Origin: an uncultured Myxococcales bacterium
GTDB taxonomy: Bacteria; Myxococcota_A; Polyangia; Polyangiales; Polyangiaceae
Direction of reading: 5' to 3'
DNA: 64,000 nt
Assembly: GCA_937872925.1 (NCBI GenBank)
Contig: CALMUT010000066.1
Span: 1 to 64,000 of the forward strand
A model generated the notes under the pieces. It worked only from the letters and a program-made list of their open reading frames with translations. It did not search any database and was not told the DNA's origin. Below are positions 1-64,000 of the stretch, piece after piece (the first letter of the stretch is position 1; each line of letters begins with the position of its first letter). Position numbers and translations under genes: made by a program.

Positions 1-108
1 CAGCGCGGGAAGCGGCGGCAGCGCGGGAAGCGGCGGCAGCGCGGGAAGCGGCGGCAGCGCGGGAAGCGGCGGCGGCGCGGGAAGCGGCGGCAGCGCGGGA
101 AGCAGTGG
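1..108 (+). repeat. 18-bp tandem repeat encoding GSGGSA linker
   Basis: Five consecutive 18-bp units (AGCGGCGGCAGCGCGGGA) run from base 11 to 100, the fourth with an A-to-G change, plus partial units on each side. The array is in frame with the DUF1566 gene and encodes a flexible Gly/Ser/Ala linker. Copy number may vary by slippage, and the array continues left of the window. Confidence 0.9.
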
Positions 109-1000
109 CGGCTGCGGTCTTGGCGCCGATGCCGGACCAGTTGGCAAGTGGCCGGATTCGAAGACCAAGTTCTGCGCGGGCGCTGGCTGTAGTGGCGGTC
201 AAGATGGCAGCTACGAGTTCCACGTCCCGACGTACAGCGTCAATGGCGGCGAGATCACGGATTCCATCACCGGCTTGACGTGGCAAAAGGTTGCCACCCC
301 CAGTCTGGAGTGGGGCGCAGCGGTGTCCCATTGCAGCGGACTGGGCGGTGGCTGGCGCTTGCCGACGCGGCTCGAGCTGATCTCGCTGCTGGACTACGGC
401 TCCAACGACGCGACGAATGGCTACTTGCCGCTCGCGTTCACTGCCTCGCCGAGCAACGCTTCCTATTGGGCGTCGACGGCAAGTTTCAACGACTCCAAAA
501 ATGCCTGGTTTGTGAGCGTTGAAAGCGGGGGAACTTCACCGCATTGGGCAAAGGCCGGAGTGATTTCGAAGCTGTCGGTGCGCTGCGTGAAGGGCGGCAC
601 CCTGTCAGCAGCTCCATTCGTCGAAAACCAGAGCTGCGACATCGTTAGTAGCCCTTCCACGGGGTTGATGTGGCAACGCACGCCCGACAGCGCGCTCAGG
701 ATCTGGTCGGACGCGCTGAGCTACTGCGAAGACCTCAAACACGCCGGCTACGATGACTGGAGGCTACCGAACGAAAAGGAGCTGTCCACCATCGTCGACG
801 ATCAACGAGCAGGGCCTACCATCGATCCGGCCTTCAACCAGACATCCCAGGAAGCGTTTTGGTCATCGACGCCCAATCGGAAGAAGAGCGACGAAGCTCG
901 CTTCGTCTACTTCTTTGATGGGAGCCACTACGTCGCTCTAACCGTGAGCTACGAGATGGCGGTGTTCAAGCTGCGGGCGCGCTGCGTGCGCAACTTGTGA
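1..1000 (+). CDS. Secreted DUF1566 (Lcl C-terminal) protein, 5' partial
   Basis: The reading frame is already open at the left edge (first full codon at base 2) and ends in TGA at 998-1000, so about 332 C-terminal residues are visible. It begins with a (GSGGSA)n linker of roughly 36 residues, typical of polyangial surface proteins, and then carries two DUF1566/Lcl-type modules. The first has TGLTWQKV followed by GGWRLPTRLEL, and the second has TGLMWQRT followed by DDWRLPNEKEL, each ending in an RCV segment. The domain occurs in exported proteins of unknown biochemical role. The signal peptide must lie left of the window. A later ATG at 275 would cut into the first module and is therefore not the start. 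Confidence 0.85.
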   Translation, partial: SAGSGGSAGSGGSAGSGGSAGSGGGAGSGGSAGSSGGCGLGADAGPVGKWPDSKTKFCAGAGCSGGQDGSYEFHVPTYSVNGGEITDSITGLTWQKVATPSLEWGAAVSHCSGLGGGWRLPTRLELISLLDYGSNDATNGYLPLAFTASPSNASYWASTASFNDSKNAWFVSVESGGTSPHWAKAGVISKLSVRCVKGGTLSAAPFVENQSCDIVSSPSTGLMWQRTPDSALRIWSDALSYCEDLKHAGYDDWRLPNEKELSTIVDDQRAGPTIDPAFNQTSQEAFWSSTPNRKKSDEARFVYFFDGSHYVALTVSYEMAVFKLRARCVRNL

Positions 1001-1058
1001 GCGAACGCGCGCTCCTTCCGTGACTGGGTCCCCGCAGCGGAGGCCCGGCGACGCGCCC

Positions 1059-2192
1059 TCAGAGCTTCTCTACTGCTCGCCAGCTGACGTCCCGACACTT
1101 CGCGCAAGCGCGCGCCGTTAGGGATGCGGCCAGCTGCTCTGGGAGCGGCACTTCGTTCCAACCCTCGGAACCGCAGCGCGGGCACGTCCACGCGGGCTCT
1201 GGCGCGGGCTGCGGCGCGGGCCGGTGCTCGTCGCTGGCGACAACGAGTTCGCACGCGCCCACGCGGATCTTGTCCCCGGACTTCAGCGCTTGCTTGTTGG
1301 CGCGGAGCCCATTGACGACGAGCCCAGATGGGCTTCCCAGGTCGATGATTTCGAGGCTACCCGGCGTGGCCTCGAGCACGGCGTGTAGCCGCGCGACGCT
1401 GGGATGATCGATGCTGATGTGCGCGCTCGGAAGGCGACCGATCTTGAGCACGCCTTCCGCGGGGATGGCGTGGCGGCTGAGCTCTGCGCCGTTCAAACTG
1501 ACGACGACGCTGGCTGCAGGCGCCATCGGCTCGTCCAGCAGGGGCGCCGGTGCTCGATACACACCGCGTTCTGGTCGCTCGGGGCTGACTTCGAGCTGCT
1601 TGGCCTCAACCAACGCAGTCAGGAGCTCGGTCACGTTCTCTACGCTGCGCGACGCGGTCATTCGGCGCTGGCGGGCGGTGTGAAGCAGCGCGACCAAAGC
1701 GAGGGTGGCGAGCCCAAAGAGCCACAGCCGTGGCAGTGTCGCGTCGTCAAGAGCCGCCGCGGCAGGAACGCCCACCAAAACTGCAGCGGCAATGTCGAGG
1801 CTGACGCTACCGCTCTGGGCTCGGCGCATCTGAAACTGGCGACGGTACGCTTCCTGAGCCACATCGAAGCGATCCCGCTGGTCGTCGGGACCGTGTGTCT
1901 CCAGCGCGGTGAGCGCCGCGCGGACGGCGCGGGGAAAGGCTGACGCTGGCGCGGCATCGCAGATCTTCTTGAGTCGATCCAGGCGCCCTTCCCGACACAG
2001 TCGTAGCGTGATGGCTTCGAACATGGCGGGGTGGACGAAGGCCATGTGCGCGCGGAATGCCCGGAACACGGCGAGCCCGGCTCCAACCAGCGACGCCCAA
2101 AACAGCGGGGAGCTCGGCACGCCAAAGCTTGCCCCGCGCCCGCGGCACACGGCAAGCGCCGAGAATTGGGCAATGTTGCTGAGGTTTGCCAA
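1059..2192 (-). CDS. Membrane FHA-domain protein with C-terminal zinc ribbon
   Basis: About 377 residues from a TTG at 2192. GTG at 2150 is an alternative; longer readings run into the divergent gene and look non-coding. The N-terminal part (SPLFWASLVGAGLAVF, then LCREGRLDRLKKICDAAP) resembles the first helix and cytoplasmic segment of MotA/TolQ/ExbB proteins. A second hydrophobic stretch follows (LDIAAAVLVGVPAAAA, LWLFGLATLALVALL). An FHA domain sits in the C-terminal half, with IGRLPSAHISIDHPSVARLH matching the phosphothreonine-binding GR...S...H core, followed by a four-cysteine ribbon (CPRCG and CAKC). FHA domains bind phosphothreonine, so a kinase partner is expected. It is divergent from the FGE-like gene with almost no spacer. 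The function is inferred only at domain level. Confidence 0.75.
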   Translation of the reverse strand: MANLSNIAQFSALAVCRGRGASFGVPSSPLFWASLVGAGLAVFRAFRAHMAFVHPAMFEAITLRLCREGRLDRLKKICDAAPASAFPRAVRAALTALETHGPDDQRDRFDVAQEAYRRQFQMRRAQSGSVSLDIAAAVLVGVPAAAALDDATLPRLWLFGLATLALVALLHTARQRRMTASRSVENVTELLTALVEAKQLEVSPERPERGVYRAPAPLLDEPMAPAASVVVSLNGAELSRHAIPAEGVLKIGRLPSAHISIDHPSVARLHAVLEATPGSLEIIDLGSPSGLVVNGLRANKQALKSGDKIRVGACELVVASDEHRPAPQPAPEPAWTCPRCGSEGWNEVPLPEQLAASLTARACAKCRDVSWRAVEKL

Positions 2193-2198
2193 GCTTTT

Positions 2199-3152
2199 GT
2201 GGTGCGGACCTGGATCATATTGGCGCTTCTCGCGATTTCGTGTCGCGAGCGGGGCTACCCCGAGGGCGAGGTGCAACCCGAGCCGCGGCCGCTCCACACC
2301 GAGCAGCCAGATGCTGGGGGATCCCCTGGAGATTCGGGAGCGTCCGCGGTGGCTGGTGGCGACGCTCCCGAACTTGCAGCGGCTGCTGAGACCGACGCTG
2401 GCGGCTTCGGCGTGCGCGTGGATCCACCCGGCTATCGGTCCTTCGACGCCCCAGCTGCGCCGTTGCCGCCCCGACCGGCCGCTCCTGCTTACGTCGCGCA
2501 GAGCGATCCCTGTCCAGAGGGCATGATCCACGTCCGCGGCCAGCGCTGCAGCGTGCCCACACAGGAATGTCTCGGTTGGGTGGATGATCCCGGCAAGCCA
2601 CCGCGCGCGTGTGGCCAGTTTCGCGAGCCCAGCAGCTGCGCGGGTGCGCGCCACGGTCTAAACTTCTGCATCGATCGCTTGGAGTACACGCCCGCAGGCT
2701 GGGCACTGCCGTTGGTAAACGTGGCGTGGAACGAGGCGTCGCGCATCTGTGGCTCGATGAAGAAGCGCCTCTGCACCGAAGTCGAGTGGGAGTTTGCTTG
2801 TGAGGGACCCGACGCGCTGCCGTACCCCTACGGTTACGCGCGCGACGGCGCGCGCTGCAACCACGACCGCGACGAGCTATTCACGGACCGACGCAAGCTG
2901 ATCGACCGGCGTGTCGGCGCCGAAGCGTTGCCCAGCTGCACCAGCCCGTTTGGCGTGCTGAACATGGTCGGGAACGTGGACGAGTGGACCACGCGGCCGG
3001 AGAACCCAGCGCCGCGCCGCTCTATCTTGCGCGGCGGCTGGTGGCTCAAGGGGCGTAACCGCTGCCGCGCGTCCACCTCGAGCCACAGCGAGATCTACGC
3101 CGGACCCCAGACGGGATTTCGCTGCTGCATGGCGGCGCGCAAGACGAACTGA
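2199..3152 (+). CDS. Lipoprotein with FGE-sulfatase (SUMF1-like) domain
   Basis: About 317 residues from GTG 2199 (GTG 2202 is the next choice), giving a lipoprotein signal with lipobox LAISC. Earlier in-frame ATGs would place the signal peptide inside the protein. After a Pro/Asp-rich linker the FGE-sulfatase fold is recognisable: WNEASRICGSMKKRLCTEVEWEFAC, GVLNMVGNVDEWT, ILRGGWWLKGRNRCRAS and TGFRCC. The paired catalytic cysteines of true formylglycine-generating enzyme are not evident at the usual place, so this is probably a binding or structural member of the family rather than a sulfatase activator. It is divergent from the FHA gene, and a GC-rich hairpin lies just after its stop. Confidence 0.85.
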   Translation: MVRTWIILALLAISCRERGYPEGEVQPEPRPLHTEQPDAGGSPGDSGASAVAGGDAPELAAAAETDAGGFGVRVDPPGYRSFDAPAAPLPPRPAAPAYVAQSDPCPEGMIHVRGQRCSVPTQECLGWVDDPGKPPRACGQFREPSSCAGARHGLNFCIDRLEYTPAGWALPLVNVAWNEASRICGSMKKRLCTEVEWEFACEGPDALPYPYGYARDGARCNHDRDELFTDRRKLIDRRVGAEALPSCTSPFGVLNMVGNVDEWTTRPENPAPRRSILRGGWWLKGRNRCRASTSSHSEIYAGPQTGFRCCMAARKTN

Positions 3153-3165
3153 GGTAGGGCAGCTG

Positions 3166-3186
3166 CCCGGACGGCGCCCGTCTGGG
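3166..3186 (+). terminator. GC-rich hairpin after the FGE-like gene
   Basis: The sequence CCCGGACGG CGC CCGTCTGGG can form a 9-bp stem with one G-U pair and a 3-nt loop, 14 bases past the stop codon at 3152. A run of G and then mixed bases follows instead of a U tract, so it is at best a non-canonical terminator. Confidence 0.45.
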
Positions 3187-3246
3187 GGGGTTGATGGCAG
3201 TCGAAAGTAGTTTGTATGCATGTATGCATATCGTTTTTCCTTGAGG

Positions 3247-3315
3247 ATCGGCGCCGCCTAGGCGGTTTGGTGACCGACTTGCCGTGAGTGATGGGTGCCG
3301 CCTAGGGGGTTTGGT
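3247..3315. repeat. Pair of 25-bp direct repeats with palindromic core
   Basis: Bases 3247-3271 and 3291-3315 match at 22 of 25 positions and start 44 bp apart. The first copy contains the perfect 12-bp palindrome CCGCCTAGGCGG (3254-3265); the second has CCGCCTAGGGGG. They lie in the 251-bp gap upstream of the lipoprotein gene at 3404, so they could be tandem operator sites. Just left of them is TATGCATGTATGCATA (around 3214-3229), another short repeated AT-rich motif. The regulatory role is inferred only from placement. Confidence 0.5.
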
Positions 3316-3403
3316 TTGGCGCAATTTTGGATCGCGTTTGGCGTGTTTCGGATGCTTGGCGCGGCGTGGGACTCGTGTAGCGTCCGTCGCTTCGGAGGAG
3401 TTC

Positions 3404-4273
3404 ATGGTGCAACGTTCCGCGGTGTTTGCAGCAGTCCTGATCGTCTCGACGCTACTGGCGTGCAAGGCGCTGGAGCAGAATCAGTCGGCGCCCCAGGGCA
3501 GCGCGGTCGGCGCGGCGCCCGAGGCGACCGGAAACGACGTCACGTTCAAGCGCATGGTGCCCAAGTCGGGAACCAAGGGAACCGTGAACCGCAAGACGAG
3601 CAGCAAGTTCACCCTGGACGGCAAGGTGCTACGAGAAACCTCGGTGCTCGACGCGGCCATGGAAGTGAAGTTCTCTGACGAATTTCGGATCACCAAGGCC
3701 AGCATCGACGTCAAAGAGTTCTACACCACCTCCCAGGAGGGCTCCGGCAGCGAGAAGAAGAGCGTGAGCCCGCTGTCGGGATCCACATATATGGTGACTC
3801 GTTACGACGACGGCAGCCTGGGCGCCCAGGACGCCAGCGGCAACAAGGTAGCGAGCAGCACTTTGAAGCTGATCAAGGACGAATTCGGGTCCAGCTTCGA
3901 GAAAAGCCAGGACGCCGCATTTCTGCCGGATCGTCCGGTGAAATTGCAGGAAAAGCTGGTGCCTGCTTCCGACTCCATGATCGCCATGCTCGGCCTCAAA
4001 GACGACGGGAACACACTCATCGACGGGACGGAGTTCTTCTTGAAGAGCGCCGCCGGATCCCGCGCCACCTTCGATGCCAGCATGACAATGACTCAGAAGA
4101 TCAGCAGCAATATGCGCGTGCGCGCCAAGCTCAAGGGCACTATCGAGATGCGCCCGGAAGGCGCCTGGATCATCGGCGTGGATCTCAAAGGCCCACTGAC
4201 GTTGCTGGACGGCAGCGGCAACGAAAAGGGCACGGGCGACGTGGCGATCACCGCGACCCAGACTTTCGACTGA
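3404..4273 (+). CDS. Hypothetical lipoprotein
   Basis: 289 residues from ATG 3404, chosen because GGAGG at 3394-3398 sits at good distance and the protein then starts with a clean lipoprotein signal peptide (lipobox LLAC, lipidated Cys20). No named domain is recognised. The mature part is about 270 residues, rich in Lys, Ser, Asp and Gly, and ends in beta-strand-like segments (AKLKGTIEMRPEGAWIIGVD, DVAITATQTFD). Such proteins are probably outer-membrane-anchored in the periplasm. It is preceded by the palindromic direct repeats and faces the minus-strand lipoprotein gene at 4323. Confidence 0.8.
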   Translation: MVQRSAVFAAVLIVSTLLACKALEQNQSAPQGSAVGAAPEATGNDVTFKRMVPKSGTKGTVNRKTSSKFTLDGKVLRETSVLDAAMEVKFSDEFRITKASIDVKEFYTTSQEGSGSEKKSVSPLSGSTYMVTRYDDGSLGAQDASGNKVASSTLKLIKDEFGSSFEKSQDAAFLPDRPVKLQEKLVPASDSMIAMLGLKDDGNTLIDGTEFFLKSAAGSRATFDASMTMTQKISSNMRVRAKLKGTIEMRPEGAWIIGVDLKGPLTLLDGSGNEKGTGDVAITATQTFD

Positions 4274-4322
4274 GCAACTTACGGGCGCCGGCGGCCCGAC
4301 GCCCAGAAGCGGTGCGTAGGAA

Positions 4323-4673
4323 CTACTGGCAACCGGTCGGAGCGGTCAGCGCGCGCTCCGCGATCTGCTTGCGGATACTGTCTAGTGCCGCGGCGCAGTC
4401 GCCCTTGGTCGCGGTCTGAGTCAGTGCGCAAGCGAGGCCCAGCTCCGGCAGGGTGCAGCATGCCTTGAAGGCGGCACATGTCTTTGGGTCTCCCGCAAGT
4501 GGCGCGCCACCACTGACCTGGTAGCCGCCGTCGCCACCCTTGTTGATCGTGATGCTTTCTGGGGCGCGCTGGGTCGGTTCAGGTTTCTGGCGTTTGCATG
4601 CCAGCAACGCGCCCGCCAGGACTACCAATAAACAGCTGATTCTCGCACCTGTGGCTGCCGGAGTTCGCACCAT
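4323..4673 (-). CDS. Small Cys-containing lipoprotein, hypothetical
   Basis: 116 residues from ATG 4673. An in-frame upstream start at 4694 exists but adds residues before the signal peptide. The signal peptide ends in lipobox ALLAC (Cys26), followed by KRQKPEPTQ. The mature domain holds several cysteines (CAAFKACC, LACALT, DCAAAL, final TGCQ) that could form disulfides in the periplasm. No known family is recognised. It is divergent from the large Cys-rich lipoprotein at 4817, sharing an upstream region of about 140 bp, and convergent with the lipoprotein ending at 4273. Confidence 0.75.
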   Translation of the reverse strand: MVRTPAATGARISCLLVVLAGALLACKRQKPEPTQRAPESITINKGGDGGYQVSGGAPLAGDPKTCAAFKACCTLPELGLACALTQTATKGDCAAALDSIRKQIAERALTAPTGCQ

Positions 4674-4816
4674 GCCAGCAGCATACGGTGTCAAACGCCG
4701 GACGCCCAGAGACCCGAACGCCCGGAGCCGAGAGCCGAAAAGGAGAGGCGCTGTCCCGCCAACGACGCCCGCGGTGCCAGATTGCCTTCCGTTGCGGTCG
4801 GCGTATCCTACGGACG

Positions 4817-7186
4817 ATGGGGAAGTCCTTCTTGCGTTCGCTCGTGAGTGGTGGAGTGGTTTGTTTGTTCGCCGTGGCGGTCGCCTCTGCGTGTGGAAGT
4901 AGCAGTGCTGAAGAGCGCGCTGCGCTGGCAGGGCTCGCGGCGGACTGCAACATCAACAGCGATTGTAAGTCGCCGTTGAAGTGCGCCTTTCGGCGCTGCC
5001 ACACGGAGTGTGAAACCCAGGTCGACTGTGACGCGAATGAACTCTGCGTCGTCAGTGACCGCCCGTACAAAGTTTGCCTGCTGCCCATCGAGCGCGGTTG
5101 TTCGAGCAACAACGACTGCCCGGAGCCGCTCTTCTGCTCGGTGGAAAAGGACTCCACCTGCCGGCCTGCCTGCATCACCAGCAAGGACTGCATCACGGGG
5201 CAAGTCTGTGCGGACGGGTTCTGCGCGGCGCCTCCGGAGCTGGTGGATGGCGGGCTACCAGCGCCAACAGACGGAGGCGTGGATGCGTCCTTGGGCAACA
5301 AGTGCCTGTACAACTCCGACTGCGGCGGGAACCTGCTGTGCATTTCTGGGCTGTGCTTGCCACAATGCAAGACCGCCAAGGATTGTCCGGCTTCGCACAC
5401 TTGCGAGCAGGGCGCCTGCATCCCGCCGGGCGTCGCGGATGGTGGCTCTGACGGCGGCTCCGACACGGGCGTGACTGTGCCGCCGTGCCAGAACGGAGTG
5501 CAGGACGGCGACGAAACCGGGGTGGATTGCGGGGGTTCGTGCGGCGCTTGCGTCGGCACGCCCTGCACGAAACCAAGCGAATGCGCGAGCGCGCAGTGCG
5601 TGGCTAAACAGTGCGCTGCGCCCAACTGCACAGATGGCCTGCAGAACGGCACGGAGTCGGATGTGGACTGCGGTGGGGACTGTCCCAAGTGCCCGCCGCA
5701 GAAGGGCTGCTGGGCAACTCAGGATTGCACGACGGGCTCCTGCGTTGCGGGCTCCTGCACTGCTCCGGGCTGCAGCGACACTCTGCTCAACGGCGCGGAG
5801 ACGGACGTGGACTGCGGCGGCGCGGAATGCAACCCCTGCGCGGACGGCAAGAAGTGCGAGGGCAACTCGGATTGCACGAGCGCCAACTGCGTGGGCAAAA
5901 AGTGCGTCAAGGCCGGCCCCACGAGTTGGGTGCTGAACACGACCTCCGAAGGATACTCCGGCGAGGTCACCAGCGACGCGCAGAACAACGTCGTGGCCGC
6001 CCTCAACTACTTCTACGCAATCGACGTCGGCAACGGCAGCGTGTCGGCCAATAACTATGACGTGATGCTAGCCAAGCTCACGCCGGCGGGTGCGCACTTG
6101 TGGTCGCGCTCAGTCGGAGGCCCTGGTCCGGACTACGTGCATGGCATTCACACCGACACACAAGGCAATGTCTTGGTCGGTTTCGCGAGCACTTCCTCTG
6201 GAAACTTCGGCGGGACCACGCTCACTTGTGCTGGTTCGACACCCTACGTGCTGGCCAAGTACAAGGCCGCGGACGGAGCGCATCTGTGGTCGAGGTGCGT
6301 CGGGGGTCCAGGCTACTACCAGCTCAACGACACGACCGTGGACTCCGCCGGAGATGTGATTGCCGTGGGCGAGTTTTGGGGGTCCGTCGACTTCGGTGGC
6401 ACCATCCTTACGCAGGCCAATTACACTGCATTTGTCGCGAAGTACTCCGGGGTCCATGGTGGACTGATCTGGGCGAAAGCGTTTCCAGCAAGTTCGCAAT
6501 CGCACGCAAAGGTAGCTGCGACTAGCGGCACTGAGGTTTTCGTCGGTGGGACGTACTACGGAACCATGACCGTCGGCAGCACTGTGCTCGACCCCAACTT
6601 TTCCTACTACGAGATGTTCGCACTCGGTCTGGACGCCAGCGGAAACGCCACCTGGGCGCGGCGCTACGGCGGCGCGTTCAATGAAGAGCCGCTCGATGCC
6701 GTGGGTCGCGGTGGCGCCTACTATCTGGCGGGCCTTTTCGGCAGTCAGGCGGACTTCGATGGCACGTTGCTCACGAGCAAAGGCGGAGAGGACGCCTTCG
6801 TGGCACGCATCAAGCCCAGCGATGGCAGCGTGACGCTCGCGCTCGGCTTCGGGTCTTCTGGAGACGACCGCGCCAACGGCGTGGCTGTCGCAGCCAATGG
6901 CGAAATCGCCATCGTTGGCCAGAGCAGCGGCGCCATCAACTTCGGCGGCGGTCCGTTGACGTTCTATGGTGCACCGGACGGATTCTTCGCGCGCTTCAGC
7001 ACCACCGGCACGCACCTGTTTTCGAAGGGATTCGGCACCGTTGGGTACGACTACGCCTACTCTGTTGGGTACGCCGGCACGTCATTGGTCATGACGGGCA
7101 GCTACACTTCGGGTGGCATCGTGGATCTAGGAACGGGAGTGCTGCCAACGGCCGGTTCGTCGTTCTTGGCGCACCTGGTGCCGTAG
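4817..7186 (+). CDS. Cys-rich lipoprotein with DG-rich repeats and beta-propeller-like domain
   Basis: 789 residues from ATG 4817, selected because it gives a lipoprotein signal (VASAC, Cys26); the upstream ATG at 4688 does not. Residues about 40-220 carry Cys-rich EGF-like units (INSDCKSPLKC, SNNDCPEPLFC, YNSDCGGNLLC). Three copies of a myxobacterial module follow (NGVQDGDETGVDCGGSCGAC, NGTESDVDCGGDCPKC, NGAETDVDCGGAECNPC). The C-terminal 400 residues are repeats of the type found in SBBP/beta-propeller proteins (AKLTPAGAHLWSRSVGGPG, AKYKAADGAHLWSRCVGGPG, VDSAGDVIAVGEF). It is likely exposed at the cell surface with a role in binding or adhesion, inferred from architecture only. Confidence 0.88.
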   Translation: MGKSFLRSLVSGGVVCLFAVAVASACGSSSAEERAALAGLAADCNINSDCKSPLKCAFRRCHTECETQVDCDANELCVVSDRPYKVCLLPIERGCSSNNDCPEPLFCSVEKDSTCRPACITSKDCITGQVCADGFCAAPPELVDGGLPAPTDGGVDASLGNKCLYNSDCGGNLLCISGLCLPQCKTAKDCPASHTCEQGACIPPGVADGGSDGGSDTGVTVPPCQNGVQDGDETGVDCGGSCGACVGTPCTKPSECASAQCVAKQCAAPNCTDGLQNGTESDVDCGGDCPKCPPQKGCWATQDCTTGSCVAGSCTAPGCSDTLLNGAETDVDCGGAECNPCADGKKCEGNSDCTSANCVGKKCVKAGPTSWVLNTTSEGYSGEVTSDAQNNVVAALNYFYAIDVGNGSVSANNYDVMLAKLTPAGAHLWSRSVGGPGPDYVHGIHTDTQGNVLVGFASTSSGNFGGTTLTCAGSTPYVLAKYKAADGAHLWSRCVGGPGYYQLNDTTVDSAGDVIAVGEFWGSVDFGGTILTQANYTAFVAKYSGVHGGLIWAKAFPASSQSHAKVAATSGTEVFVGGTYYGTMTVGSTVLDPNFSYYEMFALGLDASGNATWARRYGGAFNEEPLDAVGRGGAYYLAGLFGSQADFDGTLLTSKGGEDAFVARIKPSDGSVTLALGFGSSGDDRANGVAVAANGEIAIVGQSSGAINFGGGPLTFYGAPDGFFARFSTTGTHLFSKGFGTVGYDYAYSVGYAGTSLVMTGSYTSGGIVDLGTGVLPTAGSSFLAHLVP

Positions 7187-7223
7187 GGCGGCGTCGCTTG
7201 GCTGCGTTGGCGACCCTTCGCGG

Positions 7224-8396
7224 TCAAACCAGGCGTTCCGTGTACCCCGGGGGCGCAACGGCACGGTACGCGCGTTCAACGGCGCCTAGGGCCTCCGCAC
7301 GCGGCACGACGCTGTTATCGTGTCCACGGACACCGAAGCGAATGTCGGCGCCGCGGTCGTCGTAGAAGAACCCGCCGTAGGTTTCGAGGTAACCGAGGCG
7401 GAAGTCGTGCAGAGGCAGGCGGTACAGAAAGCGCGCCAGCCAGTAGCGCGGCGCTTCGCCCAGGGACTTGCCCGCGAGATCGATCCGCACCGTCGCGTCG
7501 TCGACAGCTTCGAAGCACAGCTCGCCCAGGCGCGCGGGTAGCTGCGCTGAGGCCGCGTCTTCAAAACGCGCGAAGGGCGCCGGCGGCACTTCCTGCCAGC
7601 TGCTGGGTGGTGGCAGTGCGGGCGCGGCAGGCGACGTGATCACGAGCGCGCGCTCGATGCCCGTCGCCACGAGCTCCGCGCCCGCGGGCACGTGGATCAG
7701 GTCGCAGACGGCGTGGGGTGCCTGGCCGGCAAGCACGCAGACGTAACATCCATTTTCAGCAACGATGGCACGAGGCGCAACTACGAGCTCCATGGTTGCA
7801 TTGCCGACCCGCGCCAGGGTTTGCGCTTCGGCGCTGAGCGTGTGCACCAGGTGCATCGGCACGCCGGGCTCGCGAGAGATCTTGAACGCTTCCTCGCGGT
7901 CCACGCAGAGCGGCCGCTCGCCGGGTTCGAGCTGCTGCGACGCGCAGAACACCAACGACAGCAGCGCGCGGCGTCCAACAGGACCGAAGTCTGGAGGAGC
8001 AAAGGGCGGGCGCAAGCGCCCGGGCCAGTGCAACCAGCCGTAGGGATGTAGCAGCAGGTCCCCGACCGCGTGTTTCACCCGGGCGACGTCATCGCCAAGG
8101 ACGGGATCTGAGAAGAAAGTGCGCAGCGGCAGCTGGTCGATCAGTGCGTCCCCGGTCGGCAGCGCGAGGGCGTATTCGTCCGAGATGTTGGCGTGGGCAA
8201 AGTACAGTGGCTCGGATGCCGTGGCGATTTCGAGCTGGGCGTCTCCAACCGTGCCCACGATCATCAGGTGGTGCTCGAAGCGCCCGGCGCGCGAAGCGAG
8301 GGTACGCAGGTTCGTGCGCTGCAGTGGGGACGGTAGCGGCGCGCGGTCTGGCGGCGGCAGTTGCCAGTTTTTCGAAATGGGATGCAGCTCTTGCAT
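7224..8396 (-). CDS. Conserved-looking hypothetical cytosolic protein
   Basis: 390 residues from ATG 8396; a GTG at 8402 overlaps the upstream stop as GTGA and is an equally possible start. No signal peptide or membrane segment is seen. It has no motif I can assign. The sequence is rich in Leu, Pro and Ala, with segments such as HPYGWLHWPGRLRPPFAPP and LETYGGFFYDDRGADIRFGV that look like a folded beta-rich enzyme or cupin-type domain, but this is not secure. It is translationally coupled behind the alpha/beta hydrolase gene (8399-9667), suggesting a shared pathway. Its stop converges with the gene ending at 7186, only 37 bp away. Confidence 0.8.
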   Translation of the reverse strand: MQELHPISKNWQLPPPDRAPLPSPLQRTNLRTLASRAGRFEHHLMIVGTVGDAQLEIATASEPLYFAHANISDEYALALPTGDALIDQLPLRTFFSDPVLGDDVARVKHAVGDLLLHPYGWLHWPGRLRPPFAPPDFGPVGRRALLSLVFCASQQLEPGERPLCVDREEAFKISREPGVPMHLVHTLSAEAQTLARVGNATMELVVAPRAIVAENGCYVCVLAGQAPHAVCDLIHVPAGAELVATGIERALVITSPAAPALPPPSSWQEVPPAPFARFEDAASAQLPARLGELCFEAVDDATVRIDLAGKSLGEAPRYWLARFLYRLPLHDFRLGYLETYGGFFYDDRGADIRFGVRGHDNSVVPRAEALGAVERAYRAVAPPGYTERLV

Positions 8397-8398
8397 GA

Positions 8399-9667
8399 TC
8401 ACACCGCAAAGCGCTCGAGGATCCAGGGCACGAGCGCATCCATCAGCTTTTCCACCTGGGGCGCCGCCTTCTCACCGAACTCGGGTTCGAAATAATGGCG
8501 CGCTTCGCTGAACTCTAGCAGCGCTTTGTCCGGCGCTGCAGCGGCTTCGAAGATCGCTTGCAGGTCTGCGGGATAGATCTCGCGATCCGCGCCGGCGTGT
8601 GCGACCAGGGTCGGTACCTGGACTTCCGCGAGGTTCCTGCACAAGTCCGCCTTGGAAGAGAGACCGGACCAAGTGCTGAGCCAGGCGCGGGGGGTGCAGG
8701 TGCGCGCGAAGCCGAAGAAGCGATAGTTCATCAGATCTGGGCGATCCGAGAGCAGCGAACCGTAGTCCCGCGGCGAGGGGTCCAGATGCTGGGAAACATA
8801 GTTGAGATTGGCCATGGTGCGGTGCACGACCATCACGTGCTCCACGACACTTTGGCGCTCCAGGTGCTGGCGCTGCTCAAAGCTGGCCGTCGCCGGAAGG
8901 GACTCTGGACGCGCGGCCTGCGCCCTCTCGATCAGTTGCTTGGCGTGATCGTCCAGGCGCTGCACCCGCGCGCGCTGCGCTGCGCGGTAGCGCGACACGA
9001 ACTCCGGCGAGTACTCACTCCACGCGGGCGGCTCCTTGAAACCGTTCTGCGGCGCGTACATGTCCAGCGCCGGGTCGACGCTAAGCGGATCGGACTCGTC
9101 GCGCACCGAGGGGTCAATGCAGTCCAGCAGCACCTGGCCTTGTCCGCGATGCGCGGACACCAAGACCAGGGCATCCGCCCCTGGCATTTCCGTATCCGCC
9201 AGGTGAATGCGTCCACCGCAAGGGGCGCTCGTTAGCCGTTCGCTCGGCAGCTTGGCTGCCTGCGCTTGGTACAGCGCCGCCAGGGAGCCGCCGCCGGAGT
9301 TCCCGAGCAGGACGACGTTGTCGATGCCCCGCTTCTCTTTAAGGAAGCGCACGCAAGAGCCCACGTCCAGGGCGATTTCCTCATGCACCGTGTCGGTGTC
9401 GTTGTTCGGCGAGCGGGTATTGGCGCCCAGGCACGCAACGCCGGCGGCGAGCAGGCGCGGGAAGGTGTAGTGGTGCGAAAAGTCGACGCGCGGGTGGATG
9501 CAGACCACGGCGGTCTTCGGCTTGGGTCGACCGGGCGGCGCCCAATACAAGGCGCGGTGCTGCCGGAAGTCCGCGGCACGCAGCACCAGGGACTCCGGCG
9601 TGGCGTCTGGCTTACCTCGAAAGTTGAAAGGAGCGCCCGCCCAATAGGTCTTCGCGATCAGCTGCAT
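8399..9667 (-). CDS. Alpha/beta hydrolase family protein
   Basis: 422 residues from ATG 9667. The alpha/beta-hydrolase signature is seen as a nucleophile elbow GNSGGG (Ser124) after strand IDNVVLL, an oxyanion-side segment CIHPRVDFSHHYTFP, a probable acid in GADREIYP and a probable catalytic His in SEARHYFEPE near the C-terminus. A lid or insertion of roughly 150 residues separates strands 6 and 7. There is no signal peptide, so it is cytosolic. The substrate is unknown; esters of small organic compounds are the usual range. It is first gene of a two-gene operon with the unknown protein downstream. It is divergent from the PHP gene at 9768, with a 100-bp promoter region between. Confidence 0.85.
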   Translation of the reverse strand: MQLIAKTYWAGAPFNFRGKPDATPESLVLRAADFRQHRALYWAPPGRPKPKTAVVCIHPRVDFSHHYTFPRLLAAGVACLGANTRSPNNDTDTVHEEIALDVGSCVRFLKEKRGIDNVVLLGNSGGGSLAALYQAQAAKLPSERLTSAPCGGRIHLADTEMPGADALVLVSAHRGQGQVLLDCIDPSVRDESDPLSVDPALDMYAPQNGFKEPPAWSEYSPEFVSRYRAAQRARVQRLDDHAKQLIERAQAARPESLPATASFEQRQHLERQSVVEHVMVVHRTMANLNYVSQHLDPSPRDYGSLLSDRPDLMNYRFFGFARTCTPRAWLSTWSGLSSKADLCRNLAEVQVPTLVAHAGADREIYPADLQAIFEAAAAPDKALLEFSEARHYFEPEFGEKAAPQVEKLMDALVPWILERFAV

Positions 9668-9767
9668 GGCTCCAGCGCATTGTCGCAGCTAGTCGGCTCC
9701 CCGCGCCAGGGCCACTGCGCACGCCAAAATCAGGACATTCGCGTCGGGCTCGCTTACGGTGCAGCTC

Positions 9768-11927
9768 ATGTCACGGCGACGAGGGATAGCGGTGGTGCTG
9801 GCCAGTGCGGCTGTGGCCACCGCATGGGTCGCGTCGAGCGCCCCCAAACCCGTGCCGCGGATCCGCGCAGGCCTGGTACGACAGGGCGAATTCGGATCGC
9901 GTCTCCGTGTCTTTGCCCGGGCGGGCGACTACAAGCTGGAAAGCCCTCATCTGGTCGCCGTGGTGCGCAAGCGCGACGGCTGGTTGGTCGATCTGTTTCG
10001 ACGGCGAGCGCTCCTGCCCACCATAGAGCAACTGGGCACGACCACGAACATCGACGCGCTGTGGCAGATGTACCCCTCGGTTCGCGTCGGGAAGAAGGAC
10101 TTCGCAGCGCGCGCGTCCAGCGTCGCCATCGTGCAAGGCGCCATCGAGGTCGACGCCATCGCCCATGCGCCAAACGCCAAGTACCGTGCCCTGACCCGGT
10201 ATACCCTCGCCGCAGACGCGCCGAAGCTCATCGCGACCACGCGCTGGTCCGTCGTGGGCGGCGCGGCGTCGGGCGCAGTTCAGTTCGGCGATGAATTCAA
10301 ATGGGGCAACGTGACCTACTTCGTCGAAGGCGTGCAGACGCCGCGCATGAAGTACAAAGGGCGGGCCAAATGGATCGGGCGTCGGGGTGCCGGCGGCGAT
10401 TTGCTGTTACGATCCCTTTCCACCCAAAGCATGTGGGTGGACTACGGCGCGCGCATTCAGGGCTTTCAGGGCGCGATCACCGCGCTGCACCTGCGCGCGC
10501 CCATCGCGGAGGGTGGCGCGGTGGAGGTCAAACGCGAACTGTCTTTCGAGACCCTGCCGCTCGCTCCTGAAAGCGCGACGCCGAGGGGAACTTTGCGCGC
10601 CCGGGTGGTCGACGAAGCCGGCAAGGCGCTGCCCAGCAAAGTCCGGGTCGACCGCCTTGGGCGAAAATCTGCCGTATTCGGAGACGACGGAGGCATCGCG
10701 GGCGCAGATCGCTTTGCGTGGACTGGCAACGGCGTGCTGGACATTCTGCTCGAACCGGGGCGCTACGTGCTTCTGTTCACAGCCGGCATTGAGCGCGAAG
10801 CCGTGCAGAAGACCGTGGACATTCGCGCGAACCAAACCGCAAGCCTAGACATTGCGCTGCCACACGTCGTGTCGACGCCAGGTTGGATCTCCGCAGATCT
10901 GCATCTGCATCAGGCGCCGAGCGTGGATGCGGATATTGGGCTTGCGGAGCGTGTGATCAGCATTGCGGCGGAGGGTGTCGAACTGGCCGTGGCCACAGAC
11001 CACTACGTGGTGACCGACCTCACTCCGACGGTGCGCTGGCTCACCAATCGCGGCCTGTTGACGCGACCGCTCTCGACCATAGCCGGATGCGAAGTCAGTA
11101 CCCTGGGACACCGCTATGGGCATTTCAACGTGTTCCCGCTGACTCAGGCGCGCAACGTCAGCTACTGGAACACGACACCAACGCAGCTGTTCGCGGACGC
11201 ACGTAAGAAGTCCCCGGGCGGCGTGCTCCAGGTGAACCATCCACGCTGGGACCCCGCCATTGGCTACTTCTCGTACTACGGGAAGAGTGACAAGACGGCG
11301 GACTTCATGCGGGCGGGATATGATCCGAACTACGACGCGCTAGAAGTGTACAACGGTGACGACGCCCGCGACCTGAAGAAAGTCAAAGAGGTCTTAGCCG
11401 ACTGGATGCATTTGCTATCCGCCGGCCGGCGCTACGTCGCTACGGGGAGCAGCGACTCACACAAGCTCGCGTTCCTGGACCCGGGGCTGCCGCGCACGTA
11501 CATACGCCATGGCGGAGCGAGCGCAGACGTCGATGACGTGCGCGCGTCCCACAAGAGCGTGATTGCAGCCCTGAAGGCGGGCCGCGCCTTCGTGACCAGC
11601 GGCCCAATTCTGGACGTGCAGGTGAACGGAAAAGGGCCAGGAGAAACCGTGGCCACGGGTGGCCGCGCCCCCGTGCGCGTGCAAGTGCGAGCGCCCTCCT
11701 GGGTGGACGTGCGTGCCGTCGAGGTTTTTGTGGGCGGGAAGCGCGTTGCGTACCAGAACGTGCCGCGCAGCAAGAACGTCCTGCGCCTGGACAAGACCTT
11801 CAATGTAAACGTGCCTTCCAACAGCTACGTGATCGTCACCGCGCAAGGAGAGCGCGGCTTGCCCAACGCCTCCCGGGAAGCGACGCAACCCTTCGCGTTT
11901 TCCAACCCGATCTGGCTAAAGCCCTGA
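9768..11927 (+). CDS. Exported CehA/McbA-type PHP metallohydrolase
   Basis: 719 residues from ATG 9768 (GTG 9759 in frame just upstream). It begins with an Arg-rich signal peptide (MSRRRGIAVVLASAAVATAW). About 260 N-terminal residues are beta-rich, followed by a carboxypeptidase-regulatory-like segment (LRARVVDEAGKALPSKVRV). The C-terminal half is a PHP-fold phosphoesterase: ADLHLHQAPS, VATDHYV, IAGCEVST, QVNHPRWD and TGSSDSHK supply the His, Asp and Glu metal ligands expected of the CehA/McbA subgroup. That subgroup includes carbaryl-type esterases and phosphoesterases; the substrate here is unknown. A ceramidase-like gene follows after 32 bp on the same strand, so the two are likely co-transcribed and both act outside the cytoplasm. 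Confidence 0.85.
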   Translation: MSRRRGIAVVLASAAVATAWVASSAPKPVPRIRAGLVRQGEFGSRLRVFARAGDYKLESPHLVAVVRKRDGWLVDLFRRRALLPTIEQLGTTTNIDALWQMYPSVRVGKKDFAARASSVAIVQGAIEVDAIAHAPNAKYRALTRYTLAADAPKLIATTRWSVVGGAASGAVQFGDEFKWGNVTYFVEGVQTPRMKYKGRAKWIGRRGAGGDLLLRSLSTQSMWVDYGARIQGFQGAITALHLRAPIAEGGAVEVKRELSFETLPLAPESATPRGTLRARVVDEAGKALPSKVRVDRLGRKSAVFGDDGGIAGADRFAWTGNGVLDILLEPGRYVLLFTAGIEREAVQKTVDIRANQTASLDIALPHVVSTPGWISADLHLHQAPSVDADIGLAERVISIAAEGVELAVATDHYVVTDLTPTVRWLTNRGLLTRPLSTIAGCEVSTLGHRYGHFNVFPLTQARNVSYWNTTPTQLFADARKKSPGGVLQVNHPRWDPAIGYFSYYGKSDKTADFMRAGYDPNYDALEVYNGDDARDLKKVKEVLADWMHLLSAGRRYVATGSSDSHKLAFLDPGLPRTYIRHGGASADVDDVRASHKSVIAALKAGRAFVTSGPILDVQVNGKGPGETVATGGRAPVRVQVRAPSWVDVRAVEVFVGGKRVAYQNVPRSKNVLRLDKTFNVNVPSNSYVIVTAQGERGLPNASREATQPFAFSNPIWLKP

Positions 11928-11959
11928 CTCGCCACGCCAAAGCGCGCTACCCTGCCGGC

Positions 11960-13834
11960 ATGAATCGGGCTTGGGGAGGCGCACTCATTCTGATCAGCTG
12001 TGGTTCCCTGGCGCCCTTGGGTTGCGGCGACAGCGAGGAGGGTGCCGGGGCCACGAGCGCAGCATTCTGCGAGAAGACGCCCGCCGGCTCCGCCGAGAAC
12101 GTGCGCGTCGGCTGTGACCAGCGCTGCCCAGGCACCGCAGACTGCGCGGCCAGTTCCGACCCCACGCTTTCCGCAGGCGCCGCAGTCGAAGACGTCACTC
12201 CAAGCGTGGACTACGTCGTGGTGACGGTGCCCGGGGGCAAGGCCCACGAGTTCAATCCGCTCGGCGGGGACGTCTGTGTCAAGAAGGGCAGCTGCAACGC
12301 TTCCGACTTGACGAAGTGTGTTCCCGAAGACCCCGACAAGTGCACCTGGATTGCGGGCTTCGGCGCGGGAAGGGCCGCCACCGGGAACGCGGACCCCACA
12401 ACCGTGCGCTGCACCGTTCTGAAGCAAGGCAACACGGCGGTTGGTCTGTGCGCCGTCGACAATGTCGGTTGGTTCTACAACGAGGTGGAAAAAACCCGCG
12501 AAGAGCTGACCGCGGCGCATCCAGACCTGGAGCTGGACTTCTTGCTCGTTGGCGCCACCCATGTACACGAGACCCAAGACACCATGGGGATCTGGGGCCC
12601 GACGGATTCGCGGTCCGGCGTCAAAAAGTCATACAACGCCCTCGTCCGCCAGAAGACCGTCGCCGCCTTGGCCAAGGCCTATGCAGCGCTGAAGCCGGTC
12701 AACGTCGAATTCGGCAAGAGCGTCGTCGATGGCCATATCCCAGGAACCGATCCCGGCGGCCACAAGACCGCCGCTTTCGTCAGCGACACCCGGGACCCCG
12801 TCGTGATCGACAACGAGCTGCGCACGATCCGCTTTGTCCGGAAGGACGACACCAAAACCGTCGCAACGTTGATCAACTTCTCGAGCCACCCGGAGTTTGC
12901 CGGTGACGAGAACCTGCTCACCAGCAGCGACTTCGTACACACGCTCCGTGAAAGCGTGGAAAACGGGCTGGACGTAAAAGATGCCGCGGGCAAGAGCCTG
13001 ATGAAACGCCCAGGCGTCGGTGGAGTGGCGATCTTTTTCAATGGCGCGCTTGGCGGACAGGTGGGGCCGGGCAAGGTGAATCACGTCGATTTCGAAGGCA
13101 ATGATGTCCCGGAGTCACTGGAACGCGCCTACAACAACGGGCGGCTGCTTTCGGTGTACGCCCACGAGGCACTTCAAGAGGGAGTCGAGAGTCTGGAGAC
13201 GGCAGCACTTGGTTTCCGCGCACGCGAGATTTATGTCGGCATCGAAAACGGCGCGTACCACATCGCTCTGGCGCAGCAGCTGTTCGACCGGGAAGGCTAT
13301 TTCTACGACACGGGTCGCGAGCTCTCATCAGATAACTTCCCCTACATCCGCTCCCAAGTGGCAGTGATTGACATTGGGCCCGCGGAGCTCGTGACGCTAC
13401 CCGGCGAGATGCACGCTGAGTTGCTCCTGGCCACGGCGGACGGCACCTCGGCGCTGGATGCTCCCTTTCCCTTCACGCCCGCGCCATTTTCAGTGTTGAA
13501 CGACCTGAAGACCAACCCCAACTGCGGCAAGGACGGCTACTCGAAGTGTGACGATGGCCCTCCTGATCTCGCCGCGATGGATCGCAGCAAGATCATCGAC
13601 CTGTCCCGGGATCCGAAGGCGAAGTACCGCTGGGCGATCGGGCTTGGCCAAGACCAGTTCGGTTACATTGTGCCCAGCTACGATTTCAAACTCGACGCCC
13701 AGAACCCGTACTTCGAGGAATTCAGTCCCGGCGAGCACTACGAAGAGACAAATTCCGTGGGCAAGGCCGTGCAAACAGACGTCGTCGACCCGATTTTGCA
13801 GCTGCTTGCATCGCCTCCGGTCGTGCGCCGCTGA
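11960..13834 (+). CDS. Neutral ceramidase-like lipoprotein
   Basis: 624 residues from ATG 11960, with lipobox APLGC (Cys22) and a Cys-rich linker. The opening SAGAAVEDVTPSV and FGAGRAATGNADP and the catalytic-type stretch LVGATHVHETQDTMG resemble the neutral/alkaline non-lysosomal ceramidase family (GxAxVDITP, then a histidine-rich zinc site). FSSHPEF and a later ELVTLPGEMHAELL segment, also typical of the family, are present. The family hydrolyses the amide of ceramide, but many bacterial members are uncharacterised, so the substrate is inferred. It sits 32 bp after the PHP metallohydrolase. Its stop converges with the sulfatase-like gene 24 bp away. Confidence 0.75.
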   Translation: MNRAWGGALILISCGSLAPLGCGDSEEGAGATSAAFCEKTPAGSAENVRVGCDQRCPGTADCAASSDPTLSAGAAVEDVTPSVDYVVVTVPGGKAHEFNPLGGDVCVKKGSCNASDLTKCVPEDPDKCTWIAGFGAGRAATGNADPTTVRCTVLKQGNTAVGLCAVDNVGWFYNEVEKTREELTAAHPDLELDFLLVGATHVHETQDTMGIWGPTDSRSGVKKSYNALVRQKTVAALAKAYAALKPVNVEFGKSVVDGHIPGTDPGGHKTAAFVSDTRDPVVIDNELRTIRFVRKDDTKTVATLINFSSHPEFAGDENLLTSSDFVHTLRESVENGLDVKDAAGKSLMKRPGVGGVAIFFNGALGGQVGPGKVNHVDFEGNDVPESLERAYNNGRLLSVYAHEALQEGVESLETAALGFRAREIYVGIENGAYHIALAQQLFDREGYFYDTGRELSSDNFPYIRSQVAVIDIGPAELVTLPGEMHAELLLATADGTSALDAPFPFTPAPFSVLNDLKTNPNCGKDGYSKCDDGPPDLAAMDRSKIIDLSRDPKAKYRWAIGLGQDQFGYIVPSYDFKLDAQNPYFEEFSPGEHYEETNSVGKAVQTDVVDPILQLLASPPVVRR

Positions 13835-13858
13835 ATACAACGGCAAGGAGACGGCCGG

Positions 13859-16144
13859 CTAGATATCGCCCCAGACCGTGAGCGCGGCGCCCGTGTCTGG
13901 ATCGATACTGGCGGGCTCGCGCGGCACGCGGCGAAGTTTCGCGGCGCGGCTCCACTCCGTGAAGGTCCACATCCAGGTTGCCTGCCCGGCGATGGGCAAG
14001 GTGTCGAAAACATCGTTCAAACACGCCGGGTCCACGTCCAGCCGGCACAGTTTGGGTTGTTGCCCAATGGTGCCAGTCAGCTGGTACTGACCCAAGCGAG
14101 CGGCGTAGTGATCGGCCAGCGTGGACAGCATGACTCGGCCGAGCAGGGGCTTGAGCCCGGCGGCGGCGGCGAAGAGGTCGTTTCCTTCAACGCCCACTGG
14201 CGGTTTCAGCCCGAATGCATGCATCACGGTGAGCGCGACGTCGACGGACGTCACGTCGGTCAGCGCTTCCGTGCCGGCGTGTTGACGCCCGGGGAAATGC
14301 ACCCAAAGCGGCGCGTACAAATGCTCTTCGGCCAGGCGTGCCGCGGGGTCGAAGGGCGGCTCGGGTCCTTCGCCCGGGGGTACGTCGCCGGCGACGATCA
14401 AGAGCGTGCTGTCCCACTCGCCCTTCTCCTTCAGGGTTGTGATCAACTGGGCCAGAGCTTCATCCTGTTTCAGCAGCGACGACTGCTCAAGCCCGCGCAG
14501 CCGCTGCCAATCCACGTCATCCAGGCGTCGCTGCGAACGACTGCGCCGCTGCCGCAAGCGGGACAGAATGATGCCCCCGCGCCGAGGGTCCAGCACCCCG
14601 CTGTACTCAGGAGGCGGAAGCCGAGCGGCTTCCTCTTTGGGTACATCCCAAGGTGGATGCGCGCCCCGCGAGTGCACGAACAAGAAGCGACGCGGAGCGC
14701 GACCGTCTCCCAACTCGGATTCGAGCCACGCCCGTGCTCGCTTCAGCGGTTCCGCGGCTGGAGCGTCAGTTACGGGTGAGACTTCGACGAAGGTATCCCA
14801 CCCGTTGTCAAAGCCAAACGCCTTGAAGGTGGTGGGGGCTCCGGTGAACATCGCGGTGCGACCGCTGGATTCTTTCACGATTTCGCTGATCAAACGCGCT
14901 GCTTTCGGCAGCCGCGCCGCTGGGTCTTCCATCGCGTGCGCGTGCGGGGGCAAGCCGGTGAGCATCGAGGCGGCGACAGAGCCAGGCACGGTGGTGGGTG
15001 TGCGGTAGCGACTGAATGCCGTGCCAACGCGGCTTAGGTTCGACAGCGCGGTCATCTTTTGCTTCGGACCCCAGGGCGGAACTCGACGGCGATCGATGCC
15101 CGAAAGCAAGACGATGATCGCTGTCGTGGCTGTTGGGCTGACCCGCTTTTCCTTGGCCCCAACGCGAGTAATCGCCGGATCCCCAAACACCACGCGCCCG
15201 CCCCGATTGGTGTCGAGGGCACGCAATTCGAGTATTGCGGCCTTTTCGGAGTGCGCACCGAGAGGCAGCGCAACGGGGATCCAAGTCGAACCACCGCCGC
15301 CGCTGACTTTGCGTTCGACCAAGGTCACTGGCTCCGCGTCGTCGGTGATGATTCGAATGGCTGCCTTGCCAACGCCGCTGCCCCAAAAGCCCAAGTCGAC
15401 GTGTAACTTGGCGTCGGGAGCAAGCACCACTGGGCAGCGCACGGCCGCTGGCGCTTTGAGGGCCAAGGAACGCTTGGGCACGTTGTCGATAGCCACGTCG
15501 TTCAAAATGTTGCGCAGGGTCGGGGCCGCATAGGTCGTGGACAGGTCGTCCTCTACCCCTAAGCGCAGCCAAAACAGCTCCCCGTGCGGCTCCGTCACGC
15601 CTCGTGGTCGACCGCTGAAGCGCAACGTCACCACGTGACGTCCGGGCGCGAGCTCACCCTTGTACGCCGGCAGTCGGTGCGATCCACTCTGCCCCGGGAC
15701 CAACTTCACTGAACCGAGCCGCCGGTCTCCAAGGCTCGCGCTCATGCGCTTGGCTTGGCCGGCATGCAGGGACACCTCGACGAAGGGATCCGTAACCTTT
15801 TGCTCCAGCCAAAAGTCGAAGCTGACAACGTTGTCCAACACCTTGGCAACGACCTTGCCGTCGCGCTCCGCACTTTCGATGTCGTCGAAAGGAGGAAGCC
15901 GAAACCCTCGATGGGCGCTGCCTGCCTCCGTGCCCACATCGAGCGACAGCCCGCGGTGCCGAACCTCGCAACGCGCCAAGTAGTCGATCAGCTCCAAACG
16001 GTCGGGCTGAGGCTTTACCTCTTCATCAAGCGTTGGAGCCGCGGCGGACGGCGCTGGCGCCGGCGCTTCTTTCGAGCTCTTGTCACAAGCGGCCAGGGCG
16101 AGCAAAGCGCCGAAACAGGCCGTCGAAAAAACCCGCGTGTGCAT
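13859..16144 (-). CDS. Sulfatase-fold lipoprotein lacking the formylglycine cysteine
   Basis: 761 residues from ATG 16144. Lipobox LALAAC (Cys20) is followed by a Pro/Ala linker. Residues about 45-330 form a beta-sandwich-like N-terminal part, and the rest has alkaline phosphatase/sulfatase-superfamily features: AIIVLLSGIDRRRV in place of the metal-binding LDTLRADHL-type strand, VPGSVAASMLTGLPPHAHAM where sulfatases have CxPSRxxLLTG, FLFVHSRGAHPPW and DSTLLIVAGDVPPGEG. The Cys/Ser that becomes formylglycine, its partner Arg, and the usual DH of the late metal site are absent. It is therefore probably a non-catalytic or altered-function member. It lies 96 bp downstream of the 1202-residue signalling gene. 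Confidence 0.82.
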   Translation of the reverse strand: MHTRVFSTACFGALLALAACDKSSKEAPAPAPSAAAPTLDEEVKPQPDRLELIDYLARCEVRHRGLSLDVGTEAGSAHRGFRLPPFDDIESAERDGKVVAKVLDNVVSFDFWLEQKVTDPFVEVSLHAGQAKRMSASLGDRRLGSVKLVPGQSGSHRLPAYKGELAPGRHVVTLRFSGRPRGVTEPHGELFWLRLGVEDDLSTTYAAPTLRNILNDVAIDNVPKRSLALKAPAAVRCPVVLAPDAKLHVDLGFWGSGVGKAAIRIITDDAEPVTLVERKVSGGGGSTWIPVALPLGAHSEKAAILELRALDTNRGGRVVFGDPAITRVGAKEKRVSPTATTAIIVLLSGIDRRRVPPWGPKQKMTALSNLSRVGTAFSRYRTPTTVPGSVAASMLTGLPPHAHAMEDPAARLPKAARLISEIVKESSGRTAMFTGAPTTFKAFGFDNGWDTFVEVSPVTDAPAAEPLKRARAWLESELGDGRAPRRFLFVHSRGAHPPWDVPKEEAARLPPPEYSGVLDPRRGGIILSRLRQRRSRSQRRLDDVDWQRLRGLEQSSLLKQDEALAQLITTLKEKGEWDSTLLIVAGDVPPGEGPEPPFDPAARLAEEHLYAPLWVHFPGRQHAGTEALTDVTSVDVALTVMHAFGLKPPVGVEGNDLFAAAAGLKPLLGRVMLSTLADHYAARLGQYQLTGTIGQQPKLCRLDVDPACLNDVFDTLPIAGQATWMWTFTEWSRAAKLRRVPREPASIDPDTGAALTVWGDI

Positions 16145-16240
16145 GACAGGACGAAGCAGTCAGCCGGTGGTCCGCCATTGCGTCAAGGGGACTTCAGATC
16201 GAGCCCCGATCCGCCGCGGCTGTGCCCCTGAACGCCTGAG

Positions 16241-19200
16241 CTACTTCGGATCTTCCTGAGATAGCCGAGTACGGCTGCCCGCTTCGATCTTGACGCTATG
16301 TGTGACTTCCTCGCCTGGCTTGCGCAGCTTCACGCTGTGCTCGCCGGGCTCCAGTGGCACCCGCTTTAGCGGGCCTCGGCCCACGAAGGTGTCGTCCACG
16401 TAGATGGCATCCTTTTCCGAGATCGATATCTCGAGCAGCCCCTTGCCGCTGGCCAATTCGATCCCCGGAGGAAGCGGGAGTGACTCCACCTTCACTCCTT
16501 TGGGCGGCGCCGCGACTTCCTTTTTTGGCGCGGGCGGCGCGGCTGCGGGCGCAATGAGTCCCGGCACAGACGCCTGGGCAGCGGGGCCCGCTGGCACGTC
16601 GCCACCCGCACCCCGTATCCAACTGACCAGCATGAAGCTTGCCACTCCCGCTGCGCCCATCACGGCGGCAACTTTGGCGAAGCCCAGCAACTTGCTTTCG
16701 GCTGCAGGGGCGGCAGCCTTCGCTTCGGAGCTGGCATCGTCCTTTTTGAACTCACGATCCGGGAGCGGAACTTCCTCTTTCTGCTTTGCCTGCTGCGCCT
16801 TTGAGGGAAAGGCGATGGATTTGGTCTTGGGCAGAGTGGGTTCTGAGCGCTGAGTTTCGGGAATCATCTTTTTGCCTTCGCCCTGCACGGATCCGCTTGA
16901 TTCGCTCGGGGCTGCGTCGGCCGCGTCGCTATCTTCGTTGTCGGAGCCGGCTCGCGCGTCGCCCGCTTCGTCATCGTCGGCTTGCACGTCTGCGTCCGCC
17001 CGCGCGTTTGCGTCGGCGTCCGCGTCATCGTCGGCTTGCGCGTCTTCGACCGCGTCTGCTTTCGCACCGACCGACGGGGCCGCACTTTCGCTTGCCTTGT
17101 CCGCGACCGACGACGCCGCAAGGCTCGGCTCGTGGTCCGCCGCGACTGGGGCCTCGGAGCTGTCGCGGTCATCCAGCGCCTCAACGCCTTTCGGCTCCGC
17201 CTTGGAACGCAACGGCGTTGGCAATCGCACTTCCTTGACCCTGGGGAAGCCGTCGATCGCGGCAGGCGCTACGGGGTCAGGCCGAGGCACGTGGGGCGCT
17301 GGCTGCACAGGGTGCGCGGCGCTGGCCGCGGTGGTTGCTAGCGGATGGGCCGACTTTGACTTTTGCGGTTCTTCGGCTTGCCCCGGGTCCCAGGACTCGT
17401 CGATGGCTTTGACGTCTCCCGATGTCGGAGCCTTCGCGGCTGCATTGCTTGCCTCTACCGGGACGGCGTCGCCAGTTGCGTCCTTGGCGGCGATGTCTTC
17501 GGCATGCTTGGCCGCTTCTTTCGAACCGACCGCGGCATCTTGGACGGGCGCCAACATCGCGCGAGCGCTGCCGGGACCCACTCCCGGAAAGGTTCCGCTC
17601 TCGTCTCGAAAGCCCGTTGCATGCTCTTGGAAGTCCAGTCCGGGCGTCACGTTGGGGTCCATCGGCCACTTTGGAGAAAGCTCCGTACTTGGCGGCAGCG
17701 GGACCGCTTCACCGCCCCCAGGAGAGAGCTCCAAGGTGAACTGCGGCGGTGCCGAGGCTGGCTGCTCCGCCTCGGGCTCGTCGACGGGAGCATCCAGATC
17801 GATGGCGCGCCCCGCGACAGTCAGATCGAGGATCGCGCCGCGCCTTGCGGTATCGAGCAGCACTGCTTCGAGGGCCTGCCGGTCCGTTTCCGGGTCACGG
17901 GCGAGCTCGGCTGGGCTGTGACCGCTGGTGAGACGCTGCAGCAAGTGCAGCGCAGGGTCCGGGGTTGCCGCCAAGTAGGCACTGATCGCTTCCACATCGA
18001 TTTGAATGGAGTCGATTCGATCCAAGCCGCCGACCACCGCGTCTTGTGCGCGCCGGGCCCGCATGATGTGGGGCGACAGGAGGTCGGCGAGGGACTTGTT
18101 CAGGTTGTCGCGGCAGACCATGGACTCTGGAGCGACACTGAATCGCCCCGCGCCGATCCCAAGCAGCGCAGCAATAACCTTCTCGCCACGTGCGAAACCA
18201 CCGTCGGTTGCCGTGCGCGTTGCATTCACCGGATGGCCGCCACGGATGTCCACTTCGTACAGATAAACGGAGTCACGAAATGAAACGCGGCAGTCACGGT
18301 GGCGCCCGCAGGCAAGCTCCAACACCAATCGCGGCGTGAGTCCGTCGAGCCGACCGCGAACCACCCCTCCAGTCACCATGCGAGCTTCTACGCGAGCGCG
18401 TGGGCGGAGCACTTCTCGAATGCGCTCCAATACCGTCGTGCCGGCGGCTTCCTTTCGCAGGTAGGCGTCCGCGTCAGCGCCCAGTTCACGGAGCCGCTGG
18501 AGCAGATCTTCCTTCCACGACAAAAGCACGACGGGCACATCCCGGACGGCGACATCCCGCTTGATGGCGCGGCAAAGAGAAAAGCCGTCCATCTTCGGCA
18601 TGAGCACATCGCTGACCACGAGATCCGGCCAGCGTGACAACGTGAGTTCCAACGCGCGTTTCCCGTCGTGGGCCTCCAGCACGTCGACCCCGGCGGTCTT
18701 GAGCAGGCCCGACAGGAACCAAACGACCGACGGATCATCATCGGCGACAACGGCCAATCTACCTTCCAGACGCACGCCGTCGTGCCCACGAGAACCGCGA
18801 GTGTTGCGTTCACCTGCGCGGCGGTCCGGCGAGGCCCAGGGAGCCAAGGGGATGGCGCCCTCTGGACCTGTGGCTTCGAAGCGCAGCGAGCCCCCAGAGC
18901 GCAGCGTGGCGATCTCCCGAACGCGGGCGACGGCAGACCAAACAGCGGCCAGCACGTCCACGCCTTCACCGAAGGGGACCGTGGCTCCCAGGCTGCCTTG
19001 GCGCTGTGACTCGACCAATCCCCGATGCACCTCCGCCGCGATACGGGCGGAAAGCTCCTCGATGGTGACATCGCCCAGGGCTTCGTGGGCCGCCGCCAAA
19101 TCCGTGCCCCGACGAGCCACACCTAAGATCGCGCGCTCTAAGGTTTCAGGACTGACTGGTTTCGGCAGCACTCGCTTCGCGCCGCGCGCCACGAACGTCG

Positions 19201-19849
19201 CAGCTGCCTCGGCCCCCTGCAACGTGCCGACCACGACCAGCGCAAAGGGCTCGACGAGATCGTCCGTCAGCAGCAAATCTACGAGATCCGAGGCGCCGTC
19301 TTTGTCGATGTCCACGATCACCACGTCCGGACCCGTGGCGCGCACGAGATCAATCGCACGCACCGCGTCGCTGGCCGCGTCATATTCGAAGTTCGCCTCG
19401 GGATCGTTGGCTTCCATGGCGCGCTCGAGGGAGGAGTCGACAAACGCAACCACGTGAACGGGATGCCCCTCAGCGCTGGACTCCACGCCGCTGGCCGGCG
19501 TGGCATCGGGCGTGCCGCCCCAGACTAGCGACGGGACTTGGTCAATCGCCCGCGTGACTTCCGCCAAGTCGCGCACCAAGACCTCGCCCGTTGCGGCGCT
19601 TCGGTATAGGGAGTTTTCAGCGCTACCCAACGCCTCGGCGGCTGCGTCAAAGCCGAGCACTCGACTTGCAGCGCCAAGGGCGTGCAGTCTGCGCAGCACG
19701 ACGTCTCGACGACTGGCTGAGCGCGGTTCGGCCTCCAGCTCACGCAGACCCGTGCGCACTGCCGACAGCCGGCGGCCGATACTGGCAACGAATTCAGCAC
19801 GCGGGTCGGATGCGCCGGCCACGAGCACGGTTTCTTGAGCCTCCATCAT
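16241..19849 (-). CDS. Giant receiver-DUF4388-TM-PEGA signalling protein
   Basis: 1202 residues from ATG 19849 (ATG 19846 adjacent). Order: an N-terminal alpha-helical segment possibly related to HPt domains; a first receiver-like domain (GPDVVIVDIDKDG, KPVSPETLE); a second canonical receiver (VVADDDPSVVW, VVSDVLMPKMDGFSL with phospho-acceptor Asp, ADAYLRKEA); and a DUF4388/PatA-like region (RLDGLTPRLVLELACG, GGFARGEKVIAALLGI). Then comes a linker of about 350 residues with an Asp/Ala-rich acidic stretch, one membrane helix (FAKVAAVMGAAGVASFMLVSW) and a C-terminal PEGA domain (LLEISISEKDAIYVDDTFVG). The PEGA end would be periplasmic and the receivers cytosolic. It is last of the signalling/metabolism cluster reading from 25188. 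Confidence 0.88.
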   Translation of the reverse strand: MMEAQETVLVAGASDPRAEFVASIGRRLSAVRTGLRELEAEPRSASRRDVVLRRLHALGAASRVLGFDAAAEALGSAENSLYRSAATGEVLVRDLAEVTRAIDQVPSLVWGGTPDATPASGVESSAEGHPVHVVAFVDSSLERAMEANDPEANFEYDAASDAVRAIDLVRATGPDVVIVDIDKDGASDLVDLLLTDDLVEPFALVVVGTLQGAEAAATFVARGAKRVLPKPVSPETLERAILGVARRGTDLAAAHEALGDVTIEELSARIAAEVHRGLVESQRQGSLGATVPFGEGVDVLAAVWSAVARVREIATLRSGGSLRFEATGPEGAIPLAPWASPDRRAGERNTRGSRGHDGVRLEGRLAVVADDDPSVVWFLSGLLKTAGVDVLEAHDGKRALELTLSRWPDLVVSDVLMPKMDGFSLCRAIKRDVAVRDVPVVLLSWKEDLLQRLRELGADADAYLRKEAAGTTVLERIREVLRPRARVEARMVTGGVVRGRLDGLTPRLVLELACGRHRDCRVSFRDSVYLYEVDIRGGHPVNATRTATDGGFARGEKVIAALLGIGAGRFSVAPESMVCRDNLNKSLADLLSPHIMRARRAQDAVVGGLDRIDSIQIDVEAISAYLAATPDPALHLLQRLTSGHSPAELARDPETDRQALEAVLLDTARRGAILDLTVAGRAIDLDAPVDEPEAEQPASAPPQFTLELSPGGGEAVPLPPSTELSPKWPMDPNVTPGLDFQEHATGFRDESGTFPGVGPGSARAMLAPVQDAAVGSKEAAKHAEDIAAKDATGDAVPVEASNAAAKAPTSGDVKAIDESWDPGQAEEPQKSKSAHPLATTAASAAHPVQPAPHVPRPDPVAPAAIDGFPRVKEVRLPTPLRSKAEPKGVEALDDRDSSEAPVAADHEPSLAASSVADKASESAAPSVGAKADAVEDAQADDDADADANARADADVQADDDEAGDARAGSDNEDSDAADAAPSESSGSVQGEGKKMIPETQRSEPTLPKTKSIAFPSKAQQAKQKEEVPLPDREFKKDDASSEAKAAAPAAESKLLGFAKVAAVMGAAGVASFMLVSWIRGAGGDVPAGPAAQASVPGLIAPAAAPPAPKKEVAAPPKGVKVESLPLPPGIELASGKGLLEISISEKDAIYVDDTFVGRGPLKRVPLEPGEHSVKLRKPGEEVTHSVKIEAGSRTRLSQEDPK

Positions 19850-19932
19850 GCCCGAGGCCGTATCACACGCTGGGAATTTGGCAGAGTTTTAGGGGATTTT
19901 CGGACGGCCGCGTCGGGTTTCCCTGGAAAACC

Positions 19933-21021
19933 TCAGGTCTCGGCGATCAGGCGGCGCACGGCCGCGCCGGCTTCTTGGGTGCGCAGCTTACCGCCGACAT
20001 CTGCGGTGCACTCCCCGGCGTCGATGGCCCGGGCGACCGCCGCCTCGATGCGGACCTCCTCTTCGGGCCACCCCAAATACGCCAGCATCATGCCGACGGT
20101 AAGAAACGACGCACAAGGATTCGCCAAGTTTTTCCCAGCCAGAGTCGGTGCGGAACCGTGTACCGGCTCGAAGAGCCCGACCCTGCCCGGATCCGCCGGA
20201 TGAATATTGGCGCTCGCGGCCATCCCGAGCCCTCCCTGGAGCGCAGCGCCCAGGTCCGTGACGATGTCCCCGAACAGGTTGCAGGTAACGATGACGTCAA
20301 ACTGACTCGGATCCTGCAGCAGGTACAGGCAGAGGGCGTCCACGTACACGTGTACCGCTTCGATATCCGAATACTCCCGGCGCACTTCGTTGAATACGCG
20401 CAGCCAGAGTTCGTGGGCGTGGCGCAGCGCGTTGCTCTTGTCGGCCATGTGGACCCGACGCCGTCCAGTCTTCTTTGCGTATTCGAAAGCCGCTCGGATG
20501 ATGCGCTCGACACCTTTGCGGGTATTGATGTCTTCGTTGATCGCCACTTCGTCTGGGGTGCCGCGCTTCAGCTGACCACCCGCCCCGGCATATGCACCCT
20601 CCGTGTTCTCACGAAACACGACGATGTTGACGTCCTTCTTGCCACGACCCTTCAAGGGAACGAGGCGGTCGGCCAAGCTGCGTATTGGACGGATGTTGGC
20701 GTACAAGTCGAATCCGAAGCGCATCCCGAACAGAATGTCGCGTGCGTGCTCCATATTCGGGACCCGAGCGTCTCCGAGAGCACCCAGCATGACCGCGGCG
20801 CATTCCTTCTGAATGGCGACGCGGATCTCTTTGGGAAAGGTCGTGCCGTCGCGAAGAAAGCGCTCGGCGCCGAGGTCCAACTCCCACAGCTCGATGGGCA
20901 GTTTTTTTTCCGAGATGTACCACTCAAGCAGGAGTGTTGCTTCACGGACCACCTCAGGTCCGATGCCATCTCCACCAATGATGGCGATGCGTTTCTTGGC
21001 GGCGTCGTCCTGGCCCGGCAT
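19933..21021 (-). CDS. Isopropylmalate/isocitrate dehydrogenase family oxidoreductase
   Basis: 362 residues from ATG 21021, normal for the family. IGGDGIGPEVV opens the fold. The substrate arginines are in MRFGFDLYANIRPIRS and FRENTEGAYAG. CNLFGDIVTDLGAALQGGLG carries the metal-binding Asp pair, and EPVHGSAPTLAGKNLANP the NAD-binding segment. These enzymes decarboxylate a 2-hydroxy acid by NAD(P)-dependent oxidation. The RENTEGAYAG form is closer to isocitrate, homoisocitrate and tartrate enzymes than to classical LeuB (RELTGG), so LeuB function is not certain. No leuA, leuC or leuD is nearby. It follows the DUF4388 gene by 12 bp and is therefore probably co-transcribed. Confidence 0.85.
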   Translation of the reverse strand: MPGQDDAAKKRIAIIGGDGIGPEVVREATLLLEWYISEKKLPIELWELDLGAERFLRDGTTFPKEIRVAIQKECAAVMLGALGDARVPNMEHARDILFGMRFGFDLYANIRPIRSLADRLVPLKGRGKKDVNIVVFRENTEGAYAGAGGQLKRGTPDEVAINEDINTRKGVERIIRAAFEYAKKTGRRRVHMADKSNALRHAHELWLRVFNEVRREYSDIEAVHVYVDALCLYLLQDPSQFDVIVTCNLFGDIVTDLGAALQGGLGMAASANIHPADPGRVGLFEPVHGSAPTLAGKNLANPCASFLTVGMMLAYLGWPEEEVRIEAAVARAIDAGECTADVGGKLRTQEAGAAVRRLIAET

Positions 21022-21033
21022 TGCTCCGGATCT

Positions 21034-22353
21034 TTATTTGCGTCCGCTCGCGGCGTCGAGCGCTTCGCGCATCAAGCGGGCTAACTGCGAGGGATCCGCC
21101 ACATCTGTGCCCTGAAGATCCCGCTCTAGGGGGATGCCTCCGGCGGCGCAGGCCTCTTCAAGTTCCGCTCCAGGCGCGGACTGCAGTGAGACAACCACCG
21201 CGGCGCCAGCGATGCTCATCGGCCACAAAGGGGCAAAGGCCTGAAGGAGTGGCAGACCGACGAGCTCGATGTCCACGCCCTCGTTGAGTCGCAGCGTAGC
21301 CAGGACGTGAGGCACCGGCGCCGCCGGAGATCCGTCACTCAGTTGGGAGGCCTCCACGATGCGGCGCAGTGCATGGGAAGCCGCCGCAAGTTGAGAGGAA
21401 GAACCCGCCAACACGAGGCGGGCGCCACCCTCGAACCCGACGCCGACGAGCCGGGACGCCATGGCACCCAGGAGCGCCGCCTGCTCGCCGTCCGCGAAGG
21501 GAACACGCTCCGCGCCAGACGCGATCGTACGCACGCGACTTTCGCCAAGCAGCTGAGCAACCACCCGAAGGATCTCCAAGTCCAGCGCAGGGACTTCATC
21601 GAGGACTTCTTCGATGGACCGCGGGGACTGCGTGCACAGCAGAATCGAACGCGCGACTTCAGGTTCGTCATCCGCGGGAGCGGCTGTGGCCAGAATCGCG
21701 TCTCCTTCACCGCACAGTTCCGCTCGCTTGCGCTTGACCTCGTCCTGCTGACGCAAGCCCTCCATCAAGAGGTTGTTCAAGGGCTGGTCGATGCGCCGCA
21801 GGGCGGCGGGCTGGCCGGAGGAAAAGGCAAATGTGCCGTCGACTTCCCCCAACAGCCGATTCAAAGCCTTTTCGCCCTCGAGGCGGCGGTAGGCGGCATC
21901 GGTCACTTCGCCGTCGGTGAAGCGGATTTCGCCAGCGCCGGCCGGGGTCGTCAGCATCAGTGTTCCAGTCCGGCGATTCATACCCAGGAGCTGCAACAGA
22001 TCGATCAAGCTCACCTTGGCCAGGTCGCCACGGAAGTCGCCCTTGTCCGCAGCGACCGGAGCTCGGCGCGGCGGAATCGCGAGCAGCCGGCGCGCGACCT
22101 CATCGGCGTCGTTGCGCACGCTGCTTTCGTCTGCCTCGGGTCCGTCCAGGAGCAGACACGGAATGCCCACGCTCTCGCCGGGCAGCACGCTCGCGGCGCA
22201 CAGCAACGCGTCAGGTGCCACTGCGCGGATGCGCGCCTTGGCGGATTCCCAACTGTCCGCCACGGTGACGGTCAAGCCGCGAGCGCGAAGGGCGGACGCA
22301 AGGGCGCCTAGAGAGTCCAGGTCCGGATCGATTAGGACGACGCTTCGCGACAT
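21034..22353 (-). CDS. DUF4388 protein with receiver-like N-terminus
   Basis: 439 residues from ATG 22353, which overlaps the stop of the preceding gene (TGATG); a GTG at 22356 is also possible. The first 90 residues look like a receiver fold (VVLIDPDLDSLGALASALRA) but the phospho-acceptor region reads ALLCAASVLPG without the usual Asp, so it is probably not phosphorylated. A clear DUF4388 follows (FRGDLAKVSLIDLLQLLGMN, RTGTLMLTTPAGAGEIRFTD, GEVTDAAYRRLEGEKALNRL). The C-terminal 200 residues may be a roadblock-like or other alpha/beta domain, which I cannot name. DUF4388 is typical of delta-proteobacterial signalling proteins such as PatA relatives. Confidence 0.85.
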   Translation of the reverse strand: MSRSVVLIDPDLDSLGALASALRARGLTVTVADSWESAKARIRAVAPDALLCAASVLPGESVGIPCLLLDGPEADESSVRNDADEVARRLLAIPPRRAPVAADKGDFRGDLAKVSLIDLLQLLGMNRRTGTLMLTTPAGAGEIRFTDGEVTDAAYRRLEGEKALNRLLGEVDGTFAFSSGQPAALRRIDQPLNNLLMEGLRQQDEVKRKRAELCGEGDAILATAAPADDEPEVARSILLCTQSPRSIEEVLDEVPALDLEILRVVAQLLGESRVRTIASGAERVPFADGEQAALLGAMASRLVGVGFEGGARLVLAGSSSQLAAASHALRRIVEASQLSDGSPAAPVPHVLATLRLNEGVDIELVGLPLLQAFAPLWPMSIAGAAVVVSLQSAPGAELEEACAAGGIPLERDLQGTDVADPSQLARLMREALDAASGRK

Positions 22354-24074
22354 CACTCGGCTCCGTATTCGAGAAGTTCCAGCACCAGGTCTGTCAGCGA
22401 CGGATCCGAGGCATGGACCGCACGCACCAGCGTGCGTTCCTTGCGCCCCAGGAAGGCGTAGGTGCCATGCTCGGCGATCACCGCCAAGGCTTCAACTTCC
22501 GCGCCTAAGCGCGCGTTGTCGACCACGCGCAGCTCCAATCGATCTGGATCTTGCAGGGCGGACCGCACGATGGCTCCGAGGCTCACCCCCTTGCCCTGGG
22601 TGGCGACGACCAAGCACGTACCGCCCCGAGTCGCTTCCTGCACCACCGTGGTCGCCAAGCCGACCAGGTCCATCAAAGGCAGTTCGATCAAGCGGGGCCC
22701 GTCGAGCTCCGAATGCGTGCCCAACTCCGCGACGGCCCAGAACAACGCATCCAGCGATTCCCCCGGGCGGATAGGATCGAGCTTGACGCTGCGGGTTCGT
22801 GCTTTGGCCCCGGCATCCGCACGACGTTTCGCGCGTCGCAACAGCGCGGACAGATCGGCGCCGTCATGAGGGAACGTCGCCGTGCCAAGGGTGACTGGGA
22901 GTCGAACGCCCTCGCCCCGCCGCGCCGCCCGGGACGCCAGCTTGGCCAGCAAGCGACGCCGACACGTATAGGCCCCCACCCCGCCCGTCTCCGGAAGCAG
23001 GATGTAGAACTCACGTTCGTCCACCCGAGCCAACACGTCGCTCGCGCGCACTGTAGAGAGCACGCGTTCGGCAAGTTCTACGCTCAGCGCATCTGGGCTG
23101 TCAGGGTCGTCGAGAGCAAGCGTGACGAGAGAGAAGCGGCGCTGGTGGCGACGGGATTTGTCGATTTCTCGGCCAGCGACATCCACAAAGTAGGCGAAGG
23201 TGTACGCACTGGAGCCCGGGTCCTTGATCGCGCCGCGCAGCGCCTGCTCGCGCGCTGCAACGAGCGCGAGGGCGGCTGCGACCTGGGCCACAACCAGCTC
23301 CACCAGCGGACCCCGCCGGGAGCCGTGCCACTCGAGCCCGGCATGGAGCAGCAGCCCCATGGGCTCGGAGCCAAGCTCCATACGCGCCAACTCCAACTTG
23401 TTCTCCGCAGCAAACGCCATGATCCCCAGCTCGTCGGAAACCGCTGGTGCTTGCTCGAGACCCGCTGCGCTGATCCGGAGCATTTCCCGGGAACGATCCG
23501 ACGCAGGCACGAAGACCGCTGCCACTCGCGCGCCCAGCTTTTCCCGCAGGATGCGGACCACGCTGTCGGCAATGGCGCGGCGCGTGCCGCTTGCGCCAAG
23601 GCTGGCCAGCTCCCGTGCAAGCTCGCATTCCAAGCGGCTCGCTCTGCCCTCGTCTTCCAATCGGTCGCGCAGCTCGCCCTCGGCGCGGTGCAAGCGAGCT
23701 TGGCCGACGGCGTTGAGGATTTCGTCCCCGGCCGGCGGCGCCAGCACGATGGCGTGGGCGCCAAGAGAGAGCGCCTGCGCCCCGAGTTCGATGCCAGACG
23801 GCGGCACCATGGCGACAACGCGCGCATTGCGACTGGCCGCTTTCAGATGATGGATCAACGCCACTCCGGCGCCGCCCCCCAAGCTCACGTCGACAAACAC
23901 AACTTCGGGGATTTCGGCTTGGGCGCGCTCCAGCGCGTCATCCAGATCGTCTGCGAAGGTCGGCGCTTCGGCGTGGCTACGCAGCGAACTGCGGAATACT
24001 TCGACGGTGGCTGGGTCGCTGGTCACGACCAGCACACCTCGAGCAGAGACCGGGGGGTGATCCGTATCGCTCAA
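22353..24074 (-). CDS. Receiver-GAF-degenerate GGDEF protein
   Basis: 573 residues from TTG 24074, which overlaps the dapF stop as TTGA. An N-terminal receiver (VVTSDPATVEVF, VVFVDVSLGGGAGV with a probable acceptor Asp) is followed by a GAF-like domain (residues about 145-290). A diguanylate-cyclase-like fold comes next, in which DEREFYILLPETG occupies the place of the GGDEF loop, so it is unlikely to make cyclic di-GMP. The last 130 residues resemble a receiver-like or regulatory fold without known motifs. Translational coupling to dapF upstream and the DUF4388 gene downstream suggests that the three proteins are made together. Confidence 0.82.
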   Translation of the reverse strand: MSDTDHPPVSARGVLVVTSDPATVEVFRSSLRSHAEAPTFADDLDDALERAQAEIPEVVFVDVSLGGGAGVALIHHLKAASRNARVVAMVPPSGIELGAQALSLGAHAIVLAPPAGDEILNAVGQARLHRAEGELRDRLEDEGRASRLECELARELASLGASGTRRAIADSVVRILREKLGARVAAVFVPASDRSREMLRISAAGLEQAPAVSDELGIMAFAAENKLELARMELGSEPMGLLLHAGLEWHGSRRGPLVELVVAQVAAALALVAAREQALRGAIKDPGSSAYTFAYFVDVAGREIDKSRRHQRRFSLVTLALDDPDSPDALSVELAERVLSTVRASDVLARVDEREFYILLPETGGVGAYTCRRRLLAKLASRAARRGEGVRLPVTLGTATFPHDGADLSALLRRAKRRADAGAKARTRSVKLDPIRPGESLDALFWAVAELGTHSELDGPRLIELPLMDLVGLATTVVQEATRGGTCLVVATQGKGVSLGAIVRSALQDPDRLELRVVDNARLGAEVEALAVIAEHGTYAFLGRKERTLVRAVHASDPSLTDLVLELLEYGAE

Positions 24075-24868
24075 GGAACCTCGACGGAGCCACTGAAAAC
24101 ATGACGCGCTGGTCCCCGCGCGGTCACTTCCAGCGGCCGTGAAACGCTGATCTCCAGCGCGCCACCGGGCAGGTGCATGGCAATGGGCTCGTCGTACTGG
24201 GCACGCCCCGTACGCACCGCCGCGACGCCCGTAGCGGCCGCTCCAGTGCCGCAGGCCAAGGTGCGTCCGACGCCGCGTTCCCAGACAATGAGGTCGAAGC
24301 CTTGCTCGCCCCGTGGAAACGCAAACTCGACGTTACTTCCGGCTTCGAAGCACGCAGATACCAAAGGGCCCCACTCATCTATCTCCGCAATGCTTGGCAT
24401 GGCTTCGAAGAGGATCGCGTGGGGGTTGCCCATGGAGACGCGTTGGAACTCGAAGCTGCGCCCGGCATGCTGCCAGACGTGGTCCGGTTGGGGCTGGCCT
24501 TGGCCAAGGCAGGTCCGCACCTGCGCCTGGTTCGGCGTCTCGCGGGTCACCTCACAACTGAGTGCTCCCGCTTCGGTGTCCACCAGATAGCTGATGTCGG
24601 CGGCGGCGTCTTTGCGGGCCAAGAACAGCGCCACGCAGCGCAGCCCATTGCCACACATCTCCGGGCGGGAGCCATCGGCATTGATGACTGTCATCGTGGC
24701 GCGCGCCGCGCCCGAGTGAGGCCGCGAAACGAACAACACGCCGTCGGCGCCGATGCCAAAGTGTCGATCGCAGAGTGCGGGCACATGGGGATGCAGCGTG
24801 GCGACGTCGGTTTCAACGACGATGAAGTCGTTGCCTAAGCCCTCAAACTTTTCAAACTCAACACGCAT
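24071..24868 (-). CDS. dapF: Diaminopimelate epimerase
   Basis: 265 residues from ATG 24868; a GTG at 24874 overlapping the upstream stop is an alternative. It converts LL- to meso-diaminopimelate in the lysine and peptidoglycan pathway, in the cytosol. The two catalytic cysteines are visible, Cys72 in MCGNGLR and Cys206 in ACGTGA, together with the conserved N-terminus FEGLGNDFIVV and ADGSRPEMCGNG. Length agrees with the family (about 270). It lies two bases behind the DUF167 gene and overlaps the receiver-GAF gene by four bases, an unusual neighbourhood since dapF commonly sits with other lysine or cell-wall genes. Confidence 0.95.
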   Translation of the reverse strand: MRVEFEKFEGLGNDFIVVETDVATLHPHVPALCDRHFGIGADGVLFVSRPHSGAARATMTVINADGSRPEMCGNGLRCVALFLARKDAAADISYLVDTEAGALSCEVTRETPNQAQVRTCLGQGQPQPDHVWQHAGRSFEFQRVSMGNPHAILFEAMPSIAEIDEWGPLVSACFEAGSNVEFAFPRGEQGFDLIVWERGVGRTLACGTGAAATGVAAVRTGRAQYDEPIAMHLPGGALEISVSRPLEVTARGPARHVFSGSVEVP

Positions 24869-24870
24869 GC

Positions 24871-25188
24871 TCACGTTCGCTCGCCAAGCTTGCTCAGGCG
24901 GTCCTGGGCAGCTGAAAAGCTGAGTCCCTCCAAAGCCAGCAACTTGTTCTTGGAAGTCATGCCACCGGTGACGCGGACGCGGGTCTTCGATAGCTCAAAC
25001 CAGTGTGCAACGGTTTTGACCAACTCCTTATTCGCTTCTCCATCTACGGGAGGCGCCGCAATCGCAACTTCCAGCGCGCCGTGGCGAACACCCAGGACGC
25101 GGCTTTTGGACGCGCGCGGTTTCACCCTCACGGCCAGGCGCAGTCCGCCGGTATGCTCGGAAAGGAGAGTGTCGCTCACACCCGCCAT
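24871..25188 (-). CDS. DUF167 (YggU) family protein
   Basis: 105 residues from ATG 25188. It matches the small DUF167/YggU fold through the segments LAVRVKPRASKSRVLGV, LEVAIAAPPVDGEANKELVK and KTRVRVTGGMTSKNKLLALEG, where the family usually has VKPNASRD, PPVDGKAN and SGxxSRxK. The function is unknown; related proteins in other bacteria lie next to YggT and pyrroline-5-carboxylate reductase genes. Here it is the first gene of the dapF operon and is divergent from aroKB across 65 bp. Confidence 0.9.
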   Translation of the reverse strand: MAGVSDTLLSEHTGGLRLAVRVKPRASKSRVLGVRHGALEVAIAAPPVDGEANKELVKTVAHWFELSKTRVRVTGGMTSKNKLLALEGLSFSAAQDRLSKLGERT

Positions 25189-25253
25189 CTTATCGCCTCG
25201 CGCCCCATTTGCGACGGTTGGGTGTCTTCGCTGTTTTCGGGCATATTCCGAGG

Positions 25254-26813
25254 ATGCGGCCCCTCGTGCTCAGCGGTTTCATGGCGACGGGCAAGTCCAC
25301 AGTGGGTCGCAGCGTGGCGCAGCGACTGAAGCGCCCCTTCGTCGATCTGGACCGGCTCGTCGAGGACCGGGCGGGTTGCAGCATCAGTGAGTTGTTTCGT
25401 ACCCGGGGTGAGCCCGCATTCCGCGCTCTCGAGCGCCAGGCGCTCCTCGATGTTCTACGGGACGACGCGGTTGTGCTTTCCGTTGGTGGCGGCGCACTGC
25501 TGGACCGCGGGATGCGGCTCGACGTCCTCGAGCGCGCTCGCGTCGTGACCCTGCGGGCAAGCGCGGCAGAGGTCGCGCGGCGTTCGGCGACGGACACCGC
25601 TCGGCCGCTCTTGGGCGCGACGGCTGATGTGCACGCGCTGCTGGAACTGCGCGCGTCCAGCTACGCGGAATGTCACGCCTCGGTCGATACCGAAGGCCGA
25701 GACATTGCTGCTGTGGTTGCGGATGTTTGTGGTCACGTCGATGTTAGCCTCGTCGCGGTTGCATGCGGGCGCGATTCCTATTCCGTCCAGGTGGGCGCGG
25801 GCGTCACCGCCGGAGCGTTGGCTCGGCGGGACGCGCCCGGTGGTCATCTGCTGGTGACCGACAGCAACGTCGGCGCCCTCTACGCCGACCAAGTCGCCGA
25901 GTGGCTGGGCGCCGCCGGGCAGGTGCATCGCGTGGTGCTCACGCCTGGCGAGGAGCACAAATCCTTGGAGGGCATGCGCTCATTGTGGGCAGCCGCAGCT
26001 GGTTTCGGCCTAGATCGGCGCTGTCATGTGTTTTCTCTGGGAGGCGGTGTCGTGTCGGACATGGCGGGGTTCTTCGCCGCGACTTGGTTGCGCGGCGTGA
26101 GTTGGGGGCTCGCGCCGACGTCCCTTCTGGCTATGGTCGATGCGTCCGTGGGCGGCAAAACCGGCGTGGACTTTCTGGACATGAAGAACGCTGTCGGCGC
26201 GTTTTGGCAGCCGCGCTTCGTCGTCTGCGACACAGCGTTTCTGGCGACAGAGCCCCTGCGTGGTTTTCGGTCTGCGGTTTCCGAGGTGGTCAAGACCGCT
26301 TTGATCGGTGACGCCGCTCTCTTGGATCTGCTCGAAACACGACAGCCCGAGTTGCTCGCCCGCGACCCGGCGCTGCTCGCGGACATCGTGGAGCGCTGCG
26401 TCACGGTAAAGGCCCGAATCGTCAGTCGCGACCCCCGCGAAGCTGGGCTGCGCGCGGTGTTGAATCTGGGGCACACCGTTGGGCATGCCCTCGAGGCGCA
26501 CACCGAGTTTCGACAGTTCACCCACGGCGAGGCCGTCAGCCTAGGGCTCATGGTCGCGCTCCGCCTAGGAGAGCAGCTGGGGCGCACACCCGGAGCGCTC
26601 GTAGCCCGGGTCCACGCCCTTCTCACTTCGCTGGAGCTTCCGACTGAGGTGGCGCCCGAGCTGCTCTCGGCGTCCCTTTCGCTGCTGTATCGGGACAAGA
26701 AGCGGCACGGCGCCAAGATCCGTTTCGTGTTTGCACACGATGTAGGAGAGGTGACCACTGCGGATCTTCCGATGGAAAGCCTTCAAGGGGCCCTCGGAGC
26801 GCCTCGTACTTAA
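25254..26813 (+). CDS. aroKB: Bifunctional shikimate kinase / 3-dehydroquinate synthase
   Basis: 519 residues from ATG 25254; the upstream in-frame ATG at 25209 would add 15 residues before the conserved start. Residues 1-165 are a shikimate kinase with P-loop GFMATGKST, the shikimate-binding Asp/Arg segment (VDLDRLVEDRAG) and LSVGGGALL. Residues about 175-519 are 3-dehydroquinate synthase with GEEHKSLEGM, FSLGGGVVSDMAGFFAATWL, DASVGGKTGVD and a zinc-binding HTVGHALEAHTEF. It therefore carries steps 2 and 5 of the chorismate pathway on one polypeptide. Such fusions are known in some delta-proteobacteria. It is divergent from the dapF operon; tyrA lies elsewhere in the window. Confidence 0.95.
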   Translation: MRPLVLSGFMATGKSTVGRSVAQRLKRPFVDLDRLVEDRAGCSISELFRTRGEPAFRALERQALLDVLRDDAVVLSVGGGALLDRGMRLDVLERARVVTLRASAAEVARRSATDTARPLLGATADVHALLELRASSYAECHASVDTEGRDIAAVVADVCGHVDVSLVAVACGRDSYSVQVGAGVTAGALARRDAPGGHLLVTDSNVGALYADQVAEWLGAAGQVHRVVLTPGEEHKSLEGMRSLWAAAAGFGLDRRCHVFSLGGGVVSDMAGFFAATWLRGVSWGLAPTSLLAMVDASVGGKTGVDFLDMKNAVGAFWQPRFVVCDTAFLATEPLRGFRSAVSEVVKTALIGDAALLDLLETRQPELLARDPALLADIVERCVTVKARIVSRDPREAGLRAVLNLGHTVGHALEAHTEFRQFTHGEAVSLGLMVALRLGEQLGRTPGALVARVHALLTSLELPTEVAPELLSASLSLLYRDKKRHGAKIRFVFAHDVGEVTTADLPMESLQGALGAPRT

Positions 26814-26918
26814 CGAAGTGGCCACACTGGGCGGCGGATTGTTGGCGTCTACGCACTCTGGCCGATACACTTTTGCTGCACGTTCAGCGAAGGCGCGCCG
26901 TGCGAGAGAGGACCTCCT

Positions 26919-27626
26919 ATGCGACGGATTTTTCGGGGATTGGTGTTGATCGGAGCGCTGGGCGCGCTTGGCGGTTCGGGCTGTGCCGACAACGACAGCT
27001 CGATGTTCGTCCGGGCAGTGTTGAAGCTCGAATCCGGAGAGTGCGTGGCCAAGCCGGATCCGTCTTCGACGTTCTTTTCCGCGGGCGTTGTGGATCTGGC
27101 TTTCCGCGACAGCTATTCGGCGTCGCTGCTGGTTGGTAACCAGTTGGTTCGCCGTGGTTCCAAGGAACTGGTGCGAACGGAGACTTCCCGGATCGTGATG
27201 CGGGGCGCGGAGGTCCGGCTGCTGAACGATCAGCAGCAACTGTTGCGTGAATTCACGGTTCCTGTTTCTGGGTTCATTGATCCCGGCACCGGTGACGAAC
27301 CGGGCTACGGCGTGACGAGCGCGCTCTTGATTCCGTCGGGACTAGCGCTCAGCGCGGGGACGCGCATCGTCGCGGATGTGCGCATATTTGGCGATACCCT
27401 TGGTGGCGAAGAGATCACCAGTGATTCGCTGAGTTTCCCCATCACGGTATGCGACGGCTGCCTGATCAGCTACCCGTCCGACGCCGACGATCCGGCGCAG
27501 CCGGGCTATCAGTGTATTGCAGGTGGCGACAACGCCAGCACGGACGCGCCCTGCCGCATGGGCCAGGACGAAGCGGTTGACTGCCGGTTGTGCGGCAACC
27601 TCTCCATTTGCGTTAGCCCGCCCTAA
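26919..27626 (+). CDS. Hypothetical lipoprotein
   Basis: 235 residues from ATG 26919, preceded by a purine-rich AGAGAGGA stretch. The signal peptide ends at GGSGC (Cys22), so the protein is lipidated. The N-terminal half (FVRAVLKLESGECVAKPD, FRDSYSASLLVGNQLVRRGS) is beta-rich; the C-terminal part contains cysteines in TVCDGCLISYP, YQCIAGG, CRMGQDEAVDCRLCGNLSICV that probably pair. No named domain. The next gene starts 6 bp after its stop, so the two are likely co-transcribed. Confidence 0.82.
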   Translation: MRRIFRGLVLIGALGALGGSGCADNDSSMFVRAVLKLESGECVAKPDPSSTFFSAGVVDLAFRDSYSASLLVGNQLVRRGSKELVRTETSRIVMRGAEVRLLNDQQQLLREFTVPVSGFIDPGTGDEPGYGVTSALLIPSGLALSAGTRIVADVRIFGDTLGGEEITSDSLSFPITVCDGCLISYPSDADDPAQPGYQCIAGGDNASTDAPCRMGQDEAVDCRLCGNLSICVSPP

Positions 27627-27631
27627 TCCCC

Positions 27632-28210
27632 TTGCATCCTACTCGTCCGCGCGGACTCGTTTTCGGCACTGCGGCTTGTTTCGCTCTGCTCTGCGCGGGG
27701 CATGCCGCGGCGTCGCCGCAATACAGCGCCGGTCTCGTGACCGGAGTTTGCGGCACCGGCGCGGAAGGCTCGCTGTGGCAGGATACGTGTTGGTTCAACG
27801 GCGCCCGGATGGAGCTCGTCCTCGGCCGCAGCCGCAGTGCGGATTTCGGGGCGGGTCCGTTCTTGGACCTCAACACTGCGGGCTTCGAGGATGTGCGAGT
27901 GGGCGGCGGCTTGCTTGGCGTCGCACCGTTCAGTGATTCGCTTCCTGTTGCGTTATCTCTCGGCGCCTACGCCCGGCGCGACGACGAGCGCTGGTTCCCG
28001 GGTGTCTCAGGCTGGCTTTTCCTCGGCAGCCGTAGCTACAACTTCCATTCAAACTACGCGATCGCGGCCGGGCTGCTCATTGGCTACCAACGCGATCTGC
28101 ACGAGCGCGGCAGCGACGCCGTCGTCATCGCGCTGCAGCTAGACGCGCTCCTGCTGGCAATTCCCGGAATATACGCAGTCTCGGCGTTGCGCGGCAGCCC
28201 GGAGGAGTGA
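27632..28210 (+). CDS. Exported hypothetical protein
   Basis: 192 residues from TTG 27632, the first start after the preceding stop. A signal peptide is present (GLVFGTAACFALLCAGHAAA, cleaved near ASPQ). The mature part is rich in Gly, Tyr and aromatic alternation (GGGLLGVAPFSDSLPVALSLG, WLFLGSRSYNFHSNYAIAAGLLIGYQ) and may be a small beta-barrel or outer-membrane-associated protein; no motif settles this. It follows the lipoprotein at 26919 by 6 bp and is convergent with zapA. The 76-bp gap to zapA is GC-rich and may form hairpins (for example CCCGGGC at 28230 with GCCCGGG at 28251). Confidence 0.72.
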   Translation: MHPTRPRGLVFGTAACFALLCAGHAAASPQYSAGLVTGVCGTGAEGSLWQDTCWFNGARMELVLGRSRSADFGAGPFLDLNTAGFEDVRVGGGLLGVAPFSDSLPVALSLGAYARRDDERWFPGVSGWLFLGSRSYNFHSNYAIAAGLLIGYQRDLHERGSDAVVIALQLDALLLAIPGIYAVSALRGSPEE

Positions 28211-28286
28211 GGGCGCGGTCCGGGTTGGTCCCGGGCCCGCTCGGGGTTTTGCCCGGGGGCCCTGCTGTCGGGTTTGGCGTTCGCCC

Positions 28287-28640
28287 CTAGGGAGCTTCGG
28301 GTTGGTCCGCAGGAGGATCGCTGATCACGTCGTTGGTTTCGTCGGGCTTTGAGTCTTCTTCGTTCAGAAGCGCGTCGATGCGCTGCAAGACGCTGGTCAG
28401 CATTTCCTTGGAGCGGACTTCAACGGCGCGGGTTCGCGCGCGTTCTGTTTCGAGGTCGTGAGCAAGGGAGATCGCGACGAGCAGAAGCGACTGGGGCGCG
28501 AGCGCACGGCCAGGTCCGGCCAGGTCGCGGAGCCTGGTGTCCACCACTTCAGCGAGACGCTGCAGCTCTGCCTCATCCGTGCTGGCGACCACTCGGTATG
28601 ATTGGCCGCCAACCCGCAGCTCGACGGCCGGGCGATTCAT
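28287..28640 (-). CDS. zapA: Cell division protein ZapA
   Basis: 117 residues from ATG 28640, where the family's usual beginning MNRPAVELRVGGQSYRVV starts; the longer upstream reading is not needed. ZapA is a small coiled-coil protein that binds and bundles FtsZ filaments at the division ring. Family features seen: VRVGG-type N-terminal strand, LQRLAEVVDTRL and LVAISLAHDLE, followed by a helical coiled-coil (RARTRAVEVRSKEMLTSVLQ). The acidic Pro-rich tail (SDPPADQPEAP) is longer than usual. It lies 56 bp downstream of the TetR gene on the same strand. Confidence 0.85.
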   Translation of the reverse strand: MNRPAVELRVGGQSYRVVASTDEAELQRLAEVVDTRLRDLAGPGRALAPQSLLLVAISLAHDLETERARTRAVEVRSKEMLTSVLQRIDALLNEEDSKPDETNDVISDPPADQPEAP

Positions 28641-28696
28641 CGCGGCAAAGGTACCACTTGGCGGGCACAATGGAAATGCAGCAAACCGCCGGGCTT

Positions 28697-29188
28697 TTAC
28701 TCGAAGATCGCTGAAACCGTCGCGGGAGGGGGTTCCTTTTCGTATCGACGGAGAATTGCCAGGGCTGCACCAGCGAGGGCGACGGCCCGGGCCGCTCGGA
28801 TGTTCTTGGAGGCGAACGCCCGCTCGAGCACCCGGGAAAACGGTTCTTCGGCTTGCTCGGTGGTGGTGAGCAGTAGCGCGCGGCGCACTGCGTCTTCTGT
28901 GGCAAAACGCAGGGCAATCGCTGCGATTTCTCTCGCGGTGCCGAGGCGACGCAGTGTCAGTTCGAGGGCAGCTCCTGCCTGGTCGATGGCAATTCGACGT
29001 GCGGTCTCGATGTCGCGAAAGTGCTGGTAGAAGGTGTTTCGACCGACGCCCGCAGCCGCGCAGATGTCGCGGACGGTCGTTTTTTCGCCGCGCGAAGCCA
29101 CAGCTCGGGCGACAGCACCGTTGAGGGCCGTGCGTTGGCGTGCCCAGCGCTCGGCGCGGGTCGCGTGGCGGTCATACTTGCCGCGCAT
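28697..29188 (-). CDS. TetR-family transcriptional regulator
   Basis: 163 residues from ATG 29188. The N-terminal 60 residues have the TetR helix-turn-helix (TTVRDICAAAGVGRNTFYQH, about residues 37-56). The ligand-binding part is unusually short for the family (around 100 rather than 130-150 residues) and Ala/Arg-rich. It is divergent from the BioF-like gene, and the shared upstream region holds inverted-repeat copies of TCAGGTATTT that are candidate operators, so it probably regulates itself and that synthase. The ligand is not predictable. Confidence 0.85.
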   Translation of the reverse strand: MRGKYDRHATRAERWARQRTALNGAVARAVASRGEKTTVRDICAAAGVGRNTFYQHFRDIETARRIAIDQAGAALELTLRRLGTAREIAAIALRFATEDAVRRALLLTTTEQAEEPFSRVLERAFASKNIRAARAVALAGAALAILRRYEKEPPPATVSAIFE

Positions 29189-29196
29189 AAAAACTC

Positions 29197-29259
29197 TCAG
29201 GTATTTTAGCAGGGGATTAAGAGTACTCGGGAGTTTTATTGAGTAGGTTAAATACCTGA
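29197..29259. promoter_or_regulatory. Candidate TetR operator: separated 10-bp inverted repeat
   Basis: TCAGGTATTT (29197-29206) and AAATACCTGA (29250-29259) are perfect reverse complements separated by 43 bp, in an AT-rich stretch that contrasts strongly with the rest of the window. A second palindrome GAGTACTC lies between them (29221-29228), and GTTTTATTGA occurs twice (near 29233 and 29270). Such spacing suggests two half-sites or two operators for the adjacent TetR protein. Inferred from placement and symmetry. Confidence 0.55.
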
Positions 29260-29265
29260 TATTAT
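29239..29265 (+). promoter_or_regulatory. Possible sigma70-type promoter of the BioF-like gene
   Basis: TTGAGT (29239-29244) and TATTAT (29260-29265) match the TTGACA and TATAAT boxes at 4 and 5 of 6 positions with a 15-bp spacer, one to two bp shorter than ideal. The right inverted-repeat arm lies inside the promoter, so a bound TetR protein there would block transcription. The match is modest. Confidence 0.35.
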
Positions 29266-29384
29266 TAGGTTTTATTGATCTGTGAGTGTTTCTGCTGTTT
29301 TTGGCTCTTTTCGTTGTTTGGGCGCTGAGCCGCGCTTCGGCTTTGCTTGGATCTTTGGCGGCTTTCCCGTGCTACGAGTTTCTC

Positions 29385-30500
29385 GTGTCTTTTCAGAATT
29401 GGGTCAAAAGGGAGCTTCTGGGTCTTGAATCCGCGGGGCTCCTTCGCCCTTCTCGGCCTGGTTCGCCCGGTGCTGAACACATCGACGCGTATTCCAACGA
29501 CTACTTTGGGCTCGCTCGGTCGGCCGTTTCACGTGCAACACTGCTCAACCGTTCTCCGGGCGCAGGTGCATCACGCCTGATCTACGGCAATTGCGGCGTA
29601 CATGAGGAGCTGGAAAGCACTCTCGCCGACTGGGTGCGCCAACCCGCCTCACTCCTGTTCTCCAGCGGATACGCGGCAAACGTCGGCGTGCTCACGGCGC
29701 TCTGCGACCACGACTCCGTCATCGTCTCAGACGCCCTGAACCACGCCTCGATCATCGACGGCGCGCGTCTAGCCCGAGCCGAAGTTCAAGTCGTGCCGCA
29801 CTTGGACTTGGAGGCTATCGAGCGCGCTCTGACCGGAGTTCCGAACGGAAAACAGGCGCTGGTCGTCACAGAATCCTACTTCTCGATGAACGGCGACCAA
29901 CCGAATATCGGCGCCCTGGCGAACCTCTGCGCCCGCCACCGAGCGGCCCTGGTGGTCGATGAGGCGCACGCTTTGGGCGTGTACGGACCTATGGGAAGCG
30001 GGCTGTGCGCTCAAGCAGACGTGAAGCCGGACATCCTAGTGGGAACCCTAGGCAAGGCAGTCGGAGTTCAAGGCGCCTTCGTGGCGTGCGAGGAAGCGAC
30101 ACGCGCCCTGCTTTGGAACCGGGCCCGGAGTTTCGTTTTCTCGACAGCGACCTCACCGCTAGTAGCTGAGCTAACCCTGGAACACGTCATGAAGCTCCAA
30201 GCAGCCGAGGGCGAACGCGCCCGCCTGCGAGACCTCGCAGCGGAGTTGCGCACTCTGCTCCGACAAGCTGACTTCCAGGTCATGCCCTCAGACGGACCCA
30301 TCGTTCCGATCCGCATGGCCGACTTCGAAACAGCGAAGCCCCACGAAGACACCCTGCCCGAAGCCGGGATCCTCACGCGCGCCATCCGCCCCCCCCCCAC
30401 CCCCGCCGGAACCGAACGCCTCCGCCTCACCGTCCACGCCGACTGGCCCGCCGACCTCCCCGCCCGAATCGCAAACACCCTAGCGGCCGCCCGCACCTAG
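29385..30500 (+). CDS. BioF-like alpha-oxoamine synthase (PLP-dependent)
   Basis: 371 residues from GTG 29385. A GTG at 29286 in the same frame would add 33 hydrophobic residues with low third-position GC, unlike family members, so it is judged untranslated. The fold-type I PLP enzyme is of the 8-amino-7-oxononanoate synthase group: YSNDYFGLAR, FSSGYAANVGVLTAL, SDALNHASIIDG, VVDEAHALGVYG and the catalytic Lys (about Lys224) in GTLGKAVGVQG. Family members condense an amino acid with an acyl-CoA or acyl-ACP (biotin, sphingoid base, 2-amino-3-ketobutyrate). No other biotin gene is near, so the product could instead be a secondary metabolite or lipid. It is divergent from the TetR gene. Confidence 0.85.
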   Translation: MSFQNWVKRELLGLESAGLLRPSRPGSPGAEHIDAYSNDYFGLARSAVSRATLLNRSPGAGASRLIYGNCGVHEELESTLADWVRQPASLLFSSGYAANVGVLTALCDHDSVIVSDALNHASIIDGARLARAEVQVVPHLDLEAIERALTGVPNGKQALVVTESYFSMNGDQPNIGALANLCARHRAALVVDEAHALGVYGPMGSGLCAQADVKPDILVGTLGKAVGVQGAFVACEEATRALLWNRARSFVFSTATSPLVAELTLEHVMKLQAAEGERARLRDLAAELRTLLRQADFQVMPSDGPIVPIRMADFETAKPHEDTLPEAGILTRAIRPPPTPAGTERLRLTVHADWPADLPARIANTLAAART

Positions 30501-30525
30501 TCCGCCGCCACCAGCGCGGGGGCAC

Positions 30526-30656
30526 CCGCCCACGCGCACGCCCACGCGCGCGCCCACGCGCACGCCCACGCGCACGCCCACGCCCACGCCCACGCACGCG
30601 CGCGCCCACGCCCACGCCCACGCACGCGCGCGCCCACGCCCACGCGCACACCACGC
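30526..30656. repeat. CCCACG/GCGCAC hexamer-type simple repeat
   Basis: About 130 bp between the convergent BioF-like and ABC genes consist almost entirely of CACGCC/CACGCG variants (CGCCCACGCGCACGCCCACG and so on), including a 28-bp unit (CCCACG three times, then a CACGCGCGCG run) in two adjacent copies from about 30583. It is strongly alternating purine-pyrimidine and may adopt Z-DNA or slip during replication. It does not look coding on either strand, even though frames stay open. Confidence 0.85.
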
Positions 30657-30677
30657 GCCTCCCCCGACTAGCCCACC

Positions 30678-31346
30678 TCACGAATGACGCATTGCGTCAC
30701 TCGCCACACGACCACCCTCGAGTCGCAGCACCCGCGCTCCCAGACGCTGTGCCATGCCCGGCGCGTGGTTCACGACGACGACCAACGCGCCGCGCTCGAC
30801 CTCCTCCCGCAACACAACTTCCAAGCGCTCTGAGCTGGCCGGGTCCAAGCCCGTGAATGGCTCGTCCAACAACACGACCGACGGCCCGTGCACCAACGCC
30901 CGAGCCAACGCGATGCGCTGCTTCTGCCCCCGTGACAGCGAAGAAAACACCCGATCGCCGAACACCTCGGCGCCCACGCGGTCGCGCACACGCTCCCAAC
31001 TGCCGGCCACTTCACATCCGTACAGCTGCGCCGCCAACTCCACGTTTTCTCGCCCACTCAGCTCGCCGTAACAGAACGCATCGTGGGCAACCCAGCCAAT
31101 GTGTTCCCGCACCGAAGACAGGTCGTCCCCAAGCGGTGGGTAGGTAACGGTGCCCCGGGTCGGTTTGAGAAGCGTGCCAATTACGGCCAATAACGTGCTC
31201 TTTCCAGCTCCGTTTGGGCCTTCCAAAAAAACCAAGGAACCCGCCGACAGCTCCGTGCTGACCCCGCGCAGCGCGGCGGTCCCGCCGAACATCCGCGTGA
31301 CGCCACTCACCACGACTCCCTCGACACCCGCCACGACCGGGCCCAT
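30678..31346 (-). CDS. ABC transporter ATP-binding protein (CcmA-like), orphan
   Basis: 222 residues from ATG 31346. Walker A is GPNGAGKST (residues 43-51), the ABC signature LSRGQKQR, Walker B VVLLDEPFTGLD and the switch His in VVNHAPGM, so it is a complete and probably active nucleotide-binding domain. The short length and RFGGxxALRGVSxxL-type start resemble CcmA, the heme exporter ATPase of cytochrome c biogenesis. A CcmB permease is not visible in the 600 bp on either side. Its partner is presumably encoded elsewhere or it works with a non-adjacent permease. It is flanked by the simple repeat and the divergent MoxR gene. Confidence 0.85.
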   Translation of the reverse strand: MGPVVAGVEGVVVSGVTRMFGGTAALRGVSTELSAGSLVFLEGPNGAGKSTLLAVIGTLLKPTRGTVTYPPLGDDLSSVREHIGWVAHDAFCYGELSGRENVELAAQLYGCEVAGSWERVRDRVGAEVFGDRVFSSLSRGQKQRIALARALVHGPSVVLLDEPFTGLDPASSERLEVVLREEVERGALVVVVNHAPGMAQRLGARVLRLEGGRVASDAMRHS

Positions 31347-31410
31347 ACCACAGGGTACCCGTTAAAGACTGCTTTTCACGATACCGATTTAGGCGACACC
31401 CCGTGCTACG

Positions 31411-32385
31411 ATGCCCACGATGACCTCATCTGCGGTCGCCATCAGCGGCGAGCGCCTCGAGTCCCTCACGGAGCTCAAAGAGGCGGTCGAACGCGCGCTC
31501 GAAGGCAAACCCGCCGTGGTGGAATTGGCCCTGGTCGCCCTGCTGGCGCGTGGCCACGTCCTCATCGAAGACGTCCCCGGTGTCGGCAAGACCACCTTAG
31601 CCCGCGCGCTGGCCAAAGCGGTCGGCGGCGAGATGCGCCGCGTCCAATTCACCAGCGACTTGCTGCCCAGCGATGTGCTCGGTGTCTCGATCTACGACCA
31701 ACGAACCGGCGAGTTCTCCCTGCGACAAGGCCCCATCTTTTCGAACCTGCTGCTAGCCGACGAAATCAACCGCGCAAGTCCACGCACCCAATCCGCGCTT
31801 CTCGAGGCCATGAACGACAGCCAGGTCTCCATCGACGGCAAGACGCTCCCGCTGCCAGAACCGTTTTTCGTCGTCGCGACCCAAAACCCCCAAGACTTCA
31901 CGGGCACGTTCCCGCTGCCGGAATCCCAGCTGGATCGCTTCATGCTGCGCCTGCGCATCGGCTACCCGCCGCCCCACGTCGAAACGCGGCTGATGATGGA
32001 ACCCGAAGGCGACCGCGTGAACAAGGTGCCCACGGTGCTCGACCCGCAATCCCTGGTCGAGCTGCAACGCGAGGTAGACCGGGTCGCCATGGACGCGGCG
32101 CTAGGCACGTATTTGCAGGCGCTTGTCACCGCCACGCGATCCACGCCCTCCCTCGCCCTAGGCGCATCCACACGAGCGGGCATGAATCTCAGCCGCGCAG
32201 CCCGCGCCCGGGCGCTCCTGTCCGGACGTCACTACTGCATCGCGGACGACATCCACGATCTGGCCGTTCCCCTCCTCGCGCACCGCGTGCGCCTCGCCTC
32301 CCATGCCGAAGGCTACGTGCCAGCGCGAGAAGAAGCGGAGTCCGCGGTGCGTGACGTGATCGCTCGCGTCCCCGTGCCGCTCTAA
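31411..32385 (+). CDS. MoxR-type AAA+ ATPase
   Basis: 324 residues from ATG 31411 (a second ATG at 31420 is possible). MoxR AAA+ motifs: Walker A DVPGVGKTTLA, Walker B LLADEINRASP, sensor-type ATQNPQDFTGTFPLPESQLD and sensor 2 region NLSRAARARALLSGR. MoxR ATPases act as chaperones for the assembly of partner complexes, commonly with a DUF58 protein. It is first gene of an operon with the DUF58 protein (6 bp away) and the transglutaminase-like protein (4-base overlap), a conserved three-gene module in many bacteria. Confidence 0.93.
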   Translation: MPTMTSSAVAISGERLESLTELKEAVERALEGKPAVVELALVALLARGHVLIEDVPGVGKTTLARALAKAVGGEMRRVQFTSDLLPSDVLGVSIYDQRTGEFSLRQGPIFSNLLLADEINRASPRTQSALLEAMNDSQVSIDGKTLPLPEPFFVVATQNPQDFTGTFPLPESQLDRFMLRLRIGYPPPHVETRLMMEPEGDRVNKVPTVLDPQSLVELQREVDRVAMDAALGTYLQALVTATRSTPSLALGASTRAGMNLSRAARARALLSGRHYCIADDIHDLAVPLLAHRVRLASHAEGYVPAREEAESAVRDVIARVPVPL

Positions 32386-32391
32386 AGCGCC

Positions 32392-33492
32392 GTGGCACGC
32401 GCCCGATCGAACCATCCCGACCTCCCGCAGCCCCCCTTGCGGCGCGCGGGCCCCAGCACACGTCTCTCCCGCGCGCTGCGCTGGTTTCGGCCACCGCGAA
32501 AACTCAAACTGACCCGCGAAGGCAAGTACTTCATCGGCATCACCTTCGGCGTCGGCTTTGCAGCCATCAACACGGGCAACAACCTGCTGTACCTGTTGCT
32601 CGGCATGCTGCTTTCGCTGATCGTCGTATCCGGCGTGATGAGCGAACTGAGCCTGCGGCACCTCACCGTGGTCCGAAGGCTACCGCCGCGGGCGCAAGTC
32701 AGCCGACCGCACCTCGTGGAAATCGAGGTCTACAACCACAAACAACGCGTGCCGTCCTACGCGATCGAAATTGAAGATCTGCGTGCAGGCCAACCCGCCG
32801 ACAAGCGCTGCTTCTTCCTAAAGATCAGTCCCAGCTCTGCCCAGGTAGCGGCCTACCGCCGAACCCCCGCCAGGCGGGGTCGGGACCATCACGTCGGTTT
32901 CCGCGTGGCGACACGATTCCCCTTCGGACTGTTTGAGAAATCCCGCGAGCTGAGTGCGGAGGGAGACCTGATCATCTATCCCGCGGTAGACGCCGTCCGC
33001 TTGCCCCCAGACCAAAGTGGACGCCGCGCCGGGGGCGAAGGTGCGCTAGGCCGAGGCTTCGGCGACGAAATGCTCGGCGTTCGCGTGATGCGGGATGGCG
33101 ATGATCCGAGGGACATCTACTGGCGCAAGAGCACGTTGCCCGGACAACTGGTGCTGCGGGAACGCGCCAAAGAAACGCGGCGAGACGTCGAATACACCAT
33201 CGACTCGATCCACCCCGGCGACGAAGCCGAGGACTCCTGGTCAGATCGATTCGAACGGCGGATCCGAGACGTCGCTTCGCGTAGCGTCGCCCACCTAAAA
33301 CGCGGAGATGCCGTCGCCGTAAGCACGACCGCAGGCGAGCGTACTCGCGCCAGCAGCTCCGGTGGCGCCGACCCGCTGCTCCGATTCCTGGCCTTGCTGC
33401 AGGCCACCCCAGAGCCTCGCGCCAAGACGGATCCCTCCATCAGGCTTTCAAAAAAGACGTCCTCCGACCCTACAGCGAAGGCCGCCGAATGA
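32392..33492 (+). CDS. DUF58 membrane protein
   Basis: 366 residues from GTG 32392. A basic Pro-rich cytoplasmic start is followed by a hairpin of two membrane helices (YFIGITFGVGFAAINTGNN, LLYLLLGMLLSLIVVSGVM). The C-terminal DUF58 domain is recognised by DPRDIYWRKST and the preceding RRAGGEG...GVRVMRDGDD. DUF58 proteins are the usual partners of MoxR ATPases; their biochemical role remains unclear. The tail (RFLALLQATPEPRAKTDPS) is low-complexity. The stop overlaps the start of the next gene (ATGA). Confidence 0.9.
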   Translation: MARARSNHPDLPQPPLRRAGPSTRLSRALRWFRPPRKLKLTREGKYFIGITFGVGFAAINTGNNLLYLLLGMLLSLIVVSGVMSELSLRHLTVVRRLPPRAQVSRPHLVEIEVYNHKQRVPSYAIEIEDLRAGQPADKRCFFLKISPSSAQVAAYRRTPARRGRDHHVGFRVATRFPFGLFEKSRELSAEGDLIIYPAVDAVRLPPDQSGRRAGGEGALGRGFGDEMLGVRVMRDGDDPRDIYWRKSTLPGQLVLRERAKETRRDVEYTIDSIHPGDEAEDSWSDRFERRIRDVASRSVAHLKRGDAVAVSTTAGERTRASSSGGADPLLRFLALLQATPEPRAKTDPSIRLSKKTSSDPTAKAAE

Positions 33493-35642
33493 GGTTCGGC
33501 GTCATCCACCGGATCATGACCGACGCGCTGGCCGTGCTCGGCCTGCTCGCGCTGACCACCAGCGGGGAACTGAACCGCTGGATCAGCGGCGCCATCTTGA
33601 TCGGCATGGTCGTCGCGCTGTTCATCCCCGAGCGCTACCAAGATCACGGCTTCATGCGCCGGCTGGGCTTCACCGCCCCCTTGCTGCTTCTCACGGTACA
33701 GACCACCCGGCTTTTCCTCGGCGGGTCCATCCTCTCCATCGCTGTTGAGTTCGCAGCGGCCCTCCAAGTCGTGCGCCTCGCGACCCGCCGGGGCGCGGCC
33801 CACGACCAGCAGGTCATCGTGCTGGCGCTCCTCCATCTGATCGCGGGTACGGTTCTCGGCGGAGGCCTCGCCTACGGCATGTGTTTCCTCGGCTTCTTGG
33901 TAGTCGCCCCAGGAGCGCTGGTCCTGAGCCATCTGCGCCGCGAGGTTGAAGGCAACTATCGGCAAGGCGCCCGGGATCGCACGGGGCTTCCCGTGGACGT
34001 TCCACGCATCCTGCGCAGCCGTCGGGTGATCGGCAAGAACTTCCTGGTCGCTACCTGTCTGCTCTCCATCCCAATCTTCCTCTTCACAGCCATGCTCTTC
34101 GTGCTCTTCCCACGCGTGGGCTTGAGTCTGCTGCTGCTCAACCATTCGCGGCCAGAACGCATGATCGGCTTTTCGGATCGGGTCGATCTGGGAGGCGTGG
34201 GTAAGCTGCGCTCGGATCCGACCATCGCCATGCGCGTGGACATCCCAGACTTGCCGGCCGAACCACCGCCGCGGCTCGCCCTGTACCTGCGGGGCACTGC
34301 CTTCGATCAATACGACGGGCGCGCCTGGTCGCGTTCCAAAAAGCTGCGCATCGCTGCGGACTCTCATGGCTCCAACGTACGTATCCGGCGATTTCCCAAC
34401 CCGGCTGCGGATCGCACGATCATCATCGATCTGGAGCCGATTGAACCGCCCGTGTTGTTCCTGCCGCCGGATGCGGTGGCGTTGAAGCTGATGCCGCGCG
34501 GAACCCCGCTGTTGGGCGGCGGCCCCACGGTGCTGCGGGGGCCCGAAGACGAACTCAAATACGCCAGCCTGGACGACCGCGGCCTGCGCTACGAAGTCTT
34601 CCTAGCCGGCAAGGACGAAGCACCGCCTCCCCGCCTGTCTGCGGACGACCGCGATCGTTATTTGCGTCTGCCCGCCGACGTGACCCCGCGCATCCGCCAA
34701 CTCGCCCGCAGCTGGACCGGCGGAGCCAAGACGGACTTCGAAACCGCGAAGCGACTCGAAGAACGCCTGCGCACGGACTACAAATACGACCTGGAATCGC
34801 CGTCTGGCGCCACGGACAACCCCCTGGACCACTTTCTCTTCGACAGCAAACGCGGGCACTGCGAGTTCTACAGCACAGCGATGGCGGTCATGCTGCGCTC
34901 CGTGGGGATCCCGACACGCAACGTCACCGGGTTCATCGGCGGCACCTACAATCGTTTCGGTGGCTTCTATGCCGTCCGCCAAGGCGACGCCCACTCCTGG
35001 GTTGAGGTGTATATCGAGCGCCGTGGCTGGACGCGCTTCGATCCGACGCCCCCCTCAGATGCCGCGCCTCGAAGTGAGATCTCCGGCGTGCTGGCGTTCA
35101 TGCGCGACTTAGTCGAAGCAAGCGCACAGCGCTGGAATCGCCACGTCGTGGGTTACGACTTCAAGCAGCAGGTGTCGCTGTTCCGCAACGTGAAGAACCG
35201 CTATGCGACCCTGAAATCTCGCAGTGACGTGCTGAGCGCGCTTTCGCCGCAGCGCGCGGCGATCCTGCTGATCGGGCTGGCCTTGGTCATTGGCGGCGTG
35301 GTGTGGATCCGGCGCAATCGCAAGAAGGACCCGGGCAAGGGGGCACCTACGGAACAAACCGAGCGCGACGCGCGACGCGCGGCAGAACTGTACCGCGCCC
35401 TGGAAAGCGTCATGCTCCGGCTCGGCGTGCCCCGCGTGCCGAGCACTCCGCCGCTAGCGCATGCCCGGGCATTGGATGAAATGGGGCATCCCGCCGCTGA
35501 CACCATTGTGTCGCTGACGCAGATGTACATCGATGCGCGCTTTGGCGGGAAGCCCTTGACGGAAGAACAGCGCACCCGGTTCCTTGACCAAACCCGCGAG
35601 CTCAAGCGCAGCGGTCGGGTAGTCGAAGCCAAAGCCGCCTAG
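33489..35642 (+). CDS. Transglutaminase-like membrane protein (TgpA type)
   Basis: 717 residues from ATG 33489. About six N-terminal membrane helices (DUF3488-type) are followed by a periplasmic transglutaminase-like domain with the Cys-His-Asp triad: Cys in KRGHCEFYSTAM, His in GDAHSWVEVY and Asp in RFDPTPP. Another membrane helix (AAILLIGLALVIGGVVWIRR) and a cytoplasmic helical tail of DUF4129-like character complete it. Domain order equals the TgpA family, which is essential in Pseudomonas. It is third gene of the MoxR/DUF58 operon, which is thought to act at the envelope. Confidence 0.93.
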   Translation: MRFGVIHRIMTDALAVLGLLALTTSGELNRWISGAILIGMVVALFIPERYQDHGFMRRLGFTAPLLLLTVQTTRLFLGGSILSIAVEFAAALQVVRLATRRGAAHDQQVIVLALLHLIAGTVLGGGLAYGMCFLGFLVVAPGALVLSHLRREVEGNYRQGARDRTGLPVDVPRILRSRRVIGKNFLVATCLLSIPIFLFTAMLFVLFPRVGLSLLLLNHSRPERMIGFSDRVDLGGVGKLRSDPTIAMRVDIPDLPAEPPPRLALYLRGTAFDQYDGRAWSRSKKLRIAADSHGSNVRIRRFPNPAADRTIIIDLEPIEPPVLFLPPDAVALKLMPRGTPLLGGGPTVLRGPEDELKYASLDDRGLRYEVFLAGKDEAPPPRLSADDRDRYLRLPADVTPRIRQLARSWTGGAKTDFETAKRLEERLRTDYKYDLESPSGATDNPLDHFLFDSKRGHCEFYSTAMAVMLRSVGIPTRNVTGFIGGTYNRFGGFYAVRQGDAHSWVEVYIERRGWTRFDPTPPSDAAPRSEISGVLAFMRDLVEASAQRWNRHVVGYDFKQQVSLFRNVKNRYATLKSRSDVLSALSPQRAAILLIGLALVIGGVVWIRRNRKKDPGKGAPTEQTERDARRAAELYRALESVMLRLGVPRVPSTPPLAHARALDEMGHPAADTIVSLTQMYIDARFGGKPLTEEQRTRFLDQTRELKRSGRVVEAKAA

Positions 35643-35677
35643 CGGGGCCACGAGGCACGACCCGAACGTGGTGGGGC

Positions 35678-36127
35678 TCAGCTCGGGCGGCGCAGCTGCA
35701 CACGGGGAAGGCCGCCGAGGGCCGGCGCCGAGCCAACGGCTGCGCCGAGTCCCGGCCGGGCGGTGCGGGCGTCAAACTCGAGATCCGGAGCGCCGCGCTC
35801 CACCCAGGCGACGATGTCCGCGGCATCCAGGTCTTCGCCGAGCTGCACCAGACGCACCGGGATCCCCTTGCGTAGCTCCTCCCGGGTGACCGAGCGTTGG
35901 AACGAACTGAGAGGCCGCTTGCCATTGGCCGGCGCACCACCGGCGACCCCGCCGGCTGCGTAGGACTGCACGACCAGCCTGAGCTCGCCATCATGATCGT
36001 CCAAGGGCTCCTCCAGCGACACCTCCGCCTGCAGGCTCGCCAAGGCACCCAGCCCGAGGGAGGTGGCCGCGACCAAGCTAAGCCACCCGCCGGCTTTGGG
36101 ATGCTTGGTATGAGGACCCGTGGACAT
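35678..36127 (-). CDS. Hypothetical single-pass membrane protein
   Basis: 149 residues from ATG 36127. One membrane helix near the N-terminus (LSLVAATSLGLGALASL) is followed by a periplasmic-side segment EVSLEEPLDDHDGELRLVVQ; the rest is soluble with no family I can assign. The arrangement resembles a short anchored accessory protein. It lies 150 bp downstream of the metalloprotease gene on the same strand and converges with the transglutaminase gene. Confidence 0.7.
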   Translation of the reverse strand: MSTGPHTKHPKAGGWLSLVAATSLGLGALASLQAEVSLEEPLDDHDGELRLVVQSYAAGGVAGGAPANGKRPLSSFQRSVTREELRKGIPVRLVQLGEDLDAADIVAWVERGAPDLEFDARTARPGLGAAVGSAPALGGLPRVQLRRPS

Positions 36128-36277
36128 GCAGACTGGATAAGCACGCCTCGTGCCACTGCAATATCCGCGGACGAATTGAATGCTTTTCGAGCAGATCAGA
36201 CGGTTCTTTGGCGCATGCCGCGTTCGCCCGGAGCGTCATCGCCCTGGCGCTTTTCGCCGGGCGCCATGGCGAATGTG

Positions 36278-37645
36278 TCAACGTTTCGACGCGACCGTGG
36301 TTGCCCACACCTGCGCAGCTGAGCAGCGAGCGGCCGACGTCGCAGAGCCTCCGTCGCGTCGAAACGGGCCCGCGGTGATCGCCAGGTCGCGGCCCTTGCG
36401 CACGAGGACGAACGGTCCGGCGTCTTTGCGCTCCCGGCAGACCGCGTTGCCCTTGAGCGCCTTGGTCGCTTCTTCGACAGACACGTAGCTCTTGCCCTTG
36501 CGCTCCAGAATGCCGCGGGCGAACGCCGTGGCTGCTTGCTTGGCAGACGCTTCGTCGTCGTATCGAAGGTGCCAAGCCACGGCGACGTGCGCTCCATCCC
36601 CGAATACCGCGGCGCGATCCCCACCCCAACCCGCTGCCGCCTCGACCGCGCTCTTTTGAGGCATCCAATCTTCAAACAAGAGCCGCACGGTCTGCTCCCC
36701 CAGAACGTCGCGATACAGGATCGTCTTGGGCCCTCCGGGAAAGGGCGGCGGTACGGGAATGGTGTCTCCGACTTCGCCGGCAACGTACTTCTCTGGATGC
36801 AGCACTTGCTCCGTGGTGCTGGGCGGCTTGGCCCAGACCTCGTCCACCGCGCTCCAGCCCCCACGACGACGGGCCCAGTGCACCAGTTTCAGTCCATCGA
36901 CGTAGGGTGCCACCACGGAGCGTTTCACGAGCATCGGGATGTCGCTGGTGGACGGCGATAGCTCCACGCTGCCCTGGACCTCGAGGGCGATCAAATCGTC
37001 TTGCATGTCGATGGCGGTCATGCCGCGCGGCGCGAGCATATGGTCGAGCATCGCACTGGTGGCGTCGCCTTCGGCCAGGGCGTGGTAGGCGGCGACGGCG
37101 TCACCCCGGTCTTCTTCAAACTTCACCTTGGCACCGAGATCCCAGTGCTGATCTTGCAGCGCATGCACCAGTTCATGCGCCAGCGTCGCTTCCCGCTCTG
37201 CTCCCACCAAGTCCTCGAGCAGGTACATGGTCTTGTCCCGGGGCTCGTAAAATCCAGCGAGCTGGGACTTCATCAAAGCCAGCAGGGCCACCTCGAAATC
37301 GAAGCTGGCCGGCGCAGCTCCCAACGCGAAGAGAAGTTCGTTCTGCGCGCGCACCACTCGCTCAGGGATCTCCCGACGGATCTGGGCGCGCACGTGCTCC
37401 AGCATCTTCTCCCGAGAGATCGTCTTGCCGCGCACCGGCCCCTTCGCCGAAAGCTGACGCCGACGCGAAACATGGGACAGGGCGGACTGCACCACGGAGT
37501 CCGCCGTCAGGTTCGGCCCCCCACGCGCAGGAGTCTCTACGGGCTCGGGCGCTGGCGGCGCGAATGTGGGCTCCGGCTCGGGGGGTGGCGCGGCTGCGCA
37601 GGCCAGAGCAGCCAGCCCGACGCTCCAGATGCCGCGAAGCTTCAC
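36278..37645 (-). CDS. Lipoprotein zinc metallopeptidase (HELVH)
   Basis: 455 residues from GTG 37645, overlapping the rpe stop as GTGA. It has a lipoprotein signal (lipobox ALAC, Cys16) and a Pro-rich linker. The zinc-binding HExxH site is visible as [17 protein letters not shown], with a downstream Glu in [17 protein letters not shown] as a candidate third ligand (gluzincin-like). The remainder is about 300 residues without a known domain. It is periplasmic or outer-membrane anchored; the substrate is unknown. Co-transcription with rpe is indicated by the overlap but not functionally explained. Confidence 0.8.
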
Positions 37646-38307
37646 ACCTTCCCCGCAGCCGCGCGGATTTTCGCGATGGCGTCGGCGCGATCGCGAGCAC
37701 CAAACACGGCCGAGCCCGCAACTAGCACATCCGCGCCCGCCTCCACCACGCCCGGAGCTGTTTCCGGCGTGACCCCGCCGTCTACTTCGATGTGCACGTC
37801 GAGTCCCAGCGCGTCGACTCGCTCTCGCAAAGCGCGGACCTTCGGTAGCACCGAGCTCAAGAACTTCTGCCCGCCAAAACCCGGATTGACGCTCATCACC
37901 AGGATCAGATCGACGTCCCCAAGCACGTATTCAATGGAGCGCTCGTCCGTATGCGGATTGAGCACCACGCCGGCTTTCTTGCCCAGGCCACGGATCGCGG
38001 AAAGTGTGCGCTGCAAATGTGGACTGGCTTCGACATGCACACTGATGACGTCAGCGCCGGCGCGGGCGAAGGACTCCACGTAGCGCTCGGGCTCGACGAT
38101 CATCAAATGCACATCCAAGGGCAGCTTGGTGGCGCGCCGCACGGCCTCGACCACGATGGGCCCCAGGGTGATGTTCGGCACGAAGCGTCCGTCCATCACG
38201 TCCAAATGGATCCAGTCTGCACCGCCGCGCTCCACGTCGGCCACTTCATCTGCCAGACGACCCAGATCCGCACTGAGAATGGAAGGGGCGATCTTCAGCG
38301 CATTCAT
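37642..38307 (-). CDS. rpe: Ribulose-phosphate 3-epimerase
   Basis: 221 residues from ATG 38307, normal length. It interconverts ribulose 5-phosphate and xylulose 5-phosphate in the pentose phosphate and Calvin pathways. The TIM barrel motifs are clear: [28 protein letters not shown] (metal-binding His and Asp), [24 protein letters not shown], and [13 protein letters not shown]. It is first gene of an operon with the metalloprotease. The 131-bp divergent gap to the GNAT gene at 38439 would hold both promoters. Confidence 0.95.
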
Positions 38308-38438
38308 GAGGGACTTCGCTTACACGAGCGTGCGCCCGGGTGCCACCGATGCGGACGGAAGGGGGAAACTGCGCTGGGTGGCGCTTGTCCTTGCCTAGAA
38401 GCCGGAAGACCAGGCTATGCTGAGGCTTCGCGCGGCCC

Positions 38439-38879
38439 ATGATCACCCGTCCCCTCGGCAAGCAGGATTACGACCACATCGTGCAGGTCATCGACCGCTG
38501 GTGGGGTGGGCCAACCAGCGCCCTTGCGCATCCGATGTTCTTTTACGAACTGGGAGCGCTGAGCCGGGTGGTCGAACACGATGGCATCTTGGTCGGCTTT
38601 CTGTTCGGCTTCATCACCCCGGGCCCTCCGAAGACTGGCTATGTGCACCTGGTCGGCATCCACCCTGACTACCGGCGCCGCGGCGTGGGCAAGGTGCTTT
38701 ACCAGAGCTTCGAAGAAGACTGCCGCGCTCAAAACTGCGCGCGCCTCAAAGCCATCACCACGACGGGCAACGAAGGCTCCATCGCTTTTCACAAGGCCAC
38801 ATCCTGGACGGTTTCCGTCGTGGATGACTACGCCGGTCCCGCCCGCCCCCGAGTCGTCTTCCACAAGACGCTGGCGTAG
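38439..38879 (+). CDS. GNAT-family N-acetyltransferase
   Basis: 146 residues from ATG 38439, of ordinary GNAT length. It carries the acetyl-CoA binding motif A as VHLVGIHPDYRRRGVGKVLYQ-type sequence (R-R-G-V-G pyrophosphate loop) and a typical C-terminal ITTTGNEGSIAFHKAT segment. It transfers acetyl from acetyl-CoA to an amine; the substrate is unknown. It appears monocistronic. The first third (YDHIVQVIDRWWGGP) is characteristic of a subset found in many Gram-negative genomes. Confidence 0.9.
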   Translation: MITRPLGKQDYDHIVQVIDRWWGGPTSALAHPMFFYELGALSRVVEHDGILVGFLFGFITPGPPKTGYVHLVGIHPDYRRRGVGKVLYQSFEEDCRAQNCARLKAITTTGNEGSIAFHKATSWTVSVVDDYAGPARPRVVFHKTLA

Positions 38880-39039
38880 TCCTAGGACTGCGTTGGGGTT
38901 GTTTGGGTCGAGGCGTGTTGCTTCGCTGGGTAACTAATCCCACGCGTTTGCAGCGTTTGCGCAGACCACGGCCCCAGATTTGCTCCCGCATGCAGCGAGC
39001 GATAAGGTTCCGGTGCAAGGTGCGGTCCGGAGGCGCGCC

Positions 39040-39885
39040 ATGAGAATCCCTTACTTCATCCTGGCTTTCGCCATTTTTGGCTGCGCGCAATCCGAGTCCG
39101 TCCCTCCCGGGGGCGGCGGCGGGGGCGGCTTTGACGGAGGCTCGGACGCTTCCGGAGGCTCCGGCGGTCTGACCGACTCCGGTTTGGGCGGTGGCGGCAG
39201 CGGCGGCGTGGATGCCGCAACAGGCGGCGGGGCGGGTTCCGGTGGCAGCGGGGCCGGGCCCTGCACAGCGCCGGTCAGCGGCACTTGTGACACCTTTCCC
39301 CAGTGCGGCTGCAACAGCGGAGAACGCTGCGACGTCGTCAACACCGCGGGGGAAACGGGCTGCGTCGCGGACGGAACCGTGGACCCGTTTCGGGCATGCG
39401 CGGCCGGCAAGTTCTGCAAGGCCGGCAGCGGCTGTGTGGGTAACGTCTGCAAACCCTTCTGCGAGACGAAAGCGGATTGCGGCGCTGGCAAATGCATTCA
39501 GGTGCTCAGCGACCCGGGTGGACAAGGCACGCCCATTCCTGGCTTCAAGGTGTGTACAGCGGGATGCTCGTTGGTAGATCCCGTCGCCATTTGCGGACTG
39601 CAAGCGGGCTGCTACCCAGACACGGGCTCCCCCGCGGGCACGGACTGCGCGAGTGCGGGCGTTGGACAAGGCGTCGGCACCTGCACCGGCGCCGGGGCCG
39701 CGAACCCCACTGCTTGCGCGCCGGGCTTCGGCTGCGTTGCGGGCGCGACCGCTGGCACCTGGGACTGCCGAAAGTGGTGCCGAGTGGGCTTCGCGACAGA
39801 CTGTCCCGGTGGCGCCACCTGCAGCGGATTTGCACCGCCGAACACGCTGTTTGTCGATGGATTCGAACACGGAGTCTGTCCGTGA
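39040..39885 (+). CDS. Cys-rich lipoprotein with Gly-rich linker
   Basis: 281 residues from ATG 39040, with CCGGAGG upstream and lipobox IFGC (Cys15). A Gly/Ser/Asp-rich linker of about 60 residues (GGGGGGGFDGGSDASGGSGG) is followed by a domain with about 22 cysteines spaced as in small disulfide-rich modules (CDTFPQCGCNSGERCDVV, KFCKAGSGCVGNVCKPFC, ETKADCGAGKC). Such proteins are common and unassigned in polyangial surface proteomes. It is translationally coupled to the cyclic-nucleotide-binding protein, whose GTG overlaps its TGA. Confidence 0.85.
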   Translation: MRIPYFILAFAIFGCAQSESVPPGGGGGGGFDGGSDASGGSGGLTDSGLGGGGSGGVDAATGGGAGSGGSGAGPCTAPVSGTCDTFPQCGCNSGERCDVVNTAGETGCVADGTVDPFRACAAGKFCKAGSGCVGNVCKPFCETKADCGAGKCIQVLSDPGGQGTPIPGFKVCTAGCSLVDPVAICGLQAGCYPDTGSPAGTDCASAGVGQGVGTCTGAGAANPTACAPGFGCVAGATAGTWDCRKWCRVGFATDCPGGATCSGFAPPNTLFVDGFEHGVCP

Positions 39886-40391
39886 CGGGTCTTTCCGCCA
39901 AGGTCGACGCGAGCGAGCTGCGCGCCATCGGTTTGTTCGGCGCACTGAGCGATGAAGTGCTCGCGCACCTGGCAGGCAGCTTGACCGTCAGCACGCCGGA
40001 CGCAGGCACCATGGTGTTCCGGGAGGGCGAAAGCGCTCGGGAGATGTACGTGCTGATCAACGGCGAGATGGAGGTGCTCAAACGCAGCCACGAAGGCGTG
40101 GACGCCCGCGTCGCGCTGCTCGGCCCCGGCGACTGGTTCGGCGAAATGAGCATCTTGGACGTGCAGCCACGTTCGGCAACCGTGCGCGCCTTGGCGCCGT
40201 CGCGGTTGTTGCGGCTGAGTGCGTCGGACCTGGACGCGCTGTATCGCTACGACATCAAGTCCTACGCGATCATCGTATTGAATCTCGCCCGCGAACTCTC
40301 CCGGCGCCTGCGAGTTGCGGACGGGATCCTCGCGGACTTCATCGCCAACGTCTTCGACAGCTACGTGATGCGGCGCCGCGAGCGCACCTGA
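39882..40391 (+). CDS. Cyclic nucleotide-binding domain protein
   Basis: 169 residues from GTG 39882 (GTGA overlap with the preceding stop). It is a single cNMP-binding domain with the phosphate-binding cassette GEMSILDVQPRSATVRAL containing the canonical Glu and Arg and the upstream FREGESAREMYVLINGEMEV. No DNA-binding domain follows; the C-terminal 45 residues are helical (AIIVLNLARELSRRLRVADG). Therefore it is likely a cytosolic sensor or adapter rather than a Crp-type activator. Pairing with a lipoprotein gene by 4-base overlap is unusual. Confidence 0.88.
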   Translation: MTGLSAKVDASELRAIGLFGALSDEVLAHLAGSLTVSTPDAGTMVFREGESAREMYVLINGEMEVLKRSHEGVDARVALLGPGDWFGEMSILDVQPRSATVRALAPSRLLRLSASDLDALYRYDIKSYAIIVLNLARELSRRLRVADGILADFIANVFDSYVMRRRERT

Positions 40392-40397
40392 CAACTC

Positions 40398-40802
40398 TCA
40401 GTCACTGCCGACAAGCGCATCTGACGTCGCGTCGCCGCCGTCAGGATCGCCGGCCTCGGTGTCCGCGTCGCCGGCCTCGGTGTCCGCGTCGCCGGCCTCG
40501 GTGTCCGCGTCGCCGGCCTCGGTGTCCGCGTCGCTGTTGACCTCGCCGTCCCCTGCGTCGGGGCTGGGCGGAGTACCGCCCGCACCGCCGGCCCCACTTG
40601 CACCACCCGTGCTGCCGCCGGAACCGGCATAGCCCGAATCCAGGGCTAGATTACCGCCGCTGCCGCCCGTCCCTGCGCTAGCGCCCACGCCACCGCCACC
40701 CTTGTCGTCCGCGGGGACCTCGGGCTGCGGGTTGAGCACGCAGGAGCCCAGCGAAAGCGCGAACGCAAACGCCATGGTCCAAGCCCGCCTGCGCCCACTC
40801 AT
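40398..40802 (-). CDS. LNPQPEVP-type lipoprotein with DADTEAG repeats
   Basis: 134 residues from ATG 40802. Lipobox LGSC (Cys21) is directly followed by VLNPQPEVP, the same motif as in the neighbouring gene at 41280. A Gly/Ser/Ala-rich stretch is followed by four 7-residue DADTEAG units. The mature protein is almost wholly low-complexity, so it is probably a short surface-anchored linker-like lipoprotein. No known domain. Same strand as the second lipoprotein 109 bp upstream. Confidence 0.75.
   Translation of the reverse strand: MSGRRRAWTMAFAFALSLGSCVLNPQPEVPADDKGGGGVGASAGTGGSGGNLALDSGYAGSGGSTGGASGAGGAGGTPPSPDAGDGEVNSDADTEAGDADTEAGDADTEAGDADTEAGDPDGGDATSDALVGSD
40448..40531 (-). repeat. 21-bp tandem repeat encoding DADTEAG
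   Basis: Four identical 21-bp units, written on the plus strand as CGCCGGCCTCGGTGTCCGCG plus T, occupy 40448-40531 in frame with the lipoprotein gene. Identity between the copies suggests recent slippage or expansion. Confidence 0.9.
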
Positions 40803-40911
40803 GACGCTCTCAGCGTTGCACAGATCGCGCCAAGCTCAGGGACGAAGATCACCGGATCCGTGCCGCTGCATTGGCACAGGCTGGCACAGGCGGGCGATCC
40901 CGGCGCCAGCC

Positions 40912-41280
40912 TCAATCCGTGCTCGCTTCCAGGATCCCGCCGTCGGCCGCGCCGTCTTCACCGGCGTCGTCGCCCGCCTCGGTGCTGCCGTCACCCGCCT
41001 CCGTACTGCCGTCAGCAGGCCCAGCGTCGCCGCCATCATCGCCAGCACCCCCGTCTAAGAAAGACCCGCCGAAGCCGGCACTGCCCGCGGAACCCGCAGA
41101 TCCACCGCTGGAAACCGCCCCTCCGCCGCCACCGCCGTCCAAGCCGGTCCCGAAACCCCCACTGCCGCCGACGCCGGAATCCGCACCCTGCAAGCTCGGC
41201 ACTTCAGGTTGTGGATTGAGATCGCACGCCCCAACGGCAATGCCCAATCCGAGAAACAGCCACGATAGTCGTCGAAGCAC
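40912..41280 (-). CDS. Second LNPQPEVP-type lipoprotein
   Basis: 122 residues from GTG 41280. Lipobox VGAC (Cys19) is followed directly by DLNPQPEVP, as in the gene at 40802. The rest is Gly/Ser-rich with acidic DGSTEAGD-like repeats (GSTEAGDGSTEAGDDAGEDG). It is a paralog of the neighbour by its N-terminal motif and its architecture, not by its tail. Function unknown. Confidence 0.72.
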   Translation of the reverse strand: MLRRLSWLFLGLGIAVGACDLNPQPEVPSLQGADSGVGGSGGFGTGLDGGGGGGAVSSGGSAGSAGSAGFGGSFLDGGAGDDGGDAGPADGSTEAGDGSTEAGDDAGEDGAADGGILEASTD

Positions 41281-41353
41281 GGTGACTCCCTAAAGCAAGG
41301 ACCCTACCAAGTATCCCACTGCGCCGTGCCCGCCGCCAGCGCCGCGTTCCCGC

Positions 41354-42181
41354 CTAGCTGGACGCATCTTTGGCGCGGCGTGCGGCCTCCAGCAATGCGT
41401 GAATGACGTCCATATCCGGCGGGTCGGCCCGCAGCGCCCGGGCCAGCCGCGCTAGCTCCGCACTGAGCGCTTCCGCCTGCTCTGCGACCAGGTCGGCGTT
41501 GGTTAGAAACACGTCGGACCACATGCTGCGCGCGCCACCGGCCCCGCGCGTCATGCGTTCGAAAGCGGGTCCGGCTGCTGCAGCGTCATCACCTGGCTGG
41601 GCGGCGACTCGCAGCGCGCTGGCCAGCAATTGCGGCAGGTGGCTGGTCAGCGCCACGGCCCGGTCGTGTGCTGCGGCGCTCATCTCGTGCACGGCACCGC
41701 CCAGCCCCGCGATCAGCGTCCGCACCCGCATGAGCGCACCCGGCTCCACCTGTTCAGGGCAGAGCAGCCAGGACGCATTCGCAAAGAGATCTGCGCGCGC
41801 GTGCACAAACCCGTTGCGGGGGGCGCCGGTCATCGGGTGCCCGGGAACGAAACGACCGGCCCGCCCGTGGCCCCTCGCCGCCGCCGCCACCTGGCGTTTC
41901 GTAGACGCGACGTCGGTCACGACGCTGCCGGTGTCGAGAGCCGGCCCCAGCAACGCAAGCACTGAAACAACGGGCACCGCGAGCACGATCAGATCGCACT
42001 CGGGCATGCGCGAGAGATCGGACTCGCTGCCGATGCTCACGAAGTCATCAAGCAGATCATCGGGCCAGTCCCCTTTGCGGAGATCCGCACCGATCACTTC
42101 ACAGCCGACAAAGAATTTCCGCACGCCGAGCGCAATCGAACCGCCGATCAGGCCGAGGCCGACCACGCCGACACGCTTCAT
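41354..42181 (-). CDS. tyrA: Prephenate dehydrogenase (TyrA)
   Basis: 275 residues from ATG 42181, overlapping the preceding stop as ATGA. It is an NAD(P)-dependent enzyme converting prephenate to 4-hydroxyphenylpyruvate, or arogenate to tyrosine. The Rossmann GLGLIGGS is at residues 8-15, followed by the TyrA catalytic-type motif RFVPGHPMTGAP, VVTDVASTKR, and AHDRAVALTSHLPQLLASAL with the conserved His. Length is typical of monofunctional enzymes with no ACT domain at the C-terminus. It is coupled with the DAHP-synthase-like gene, suggesting a regulatory link in aromatic amino acid synthesis. Confidence 0.93.
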   Translation of the reverse strand: MKRVGVVGLGLIGGSIALGVRKFFVGCEVIGADLRKGDWPDDLLDDFVSIGSESDLSRMPECDLIVLAVPVVSVLALLGPALDTGSVVTDVASTKRQVAAAARGHGRAGRFVPGHPMTGAPRNGFVHARADLFANASWLLCPEQVEPGALMRVRTLIAGLGGAVHEMSAAAHDRAVALTSHLPQLLASALRVAAQPGDDAAAAGPAFERMTRGAGGARSMWSDVFLTNADLVAEQAEALSAELARLARALRADPPDMDVIHALLEAARRAKDASS

Positions 42182-43050
42182 TGCCGAACGGCAGCCCCGA
42201 TGGCGCGAACACGCTCAGCGACGCTGACCGCGTCCAGCCAACTGAGCGTCGCAGGCACACGAGGCGTCGCACCTTCGCGGCCGACCCATGCGCGCAAGAT
42301 CACGCCGTCGGCCCCGGCGCCAATCGCCGCGCAGGCGACGGCGGCGCAGTAGCGCGCGCGCTGCGCGATAGTCGGAACATCGACCACGATGGGCAAATGG
42401 GTGCGGATCTTGGCCCGCGCAATCGCGGCGACTTCCAGGGTTCGCGCGCCGTTCGGGTACTCGCCACCCGCCTCCAACAGCACCACGGAGCGTTCCCGCC
42501 GTGACAGTTCGCGCTCCGCTGCGCCAATCCACGAGTTGGCTCCCCAGCTGGGCGCGCGTTCCACGAAGGCAATCGGCTTCTCGCGTTCCCGCGCGTTGGG
42601 GTGGAGCTGAAGGCAGGTCAGCGCGCCGACGCTCTCGGGCGCATTGCGGCTGCGCGACACCGCGGCATCGAAGGGCCGACCGGCTGCCACTTCGTAGGGG
42701 AGCTCCGTGCTGGGCGGTCCGTCGTCGGAGCTGACGGACAGACCAATCAATTCGACGGCGACCCAAGGACGCTCGCCACCAATGCTGCCCCAGGAACCCT
42801 CGACGACCGTGGAGGCCTGGCGGAAGCGGCGAGAAGCCAGCTTGTATGGCTCGCTCACCCGGACAACCTCCGCCACAAACATCAGCTCCCGCACCACGGC
42901 AACGTCGTCCGGCGTGACATCTCCCACCACGCCCAGCAGCGTCCGCGTCTGCCCGCTGGAGCGGTGCACGTCGAAGCCGGATTCGACCAAATGCGCAATG
43001 ACCGCCTCGACCGCGGAGTCCGGGGCTTCGGTTTCCATTACTACAACCAT
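42178..43050 (-). CDS. DAHP-synthase-like protein with decayed active site
   Basis: 290 residues from ATG 43050; the start MVVVMETEAP matches the ferredoxin-like regulatory domain of type Ib DAHP synthases (MVVVMK..., RTLLGVVGD, VVRVSEPYKLASRRF), residues 1-75. The barrel is shortened and divergent: the AGPCSVE, KPRTSPYSF and DPSHxxG motifs that supply the catalytic residues and metal ligands read VAVELIGLSVS, nothing recognisable, and VDVPTIAQR. The match resumes weakly at RSVVLLEAGGEYPNGARTLE and KIRTHLPIVVD. It is therefore unlikely to catalyse the DAHP reaction. The N-terminal domain, which in the active enzymes senses tyrosine or phenylalanine, is intact. Its 4-base overlap with tyrA suggests a regulatory partner role. 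Confidence 0.82.
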   Translation of the reverse strand: MVVVMETEAPDSAVEAVIAHLVESGFDVHRSSGQTRTLLGVVGDVTPDDVAVVRELMFVAEVVRVSEPYKLASRRFRQASTVVEGSWGSIGGERPWVAVELIGLSVSSDDGPPSTELPYEVAAGRPFDAAVSRSRNAPESVGALTCLQLHPNAREREKPIAFVERAPSWGANSWIGAAERELSRRERSVVLLEAGGEYPNGARTLEVAAIARAKIRTHLPIVVDVPTIAQRARYCAAVACAAIGAGADGVILRAWVGREGATPRVPATLSWLDAVSVAERVRAIGAAVRQ

Positions 43051-43138
43051 GGCAAGCGCCAGCGTATCAGAACGGGGTGCACCGCGGAGCGCGGAAAGGT
43101 AAGGTCGAGGCGGAAGCTGAAGGGGTCCACCAGGCGGA

Positions 43139-44815
43139 ATGCTGAGCCAACCCGACGATTTGATCGGAACACTTGTTGCGGAACGTTACCGAGTCCAAGA
43201 GCGACTGGGGCGGGGAGGCATGGGAACCGTGTACCTGGCCGAACACGAGGCGATCCACAAGAAGGTCGCGCTCAAGGTCTTGCACCCAGAATACTCCGCC
43301 AAACCCGACCTCGTAGAGCGCTTCCAACGGGAGGCCATCAGCGCGTCGCGGGTCAAACACACGAACGTCCTGGAGGTCTTCGACTTCGGCTCCTTGCCGA
43401 ACGGTTGTTTCTACCTCGCCATGGAGTTCCTCGATGGTCGCGACCTCGCGGATGAGCTCGAGGACAAAAAAGCCTTGCCAGCGGAGCGTGCCCTGCAGCT
43501 CGCGAAGCAGATCTGTCGCGCGCTTTCGGCAGCGCACTCTCGCGGCGTGGTGCATCGGGATCTGAAACCCGAGAACGTCTTTCTCTCCCGCACGAGCGAC
43601 GGCGACGAAATCGTGAAGATCGTCGACTTCGGCATTGCCCAGTTACGCTCTGCAGACGATGCAGCCAAGTCCGAGCCAACGCGCCGCAGATTGACTCGTA
43701 CGGGCATGATCTTCGGGACTCCCGAATACATGTCCCCGGAGCAGGCTCAAGGCGCGCGCTCGGATCATCGGGTCGATGTCTACGCCACGGGCGTGATCTT
43801 GTTCGAGATGCTCACCGGCGCAGTGCCTTTCACCGGCGAGACGTTTCTGGGCGTATTGCAGGCTCACTTGACCCAGCCCCTGCGACCCATGCGGGATTTC
43901 TATGCCGACGTCGTAGTATCGCCGGAGCTTGAGGCCGTTGTGGCGCGCGCCCTTGAAAAAGACGTCGAGGCACGTTTCAGCAGCATGAACGAGCTGAGCG
44001 CAGCGCTGCTTGCCACCCCCGAAGGGGTCAATCTCCGCGCGTCCATCCTGCCCCCCGCCGGGCCTGCCCTCGACCGCGTCTCAAGCGTGCCCACCGCTTC
44101 GAGCCCGGGCCAGCCAACCAGCGTTCAGTTCGATGACACGTCTCCAGAAGGACAAGGGAAGAGCGCGAACAAGGCGACTGCGGACACCGTGCTCGAACAG
44201 CCGGTGCCGCTCACTACCGCAAAGTCCCGAGAAGCGGCCGCCGTCACGGCGCTCGGTGAAACCACACCCAGCCCGGGCGTCGCGGAGCCAGCGCGCCGCT
44301 CAACGGCGATCTGGATCGCATTGGGTGGTTTCGCGCTGGTCGGCCTCGTCGCAGGGGGCCTCTACATCCGCAACACCTCCGTGCCCACGCCGGCAACCGG
44401 ATCGGCGCCAGAGCCGAACTCGCCAACGCAAGTCGCGCCACCACAAGCGCCCACGGACGTGCCTACTGAAGCGCCGTCGGTCACGCCGGCACCTTCCGCC
44501 GCGCCGGATCCCGCGGCGGGCAAGATCCGCTTGCAAGTCGAAAGCAAGCCCACCGGGGCCGTGGTCTTCATGGATGGCGCACAAGTCTGCGACACCGCGC
44601 CCTGCGAGGTCTTGGTCGAGGCGGACCAGGTCGTGGAACTTCGTGCGGAACTCAACGGGCAAAAGGCGGAGCGCAAGGTGCTCGCCCAGCGAGACCAGGC
44701 CGTGAGCCTGGAGCTGAAGAAGAAGGCGGTCGGCACCGCGCCAAAGAAGATGTGTACCGCCGAGGTGATGCGCGACGGAATCAAGGTCTTCATCGACGTG
44801 CCCTGCCAGCGCTGA
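43139..44815 (+). CDS. Ser/Thr protein kinase with PEGA domain
   Basis: 558 residues from ATG 43139. An N-terminal Hanks-type kinase (about residues 17-280) has the glycine loop GRGGMGTVY, VALKVL lysine, HRDLKPEN catalytic loop, DFG and GTPEYMSPEQ activation segment, so it appears active. A Pro/Ser/Thr-rich cytoplasmic linker is followed by one membrane helix (AIWIALGGFALVGLVAGGLY), a Pro/Thr linker and a C-terminal PEGA domain (RLQVESKPTGAVVFMDGAQV) expected outside the cytoplasm. It likely phosphorylates FHA-type or other partners. It is divergent from the DAHP-synthase-like gene. Confidence 0.93.
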   Translation: MLSQPDDLIGTLVAERYRVQERLGRGGMGTVYLAEHEAIHKKVALKVLHPEYSAKPDLVERFQREAISASRVKHTNVLEVFDFGSLPNGCFYLAMEFLDGRDLADELEDKKALPAERALQLAKQICRALSAAHSRGVVHRDLKPENVFLSRTSDGDEIVKIVDFGIAQLRSADDAAKSEPTRRRLTRTGMIFGTPEYMSPEQAQGARSDHRVDVYATGVILFEMLTGAVPFTGETFLGVLQAHLTQPLRPMRDFYADVVVSPELEAVVARALEKDVEARFSSMNELSAALLATPEGVNLRASILPPAGPALDRVSSVPTASSPGQPTSVQFDDTSPEGQGKSANKATADTVLEQPVPLTTAKSREAAAVTALGETTPSPGVAEPARRSTAIWIALGGFALVGLVAGGLYIRNTSVPTPATGSAPEPNSPTQVAPPQAPTDVPTEAPSVTPAPSAAPDPAAGKIRLQVESKPTGAVVFMDGAQVCDTAPCEVLVEADQVVELRAELNGQKAERKVLAQRDQAVSLELKKKAVGTAPKKMCTAEVMRDGIKVFIDVPCQR

Positions 44816-44892
44816 TTCGGCCGCTTGACGCTGCGCCGGCTCCGCGGCTACGAAGGCCGCTCATTCGGAGCCCATTCGGCGGAGGCGAGGGG

Positions 44893-46806
44893 ATGCGCGA
44901 AAACTGGAAAAGCCGAAAAGGGCTGATTCTGGCGGCGGCGGGAAACGCGGTCGGTATCGGAAACCTGCTGCGTTTTCCGGGCCAAGCAGCCCAAAACGGC
45001 GGCGGCGCGTTCATCCTGCCGTACCTGATCTCCCTGGTGATCTTCGGCCTACCGATGATGTGGATCGCGTGGACCCTTGGCCGCTACGGCTCGCGCTTCG
45101 GCCACGGCACATTGCCAGGGATCTTCGACAAGCTCACCAAGTGGCGCGGTGCGAAGTACCTCGGCGCCCTCGGTGTCGCCGGCCCCTTGGTGTTCTGCTT
45201 TTACTACACGTACCTTGAGGCTTGGTGTTTGAGCTACGCCTGGTTCTCTTTCAGCGGCGCGTACGAGACCGCGCATCTGCCCACGTTCCTGAGCGAATTC
45301 CAGGGCGTGCTCCCAACGGGTAGCTACTTCTCCTCCACGAACACCGCCCTGGCGTTCCTGGTGGTGACCATCGGCATGAACGTGTGGGTCCTGTACCGCG
45401 GCGTCGCCGGCGGCATCGAGCTGTTGGCGAAGATCGCCATGCCGCTCTTGATCCTTTTCTGCGTGCTCATGTGCGTGCGTATCTTCACCCTGCCCGACGC
45501 AAAGGGCAGCGTGGTGGACGGCCTGGCGTTCATGTGGAACCCAGACTTTTCGGCCCTCGGCAACCCGAGTGTCTGGCTCGCAGCCGCCGGACAGGTGTTT
45601 TTTACCCTCAGCATCGGCTTCGGCGCGCTGGAAGTCTACGCCAGCTACTTGAAACCAGACGACGACGTGGCGGTCACCGGCCTGACCACAGCGGGCACGA
45701 ACGAGTTCGTCGAAATCATCTTCGGCAGCATGATCGCAATCCCGGCGGCGGCGGTGTTCTTCGGCGCCGCGGCGATTCCGGAAATCGCATCGAGCGGGAC
45801 CTTCAACATCGGCATGGTCAGCATGCCGGAGATCTTGCGCGCGACGCACTCCGCCCAAATCTTCGGCAGCATCTGGTTTCTGCTGCTCTTCTTTGCTGCG
45901 TTCACTTCTTCCGTCGCCGTCTGCCAACCGGTCATGGCGTTCTTGCAGGATGAAGCGGGCCTGCGCCGGGGGTCGGCGGCAGCAATCATCGGGCTGTTTT
46001 GGCTCTTGGGCAGCATCCCGGTCGTATACTTCTTGCGCTACGGCTTCCTCGACGAGCTGGACTTTTGGGCGGGCACCCTGGGGCTCGTATTGGTGAGCGC
46101 CATCGAAGTCGTGCTCTTCGCTTGGGTCTTCGGCATCGACCGGGGCTGGAACGAATTGCATCGAGGCGCGCTGATGAAAGTCCCGCGGATTTTCCGCTTC
46201 ACGATGCAATACGTCACGCCCGTGGCCCTGGCCCTGGTCCTGGCTGGCTGGGTCTACAGCGACGTCATCGTCGGCGGGAAGCTAAGCCCGAAGCCAGCCA
46301 TGATCAGCGGCGTCGTCGATCGCGGTGCGTTCCCGGGAGAGTTCGTGAACAAGGCGCCAAAGGGCGATAGCGCCGAAGCCCGGGAGTACGGACTGCTGAA
46401 ACAAAGCCTGCTCGGCGCCGTCGAAGTCGCGGGCAGGGACCTGAAGGGCTGGGTCCACATGGAAATCGACGCGGCCGGAACCGTGCGCGTCGCCCGATTC
46501 GAAGGCGACCCGACTCTGACAGCAGCAATGCCGGCGAAGAGCATGCAGCGCATGCTCGAGCTCGAGGGCTACCACTACGCGGTCAAGGGCGAGAAACGCG
46601 CGACGAAGGCCACGCTTCTGGTCGAGGGCCTCAATACCAAGCCGTACATCTGGTTGGCTCGCGGGCTGATCCTGGGATTGATTGGTATGGTGTGCGTGAT
46701 GATCGGGGTAATTTGGAGGCAGCGCCGCGAGCGGGAAGAGCAGGCCGAACGAGACAAGCAAAGCGGCGGCGACTCGCAGACCGAAGCCCCCGGGGAGGCG
46801 TCATGA
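44893..46806 (+). CDS. NSS-family sodium-dependent amino acid transporter
   Basis: 637 residues from ATG 44893; the frame continues upstream to ATG 44752, but only ATG 44893 gives the typical start of the family just before the first helix. The first helix holds the Na/substrate site GNAVGIGNLLRFP with the broken-helix glycine. The transporter is a neurotransmitter:sodium symporter of the bacterial LeuT type, with about 11-12 membrane helices. After them comes an extra loop domain of about 100 residues (GWVHMEIDAAGTVRVARFEG) and a further helix and charged tail. It probably imports an amino acid with sodium. The stop overlaps the start of a MetS-like small gene (ATGA). Confidence 0.92.
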   Translation: MRENWKSRKGLILAAAGNAVGIGNLLRFPGQAAQNGGGAFILPYLISLVIFGLPMMWIAWTLGRYGSRFGHGTLPGIFDKLTKWRGAKYLGALGVAGPLVFCFYYTYLEAWCLSYAWFSFSGAYETAHLPTFLSEFQGVLPTGSYFSSTNTALAFLVVTIGMNVWVLYRGVAGGIELLAKIAMPLLILFCVLMCVRIFTLPDAKGSVVDGLAFMWNPDFSALGNPSVWLAAAGQVFFTLSIGFGALEVYASYLKPDDDVAVTGLTTAGTNEFVEIIFGSMIAIPAAAVFFGAAAIPEIASSGTFNIGMVSMPEILRATHSAQIFGSIWFLLLFFAAFTSSVAVCQPVMAFLQDEAGLRRGSAAAIIGLFWLLGSIPVVYFLRYGFLDELDFWAGTLGLVLVSAIEVVLFAWVFGIDRGWNELHRGALMKVPRIFRFTMQYVTPVALALVLAGWVYSDVIVGGKLSPKPAMISGVVDRGAFPGEFVNKAPKGDSAEAREYGLLKQSLLGAVEVAGRDLKGWVHMEIDAAGTVRVARFEGDPTLTAAMPAKSMQRMLELEGYHYAVKGEKRATKATLLVEGLNTKPYIWLARGLILGLIGMVCVMIGVIWRQRREREEQAERDKQSGGDSQTEAPGEAS

Positions 46807-46895
46807 CAACGGCCGGCTGGATATTCATGCTCAGTACCTGGGGCGTGGTCATCGCCGTGAACGTGTTCTGCATCCGCCGCCTGCTCAAGAACTGA
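46803..46895 (+). CDS. MetS-like small subunit of NSS transporter, 30 aa
   Basis: Thirty residues from ATG 46803, too short to be found by most gene callers. The sequence is a single hydrophobic helix with a basic C-terminal tail (MTTAGWIFMLSTWGVVIAVN then IRRLLKN). It starts in the ATGA overlap with the NSS transporter stop and is thus translationally coupled, like the MetS small subunit of the MetPS methionine/alanine importer of Corynebacterium. I infer that it is required for the transporter next to it. Size, position and hydrophobic/basic pattern are the evidence; family membership should be confirmed with a profile search. Confidence 0.75.
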   Translation: MTTAGWIFMLSTWGVVIAVNVFCIRRLLKN

Positions 46896-46906
46896 GCGCC
46901 ACGGCC

Positions 46907-48586
46907 GTGCTGAAGAACCTTCGGGAACGACCTGGAGCCCTCGGCGCGGCGGTCCTTGCGATCCTCGCGGTGCTGTTTCTACCGCAGCTACCCAGCGTGC
47001 GTTTGGAGTCCGGGTTCAGCGCGGGTCCCCAGGCGCTGGTGCCTCCGGTGGTTGCCATCTGTGCTGCGCTGAGCACGCGTCGCCTGCTGTTCTCTTTGGC
47101 GAGTGCAGTGATTGTTGGGGCGGTATTGCGTCACGGTGGGCAGGTCTGGTCCGCGGGATTTTCGAGCTACGTTGTCGACAACGCCTCGGACAGCGCCCAC
47201 CTCTACATCATCGGCTTCACCCTGGCGCTCTTGGGCATGGTGCAAACGGCAGCCAGGTCCGGAGGCGCAGAAGGCATTGTTGCGGCCGTGGCGCGCCGTG
47301 CGAAGACGCGGCGCGGCGCGCAGGTCAGCACCTGGGCAATGGGCCTGTTGGTGTTCTTCGATGACTACGCAAACTGCATGCTGGTCGGCCCCACCATGCG
47401 CCCGCTCACGGACAAACTACGCATTTCTAGGGAAAAGCTGGCCTTCTTGATCGACGCTACGGCCGCGCCTGTGGCAGGCATCGTGATCATCTCCACCTGG
47501 GTGGGCTACGAGACGGGCCTGCTCGACGATGTCAGCAAGAGCCTGGCGTTATCCACCAACGGCTACGCGCTGCTGCTGGAAGGCTTGCCGCTGCGCTTCT
47601 ACTGCATCCTGACCTTGGGGTTCGTGCTCGCCAACGCCTGGTCCGGCCGGGACTTCGGCCCCATGCTGCGCGCCGAACGCAGAGCACTCAGCAAGGGCAA
47701 GCTCGTCCGAGACGGCGCGACACTCATGGGCAGCGCGTCGCTGGTGCAGGCGGAGGAAGACACTCCGCATCCGTCTCCGCGTTGGTCGAATGCTGCCGCG
47801 CCTGTCGCTCTGGTCGTCGTGGCCACGTTGATCGGCCTGGTGGTGGACGGCGGCGGCGCGGGCACGCTCTCCGCGCAACCCACGCGCGCGTTGTCGGTGT
47901 CGTTCTGGCGCGAAACTCTTGGCGCCAGCGAAAACAACACCCAGGTGCTGTTCATCGCTGCAGCGCTGGGCGCCCTATGCGCCATCGTTCTGCCCGCTCT
48001 GCGCAAGGACCTAGCACTCAAAAAGGGCGTCCGCGCCTTCGCCCAGGGCGCATGGGCCGGGGTTTATGCCGTATTCGTGCTACTTCTGGCCTGGGCATTG
48101 GCACAAGTCTGCAAGGACCTCGGCACGGGTCCCGTCGTGATCGCGGCGCTGGGCAAGTCCCTACCCCACGCTGCGGTGCCCGCCGTGACGTTCCTGGCAG
48201 CCGCCGCGGTGGCGTTTTCTACCGGCACTTCTTGGGGAACGATGGCGATTCTGATCCCCACCGCGCTGCCCATCGCCCACGAGCTCGGCGGCATGCCGCT
48301 GTTGATCCTCACGGTGGCCAGCGTGCTCGACGGCGCCATTTTCGGCGATCACTGCTCGCCCATCAGCGACACCACGTTGATGTCGAGCATCGCCGCGGGC
48401 TCGGACCATCTCGATCACGTCGGTACCCAGTTGCCGTACGCCTGTGTCGTGATGTGCATCGCATTGCTGGGCGGCTACGTGCCCGTGGCACTGGGCGCAC
48501 CGATTTGGCTTTCCTACGCCGCATGCGCGGCATTGATCGTGACGGTTCTATTCGTTTTCGGGCGGCGGGCGGAGGTGGCCGATTGA
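46907..48586 (+). CDS. NhaC-family Na+/H+ antiporter
   Basis: 559 residues from GTG 46907, 11 bp after the MetS-like gene. About 12 membrane helices are present. Family motifs include VFFDDYANCMLVGPTMRP, STWVGYETG, FSTGTSWGTMAILIPTALPI and DGAIFGDHCSPISDTTLMSS, typical of NhaC/ArsB-type antiporters exchanging sodium for protons. Together with the NSS symporter upstream this gives a sodium uptake-and-extrusion pair: the symporter uses the sodium gradient and NhaC restores it. Its stop overlaps the TTG of the methylase-like gene. Confidence 0.92.
   Translation: MLKNLRERPGALGAAVLAILAVLFLPQLPSVRLESGFSAGPQALVPPVVAICAALSTRRLLFSLASAVIVGAVLRHGGQVWSAGFSSYVVDNASDSAHLYIIGFTLALLGMVQTAARSGGAEGIVAAVARRAKTRRGAQVSTWAMGLLVFFDDYANCMLVGPTMRPLTDKLRISREKLAFLIDATAAPVAGIVIISTWVGYETGLLDDVSKSLALSTNGYALLLEGLPLRFYCILTLGFVLANAWSGRDFGPMLRAERRALSKGKLVRDGATLMGSASLVQAEEDTPHPSPRWSNAAAPVALVVVATLIGLVVDGGGAGTLSAQPTRALSVSFWRETLGASENNTQVLFIAAALGALCAIVLPALRKDLALKKGVRAFAQGAWAGVYAVFVLLLAWALAQVCKDLGTGPVVIAALGKSLPHAAVPAVTFLAAAAVAFSTGTSWGTMAILIPTALPIAHELGGMPLLILTVASVLDGAIFGDHCSPISDTTLMSSIAAGSDHLDHVGTQLPYACVVMCIALLGGYVPVALGAPIWLSYAACAALIVTVLFVFGRRAEVAD
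48571..48575 (+). promoter_or_regulatory. Ribosome binding site of methylase-like gene
   Basis: GGAGG ends 7 bases before the TTG at 48583. It supports the unusual TTG start overlapping the NhaC stop rather than any of the longer upstream readings in the same frame. Confidence 0.6.
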
Positions 48587-49779
48587 GCCCCAGTCGCCCG
48601 CGCGAACGCTTCACGTTCCATGGCAACGTCAGCGAGTCCCGTCACGGTTGGCTGCGCCTGACGCCGGCCTACTCCGTGCACTTGGTGCGGGAGCTGCTCG
48701 AGAAACACGCGCAGCCCGGACGCGCGGTTCTCGATCCATTCTGCGGAACCGGCACCACGATGCTCACCTGCGCCGAAGCTGGGATCGACTGCCTGACCGT
48801 GGACGTCAATCCGTTCTTGGTCTGGCTGGCCAAGGCCAAGACCGCGCACTACTCCCCCAAAGTCATCTCGGAGTTTCAAACCCTGATCCGCAACATGGGG
48901 CGAGGCGCCGACAGTCCGCCCCAGACCCGGCGCTGGACTCCGTCGCTGCACAAGATCGAACGTTGGTGGGACGAGGCCACGCTGCGTGCGTTGGCTGCCG
49001 CGTTCCACAAGCTCACGACCAGCAGCGCATCGCCGCGAGCGAAGGATCTCGCACGTCTCGCTTTCTGCCGTGCGCTGATTCGGAGTTCGAAGGCCAGCTT
49101 CGGGCACCAATCCATGTCCTTCAAGGAGCAAACCGGCGTTCTGCCAAGGGTTTCCGCGGAGCTGCAGCAAGCGGCAGAGCGCCTGAATCGCAGCTGCCAG
49201 CAGCCCATGCGTCCCTCAAAGCGACACGCGCGCCTGGGTGACGCGCGCGCGCTCGACGCCGTGAAGAGCAATCTGCCGATTGGCGTGCTGATCACGTCCC
49301 CGCCCTACGCCAACCGCATGAGCTATGTGCGCGAACTGCGGCCCTATATGTACTGGCTGGGATACCTCCGCGACGGGCGAGAGGCCGGTGAGCTTGACTG
49401 GCGCGCCATCGGCGGCACCTGGGGCATTGCAACGAGTCGTTTGAACGAATGGCAGCCATCTGGACGCCGCATGCCCCGCGGACTTTCGCGGTCGCTGCGC
49501 CGCATCCACGACGAGAGCCCCGTGCTCGCCAACTACGTGGCGCGCTACTTTGACGACATGCAGGCCCACCTAGCTAGCGCGTTTCCGCGCATCGCTCCCG
49601 GTGGATCCGTGCACTATGTGGTCGGCAATTCGAAGTTCTTCGACGAGGTTGTCGCAGTCGAGCAGCTCCTAGCGACCCAGCTGAAGAGCGCCGGTTTTCG
49701 GCGAGTTTCGGTCACTCAGTTGCGCAAACGCACCAGCAAGCGCGAACTCTACGAATACCTCGTCAGCGCCGAAAAGTGA
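48583..49779 (+). CDS. DNA methylase-like protein (motif I then SPPY)
   Basis: 398 residues from TTG 48583. Motif I is DPFCGTGTTM (residues 51-60) and motif IV is TSPPYANRMSYV (SPPY at 239-242), as in N4-cytosine or N6-adenine methylases, with a roughly 180-residue segment between that could recognise DNA. The order motif I then motif IV with a central insertion is like the alpha group, although the FCGTGTT wording is more common in the beta group and in some RNA methyltransferases, so an RNA substrate is not excluded. No restriction endonuclease gene is adjacent. Coupling with NhaC (TTGA overlap) appears fortuitous for function but implies co-translation. Confidence 0.8.
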   Translation: MSPSRPRERFTFHGNVSESRHGWLRLTPAYSVHLVRELLEKHAQPGRAVLDPFCGTGTTMLTCAEAGIDCLTVDVNPFLVWLAKAKTAHYSPKVISEFQTLIRNMGRGADSPPQTRRWTPSLHKIERWWDEATLRALAAAFHKLTTSSASPRAKDLARLAFCRALIRSSKASFGHQSMSFKEQTGVLPRVSAELQQAAERLNRSCQQPMRPSKRHARLGDARALDAVKSNLPIGVLITSPPYANRMSYVRELRPYMYWLGYLRDGREAGELDWRAIGGTWGIATSRLNEWQPSGRRMPRGLSRSLRRIHDESPVLANYVARYFDDMQAHLASAFPRIAPGGSVHYVVGNSKFFDEVVAVEQLLATQLKSAGFRRVSVTQLRKRTSKRELYEYLVSAEK

Positions 49780-49805
49780 CGGCCTGAGCCGCTGCGTGAA
49801 CGGCG

Positions 49806-50627
49806 CTAAGCCGCGACTTCGAGCAGGCCAAAGGCGGCGATGCCCCGGGAACGAAGCTCGCGCCGGATCGCATCCGTCGACGCCGTGTCGGCCGCGATGA
49901 CCGCAAGCAGTTCGGAGCAGAATCCGTCCAAGGTGGTGTGGCCAATGTTCGCGAGGTCGCCGTCGTCCTCCAGAGCGACACGCCACGCACGAGCCACCGC
50001 GTAAGTGGCATCCGAGAGCGCGATGCGCCCGCCGCGCTCGGCCAAGATCCCTGAGGAGATGCCAGCGTCGATGGCATCTCGGGACAGCAAGTCCGCCTGG
50101 ACCGAACCCGTACGCAGCAGATCTGCAACCACGGCGGCGGCACGCGTCGCGCCCCGCGCCAGGGCGACCTCCGCGAGGGTGCGGAGCAGGTTTTCGAATG
50201 CTGCGGACGGCTCGCGCGCTGGGGCTGTGGGCGGTGCCTTGGCAAGCTTGGGCCTGGGCCCGGCTTCCGAAGCGGACACGCGAGGCGGAACAGTCGCCGA
50301 CTTCGCTGCGCTTGCCGGGCGCTCCGCCTCAGCTTTCGACTCGATAGGGCTCGACGCAGTCGCGGCCTCGAGCACCATCGGACTGAGCAGGGTGGGCGGC
50401 TCGGCGGTGTCGCGCGGCGATTCGCAGGGCGCTGCGGGCGGCGGCGTCGCCAGCCCATGCGCTGCGACTACAGCCGCACCGGTTTCACCCTCTGGTTGGG
50501 ATCGCGACGCTCTAGGTCTCGCTACGGCGCGGGACGCCCCCGTCACGCTGCGGCAGCGCCACAGCGCACCGTCGTGTAGGTCGAGATTGTCGTTGGGGAA
50601 CTCGGAAGCGGGTCGTCGGTAGGTCAT
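49806..50627 (-). CDS. Hypothetical Ala-rich protein
   Basis: 273 residues from ATG 50627; an upstream start at 50675 is also open. No signal peptide. The first half is a Pro/Ala/Ser-rich linker (GDTAEPPTLLSPMVLEAATA), and the second half a compact helical domain (AFENLLRTLAEVALARGATR, ERGGRIALSDATYAVARAWR) of about 120 residues that I cannot match to a family. It is convergent with the methylase-like gene and 56 bp upstream of the cytochrome gene on the same strand. Confidence 0.65.
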   Translation of the reverse strand: MTYRRPASEFPNDNLDLHDGALWRCRSVTGASRAVARPRASRSQPEGETGAAVVAAHGLATPPPAAPCESPRDTAEPPTLLSPMVLEAATASSPIESKAEAERPASAAKSATVPPRVSASEAGPRPKLAKAPPTAPAREPSAAFENLLRTLAEVALARGATRAAAVVADLLRTGSVQADLLSRDAIDAGISSGILAERGGRIALSDATYAVARAWRVALEDDGDLANIGHTTLDGFCSELLAVIAADTASTDAIRRELRSRGIAAFGLLEVAA

Positions 50628-50683
50628 GGGCGCGTTTCGCGCGAAATGGTGGCCGCACTCCCCGAAGGCGGCCAAGAAAGCGG

Positions 50684-51115
50684 CTACTTGTTGACGACGA
50701 CGCTAGCGGCGTTTTCGGCGGTGAGGCCTGGACCGACGTCGCGACCCGAGCCAGCGAGCATGTATTCGACGACGGCCCAGCAGTCCTCGTCGCTCAAGGA
50801 CCCTGCTTTGCTCTTCGGCAACGGCATTTCCCGCTTCACGTAGTCAAACACGTCCTGCGCGTTGCGAAACGGACCGTGGTCGCCACCAACGCCTTTGAGC
50901 GGCAGCGCCGCCGCGCCGAGAACCTCCGGTGTCCCACCAAGGCCTTGGCCAGAATTGCCGTGACATCCGGCGCACTCACGCTGGTACACCTGCGCACCCT
51001 TGGGCGACTGCTTCTTGGCTTTCGCCACACTGGCGTCGTTTGCGGCTCCTCCCCCGCCTCCGCAGGAAACGAGAAGCGGAAGCAACACGGCGCCAAGCAA
51101 GCTTTGAGCTTTCAT
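50684..51115 (-). CDS. Lipoprotein cytochrome c (single heme)
   Basis: 143 residues from ATG 51115. Lipobox LVSC (Cys18) then a Gly-rich linker. The heme site is CAGCH in YQRECAGCHGNSGQGLGG and a candidate axial Met lies in REMPLPKSKAGSLSDEDCWA, giving a class I c-type cytochrome of about 100 residues. It transfers electrons in the periplasm, held to a membrane by its lipid. No other respiratory gene is near. It is divergent from the gene starting at 51220 across 104 bp. Confidence 0.9.
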   Translation of the reverse strand: MKAQSLLGAVLLPLLVSCGGGGGAANDASVAKAKKQSPKGAQVYQRECAGCHGNSGQGLGGTPEVLGAAALPLKGVGGDHGPFRNAQDVFDYVKREMPLPKSKAGSLSDEDCWAVVEYMLAGSGRDVGPGLTAENAASVVVNK

Positions 51116-51219
51116 ACCTGGGCATTTCGTCGCGCCCGCCTCAAATGTCAACAGCTGTCGTTCTTTCGCCTCGGAGCACGCGCCTGCGCCGACGCGGTTT
51201 TCGGACTAAGATCTCCCGC

Positions 51220-51759
51220 ATGAGGTCTTTGAGCATTGCCTTGGCGGCCGCCGCACTCTTTGCGTTGGGATGCACACCCAATCCGCCCGTGCGCTGGGAA
51301 ACCGGCGGCGCGCCTTTGATGATTACACCGGCCCGCTGGGATCGCGCCGGCGACGACTCCATCGAGATCACGAGGGACGGCCAAGTGCTTGAAGACGGCG
51401 ATCTCTTGTTCGTGATCGACCGCGCGGGGCGAGTCGTCGACGAGGACTACGAACCTTTGGCGGTCCTACTGCCTGACGGTCACGTCGCTGGAACCGACAA
51501 CCGACTGCTGGGTCGGGTTGGCATGAACAACGCAGCCCCGCCCGGGTCCGCCGCAGCCTGGCTGGCTATCATGCCCAACGGCCAAGTCGTCTACTTCGAC
51601 GAAGAGGGCGAACGGGAAGATCGCGGCGTGTGGCACGGCTGCAACGGGCCCCAGCAGCGGACCTGCACCCTGGTGACCCACATGCTCTGGGTGCGGGATT
51701 GGCTGCGGCGCCCGCGCAGCGGCGTCAGCGTGGGTGTGGGCGTAGGCGTCGGCTACTGA
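51220..51759 (+). CDS. Hypothetical lipoprotein
   Basis: 179 residues from ATG 51220. Lipobox FALGC (Cys18). The mature part is acidic with repeated strand-like units (ITRDGQVLEDGDLLFVIDRA, GRVVDEDYEPLAVLLPDGHV, IMPNGQVVYFDEEGEREDRG) and a Cys-containing end (CNGPQQRTC), finishing in a GVSVGVGVGVGY tail. Family unknown. serS begins 51 bp downstream on the same strand. Confidence 0.8.
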   Translation: MRSLSIALAAAALFALGCTPNPPVRWETGGAPLMITPARWDRAGDDSIEITRDGQVLEDGDLLFVIDRAGRVVDEDYEPLAVLLPDGHVAGTDNRLLGRVGMNNAAPPGSAAAWLAIMPNGQVVYFDEEGEREDRGVWHGCNGPQQRTCTLVTHMLWVRDWLRRPRSGVSVGVGVGVGY

Positions 51760-53115
<1,356 letters not shown>

Positions 53116-53207
53116 GGCGTTCTGCCGCCAGACGTTCCCAGCGCCGGATGCCGACGGACAACTGCAGTGCCGAGTGCAGCTGAGCTGCCTTCGGCGAGAA
53201 GCGTCGG

Positions 53208-55520
53208 CTACTTCTTAGCTTTTTCTTGCGCCTTCTGCTCGGCGACGAGGCGCTCGCGGATTTGCTCCATGGTCTTGCGGAATGCTTTGGCTTCGGCCGC
53301 ACACATGGGCGGGCAGGGGCGACGCTTCCCGCGCCCACAACCCTTCTTTGTACCGGTACTGTAGAGCGCCAGGGCCGCGACCGCGCGATCGTCCCCCTGG
53401 TTCTTTGCCCGCGTCAGCAGGGAGATCCGCGCGGCGCAACTCGGTGCATTGCGCAGATCAAACGCCACCGCCAAGCCTGCGGTGAAGCGTTGGCGCGTAG
53501 TCGCATTCTCCAAGCGCTTCTTGGCCGATTCCCGCAACTGTGGCGAACTCAAATACAGCTCGAATAGTAGATCAGGACCCCGGGACTCCATCTTGTTCGC
53601 CAACAGGTCCAGCACCGCTTCGGATTCGTTGCCGTGGGCGAGCTTCATCAACAGCGGCCGCAGGGTATCGTCGAAGGCTTGCGCCGGTGCCTTTTCGAAG
53701 AGCTTCTCGAAAGCCAAGAGCGCTTCCTTGGCATCGGCGCCGTCTGCAGCCGCCTGCACCGCCCAAGCCCGCAGCACTTGCGGTTCGTCGGGGTAGCGCT
53801 GGGAAAGGGCTCGCAGGGCCGGCAACCCGCTGCGCATGGCCTCGGCAACTTCGCCCTCCAGATCGCGCTGCACCGGGGCCGTCGCGCTCGCTGCGGGGAT
53901 AGCACTTCCTGACGCGGCCGGCGCAGAGCTAGAGGGCGCGGCAGTCGGTTCCGCAGTGGGCAGCGTGTCGCTCAGCCCAAGGGTGGGAAGTGGCTTCATC
54001 GCGCGCAAGCCGAGCACGAGAGCAGAACCCGTAACCGCAATGGCAAACGCGCGCACACCGACAGCGGAAAGCACGCGAGCCCAGCGCTCCGGGCGTCGCC
54101 CAAGCCGCCGATGCACGATGGTTGCAAGGGCCCAAACCGCAGCGATCAGAAACAGCGCCAGGTCCCAGCCCACCCAAGCCGACGGCCAAGTTTCCCGGGT
54201 GACATAGCGCACAGCGCGCAAGGTCAGCATGACCAAGCCGTAGCCAACAATCGCCGAAATCAAAGGCGAACGGATCGCGCTGACGGCGTCCAGTACGCGC
54301 GCGCTGTTGTTCCAGATCTTGCGGCGGACCCGGGCTGCCAACAGCACCACTGGTGTGAGCGCAGTGCCCATCACCCCAAGCAACGCGAGCAACAGTTCTG
54401 TGTTTGTCAGCTCTCGCCGCGCCACGGAAGTGGCCAGCCCAACCGCAGCTAGGGCGGCGATCGAGCCGCTCACCCCGACGGCAGCAAGGAGCAACGAAAG
54501 CAAACGCACGCGCCCCCAGCGCACATCGTCCTCAACATCCTGAGCCACGATGGATGCCTGGGTGCCGCGCATAGCAGGAAGCGCTTTGTTGACGGACAGC
54601 TGCTCTTCCAACGTGGTCAACGCCGCCAGCAGCTCGACCATAGTCTGATAGCGCTGTGCGGGTTCTCGGGACATGGCCCGCTGAATCACAAGCTCGACGC
54701 TTTCGGGAACACGCGGTTCCAGTACCTTGGGGCGCTCGGGCTCCCGGCTCATCACCGCCAAGATAGTCTGCTGCGGGGACTCCTCTTCAAAAGGAGGGCG
54801 ACCCGTCACCGCGGTGTAGAGAATCGCGCCGATGCCGTAGACATCCGTGCGGTGATCTCCGCGCTCGCCGCGGGCCTGTTCCGGCGACATATAAGACGGG
54901 GTGCCCATGACCACGCCTGCACGGGTCACCGTGGATTTCGACCCATCGACGAAGCGCGACAAGCCGAAGTCAATCACCTTGACCTCGGGGTCCGCCATGG
55001 ATCCGAGCAGAAATACGTTTTCGGGCTTCATGTCCCGGTGCAGCACGCCGCGCTCGTGGGCCGCGGCCAACGCAGCCGCCACGCGCCGCACGACACGCAC
55101 CGCGATCACCGCGTCCAGGCGCTTCACGCTCTCGAGCAGTATCGCCAGGTCTTGGCCGTCCAAGAACTCGTAGACCATGAACGGCACGCCCTCGGGGGTG
55201 ACGCCGACATCAAAAACATCAACAATCGACTCGTGTTTGAGCGCCGCAACAGCGTCCGCTTCTCGCTGAAAGCGCTCGACGAGCTCCGTATTCCTGGACA
55301 GGTCCGCATTGAGCACTTTCAGCGCGTAGCGCTTGTGCGCGATGCGCATGTGGCGCGCCTCGTACACACGGCTCATGCCGCCCTCGCCCACGACGCGTTC
55401 GATGCGATAGGTATCGTTCAGGACCGTCCCGATCAGCTCGTCATTTACGGCATGCGTGCTGCTGCGGGGGGGCCCGGAATTGGGGCCTTCGACGACCGTC
55501 GGATCTTGTTCGGAGCTCAT
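53208..55520 (-). CDS. Multi-pass membrane Ser/Thr protein kinase
   Basis: 770 residues from ATG 55520; the frame extends to 55568 but that reading adds nothing kinase-like. The kinase domain (about residues 30-300) has GEGGMSRVYEA, YALKVL, HRDMKPEN, DFGLSRF and GTPSYMSPEQARG, so it appears active. Four or more membrane helices follow (LLSLLLAAVGVSGSIAALAA, LALLGVMGTALTPVVLLAAR, ISAIVGYGLVMLTLRAV and others), then a Pro/Ala linker and a C-terminal helical region of about 200 residues with Leu/Ala-rich TPR-like repeats. The ligand of this end is unknown. It follows rnr on the same strand by 170 bp. Confidence 0.92.
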   Translation of the reverse strand: MSSEQDPTVVEGPNSGPPRSSTHAVNDELIGTVLNDTYRIERVVGEGGMSRVYEARHMRIAHKRYALKVLNADLSRNTELVERFQREADAVAALKHESIVDVFDVGVTPEGVPFMVYEFLDGQDLAILLESVKRLDAVIAVRVVRRVAAALAAAHERGVLHRDMKPENVFLLGSMADPEVKVIDFGLSRFVDGSKSTVTRAGVVMGTPSYMSPEQARGERGDHRTDVYGIGAILYTAVTGRPPFEEESPQQTILAVMSREPERPKVLEPRVPESVELVIQRAMSREPAQRYQTMVELLAALTTLEEQLSVNKALPAMRGTQASIVAQDVEDDVRWGRVRLLSLLLAAVGVSGSIAALAAVGLATSVARRELTNTELLLALLGVMGTALTPVVLLAARVRRKIWNNSARVLDAVSAIRSPLISAIVGYGLVMLTLRAVRYVTRETWPSAWVGWDLALFLIAAVWALATIVHRRLGRRPERWARVLSAVGVRAFAIAVTGSALVLGLRAMKPLPTLGLSDTLPTAEPTAAPSSSAPAASGSAIPAASATAPVQRDLEGEVAEAMRSGLPALRALSQRYPDEPQVLRAWAVQAAADGADAKEALLAFEKLFEKAPAQAFDDTLRPLLMKLAHGNESEAVLDLLANKMESRGPDLLFELYLSSPQLRESAKKRLENATTRQRFTAGLAVAFDLRNAPSCAARISLLTRAKNQGDDRAVAALALYSTGTKKGCGRGKRRPCPPMCAAEAKAFRKTMEQIRERLVAEQKAQEKAKK

Positions 55521-55632
55521 TTTCCGAAGCGGCTTTGGACGTGAGCCACGGACCCAGGACACTATCACAGCGCCCGCTTGCCTTCGCCCATGCTGTGCGA
55601 CGGATAAACCCGAGTGAAATCAGGCCGATGGC

Positions 55633-55658
55633 GCGGGCACAAAAATCGCTGTGCCCGC
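55633..55658 (-). terminator. 9-bp stem hairpin downstream of rnr
   Basis: GCGGGCACA and TGTGCCCGC form a perfect 9-bp stem around an 8-nt loop AAAATCGC, 33 bases past the rnr stop codon and upstream of the kinase gene on the same strand. No T run follows on either strand. It may attenuate transcription between rnr and the kinase, or protect rnr mRNA. Confidence 0.4.
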
Positions 55659-55690
55659 CCCAGCCCCTTTCCCGGCAAAGACGCCGTGGC

Positions 55691-58012
55691 TCAACGCTGA
55701 CGCTTCTTGCCGCCCGACTTGCCGCCGGCCTTGCCGCGCACCTTCCGAGACCGGGCCGCAGTCGGCTGTTTGCGGCCGCCCCGCTCCGCGCGCACGGGGC
55801 GTTCCCTTGCGGGCTCACGGCGTTTCGGCTTGCGCCCCTGGCGCGGGCCGCGCGCGGCATCGGTCGCCGCCCGAATCACCTTTTCGGGCGGGACACGCCG
55901 CCCGTGGGTCTGCCGTCGCAGAATCGCAACATCCTCGATTTCCACCACGATGGGATCTCCAAGCTGCATCGTGTCCCCGCTGCGACGACCAACGACGCAG
56001 AGTTCGTCGTCGTCGAGCTCATAGCGGTCTGGCCCGAGGGCATCGTAGCGCACCAACACGTCCACGAAGGGGTCCTTCAGGGTGACAAACATGCCGCTGC
56101 CCACCAGTGCCGAAATCGTGCCCTCCAGGACATCGCCGATGCGATCGCGCATGTAGAGCGCGCGGTACAGATCCACGACTTCACGTTCCACGACCATGGC
56201 CGCACGCTCCCGCACGCTCGATTGGGTGGCTGACGCGCGCAAGGTTTCTACCGCCGCCGGAGAAGTATCCGGCTTGCCGCCCCGCAAGAGCCGCTTCACG
56301 GCGCGGTGGACTTCAATGTCGGGATAACGACGAATGGGCGAGGTGAAGTGGAGATAAGCGTCGGAAGCCAAACCAAAGTGGCCGACGTTCACGATGTCGT
56401 AAACGGCTTGCTTCAACGAGCGCAGTAGCAGCATTTCCAGCACCTGCCGGCGTGGGTGCTTCTCGATCTGTTTGAGAAACCGCCCCACGCCGAGAGGGTC
56501 GACGAGCTCGTCCAGGTCCACGGCGACACCGAGTCGCTCTGCAATATCCGCCAGTCGTTCCAGCTTCTTTTCGTCGGGACGAGCATGCACGCGGTACACC
56601 GCGGGCGAACGCTTGCTACTGAGCCACTCTGCCACCAGCTCGTTTGCCAGCAGCATGAGCTCTTCGACCATCTGATAAGCGCGTTTGATCCCGGGGTCCT
56701 CCGCCCGGCGCTCCACGCCAACGGGCGCACCCGTCGTGGGATCTAGGATCACGCGCGGTTCGGGCAAATCGAGATCCAGCGCGCCACGCTTCATGCGCTT
56801 GCGGCGCAACTTGCGCGCGACGTCATCGAGGCATTTGAGTCCCTTCTTCAACGCCTCTGCCGGAGCACTCCGCTGGGGCAATTCGGTGAAGCCCAGTGCC
56901 CGCGCCACACCACCGTAGGTCAGCATGGCTTGAGACCGCATCACGCCCTCGACAATCTCGAAGTGCGTGACGTTCGCCGACTTGTCCATATCGGCAATGA
57001 CGCACATGCAAAGACGCTCCGCGTCGGGCAGAAGCGAACACACATCCGATGCCAGCGCAGCCGGCAACATCGGGATTGCGCGATCCGGCAGATAGATCGT
57101 GCAGCCGCGGGAAGTCGCCTCGGCATCCAGCGCGCTGCCGGGTTCGACGTACTCGGAAACGTCGGCGATAGCGATCCAGACCCGATAGCCCTCGTCCGTC
57201 TTTTCGACCCACAGCGCGTCGTCATGGTCCCGCGCATCCTCCGGGTCGATGGTGGGCAGGGGCACGTTGCGCAGGTCCACGCGACCCGCGCTGGGTGACT
57301 TGAGCAGTCGCGCGGCCAGGGCCTCCGCCTCGCGCACGGCGGCGTCGGGGTGGTCCTCTTCGATCTGTTCGCGGACTAGGATCTTGGCGACTTCGGTGTT
57401 CGGATCCCCGGGCACCCCTAAGACCGCTACCAACTCGCCTTCGGGGTTTTCGTCTGCACGCTCCGGAAAGCGCGTGATCGTGACAACGGCAGCGTCCCCG
57501 TCATTGCCGTCATGCTTTCCTTGGAGCACGACCGGGCCGCGCACACGGCTGTCGTCGGGTTCGAGCCAGCTGCTCTTGCGGCGCCGACGCAACAAACCTG
57601 CAACCCGCGGGTTCCGGCGCTGCACGATCGCTTCAATGCGTCCTTCTACGCCACGCCCCGTGCGACTGATCACAGAGATTTGGACTCGATCGCCGTGCAT
57701 CGCGCCTCCAAGTCCGTCGCCAGCCACGTACACATCCGCTTGGCCCACTGCCGTCACGAAACCGAAGCCCCGTGGGTTCACGCTCAAGACGCCCTCCCAG
57801 GTTTCACCGTCGGCCCGCGGCTGCGCTTTGAAGCGATTGCCTGGCATGCGCCGGATGGTCCCGTCGAAGCTCAGTTGATCGAGCAGCTCCAAAAGCCGCG
57901 AGTATGAGCCCTCGATAACGGCGCACTGTTTTGCGATTTCGCGGGCGTGCAGCGGGCGCGCAGCTTCGGCCAAACATCCGACGATGTCGGCACGGGAAGG
58001 AAGGGGTCGCAT
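55691..58012 (-). CDS. rnr: Ribonuclease R
   Basis: 773 residues from ATG 58012, where MRPLPSRADIVGCLA begins; earlier readings add a non-conserved 29 residues. A 3'-to-5' exoribonuclease degrading structured RNA. Order: N-terminal winged helix (REIAKQCAVI), cold-shock domains, RNB catalytic domain with IDPEDARDHDDALWVEK (metal-binding Asp cluster) and LHFTSPIRRYPDIEVHR, an S1 domain (GSGMFVTLKDPFVDVLVRYD) and a strongly basic tail (GGKSGGKKRQR) as in many homologs. It is divergent from the VKOR-DsbA gene. Confidence 0.95.
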   Translation of the reverse strand: MRPLPSRADIVGCLAEAARPLHAREIAKQCAVIEGSYSRLLELLDQLSFDGTIRRMPGNRFKAQPRADGETWEGVLSVNPRGFGFVTAVGQADVYVAGDGLGGAMHGDRVQISVISRTGRGVEGRIEAIVQRRNPRVAGLLRRRRKSSWLEPDDSRVRGPVVLQGKHDGNDGDAAVVTITRFPERADENPEGELVAVLGVPGDPNTEVAKILVREQIEEDHPDAAVREAEALAARLLKSPSAGRVDLRNVPLPTIDPEDARDHDDALWVEKTDEGYRVWIAIADVSEYVEPGSALDAEATSRGCTIYLPDRAIPMLPAALASDVCSLLPDAERLCMCVIADMDKSANVTHFEIVEGVMRSQAMLTYGGVARALGFTELPQRSAPAEALKKGLKCLDDVARKLRRKRMKRGALDLDLPEPRVILDPTTGAPVGVERRAEDPGIKRAYQMVEELMLLANELVAEWLSSKRSPAVYRVHARPDEKKLERLADIAERLGVAVDLDELVDPLGVGRFLKQIEKHPRRQVLEMLLLRSLKQAVYDIVNVGHFGLASDAYLHFTSPIRRYPDIEVHRAVKRLLRGGKPDTSPAAVETLRASATQSSVRERAAMVVEREVVDLYRALYMRDRIGDVLEGTISALVGSGMFVTLKDPFVDVLVRYDALGPDRYELDDDELCVVGRRSGDTMQLGDPIVVEIEDVAILRRQTHGRRVPPEKVIRAATDAARGPRQGRKPKRREPARERPVRAERGGRKQPTAARSRKVRGKAGGKSGGKKRQR

Positions 58013-58129
58013 GAGGCCTTGTAGCCCAAAACGGCTCCGGACCCGAGAGGCCAGAAGGGGGTCCGCCATGAAACAGCGAATGAATCCGCGTCTTTGCACC
58101 GCGGCGCTCGCCGCGACTAAGATGCGGAT

Positions 58130-59410
58130 GTGCCCGCCACGGCTTCACTGATCGCGCTGCGCGTGTTCGTGCTCATCGCCTTAGCGACGAGCGCAGCGCT
58201 TTTGGTCGACTACACCAGCTTCAACCCGGCGTTCTGTAGCCCGGGATCCGGCTGTGCCTCAGTACGAGCGAGCGGTTTTGGTTTCGTCGCCGGTGTCCCC
58301 GTTCCGCTGCTCGGTCTGCTCGGCTTCGGGCTGCTCTACGTGTTGTCCCTTTCCGCGTCGAAAGCCGCGAAGCGTTGGCTCACACCAACCGCGACTGCGG
58401 GCGGCGCCGTCGCCGTGCTGTTGATCTTGCTCCAGGCGGTCGTCATCGGGCACATCTGCCTGTACTGCGTCGTCGTGGACGTCGCCGCGATCTGCGCAGC
58501 GGCCGCGGCTCTGGCCTACGCTCGCGCTGCGGCAAAAGGCGACACCGGAGTCGAGCCGCTGCGCAACTTCAGCTGGATCGCCCTCGGCGCGATCTTCATT
58601 TGTGCCCCGCTGCTCTGGCCCAAGGTGCGCCCGAAGCCCAACGTGCCGCCAGGGATCCAAGCCTTCTACGTCCCAGGCAAGATCAACGTGGTGGAGTTCG
58701 CGGACTTCCAGTGTCCTTTCTGTCGCCTACTGCACCCCCAACTGAAAGCCATCACCCGGGACTACCCAGGCCAGGTGAATTTCGTGCGCATGAATATGCC
58801 CCTCGAACGGCATGCCCAAGCCATGGACGCGGCCAAGGCGTACGTCTGCGCCGCAGAGCAAGGGAAGGGCGAAGAAATGGCGGACGCGCTCTTCGAAACC
58901 GAAGAACTCAGCGCACCCCTGAACCGGCGGCTGGCCGTGCAAATGGCACTGGACGCGGATAAATACGACCGCTGTATCGCAAGCCCGAGCACCGAAGCCG
59001 CGATTCGAAAAGAGGCGCAAATCCTCCGGGATTCTGGCTTTCAAGGTCTGCCCACCACCTATGTTGGCAACGACATGATCGTCGGCGCCCAGGGCGAAGA
59101 AGTGTTCCGGGAAGCCTTCGACCGCGCAGCCCGCGGCGACGGCAGCAGCGGCGTTCCCGGACCGATTTTCGTGGGCGGTGTGCTCCTGCTGTCCGCGGCG
59201 GCGGCCTTCGCGGGGCGCGTACAAGGCGGGGGAACGGGAACCGAAAAGACGAGCCAGCAGCGCGTGACAGGCCAGGCCCGTGACGAAGACGACGGCGACG
59301 ACGACGATGACAGCGACGAGCCCGGCGACGACGAGCCCGACGACGACGAGCCCGACGACGACGAGCCCGACGACGACGAGCCCGACGACGACGCCCCGTC
59401 CAAGCGCTAG
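58130..59410 (+). CDS. VKOR-DsbA-like fusion with acidic repeat tail
   Basis: 426 residues from GTG 58130. N-terminal vitamin K epoxide reductase domain of four to five helices with the redox cysteines Cys36 and Cys42 (FNPAFCSPGSGC) and the CLYC active motif (Cys110, Cys113). A linker is followed by a thioredoxin-like DsbA/DsbG domain with CPFC (Cys195, Cys198) and a cis-proline segment GLPTTYVGN. The protein would carry out disulfide formation from quinone to substrate within one polypeptide, in the periplasm. A further membrane helix (GPIFVGGVLLLSAAAAFAGR) is followed by an acidic tail (DDDEP)n of uncertain role. Adenosine deaminase follows on the same strand. Confidence 0.92.
   Translation: MPATASLIALRVFVLIALATSAALLVDYTSFNPAFCSPGSGCASVRASGFGFVAGVPVPLLGLLGFGLLYVLSLSASKAAKRWLTPTATAGGAVAVLLILLQAVVIGHICLYCVVVDVAAICAAAAALAYARAAAKGDTGVEPLRNFSWIALGAIFICAPLLWPKVRPKPNVPPGIQAFYVPGKINVVEFADFQCPFCRLLHPQLKAITRDYPGQVNFVRMNMPLERHAQAMDAAKAYVCAAEQGKGEEMADALFETEELSAPLNRRLAVQMALDADKYDRCIASPSTEAAIRKEAQILRDSGFQGLPTTYVGNDMIVGAQGEEVFREAFDRAARGDGSSGVPGPIFVGGVLLLSAAAAFAGRVQGGGTGTEKTSQQRVTGQARDEDDGDDDDDSDEPGDDEPDDDEPDDDEPDDDEPDDDAPSKR
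59324..59392 (+). repeat. 15-bp tandem repeat encoding DDDEP
   Basis: Units of GACGACGACGAGCCC occur four to five times in frame at the 3' end of the VKOR-DsbA gene. They encode an acidic Asp/Glu/Pro tail; the array is likely to vary in length. Confidence 0.88.
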
Positions 59411-59439
59411 TCACCACGCCAGTTGTGCTATGCTCGGCC

Positions 59440-60603
59440 ATGGCAGACCAAGACCGCACGGATCACCTCGATGCAAACGGCCACGTGCCCTTCGAAGTCT
59501 TCCAAGCGCTCCCCAAGACCGACTTGCATGTGCACTTGGACGGGTCTTTGCGCCTGGAGACCATTCTAGAGCTCGCTACTGAGGGCAACATCGACCTGCC
59601 CGCCAACACCGTCGAGGGACTGCGCGACGCCATTGGCTGCGGTCGCATCTTCGGCTCCTTGGTCGACTATCTCCGCGGCTTCGAGATCACCCTCAAAGTG
59701 ATGCAAACCGAAGAAAGTCTGGAGCGCATCGCCTTCGAGCTGGCGGAAGACGCACACATGGAAAACGTGCGCTACATGGAGGTGCGTTACGCGCCCATGC
59801 TGCACACCCAACGCGGCTTGAAGCTCACGAAGGTCGTGGAAGCCGTGCTCGACGGCCTGCGCCGCGCACGTGAAACCTACGGCATCAAAGCGAACGTGAT
59901 CATTTGCGGGATCCGCAACATCTCCACGGAGTCGTCCTACGAAATGGCCGAGTTGGCCGTGGCTTACAAAGGCCGGGGCGTGGTGGGCTTCGATCTCGCG
60001 GGTGCCGAAGCCGACAACCCGGCCAAACACCACAAACTCGCTTTCCAGCTAGTGCGGGACAACAACATCAATTGCACCATTCACGCCGGGGAAGCCTACG
60101 GACCGGAGTCCGTGGCCCAGGCCATTCACGTCTGCGGCGCCCATCGCATCGGCCACGGCGTACGGCTACGCGAAAGCGGCGACCTGCTTCATTACGTGAA
60201 CGACCATCGCATCCCGCTGGAATGCTGCCCCTCCAGCAATGTGCAAACAGGCGCGGTCCGGGATCTTGCCAGTCATCCCCTCAAGCTGTACTTCGATCTG
60301 GGATTGCGCGTGACGGTGAACACCGACAACCGGCTGATCACGGATACGTCAGTGTCCAAGGAGTTGTACCTGACGCATACGCAGATGGGCCTGCCCTTCA
60401 AAGACATCAAGAGCATCATCGTCGGCAGCTTCAAGTCCGCGTTCCGACCTTTCCACGAAAAGCAGGCCGCACTCCGCCGGGTAACCGTGGAAATCGAGCG
60501 CTTCGATGACGACGGCCGTCTGCGTCCCGACGCGCCGGCTCCGACTTCCGATCCGCGTAGCCGCCCGCTGCAGGCCAAGCCCGTGGCGCCTCAGGCCGGA
60601 TAA
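59440..60603 (+). CDS. Adenosine deaminase family protein
   Basis: 387 residues from ATG 59440; the upstream ATG at 59425 is in frame but adds only MLCSA. TIM-barrel metal-dependent deaminase: HVHLDGSL (metal-binding His pair), GFDLAGAEADNP, HAGEAYGPESV, RIGHGVRL and the second metal site TVNTDNRLITDT. The canonical SxNTDDP has its second Asp replaced by Asn here, as in one sub-branch of the family. It deaminates adenosine or a related nucleoside in the cytosol. It is 29 bp after the VKOR-DsbA gene. The exact substrate is inferred. Confidence 0.85.
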   Translation: MADQDRTDHLDANGHVPFEVFQALPKTDLHVHLDGSLRLETILELATEGNIDLPANTVEGLRDAIGCGRIFGSLVDYLRGFEITLKVMQTEESLERIAFELAEDAHMENVRYMEVRYAPMLHTQRGLKLTKVVEAVLDGLRRARETYGIKANVIICGIRNISTESSYEMAELAVAYKGRGVVGFDLAGAEADNPAKHHKLAFQLVRDNNINCTIHAGEAYGPESVAQAIHVCGAHRIGHGVRLRESGDLLHYVNDHRIPLECCPSSNVQTGAVRDLASHPLKLYFDLGLRVTVNTDNRLITDTSVSKELYLTHTQMGLPFKDIKSIIVGSFKSAFRPFHEKQAALRRVTVEIERFDDDGRLRPDAPAPTSDPRSRPLQAKPVAPQAG

Positions 60604-60633
60604 ATCCCAGGCGGGCACCGCCGGCACGCCCAC

Positions 60634-61563
60634 TCAAACGCGGATGCCGGCGCGCACGTCGTCACCCACGGCGGCATCGAGGGTTTCGATGGCCGCTTCA
60701 ATCTCCTTGCTTTGTCCTTCGGGCATGCGCACCAAGAAGCGTACGTACAGGTCGCCTGTCTTCTTGCCGCGCTTCACGCCGCGAGCGCGCAGACGCACCA
60801 CCTGACCGCTCTGCGCCGCAGGAGGCACCGTGAGGGACACCATGCCGTCCGGGGTGGGCACTCGCACCTTGGCACCGCGATAGGCTTCGCCGGGCGTGAT
60901 CGGCAGATCCATGTACAAGTCCAGGCCGTCGCGATCGAAAACCGGGTGGGGCGAGACGCGGATCGACAACATCAAGTCTCCCGGCTGGCCTCCCGTGCCA
61001 CTCGGCGCGCCATGGCCAGGGACCCGAACCCGATCGCCGTCTCCGGCGCCCGCGGGCACCCGCACGGTGACCTCTTCGCCGCCGTCTTGCAGCCGCAAGC
61101 GCAAAGTCGCCCCGCGGATCGCGCTCATGAAGTCCACGGTCACGTCGCTGGACACGTCCGCGCCCTTGACGGGACCACGCCGCCCCCGGCCGCCGAAGAG
61201 ATCCCCAAATAGATCCCCGATGCCGCTGCTTTGCGCCGCGCCAAAGATATCCTCGAAGCCGACACTGCCGCCGCGGCTGTAGCGCGCCCGACCTCCCGCT
61301 GCGCGCTTGTACGCCCGCGCCGCCTCTACGTCGAAGCCTTCTCGCAGTCCGTCTTCGCCGAACTCGTCGTAACGTGAGCGCTTCTCTTTGTCGCTCAACG
61401 CCTGGTAAGCGCGATTGACGTCTTTGAAGCGCGCTTCCTTGGCGCCATCGCCAGGATTCTTGTCGGGATGCAGCTCCGCCGCCAGCTTGCGGTATGCCTT
61501 CTTGATCTCTTCGGCGCCCGCGTCGCGGTTCACCCCGAGTTCCTTGTAGAAATCCCTGGCCAT
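60634..61563 (-). CDS. DnaJ/CbpA-type J-domain chaperone
   Basis: 309 residues from ATG 61563. N-terminal J domain with the HPD motif (ELHPDKNPG) that activates DnaK, then a Gly-rich region and two C-terminal substrate-binding domains, ending in PEGQSKEIEAAIETLDAA. There is no cysteine-rich zinc finger, so it is a CbpA-like type. It would act with DnaK in the cytosol. It is convergent with adenosine deaminase and lies 59 bp from the methyltransferase gene on the same strand. Confidence 0.92.
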   Translation of the reverse strand: MARDFYKELGVNRDAGAEEIKKAYRKLAAELHPDKNPGDGAKEARFKDVNRAYQALSDKEKRSRYDEFGEDGLREGFDVEAARAYKRAAGGRARYSRGGSVGFEDIFGAAQSSGIGDLFGDLFGGRGRRGPVKGADVSSDVTVDFMSAIRGATLRLRLQDGGEEVTVRVPAGAGDGDRVRVPGHGAPSGTGGQPGDLMLSIRVSPHPVFDRDGLDLYMDLPITPGEAYRGAKVRVPTPDGMVSLTVPPAAQSGQVVRLRARGVKRGKKTGDLYVRFLVRMPEGQSKEIEAAIETLDAAVGDDVRAGIRV

Positions 61564-61622
61564 GATCTCCTAGCAAACTAAGTACGCCGGGCGCCTAGGG
61601 CAAGCGCGACCCACCACCGACC

Positions 61623-62498
61623 TCACCGCGGCCTTTTCGGCCGCGCTCTCCCGCGGGGCGCGCGGCAGGTCACGGCGATAGAATCCACCTCGCGGGTCGG
61701 TGGCTCCGAGCCGAAGTCTCCGAAGTACTCGATGGCTTCAAAGCCCGCGGCTTCCAAATACCCCCGCATCTCAAGGGGGAAAAACTGGCGGTGGTTCAGC
61801 AGAACCGTCCAAGCAGGACTACCGTCCTCGGGGTAGAACTCCATCCAAACCACCAACAGCTGCCGCAGCGGATCGTATTCAAAACGCTCCGCGTAGCGCG
61901 TCAGTTTGCCCGTCGTCGGGTGGCGAAACCGAGGCGCATGGTAGCGCTTATTCGGGTCCAGGCAGAGGTCAGCGGGTTGCGGAACGGAGAAGTCGAAGGC
62001 CAGCACACCGCCGGGCTCCAAGTGTTTGGACACGCTCCGGAAGAAACCCCGCACTTCCTCCAAGGTGTACAAATGCAGCACCACGTTGAAGGGCGCGATC
62101 ACCAGGGGAAAGCGACCGCGCAGCGCCAAGCTGGCAAAGTCCGCGTGCTTGAGTCGAACGCGGCGGCGGAGGGCGGCATCTTCCTCCTCCAGCTTGCCCT
62201 CCAGGGCGCGCAGCATCGGCCGCGATAGATCCACCGCGGTCACGTCGATGCCGGCACGCGCCAGAGAAAGCGTGACGCGCCCACTGCCGGCACCCAGCTC
62301 CAGCACGGGGCCTCCGACGCTTTTGGCCAGGGCCACGTACCAGGCGACGTCATCCGTCCGCTTCGCGTAGGTACGGTCGTAGTACGCCGGGTCGGCGTAG
62401 TGCGCGAGCGCACCTAGGTCACCCACCTGACCCAGATCCTCGGCGGTCAGGGCGGGTGCGGACTCAGCACTTTTGCGGCGCAGAGCGCGCGGGCTCAC
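61623..62498 (-). CDS. Class I SAM-dependent methyltransferase
   Basis: 291 residues from GTG 62498, overlapping the rpoZ stop as GTGA. Motif I GPVLELGAGSGRVTLSLA and downstream VTAVDLSRPML, PLVIAPFNVVLHL, FFRSVSKHLEPGGVLAFDF are those of SAM-binding Rossmann methyltransferases. The tail is basic and Arg-rich (RAPRGRARPKRPR). The substrate is unknown. A perfect CGCGGCC/GGCCGCG stem with a TTTTC loop covers its last codons (61627-61645). It is second gene of the rpoZ operon. Confidence 0.88.
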   Translation of the reverse strand: MSPRALRRKSAESAPALTAEDLGQVGDLGALAHYADPAYYDRTYAKRTDDVAWYVALAKSVGGPVLELGAGSGRVTLSLARAGIDVTAVDLSRPMLRALEGKLEEEDAALRRRVRLKHADFASLALRGRFPLVIAPFNVVLHLYTLEEVRGFFRSVSKHLEPGGVLAFDFSVPQPADLCLDPNKRYHAPRFRHPTTGKLTRYAERFEYDPLRQLLVVWMEFYPEDGSPAWTVLLNHRQFFPLEMRGYLEAAGFEAIEYFGDFGSEPPTREVDSIAVTCRAPRGRARPKRPR

Positions 62499-62737
62499 TG
62501 CGGTTCGAGAGCTTGCACTTCCGCGATGTACTCGCGAACGACTTCTTCACTCTGACGGTGCCAGTAGACGCGGCCCTTGGCGATCTCGCGCAGGCTCACG
62601 ACGGCAGCCTTGTTCTTCGCGTTCACCAGAGCTGGAGCGCCCTTCATCAGCGAACGGGTGCGCTGTGCTGCCAACACCACCAACGCGAATCGGTTCTCTT
62701 CGTGCTCTAAGCAATCTTCAACGGTAACGCGCGCCAC
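62495..62737 (-). CDS. rpoZ: RNA polymerase omega subunit
   Basis: 80 residues from GTG 62737, chosen because the family starts as ARVTVEDCLEHxxNRF and because AAGGAGG lies just upstream; the longer in-frame reading to 62791 is not conserved. The sequence NRFALVVLAAQRTRSLM and NKAAVVSLREIAKGRVYW are characteristic. The omega subunit helps assemble RNA polymerase. It is translationally coupled with a methyltransferase rather than with the usual gmk or spoT. Confidence 0.9.
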   Translation of the reverse strand: MARVTVEDCLEHEENRFALVVLAAQRTRSLMKGAPALVNAKNKAAVVSLREIAKGRVYWHRQSEEVVREYIAEVQALEPQ

Positions 62738-62742
62738 AAAGG

Positions 62743-62749
62743 CCTCCTT
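62743..62749 (-). promoter_or_regulatory. Ribosome binding site of rpoZ
   Basis: On the minus strand AAGGAGG lies five bases before the GTG at 62737. It decides the start in favour of this GTG over upstream in-frame codons. Confidence 0.7.
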
Positions 62750-62908
62750 CGAAAGGGCGGCGAACCTAGCCGAAGGCCGAAAGCCACGCAACCTGCTGAC
62801 AACACTGCGCCCCGGTTCAGTGGAGGCCCAGGGCCCACAATGCGCTATCCTGGCTGTCTTAGTTTTTTTCGACCGCGGCGCGGCAGCGCCTGAAACAGGG
62901 GCTTTCTC

Positions 62909-63538
62909 ATGAACCGACTTGTTCTTTCCGCCACAGTCCTCGGGCTGTTCCTTTTTTCCTGCGGCTCCGAAGACGACGCCAGCACCGGCGCCGGAGGCAC
63001 GAAGGCCACCGGGGGTTCGACGTCTACGGGCGGGTCAAGCTCCGGCGGAACTGCGGGCAACGCCGGAACTGCGGGCAGCAACACCGGCGGCAACGCGGGC
63101 AGCGGCGGGACCGCGGGAACGGCTGGTACGGGCGGCAGCGCAGGCGCAAGCGGCAGCGCGGGCTCCGGCGGCACGGCCGGCAGGGGCGCGGCCGGCGGTG
63201 GCACGGGCGGCGCGGGCACCGGGGGCGCCGGCACGGGGGGCAGCGGCACCGGGGGCGCGGGCACGGGCGGCACTTCCGGTGGCAGCTGCAAACTCGCAAC
63301 CGAATGCCAAATGAGTGTCTACAAGGCGGTCATCACCGGTGAGAAAGACTGCTACTGCACCGTGTGCCCCGACACGCCGATGACCAAGGTCGAGCATCAA
63401 AAGCGCGATGCCGATTGGAAGACGCATTGCACGAAGTGGGCAACCAACAATCCGTGCCCCATTCCCAAATGCGTCGTGCCGCCGCCGGTAGCGTGTAAGA
63501 ACAACCAATGCGTCGTCGCGACCAGCGACACCAAATAG
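62909..63538 (+). CDS. Gly-rich lipoprotein with Cys-rich C-terminus
   Basis: 209 residues from ATG 62909. Lipobox LFSC (Cys18). Residues about 25-125 are an almost pure Gly/Ser/Thr/Ala linker (GGTGGAGTGGAGTGGSGTGG), and the last 85 residues hold paired cysteines (CKLATECQMSV, CYCTVCPDTP, CPIPKCVVPP, KNNQCVV). It is a surface-anchored lipoprotein typical of Polyangiales, function unknown. The next gene begins 4 bp downstream. Confidence 0.82.
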   Translation: MNRLVLSATVLGLFLFSCGSEDDASTGAGGTKATGGSTSTGGSSSGGTAGNAGTAGSNTGGNAGSGGTAGTAGTGGSAGASGSAGSGGTAGRGAAGGGTGGAGTGGAGTGGSGTGGAGTGGTSGGSCKLATECQMSVYKAVITGEKDCYCTVCPDTPMTKVEHQKRDADWKTHCTKWATNNPCPIPKCVVPPPVACKNNQCVVATSDTK

Positions 63539-63542
63539 CGGC

Positions 63543-64000
63543 ATGAAGTCCCTGCACCGCGACGACCTATTCGGGTGGTCGCTCTTCGACGAGTCGCGCA
63601 ACATCGACTTTCACTCGGTGCTGTGGCGACGCGCCGACGGCAACGTCGCGATCGACCCCCTGCCGCTCTCCCCGCACGACGCGCAGCACCTGGACAGCCT
63701 CGGCGGGGTCCGCCACATCGTGGTCACCAACTCGGATCACCTACGCGCTGCGCAAGAGTTGAAGCAGCGCTACGAAGCAGATCTCTGCGGCCCCGCGGCA
63801 GAGCAAACAAGCTTCGGTTCCAGCTGCGATCGCTGGCTGGCCGACGGCGACACGGTGGTGCCGGGACTAGTGGCCTATTTCCTGGACGGGTCGAAGACCC
63901 CCGGGGAGCTCTGCCTCGTCCTCGATGGCACCACGCTGATCACCGGCGATCTGATCCGAGCTCAGCGCGGCGGCGCCTTGAACCTGCTGCCCGATGCGAA
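63543..64000 (+). CDS. Metallo-beta-lactamase-like protein, 3' partial
   Basis: Reading frame open from ATG 63543 to the right edge (about 152 residues seen). It starts MKSLHRDDLFGWSLFDESRN and shows segments HIVVTNSDHLRAAQEL, YFLDGSKTPGELCLVLDG and TTLITGDLI. They correspond to the strand/His-loop of an MBL fold (TxxDHxxA) and to the later GD metal site. The usual HxHxDH cluster is reduced to SDH. The C-terminal part lies outside the window, so activity cannot be judged. It is probably co-transcribed with the lipoprotein gene 4 bp upstream. Confidence 0.65.
   Translation, partial: MKSLHRDDLFGWSLFDESRNIDFHSVLWRRADGNVAIDPLPLSPHDAQHLDSLGGVRHIVVTNSDHLRAAQELKQRYEADLCGPAAEQTSFGSSCDRWLADGDTVVPGLVAYFLDGSKTPGELCLVLDGTTLITGDLIRAQRGGALNLLPDA

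Follow-up and report, generated by a model that had tools for sequence, protein, structure and literature searches.

The window, a stretch of 64,000 nucleotides from an uncultured Myxococcales bacterium, carries on its minus strand two overlapping genes, an inactive homologue of DAHP synthase (42178..43050, minus strand; 290 aa plus stop, open frame from ATG to TGA) and tyrA, which encodes a prephenate/arogenate dehydrogenase (41354..42181, minus strand; 275 aa, ATG start). The DAHP synthase homologue begins with a ferredoxin-like effector domain (residues 1-67; 42850..43050, minus strand) that exceeds the cut-off of PF18152 and covers the entire profile (E = 2.7e-15, positions 1-67 of 67). 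Its first 86 residues align without gaps to residues 1-86 of Thermotoga maritima DAHP synthase, and in this alignment the putative tyrosine contacts (H29-R30-S31 codons at 42958..42966, minus strand) occupy the same positions as H29 and S31 of the Thermotoga enzyme. The remainder is a degenerate, shortened barrel (residues 93-290; 42181..42774, minus strand), which matches PF00793 only partially and below the cut-off (16.3 against 25.5 bits); the match to TIGR01361 is likewise below its cut-off (45.4 against 267.75 bits). The stop codon TGA of the first gene and the ATG of tyrA share the tetranucleotide ATGA at 42178..42181 (minus strand). Both the retention of a type Ib DAHP synthase effector domain and the four-base overlap with tyrA had been proposed in the original prediction, which was made from the letters alone, and both are borne out. 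TyrA itself has PDH_N and PDH_C domains above their cut-offs (PF02153, E = 7.2e-23; PF20463, E = 5.5e-12) and the motifs GxGxxGGS, GHPM and SHLPQ, and the profile search reported no ACT domain, so that the enzyme appears to have no regulatory domain. Neither Rfam matches nor sigma-70-like promoter sites were found near the operon. A divergently oriented gene for a Ser/Thr protein kinase (43139-44815, plus strand) adjoins the DAHP synthase homologue and is retained in many relatives. On the other side lie two tandem small lipoprotein-like genes (40398-40802 and 40912-41280, both minus strand), in whose products the signal sequence is succeeded by a shared C-x-LNPQPEVP and then by low-complexity stretches, with 21-bp repeats in the 40398-40802 gene; of 23 related loci, 11 have a C-x-LNPQPE-type motif near the operon.

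The catalytic residues were traced in an alignment with 14 DAHP synthases from other phyla and the three intact ones that this genome encodes. The motifs AGPCSVE, KPRTSPYDF and SDG have been replaced, and so have Lys in LKRG, Arg in CERG, His in DPSH and both Glu and His in E-V-H: AGPCS in strand 1 reads VELIG, LKRG reads VERA, CERG reads LEAG, DPSH reads DVPT and E-V-H reads R-A-W. Arg in LKRG, Glu and Gly in CERG and Asp in DPSH have survived. The loss of metal-ligand and phosphate-contact motifs noted in the original prediction is confirmed. The catalytic motifs are missing from all 23 aligned members of the group. Of the metal ligands, the Cys of AGPCS is replaced by a hydrophobic residue, the His of DPSH mostly by Thr or Ser, and the Asp of SDG by varied residues, while the site of the strand-8 glutamate is occupied by R253, invariant in the 23 members. 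Other invariant polar residues of the barrel are E100, D128, R133, R165, E193, R203 and D224. The barrel is also shortened, as had been predicted: the intact copies in this genome have 331-374 residues and the protein only 290, with about 50 residues missing from the first half of the barrel.

AlphaFold2 models computed with and without distant DAHP synthases (pLDDT 88 and 85, respectively) agree with each other and display a normal effector domain followed by seven barrel-like strands instead of the eight of a complete barrel; they lack one strand and, in the first half, most helices. Among solved structures, T. maritima DAHP synthase comes closest (1vr6_C, Z = 24.1, rmsd 4.1, 280 residues aligned). 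With this type Ib enzyme (TM0343; PDB 1rzm, 1vr6, 3pg9 and the chimera 4grs) the protein shares the two-domain architecture, the fold and the positions of H29 and S31, but it differs in having no metal ligands, in the loss of key phosphate ligands, in a barrel shorter by about 50 residues and in its coupling to tyrA. The overall fold match could be taken to mean that the protein is still active as a DAHP synthase, its catalytic residues having shifted position, yet in no member do the metal set (Cys, His, Glu, Asp), KPRTS or the Lys and Arg of LKRG/CERG appear at equivalent or neighbouring alignment positions, and with a strand and most first-half helices missing from the models we consider this reading close to untenable. 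We conclude that the protein is almost certainly not a DAHP synthase, and refer to it below as the pseudoenzyme.

Pseudoenzyme orthologues are present in 27 of 318 genomes of the class, exclusively within the GTDB family of the window. A scan of about 85,000 species genomes with two peptide patterns, which may miss divergent members, yielded 23 named loci whose record titles refer to Polyangiaceae, Sorangium or other Myxococcota. All complete members among the 318 genomes are free of internal stops. Close pairs have dN of 0-0.22 and dS of 0.5-1.8, giving dN/dS of about 0-0.24 in both domains; both are under purifying selection. In the 18 genomes in which the two genes were compared, the pseudoenzyme is better conserved than TyrA in all 153 pairs (mean identity 64% vs 46%), the C-terminal half of the barrel being its most conserved part. 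The description of the protein as decayed is therefore misleading, since the gene is intact and conserved. The loss of catalytic motifs might also be expected of a decaying pseudogene held in place by synteny, but the full-length frames without stops, the low dN/dS, the conservation exceeding that of TyrA and the retention of the pair where flanking genes differ leave this explanation next to no probability. That the pseudoenzyme is a functional protein is, in our judgement, virtually certain.

The association with tyrA is tight. Counting the window, 18 of 19 paired loci show an ATGA or GTGA overlap, also where the flanking genes differ; relatives thus keep the pair with its four-base overlap and, among complete members, without the frameshift traces that would have pointed to a simple pseudogene. 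Related TyrA proteins occur without the pseudoenzyme in G003, G022, G279 and G303, and no remnants of the pseudoenzyme were found upstream of tyrA in these four genomes. Intact DAHP synthases are encoded near tyrA in G004, G009, G015 and G023. Because such proximity is recurrent, the location of the pseudoenzyme may be inherited, and the pair may descend from an ordinary operon of DAHP synthase and tyrA. In one relative (G012, L035 7974-8831, minus strand) another shortened FXD-DAHP synthase of 285 aa lacks both AGPCSVE and KPRTS and reads DPSE in place of DPSH; its gene opens a trpE-trpG-trpDCF-trpBA operon extending down to 1225 and overlaps trpE by ATGA. The effector domain of this protein has L29 and L31, differing from the tyrosine-type site, and it is possibly a tryptophan-branch counterpart of the pseudoenzyme. 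An inactive-looking DAHP synthase heading a trp operon suggests that the conversion occurred more than once. In G057 (L036 7928-9982, minus strand), a 684-aa open frame includes 333 residues that match DAHP synthase; what lies outside the match may be a fusion or the result of an over-long start.

An enzyme homologue that has lost catalysis and remains under purifying selection, genetically coupled (18 of 19 overlaps) to a catalytic partner with no ACT domain in the window, corresponds to what is expected of a regulatory pseudoenzyme acting in trans. The signal it would sense is suggested by the effector domain. In T. maritima DAHP synthase, H29 and S31 reportedly contact the tyrosine hydroxyl, according to work of Cross and colleagues from 2011 and 2013, and we take the positions of H29 and S31 in the pseudoenzyme to be equivalent to these contacts. 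Of 290 positions, just four (H29, S31, V42 and A278) are identical in all 21 paired members yet missing from four members that have no adjacent tyrA; in these, residues 29-33 read QRLSG (L155, G251), QCMTG (L160, G246), QRLTG (L161, G023) and QQIDG (L162, G017). With the exception of G028, every member with HRSSG at these positions has tyrA directly downstream. Effector-domain identity is 67% among paired members and 47% between paired and unpaired ones. The barrel tree divides the members lacking tyrA into two or more groups, a clade of L160-L162 (support 100/99) and L150 (G028); L155 joins the former with weak support, and the data are compatible with its grouping with L156 or apart from it (p-AU 0.44). 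There are thus two independent contrasts for the absence of tyrA, in one of which the sensor residues are lost whereas in the other (G028) they are kept, so that the association between H29 and tyrA cannot reach significance. The association goes back to one or two evolutionary events and has one exception; its strength lies in the presence of both presumed tyrosine contacts among the few discriminating positions. H29 and S31 are also found together in intact enzymes of other phyla (L165, L171 and L177) and in T. maritima, which suggests, on an unrooted tree, that they were lost in the unpaired clade. Structural work on the T. maritima enzyme provides a precedent for the proposed signal: binding of tyrosine or phenylalanine to the ferredoxin-like domain restricts access to the active site (PMC5526877), and the effector domain reorients by about 110 degrees (PMC4822156). 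In our estimate the pseudoenzyme probably binds tyrosine.

The target of such a sensor could be TyrA or a DAHP synthase encoded elsewhere, as the original prediction had put forward. Separate intact enzymes, also anticipated there, do exist: the window genome encodes three type I DAHP synthases outside the window (L001, 345 aa; L002, 331 aa; L003, 374 aa). L003 (1414-2538, minus strand) is an intact-looking variant in which AGLCAVDN replaces AGPCSVE in a 374-aa frame. If the pseudoenzyme were a regulatory subunit of one of these enzymes, it would form mixed tetramers and confer tyrosine sensitivity in trans. Besides the three intact enzymes themselves, such a role would be consistent with the residues at positions 29 and 31 of the FXD-bearing L001 and four listed relatives, which are N/I or H/M and never the H29/S31 pair; in this genome the tyrosine-type site is therefore carried by the pseudoenzyme and not by that intact enzyme. 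Type II DAHP synthase, moreover, is present in one of 12 family genomes with the pseudoenzyme and in 14 of 25 without it (37 in total; Fisher p = 0.011, uncorrected for relatedness). Against this, the gene is linked to tyrA rather than to a DAHP synthase, a member with the barrel persists in G251 where type I DAHP synthase was not detected, G028 has a type II enzyme, and G017 and G023 have lost the sensor residues but still possess DAHP synthases. We therefore regard a subunit of an intact DAHP synthase as improbable.

TyrA is the better supported target. One observation in its favour comes from G018 (L034 3-1034, minus strand), where a 344-aa open frame joins the effector domain directly to TyrA with no barrel between them (PF18152, E = 3.3e-17; PF02153, E = 7e-22) and retains HRSSG. 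This fusion, unique among the 318 genomes and located on a single 3.3-kb contig of one MAG, together with H29 and S31 supports the proposal of a tyrosine-sensing pseudoenzyme, in which tyrosine binding itself is an inference. An action of the pseudoenzyme on TyrA has somewhat better than even odds in our estimate.

Conservation of the barrel, which neither of the two targets explains where adjacent TyrA is absent, has to be considered separately. Its highly conserved core (residues 160-257; 42280..42573, minus strand), with the pattern ER.PSWGAN.WI..AE ... EAGGEYPNGARTLE ... RTHLPIVVD ... GADGVILR.W, has a mean pairwise identity of 74% among paired members and 75% between paired and unpaired ones. 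Since the barrel is conserved without TyrA, TyrA cannot be its sole purpose. Conversely, in L157 and L164 the barrel has drifted while HRSSG and tyrA are kept, and in G018 it is absent. Effector domain and barrel thus appear to answer to different constraints. In G251 (MAG KLAP139, 90% complete; L155) the barrel is retained, although searches found no dehydrogenase above the cut-off, no type I DAHP synthase (E 1e-20; the search covered type I only) and no chorismate synthase. This MAG may represent an aromatic auxotroph among myxobacteria. In G028, chorismate synthase and a type II DAHP synthase are present but TyrA was not detected. The genomes without tyrA share no constant second neighbour that could serve as a clue to the role of the barrel. 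From the pattern of conservation we consider a separate role of the barrel rather likely.

One could go further and propose that the pseudoenzyme is a new enzyme or ligand-binding protein, with a remodelled active site in the barrel under feedback control by the effector domain and with tyrA as a merely co-expressed neighbour. The many invariant polar residues of the barrel, the equal conservation of its core away from tyrA and its persistence in G251, where TyrA, type I DAHP synthase and chorismate synthase went undetected, are in line with such a protein. The drifting barrels next to an unchanged HRSSG and tyrA in L157 and L164, the barrel-free fusion in G018, the modelled count of seven strands rather than eight and the lack of any constant neighbour pointing to a product or pathway are not, and we see this as an unlikely but not negligible alternative.

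The explanation we prefer, to which we give about an even chance, is that a type Ib DAHP synthase gave rise to a regulatory pseudoenzyme that senses tyrosine and acts on TyrA, with a second role for its barrel. Tyrosine would bind the ferredoxin-like domain at H29 and S31, probably between two such domains, and the effector domain would then signal to TyrA, a dimer translated together with the pseudoenzyme and lacking a regulatory domain; in this way the tyrosine branch would come under feedback control in trans. Unable to make DAHP, the barrel would serve as a folded scaffold whose pocket or surface, remodelled and conserved, accommodates a second partner or ligand independent of TyrA. The contact with TyrA, the sign of the effect and the second partner all belong to this proposed model. 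In a more specific and tentative form, which we hold to be possible but on balance unlikely, the protein would be a two-headed regulator, combining a tyrosine sensor that acts on TyrA with a remodelled barrel in which an invariant arginine stands where a metal ligand used to be. This barrel would have its own ligand or partner, important enough for it to be kept in a lineage that has apparently lost aromatic amino-acid synthesis.

Partial counterparts exist among known systems. HisZ, an inactive paralogue of histidyl-tRNA synthetase, regulates the short form of HisG, with both the complex and the allostery proven (PMC10795190). The pseudoenzyme would similarly be a catalytically dead enzyme relative that binds an end product and regulates a biosynthetic enzyme lacking a regulatory domain; fold and pathway are unrelated, however, and complex and allostery would here be predicted ones. 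In Mycobacterium tuberculosis, DAHP synthase and chorismate mutase form a complex (PMC5526877), which likewise unites a DAHP synthase with another enzyme of the aromatic pathway and provides mutual allostery in trans, but that DAHP synthase is active and of type II, and the partner is chorismate mutase. The fusion in G018 appears to be the same kind of solution as the TyrA-ACT and TyrA-REG fusions (PMC1173090), in which TyrA is joined to a regulatory domain; it differs in that the domain is the ferredoxin-like domain of DAHP synthase, placed N-terminally, unlike the fusions named there (ACT, REG, AroF, AroQ and HisHb). Among the papers searched, none names an inactive DAHP synthase of this kind.

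If the preferred explanation is correct, the pair would be a naturally occurring example in which a pathway's entry enzyme has been emptied of catalysis and retained as a sensor for an enzyme of a downstream branch. With the gene pair, the domain fusion and the linked loss of sensor residues all present in living relatives, the path from enzyme to regulatory subunit would be directly testable in this family.
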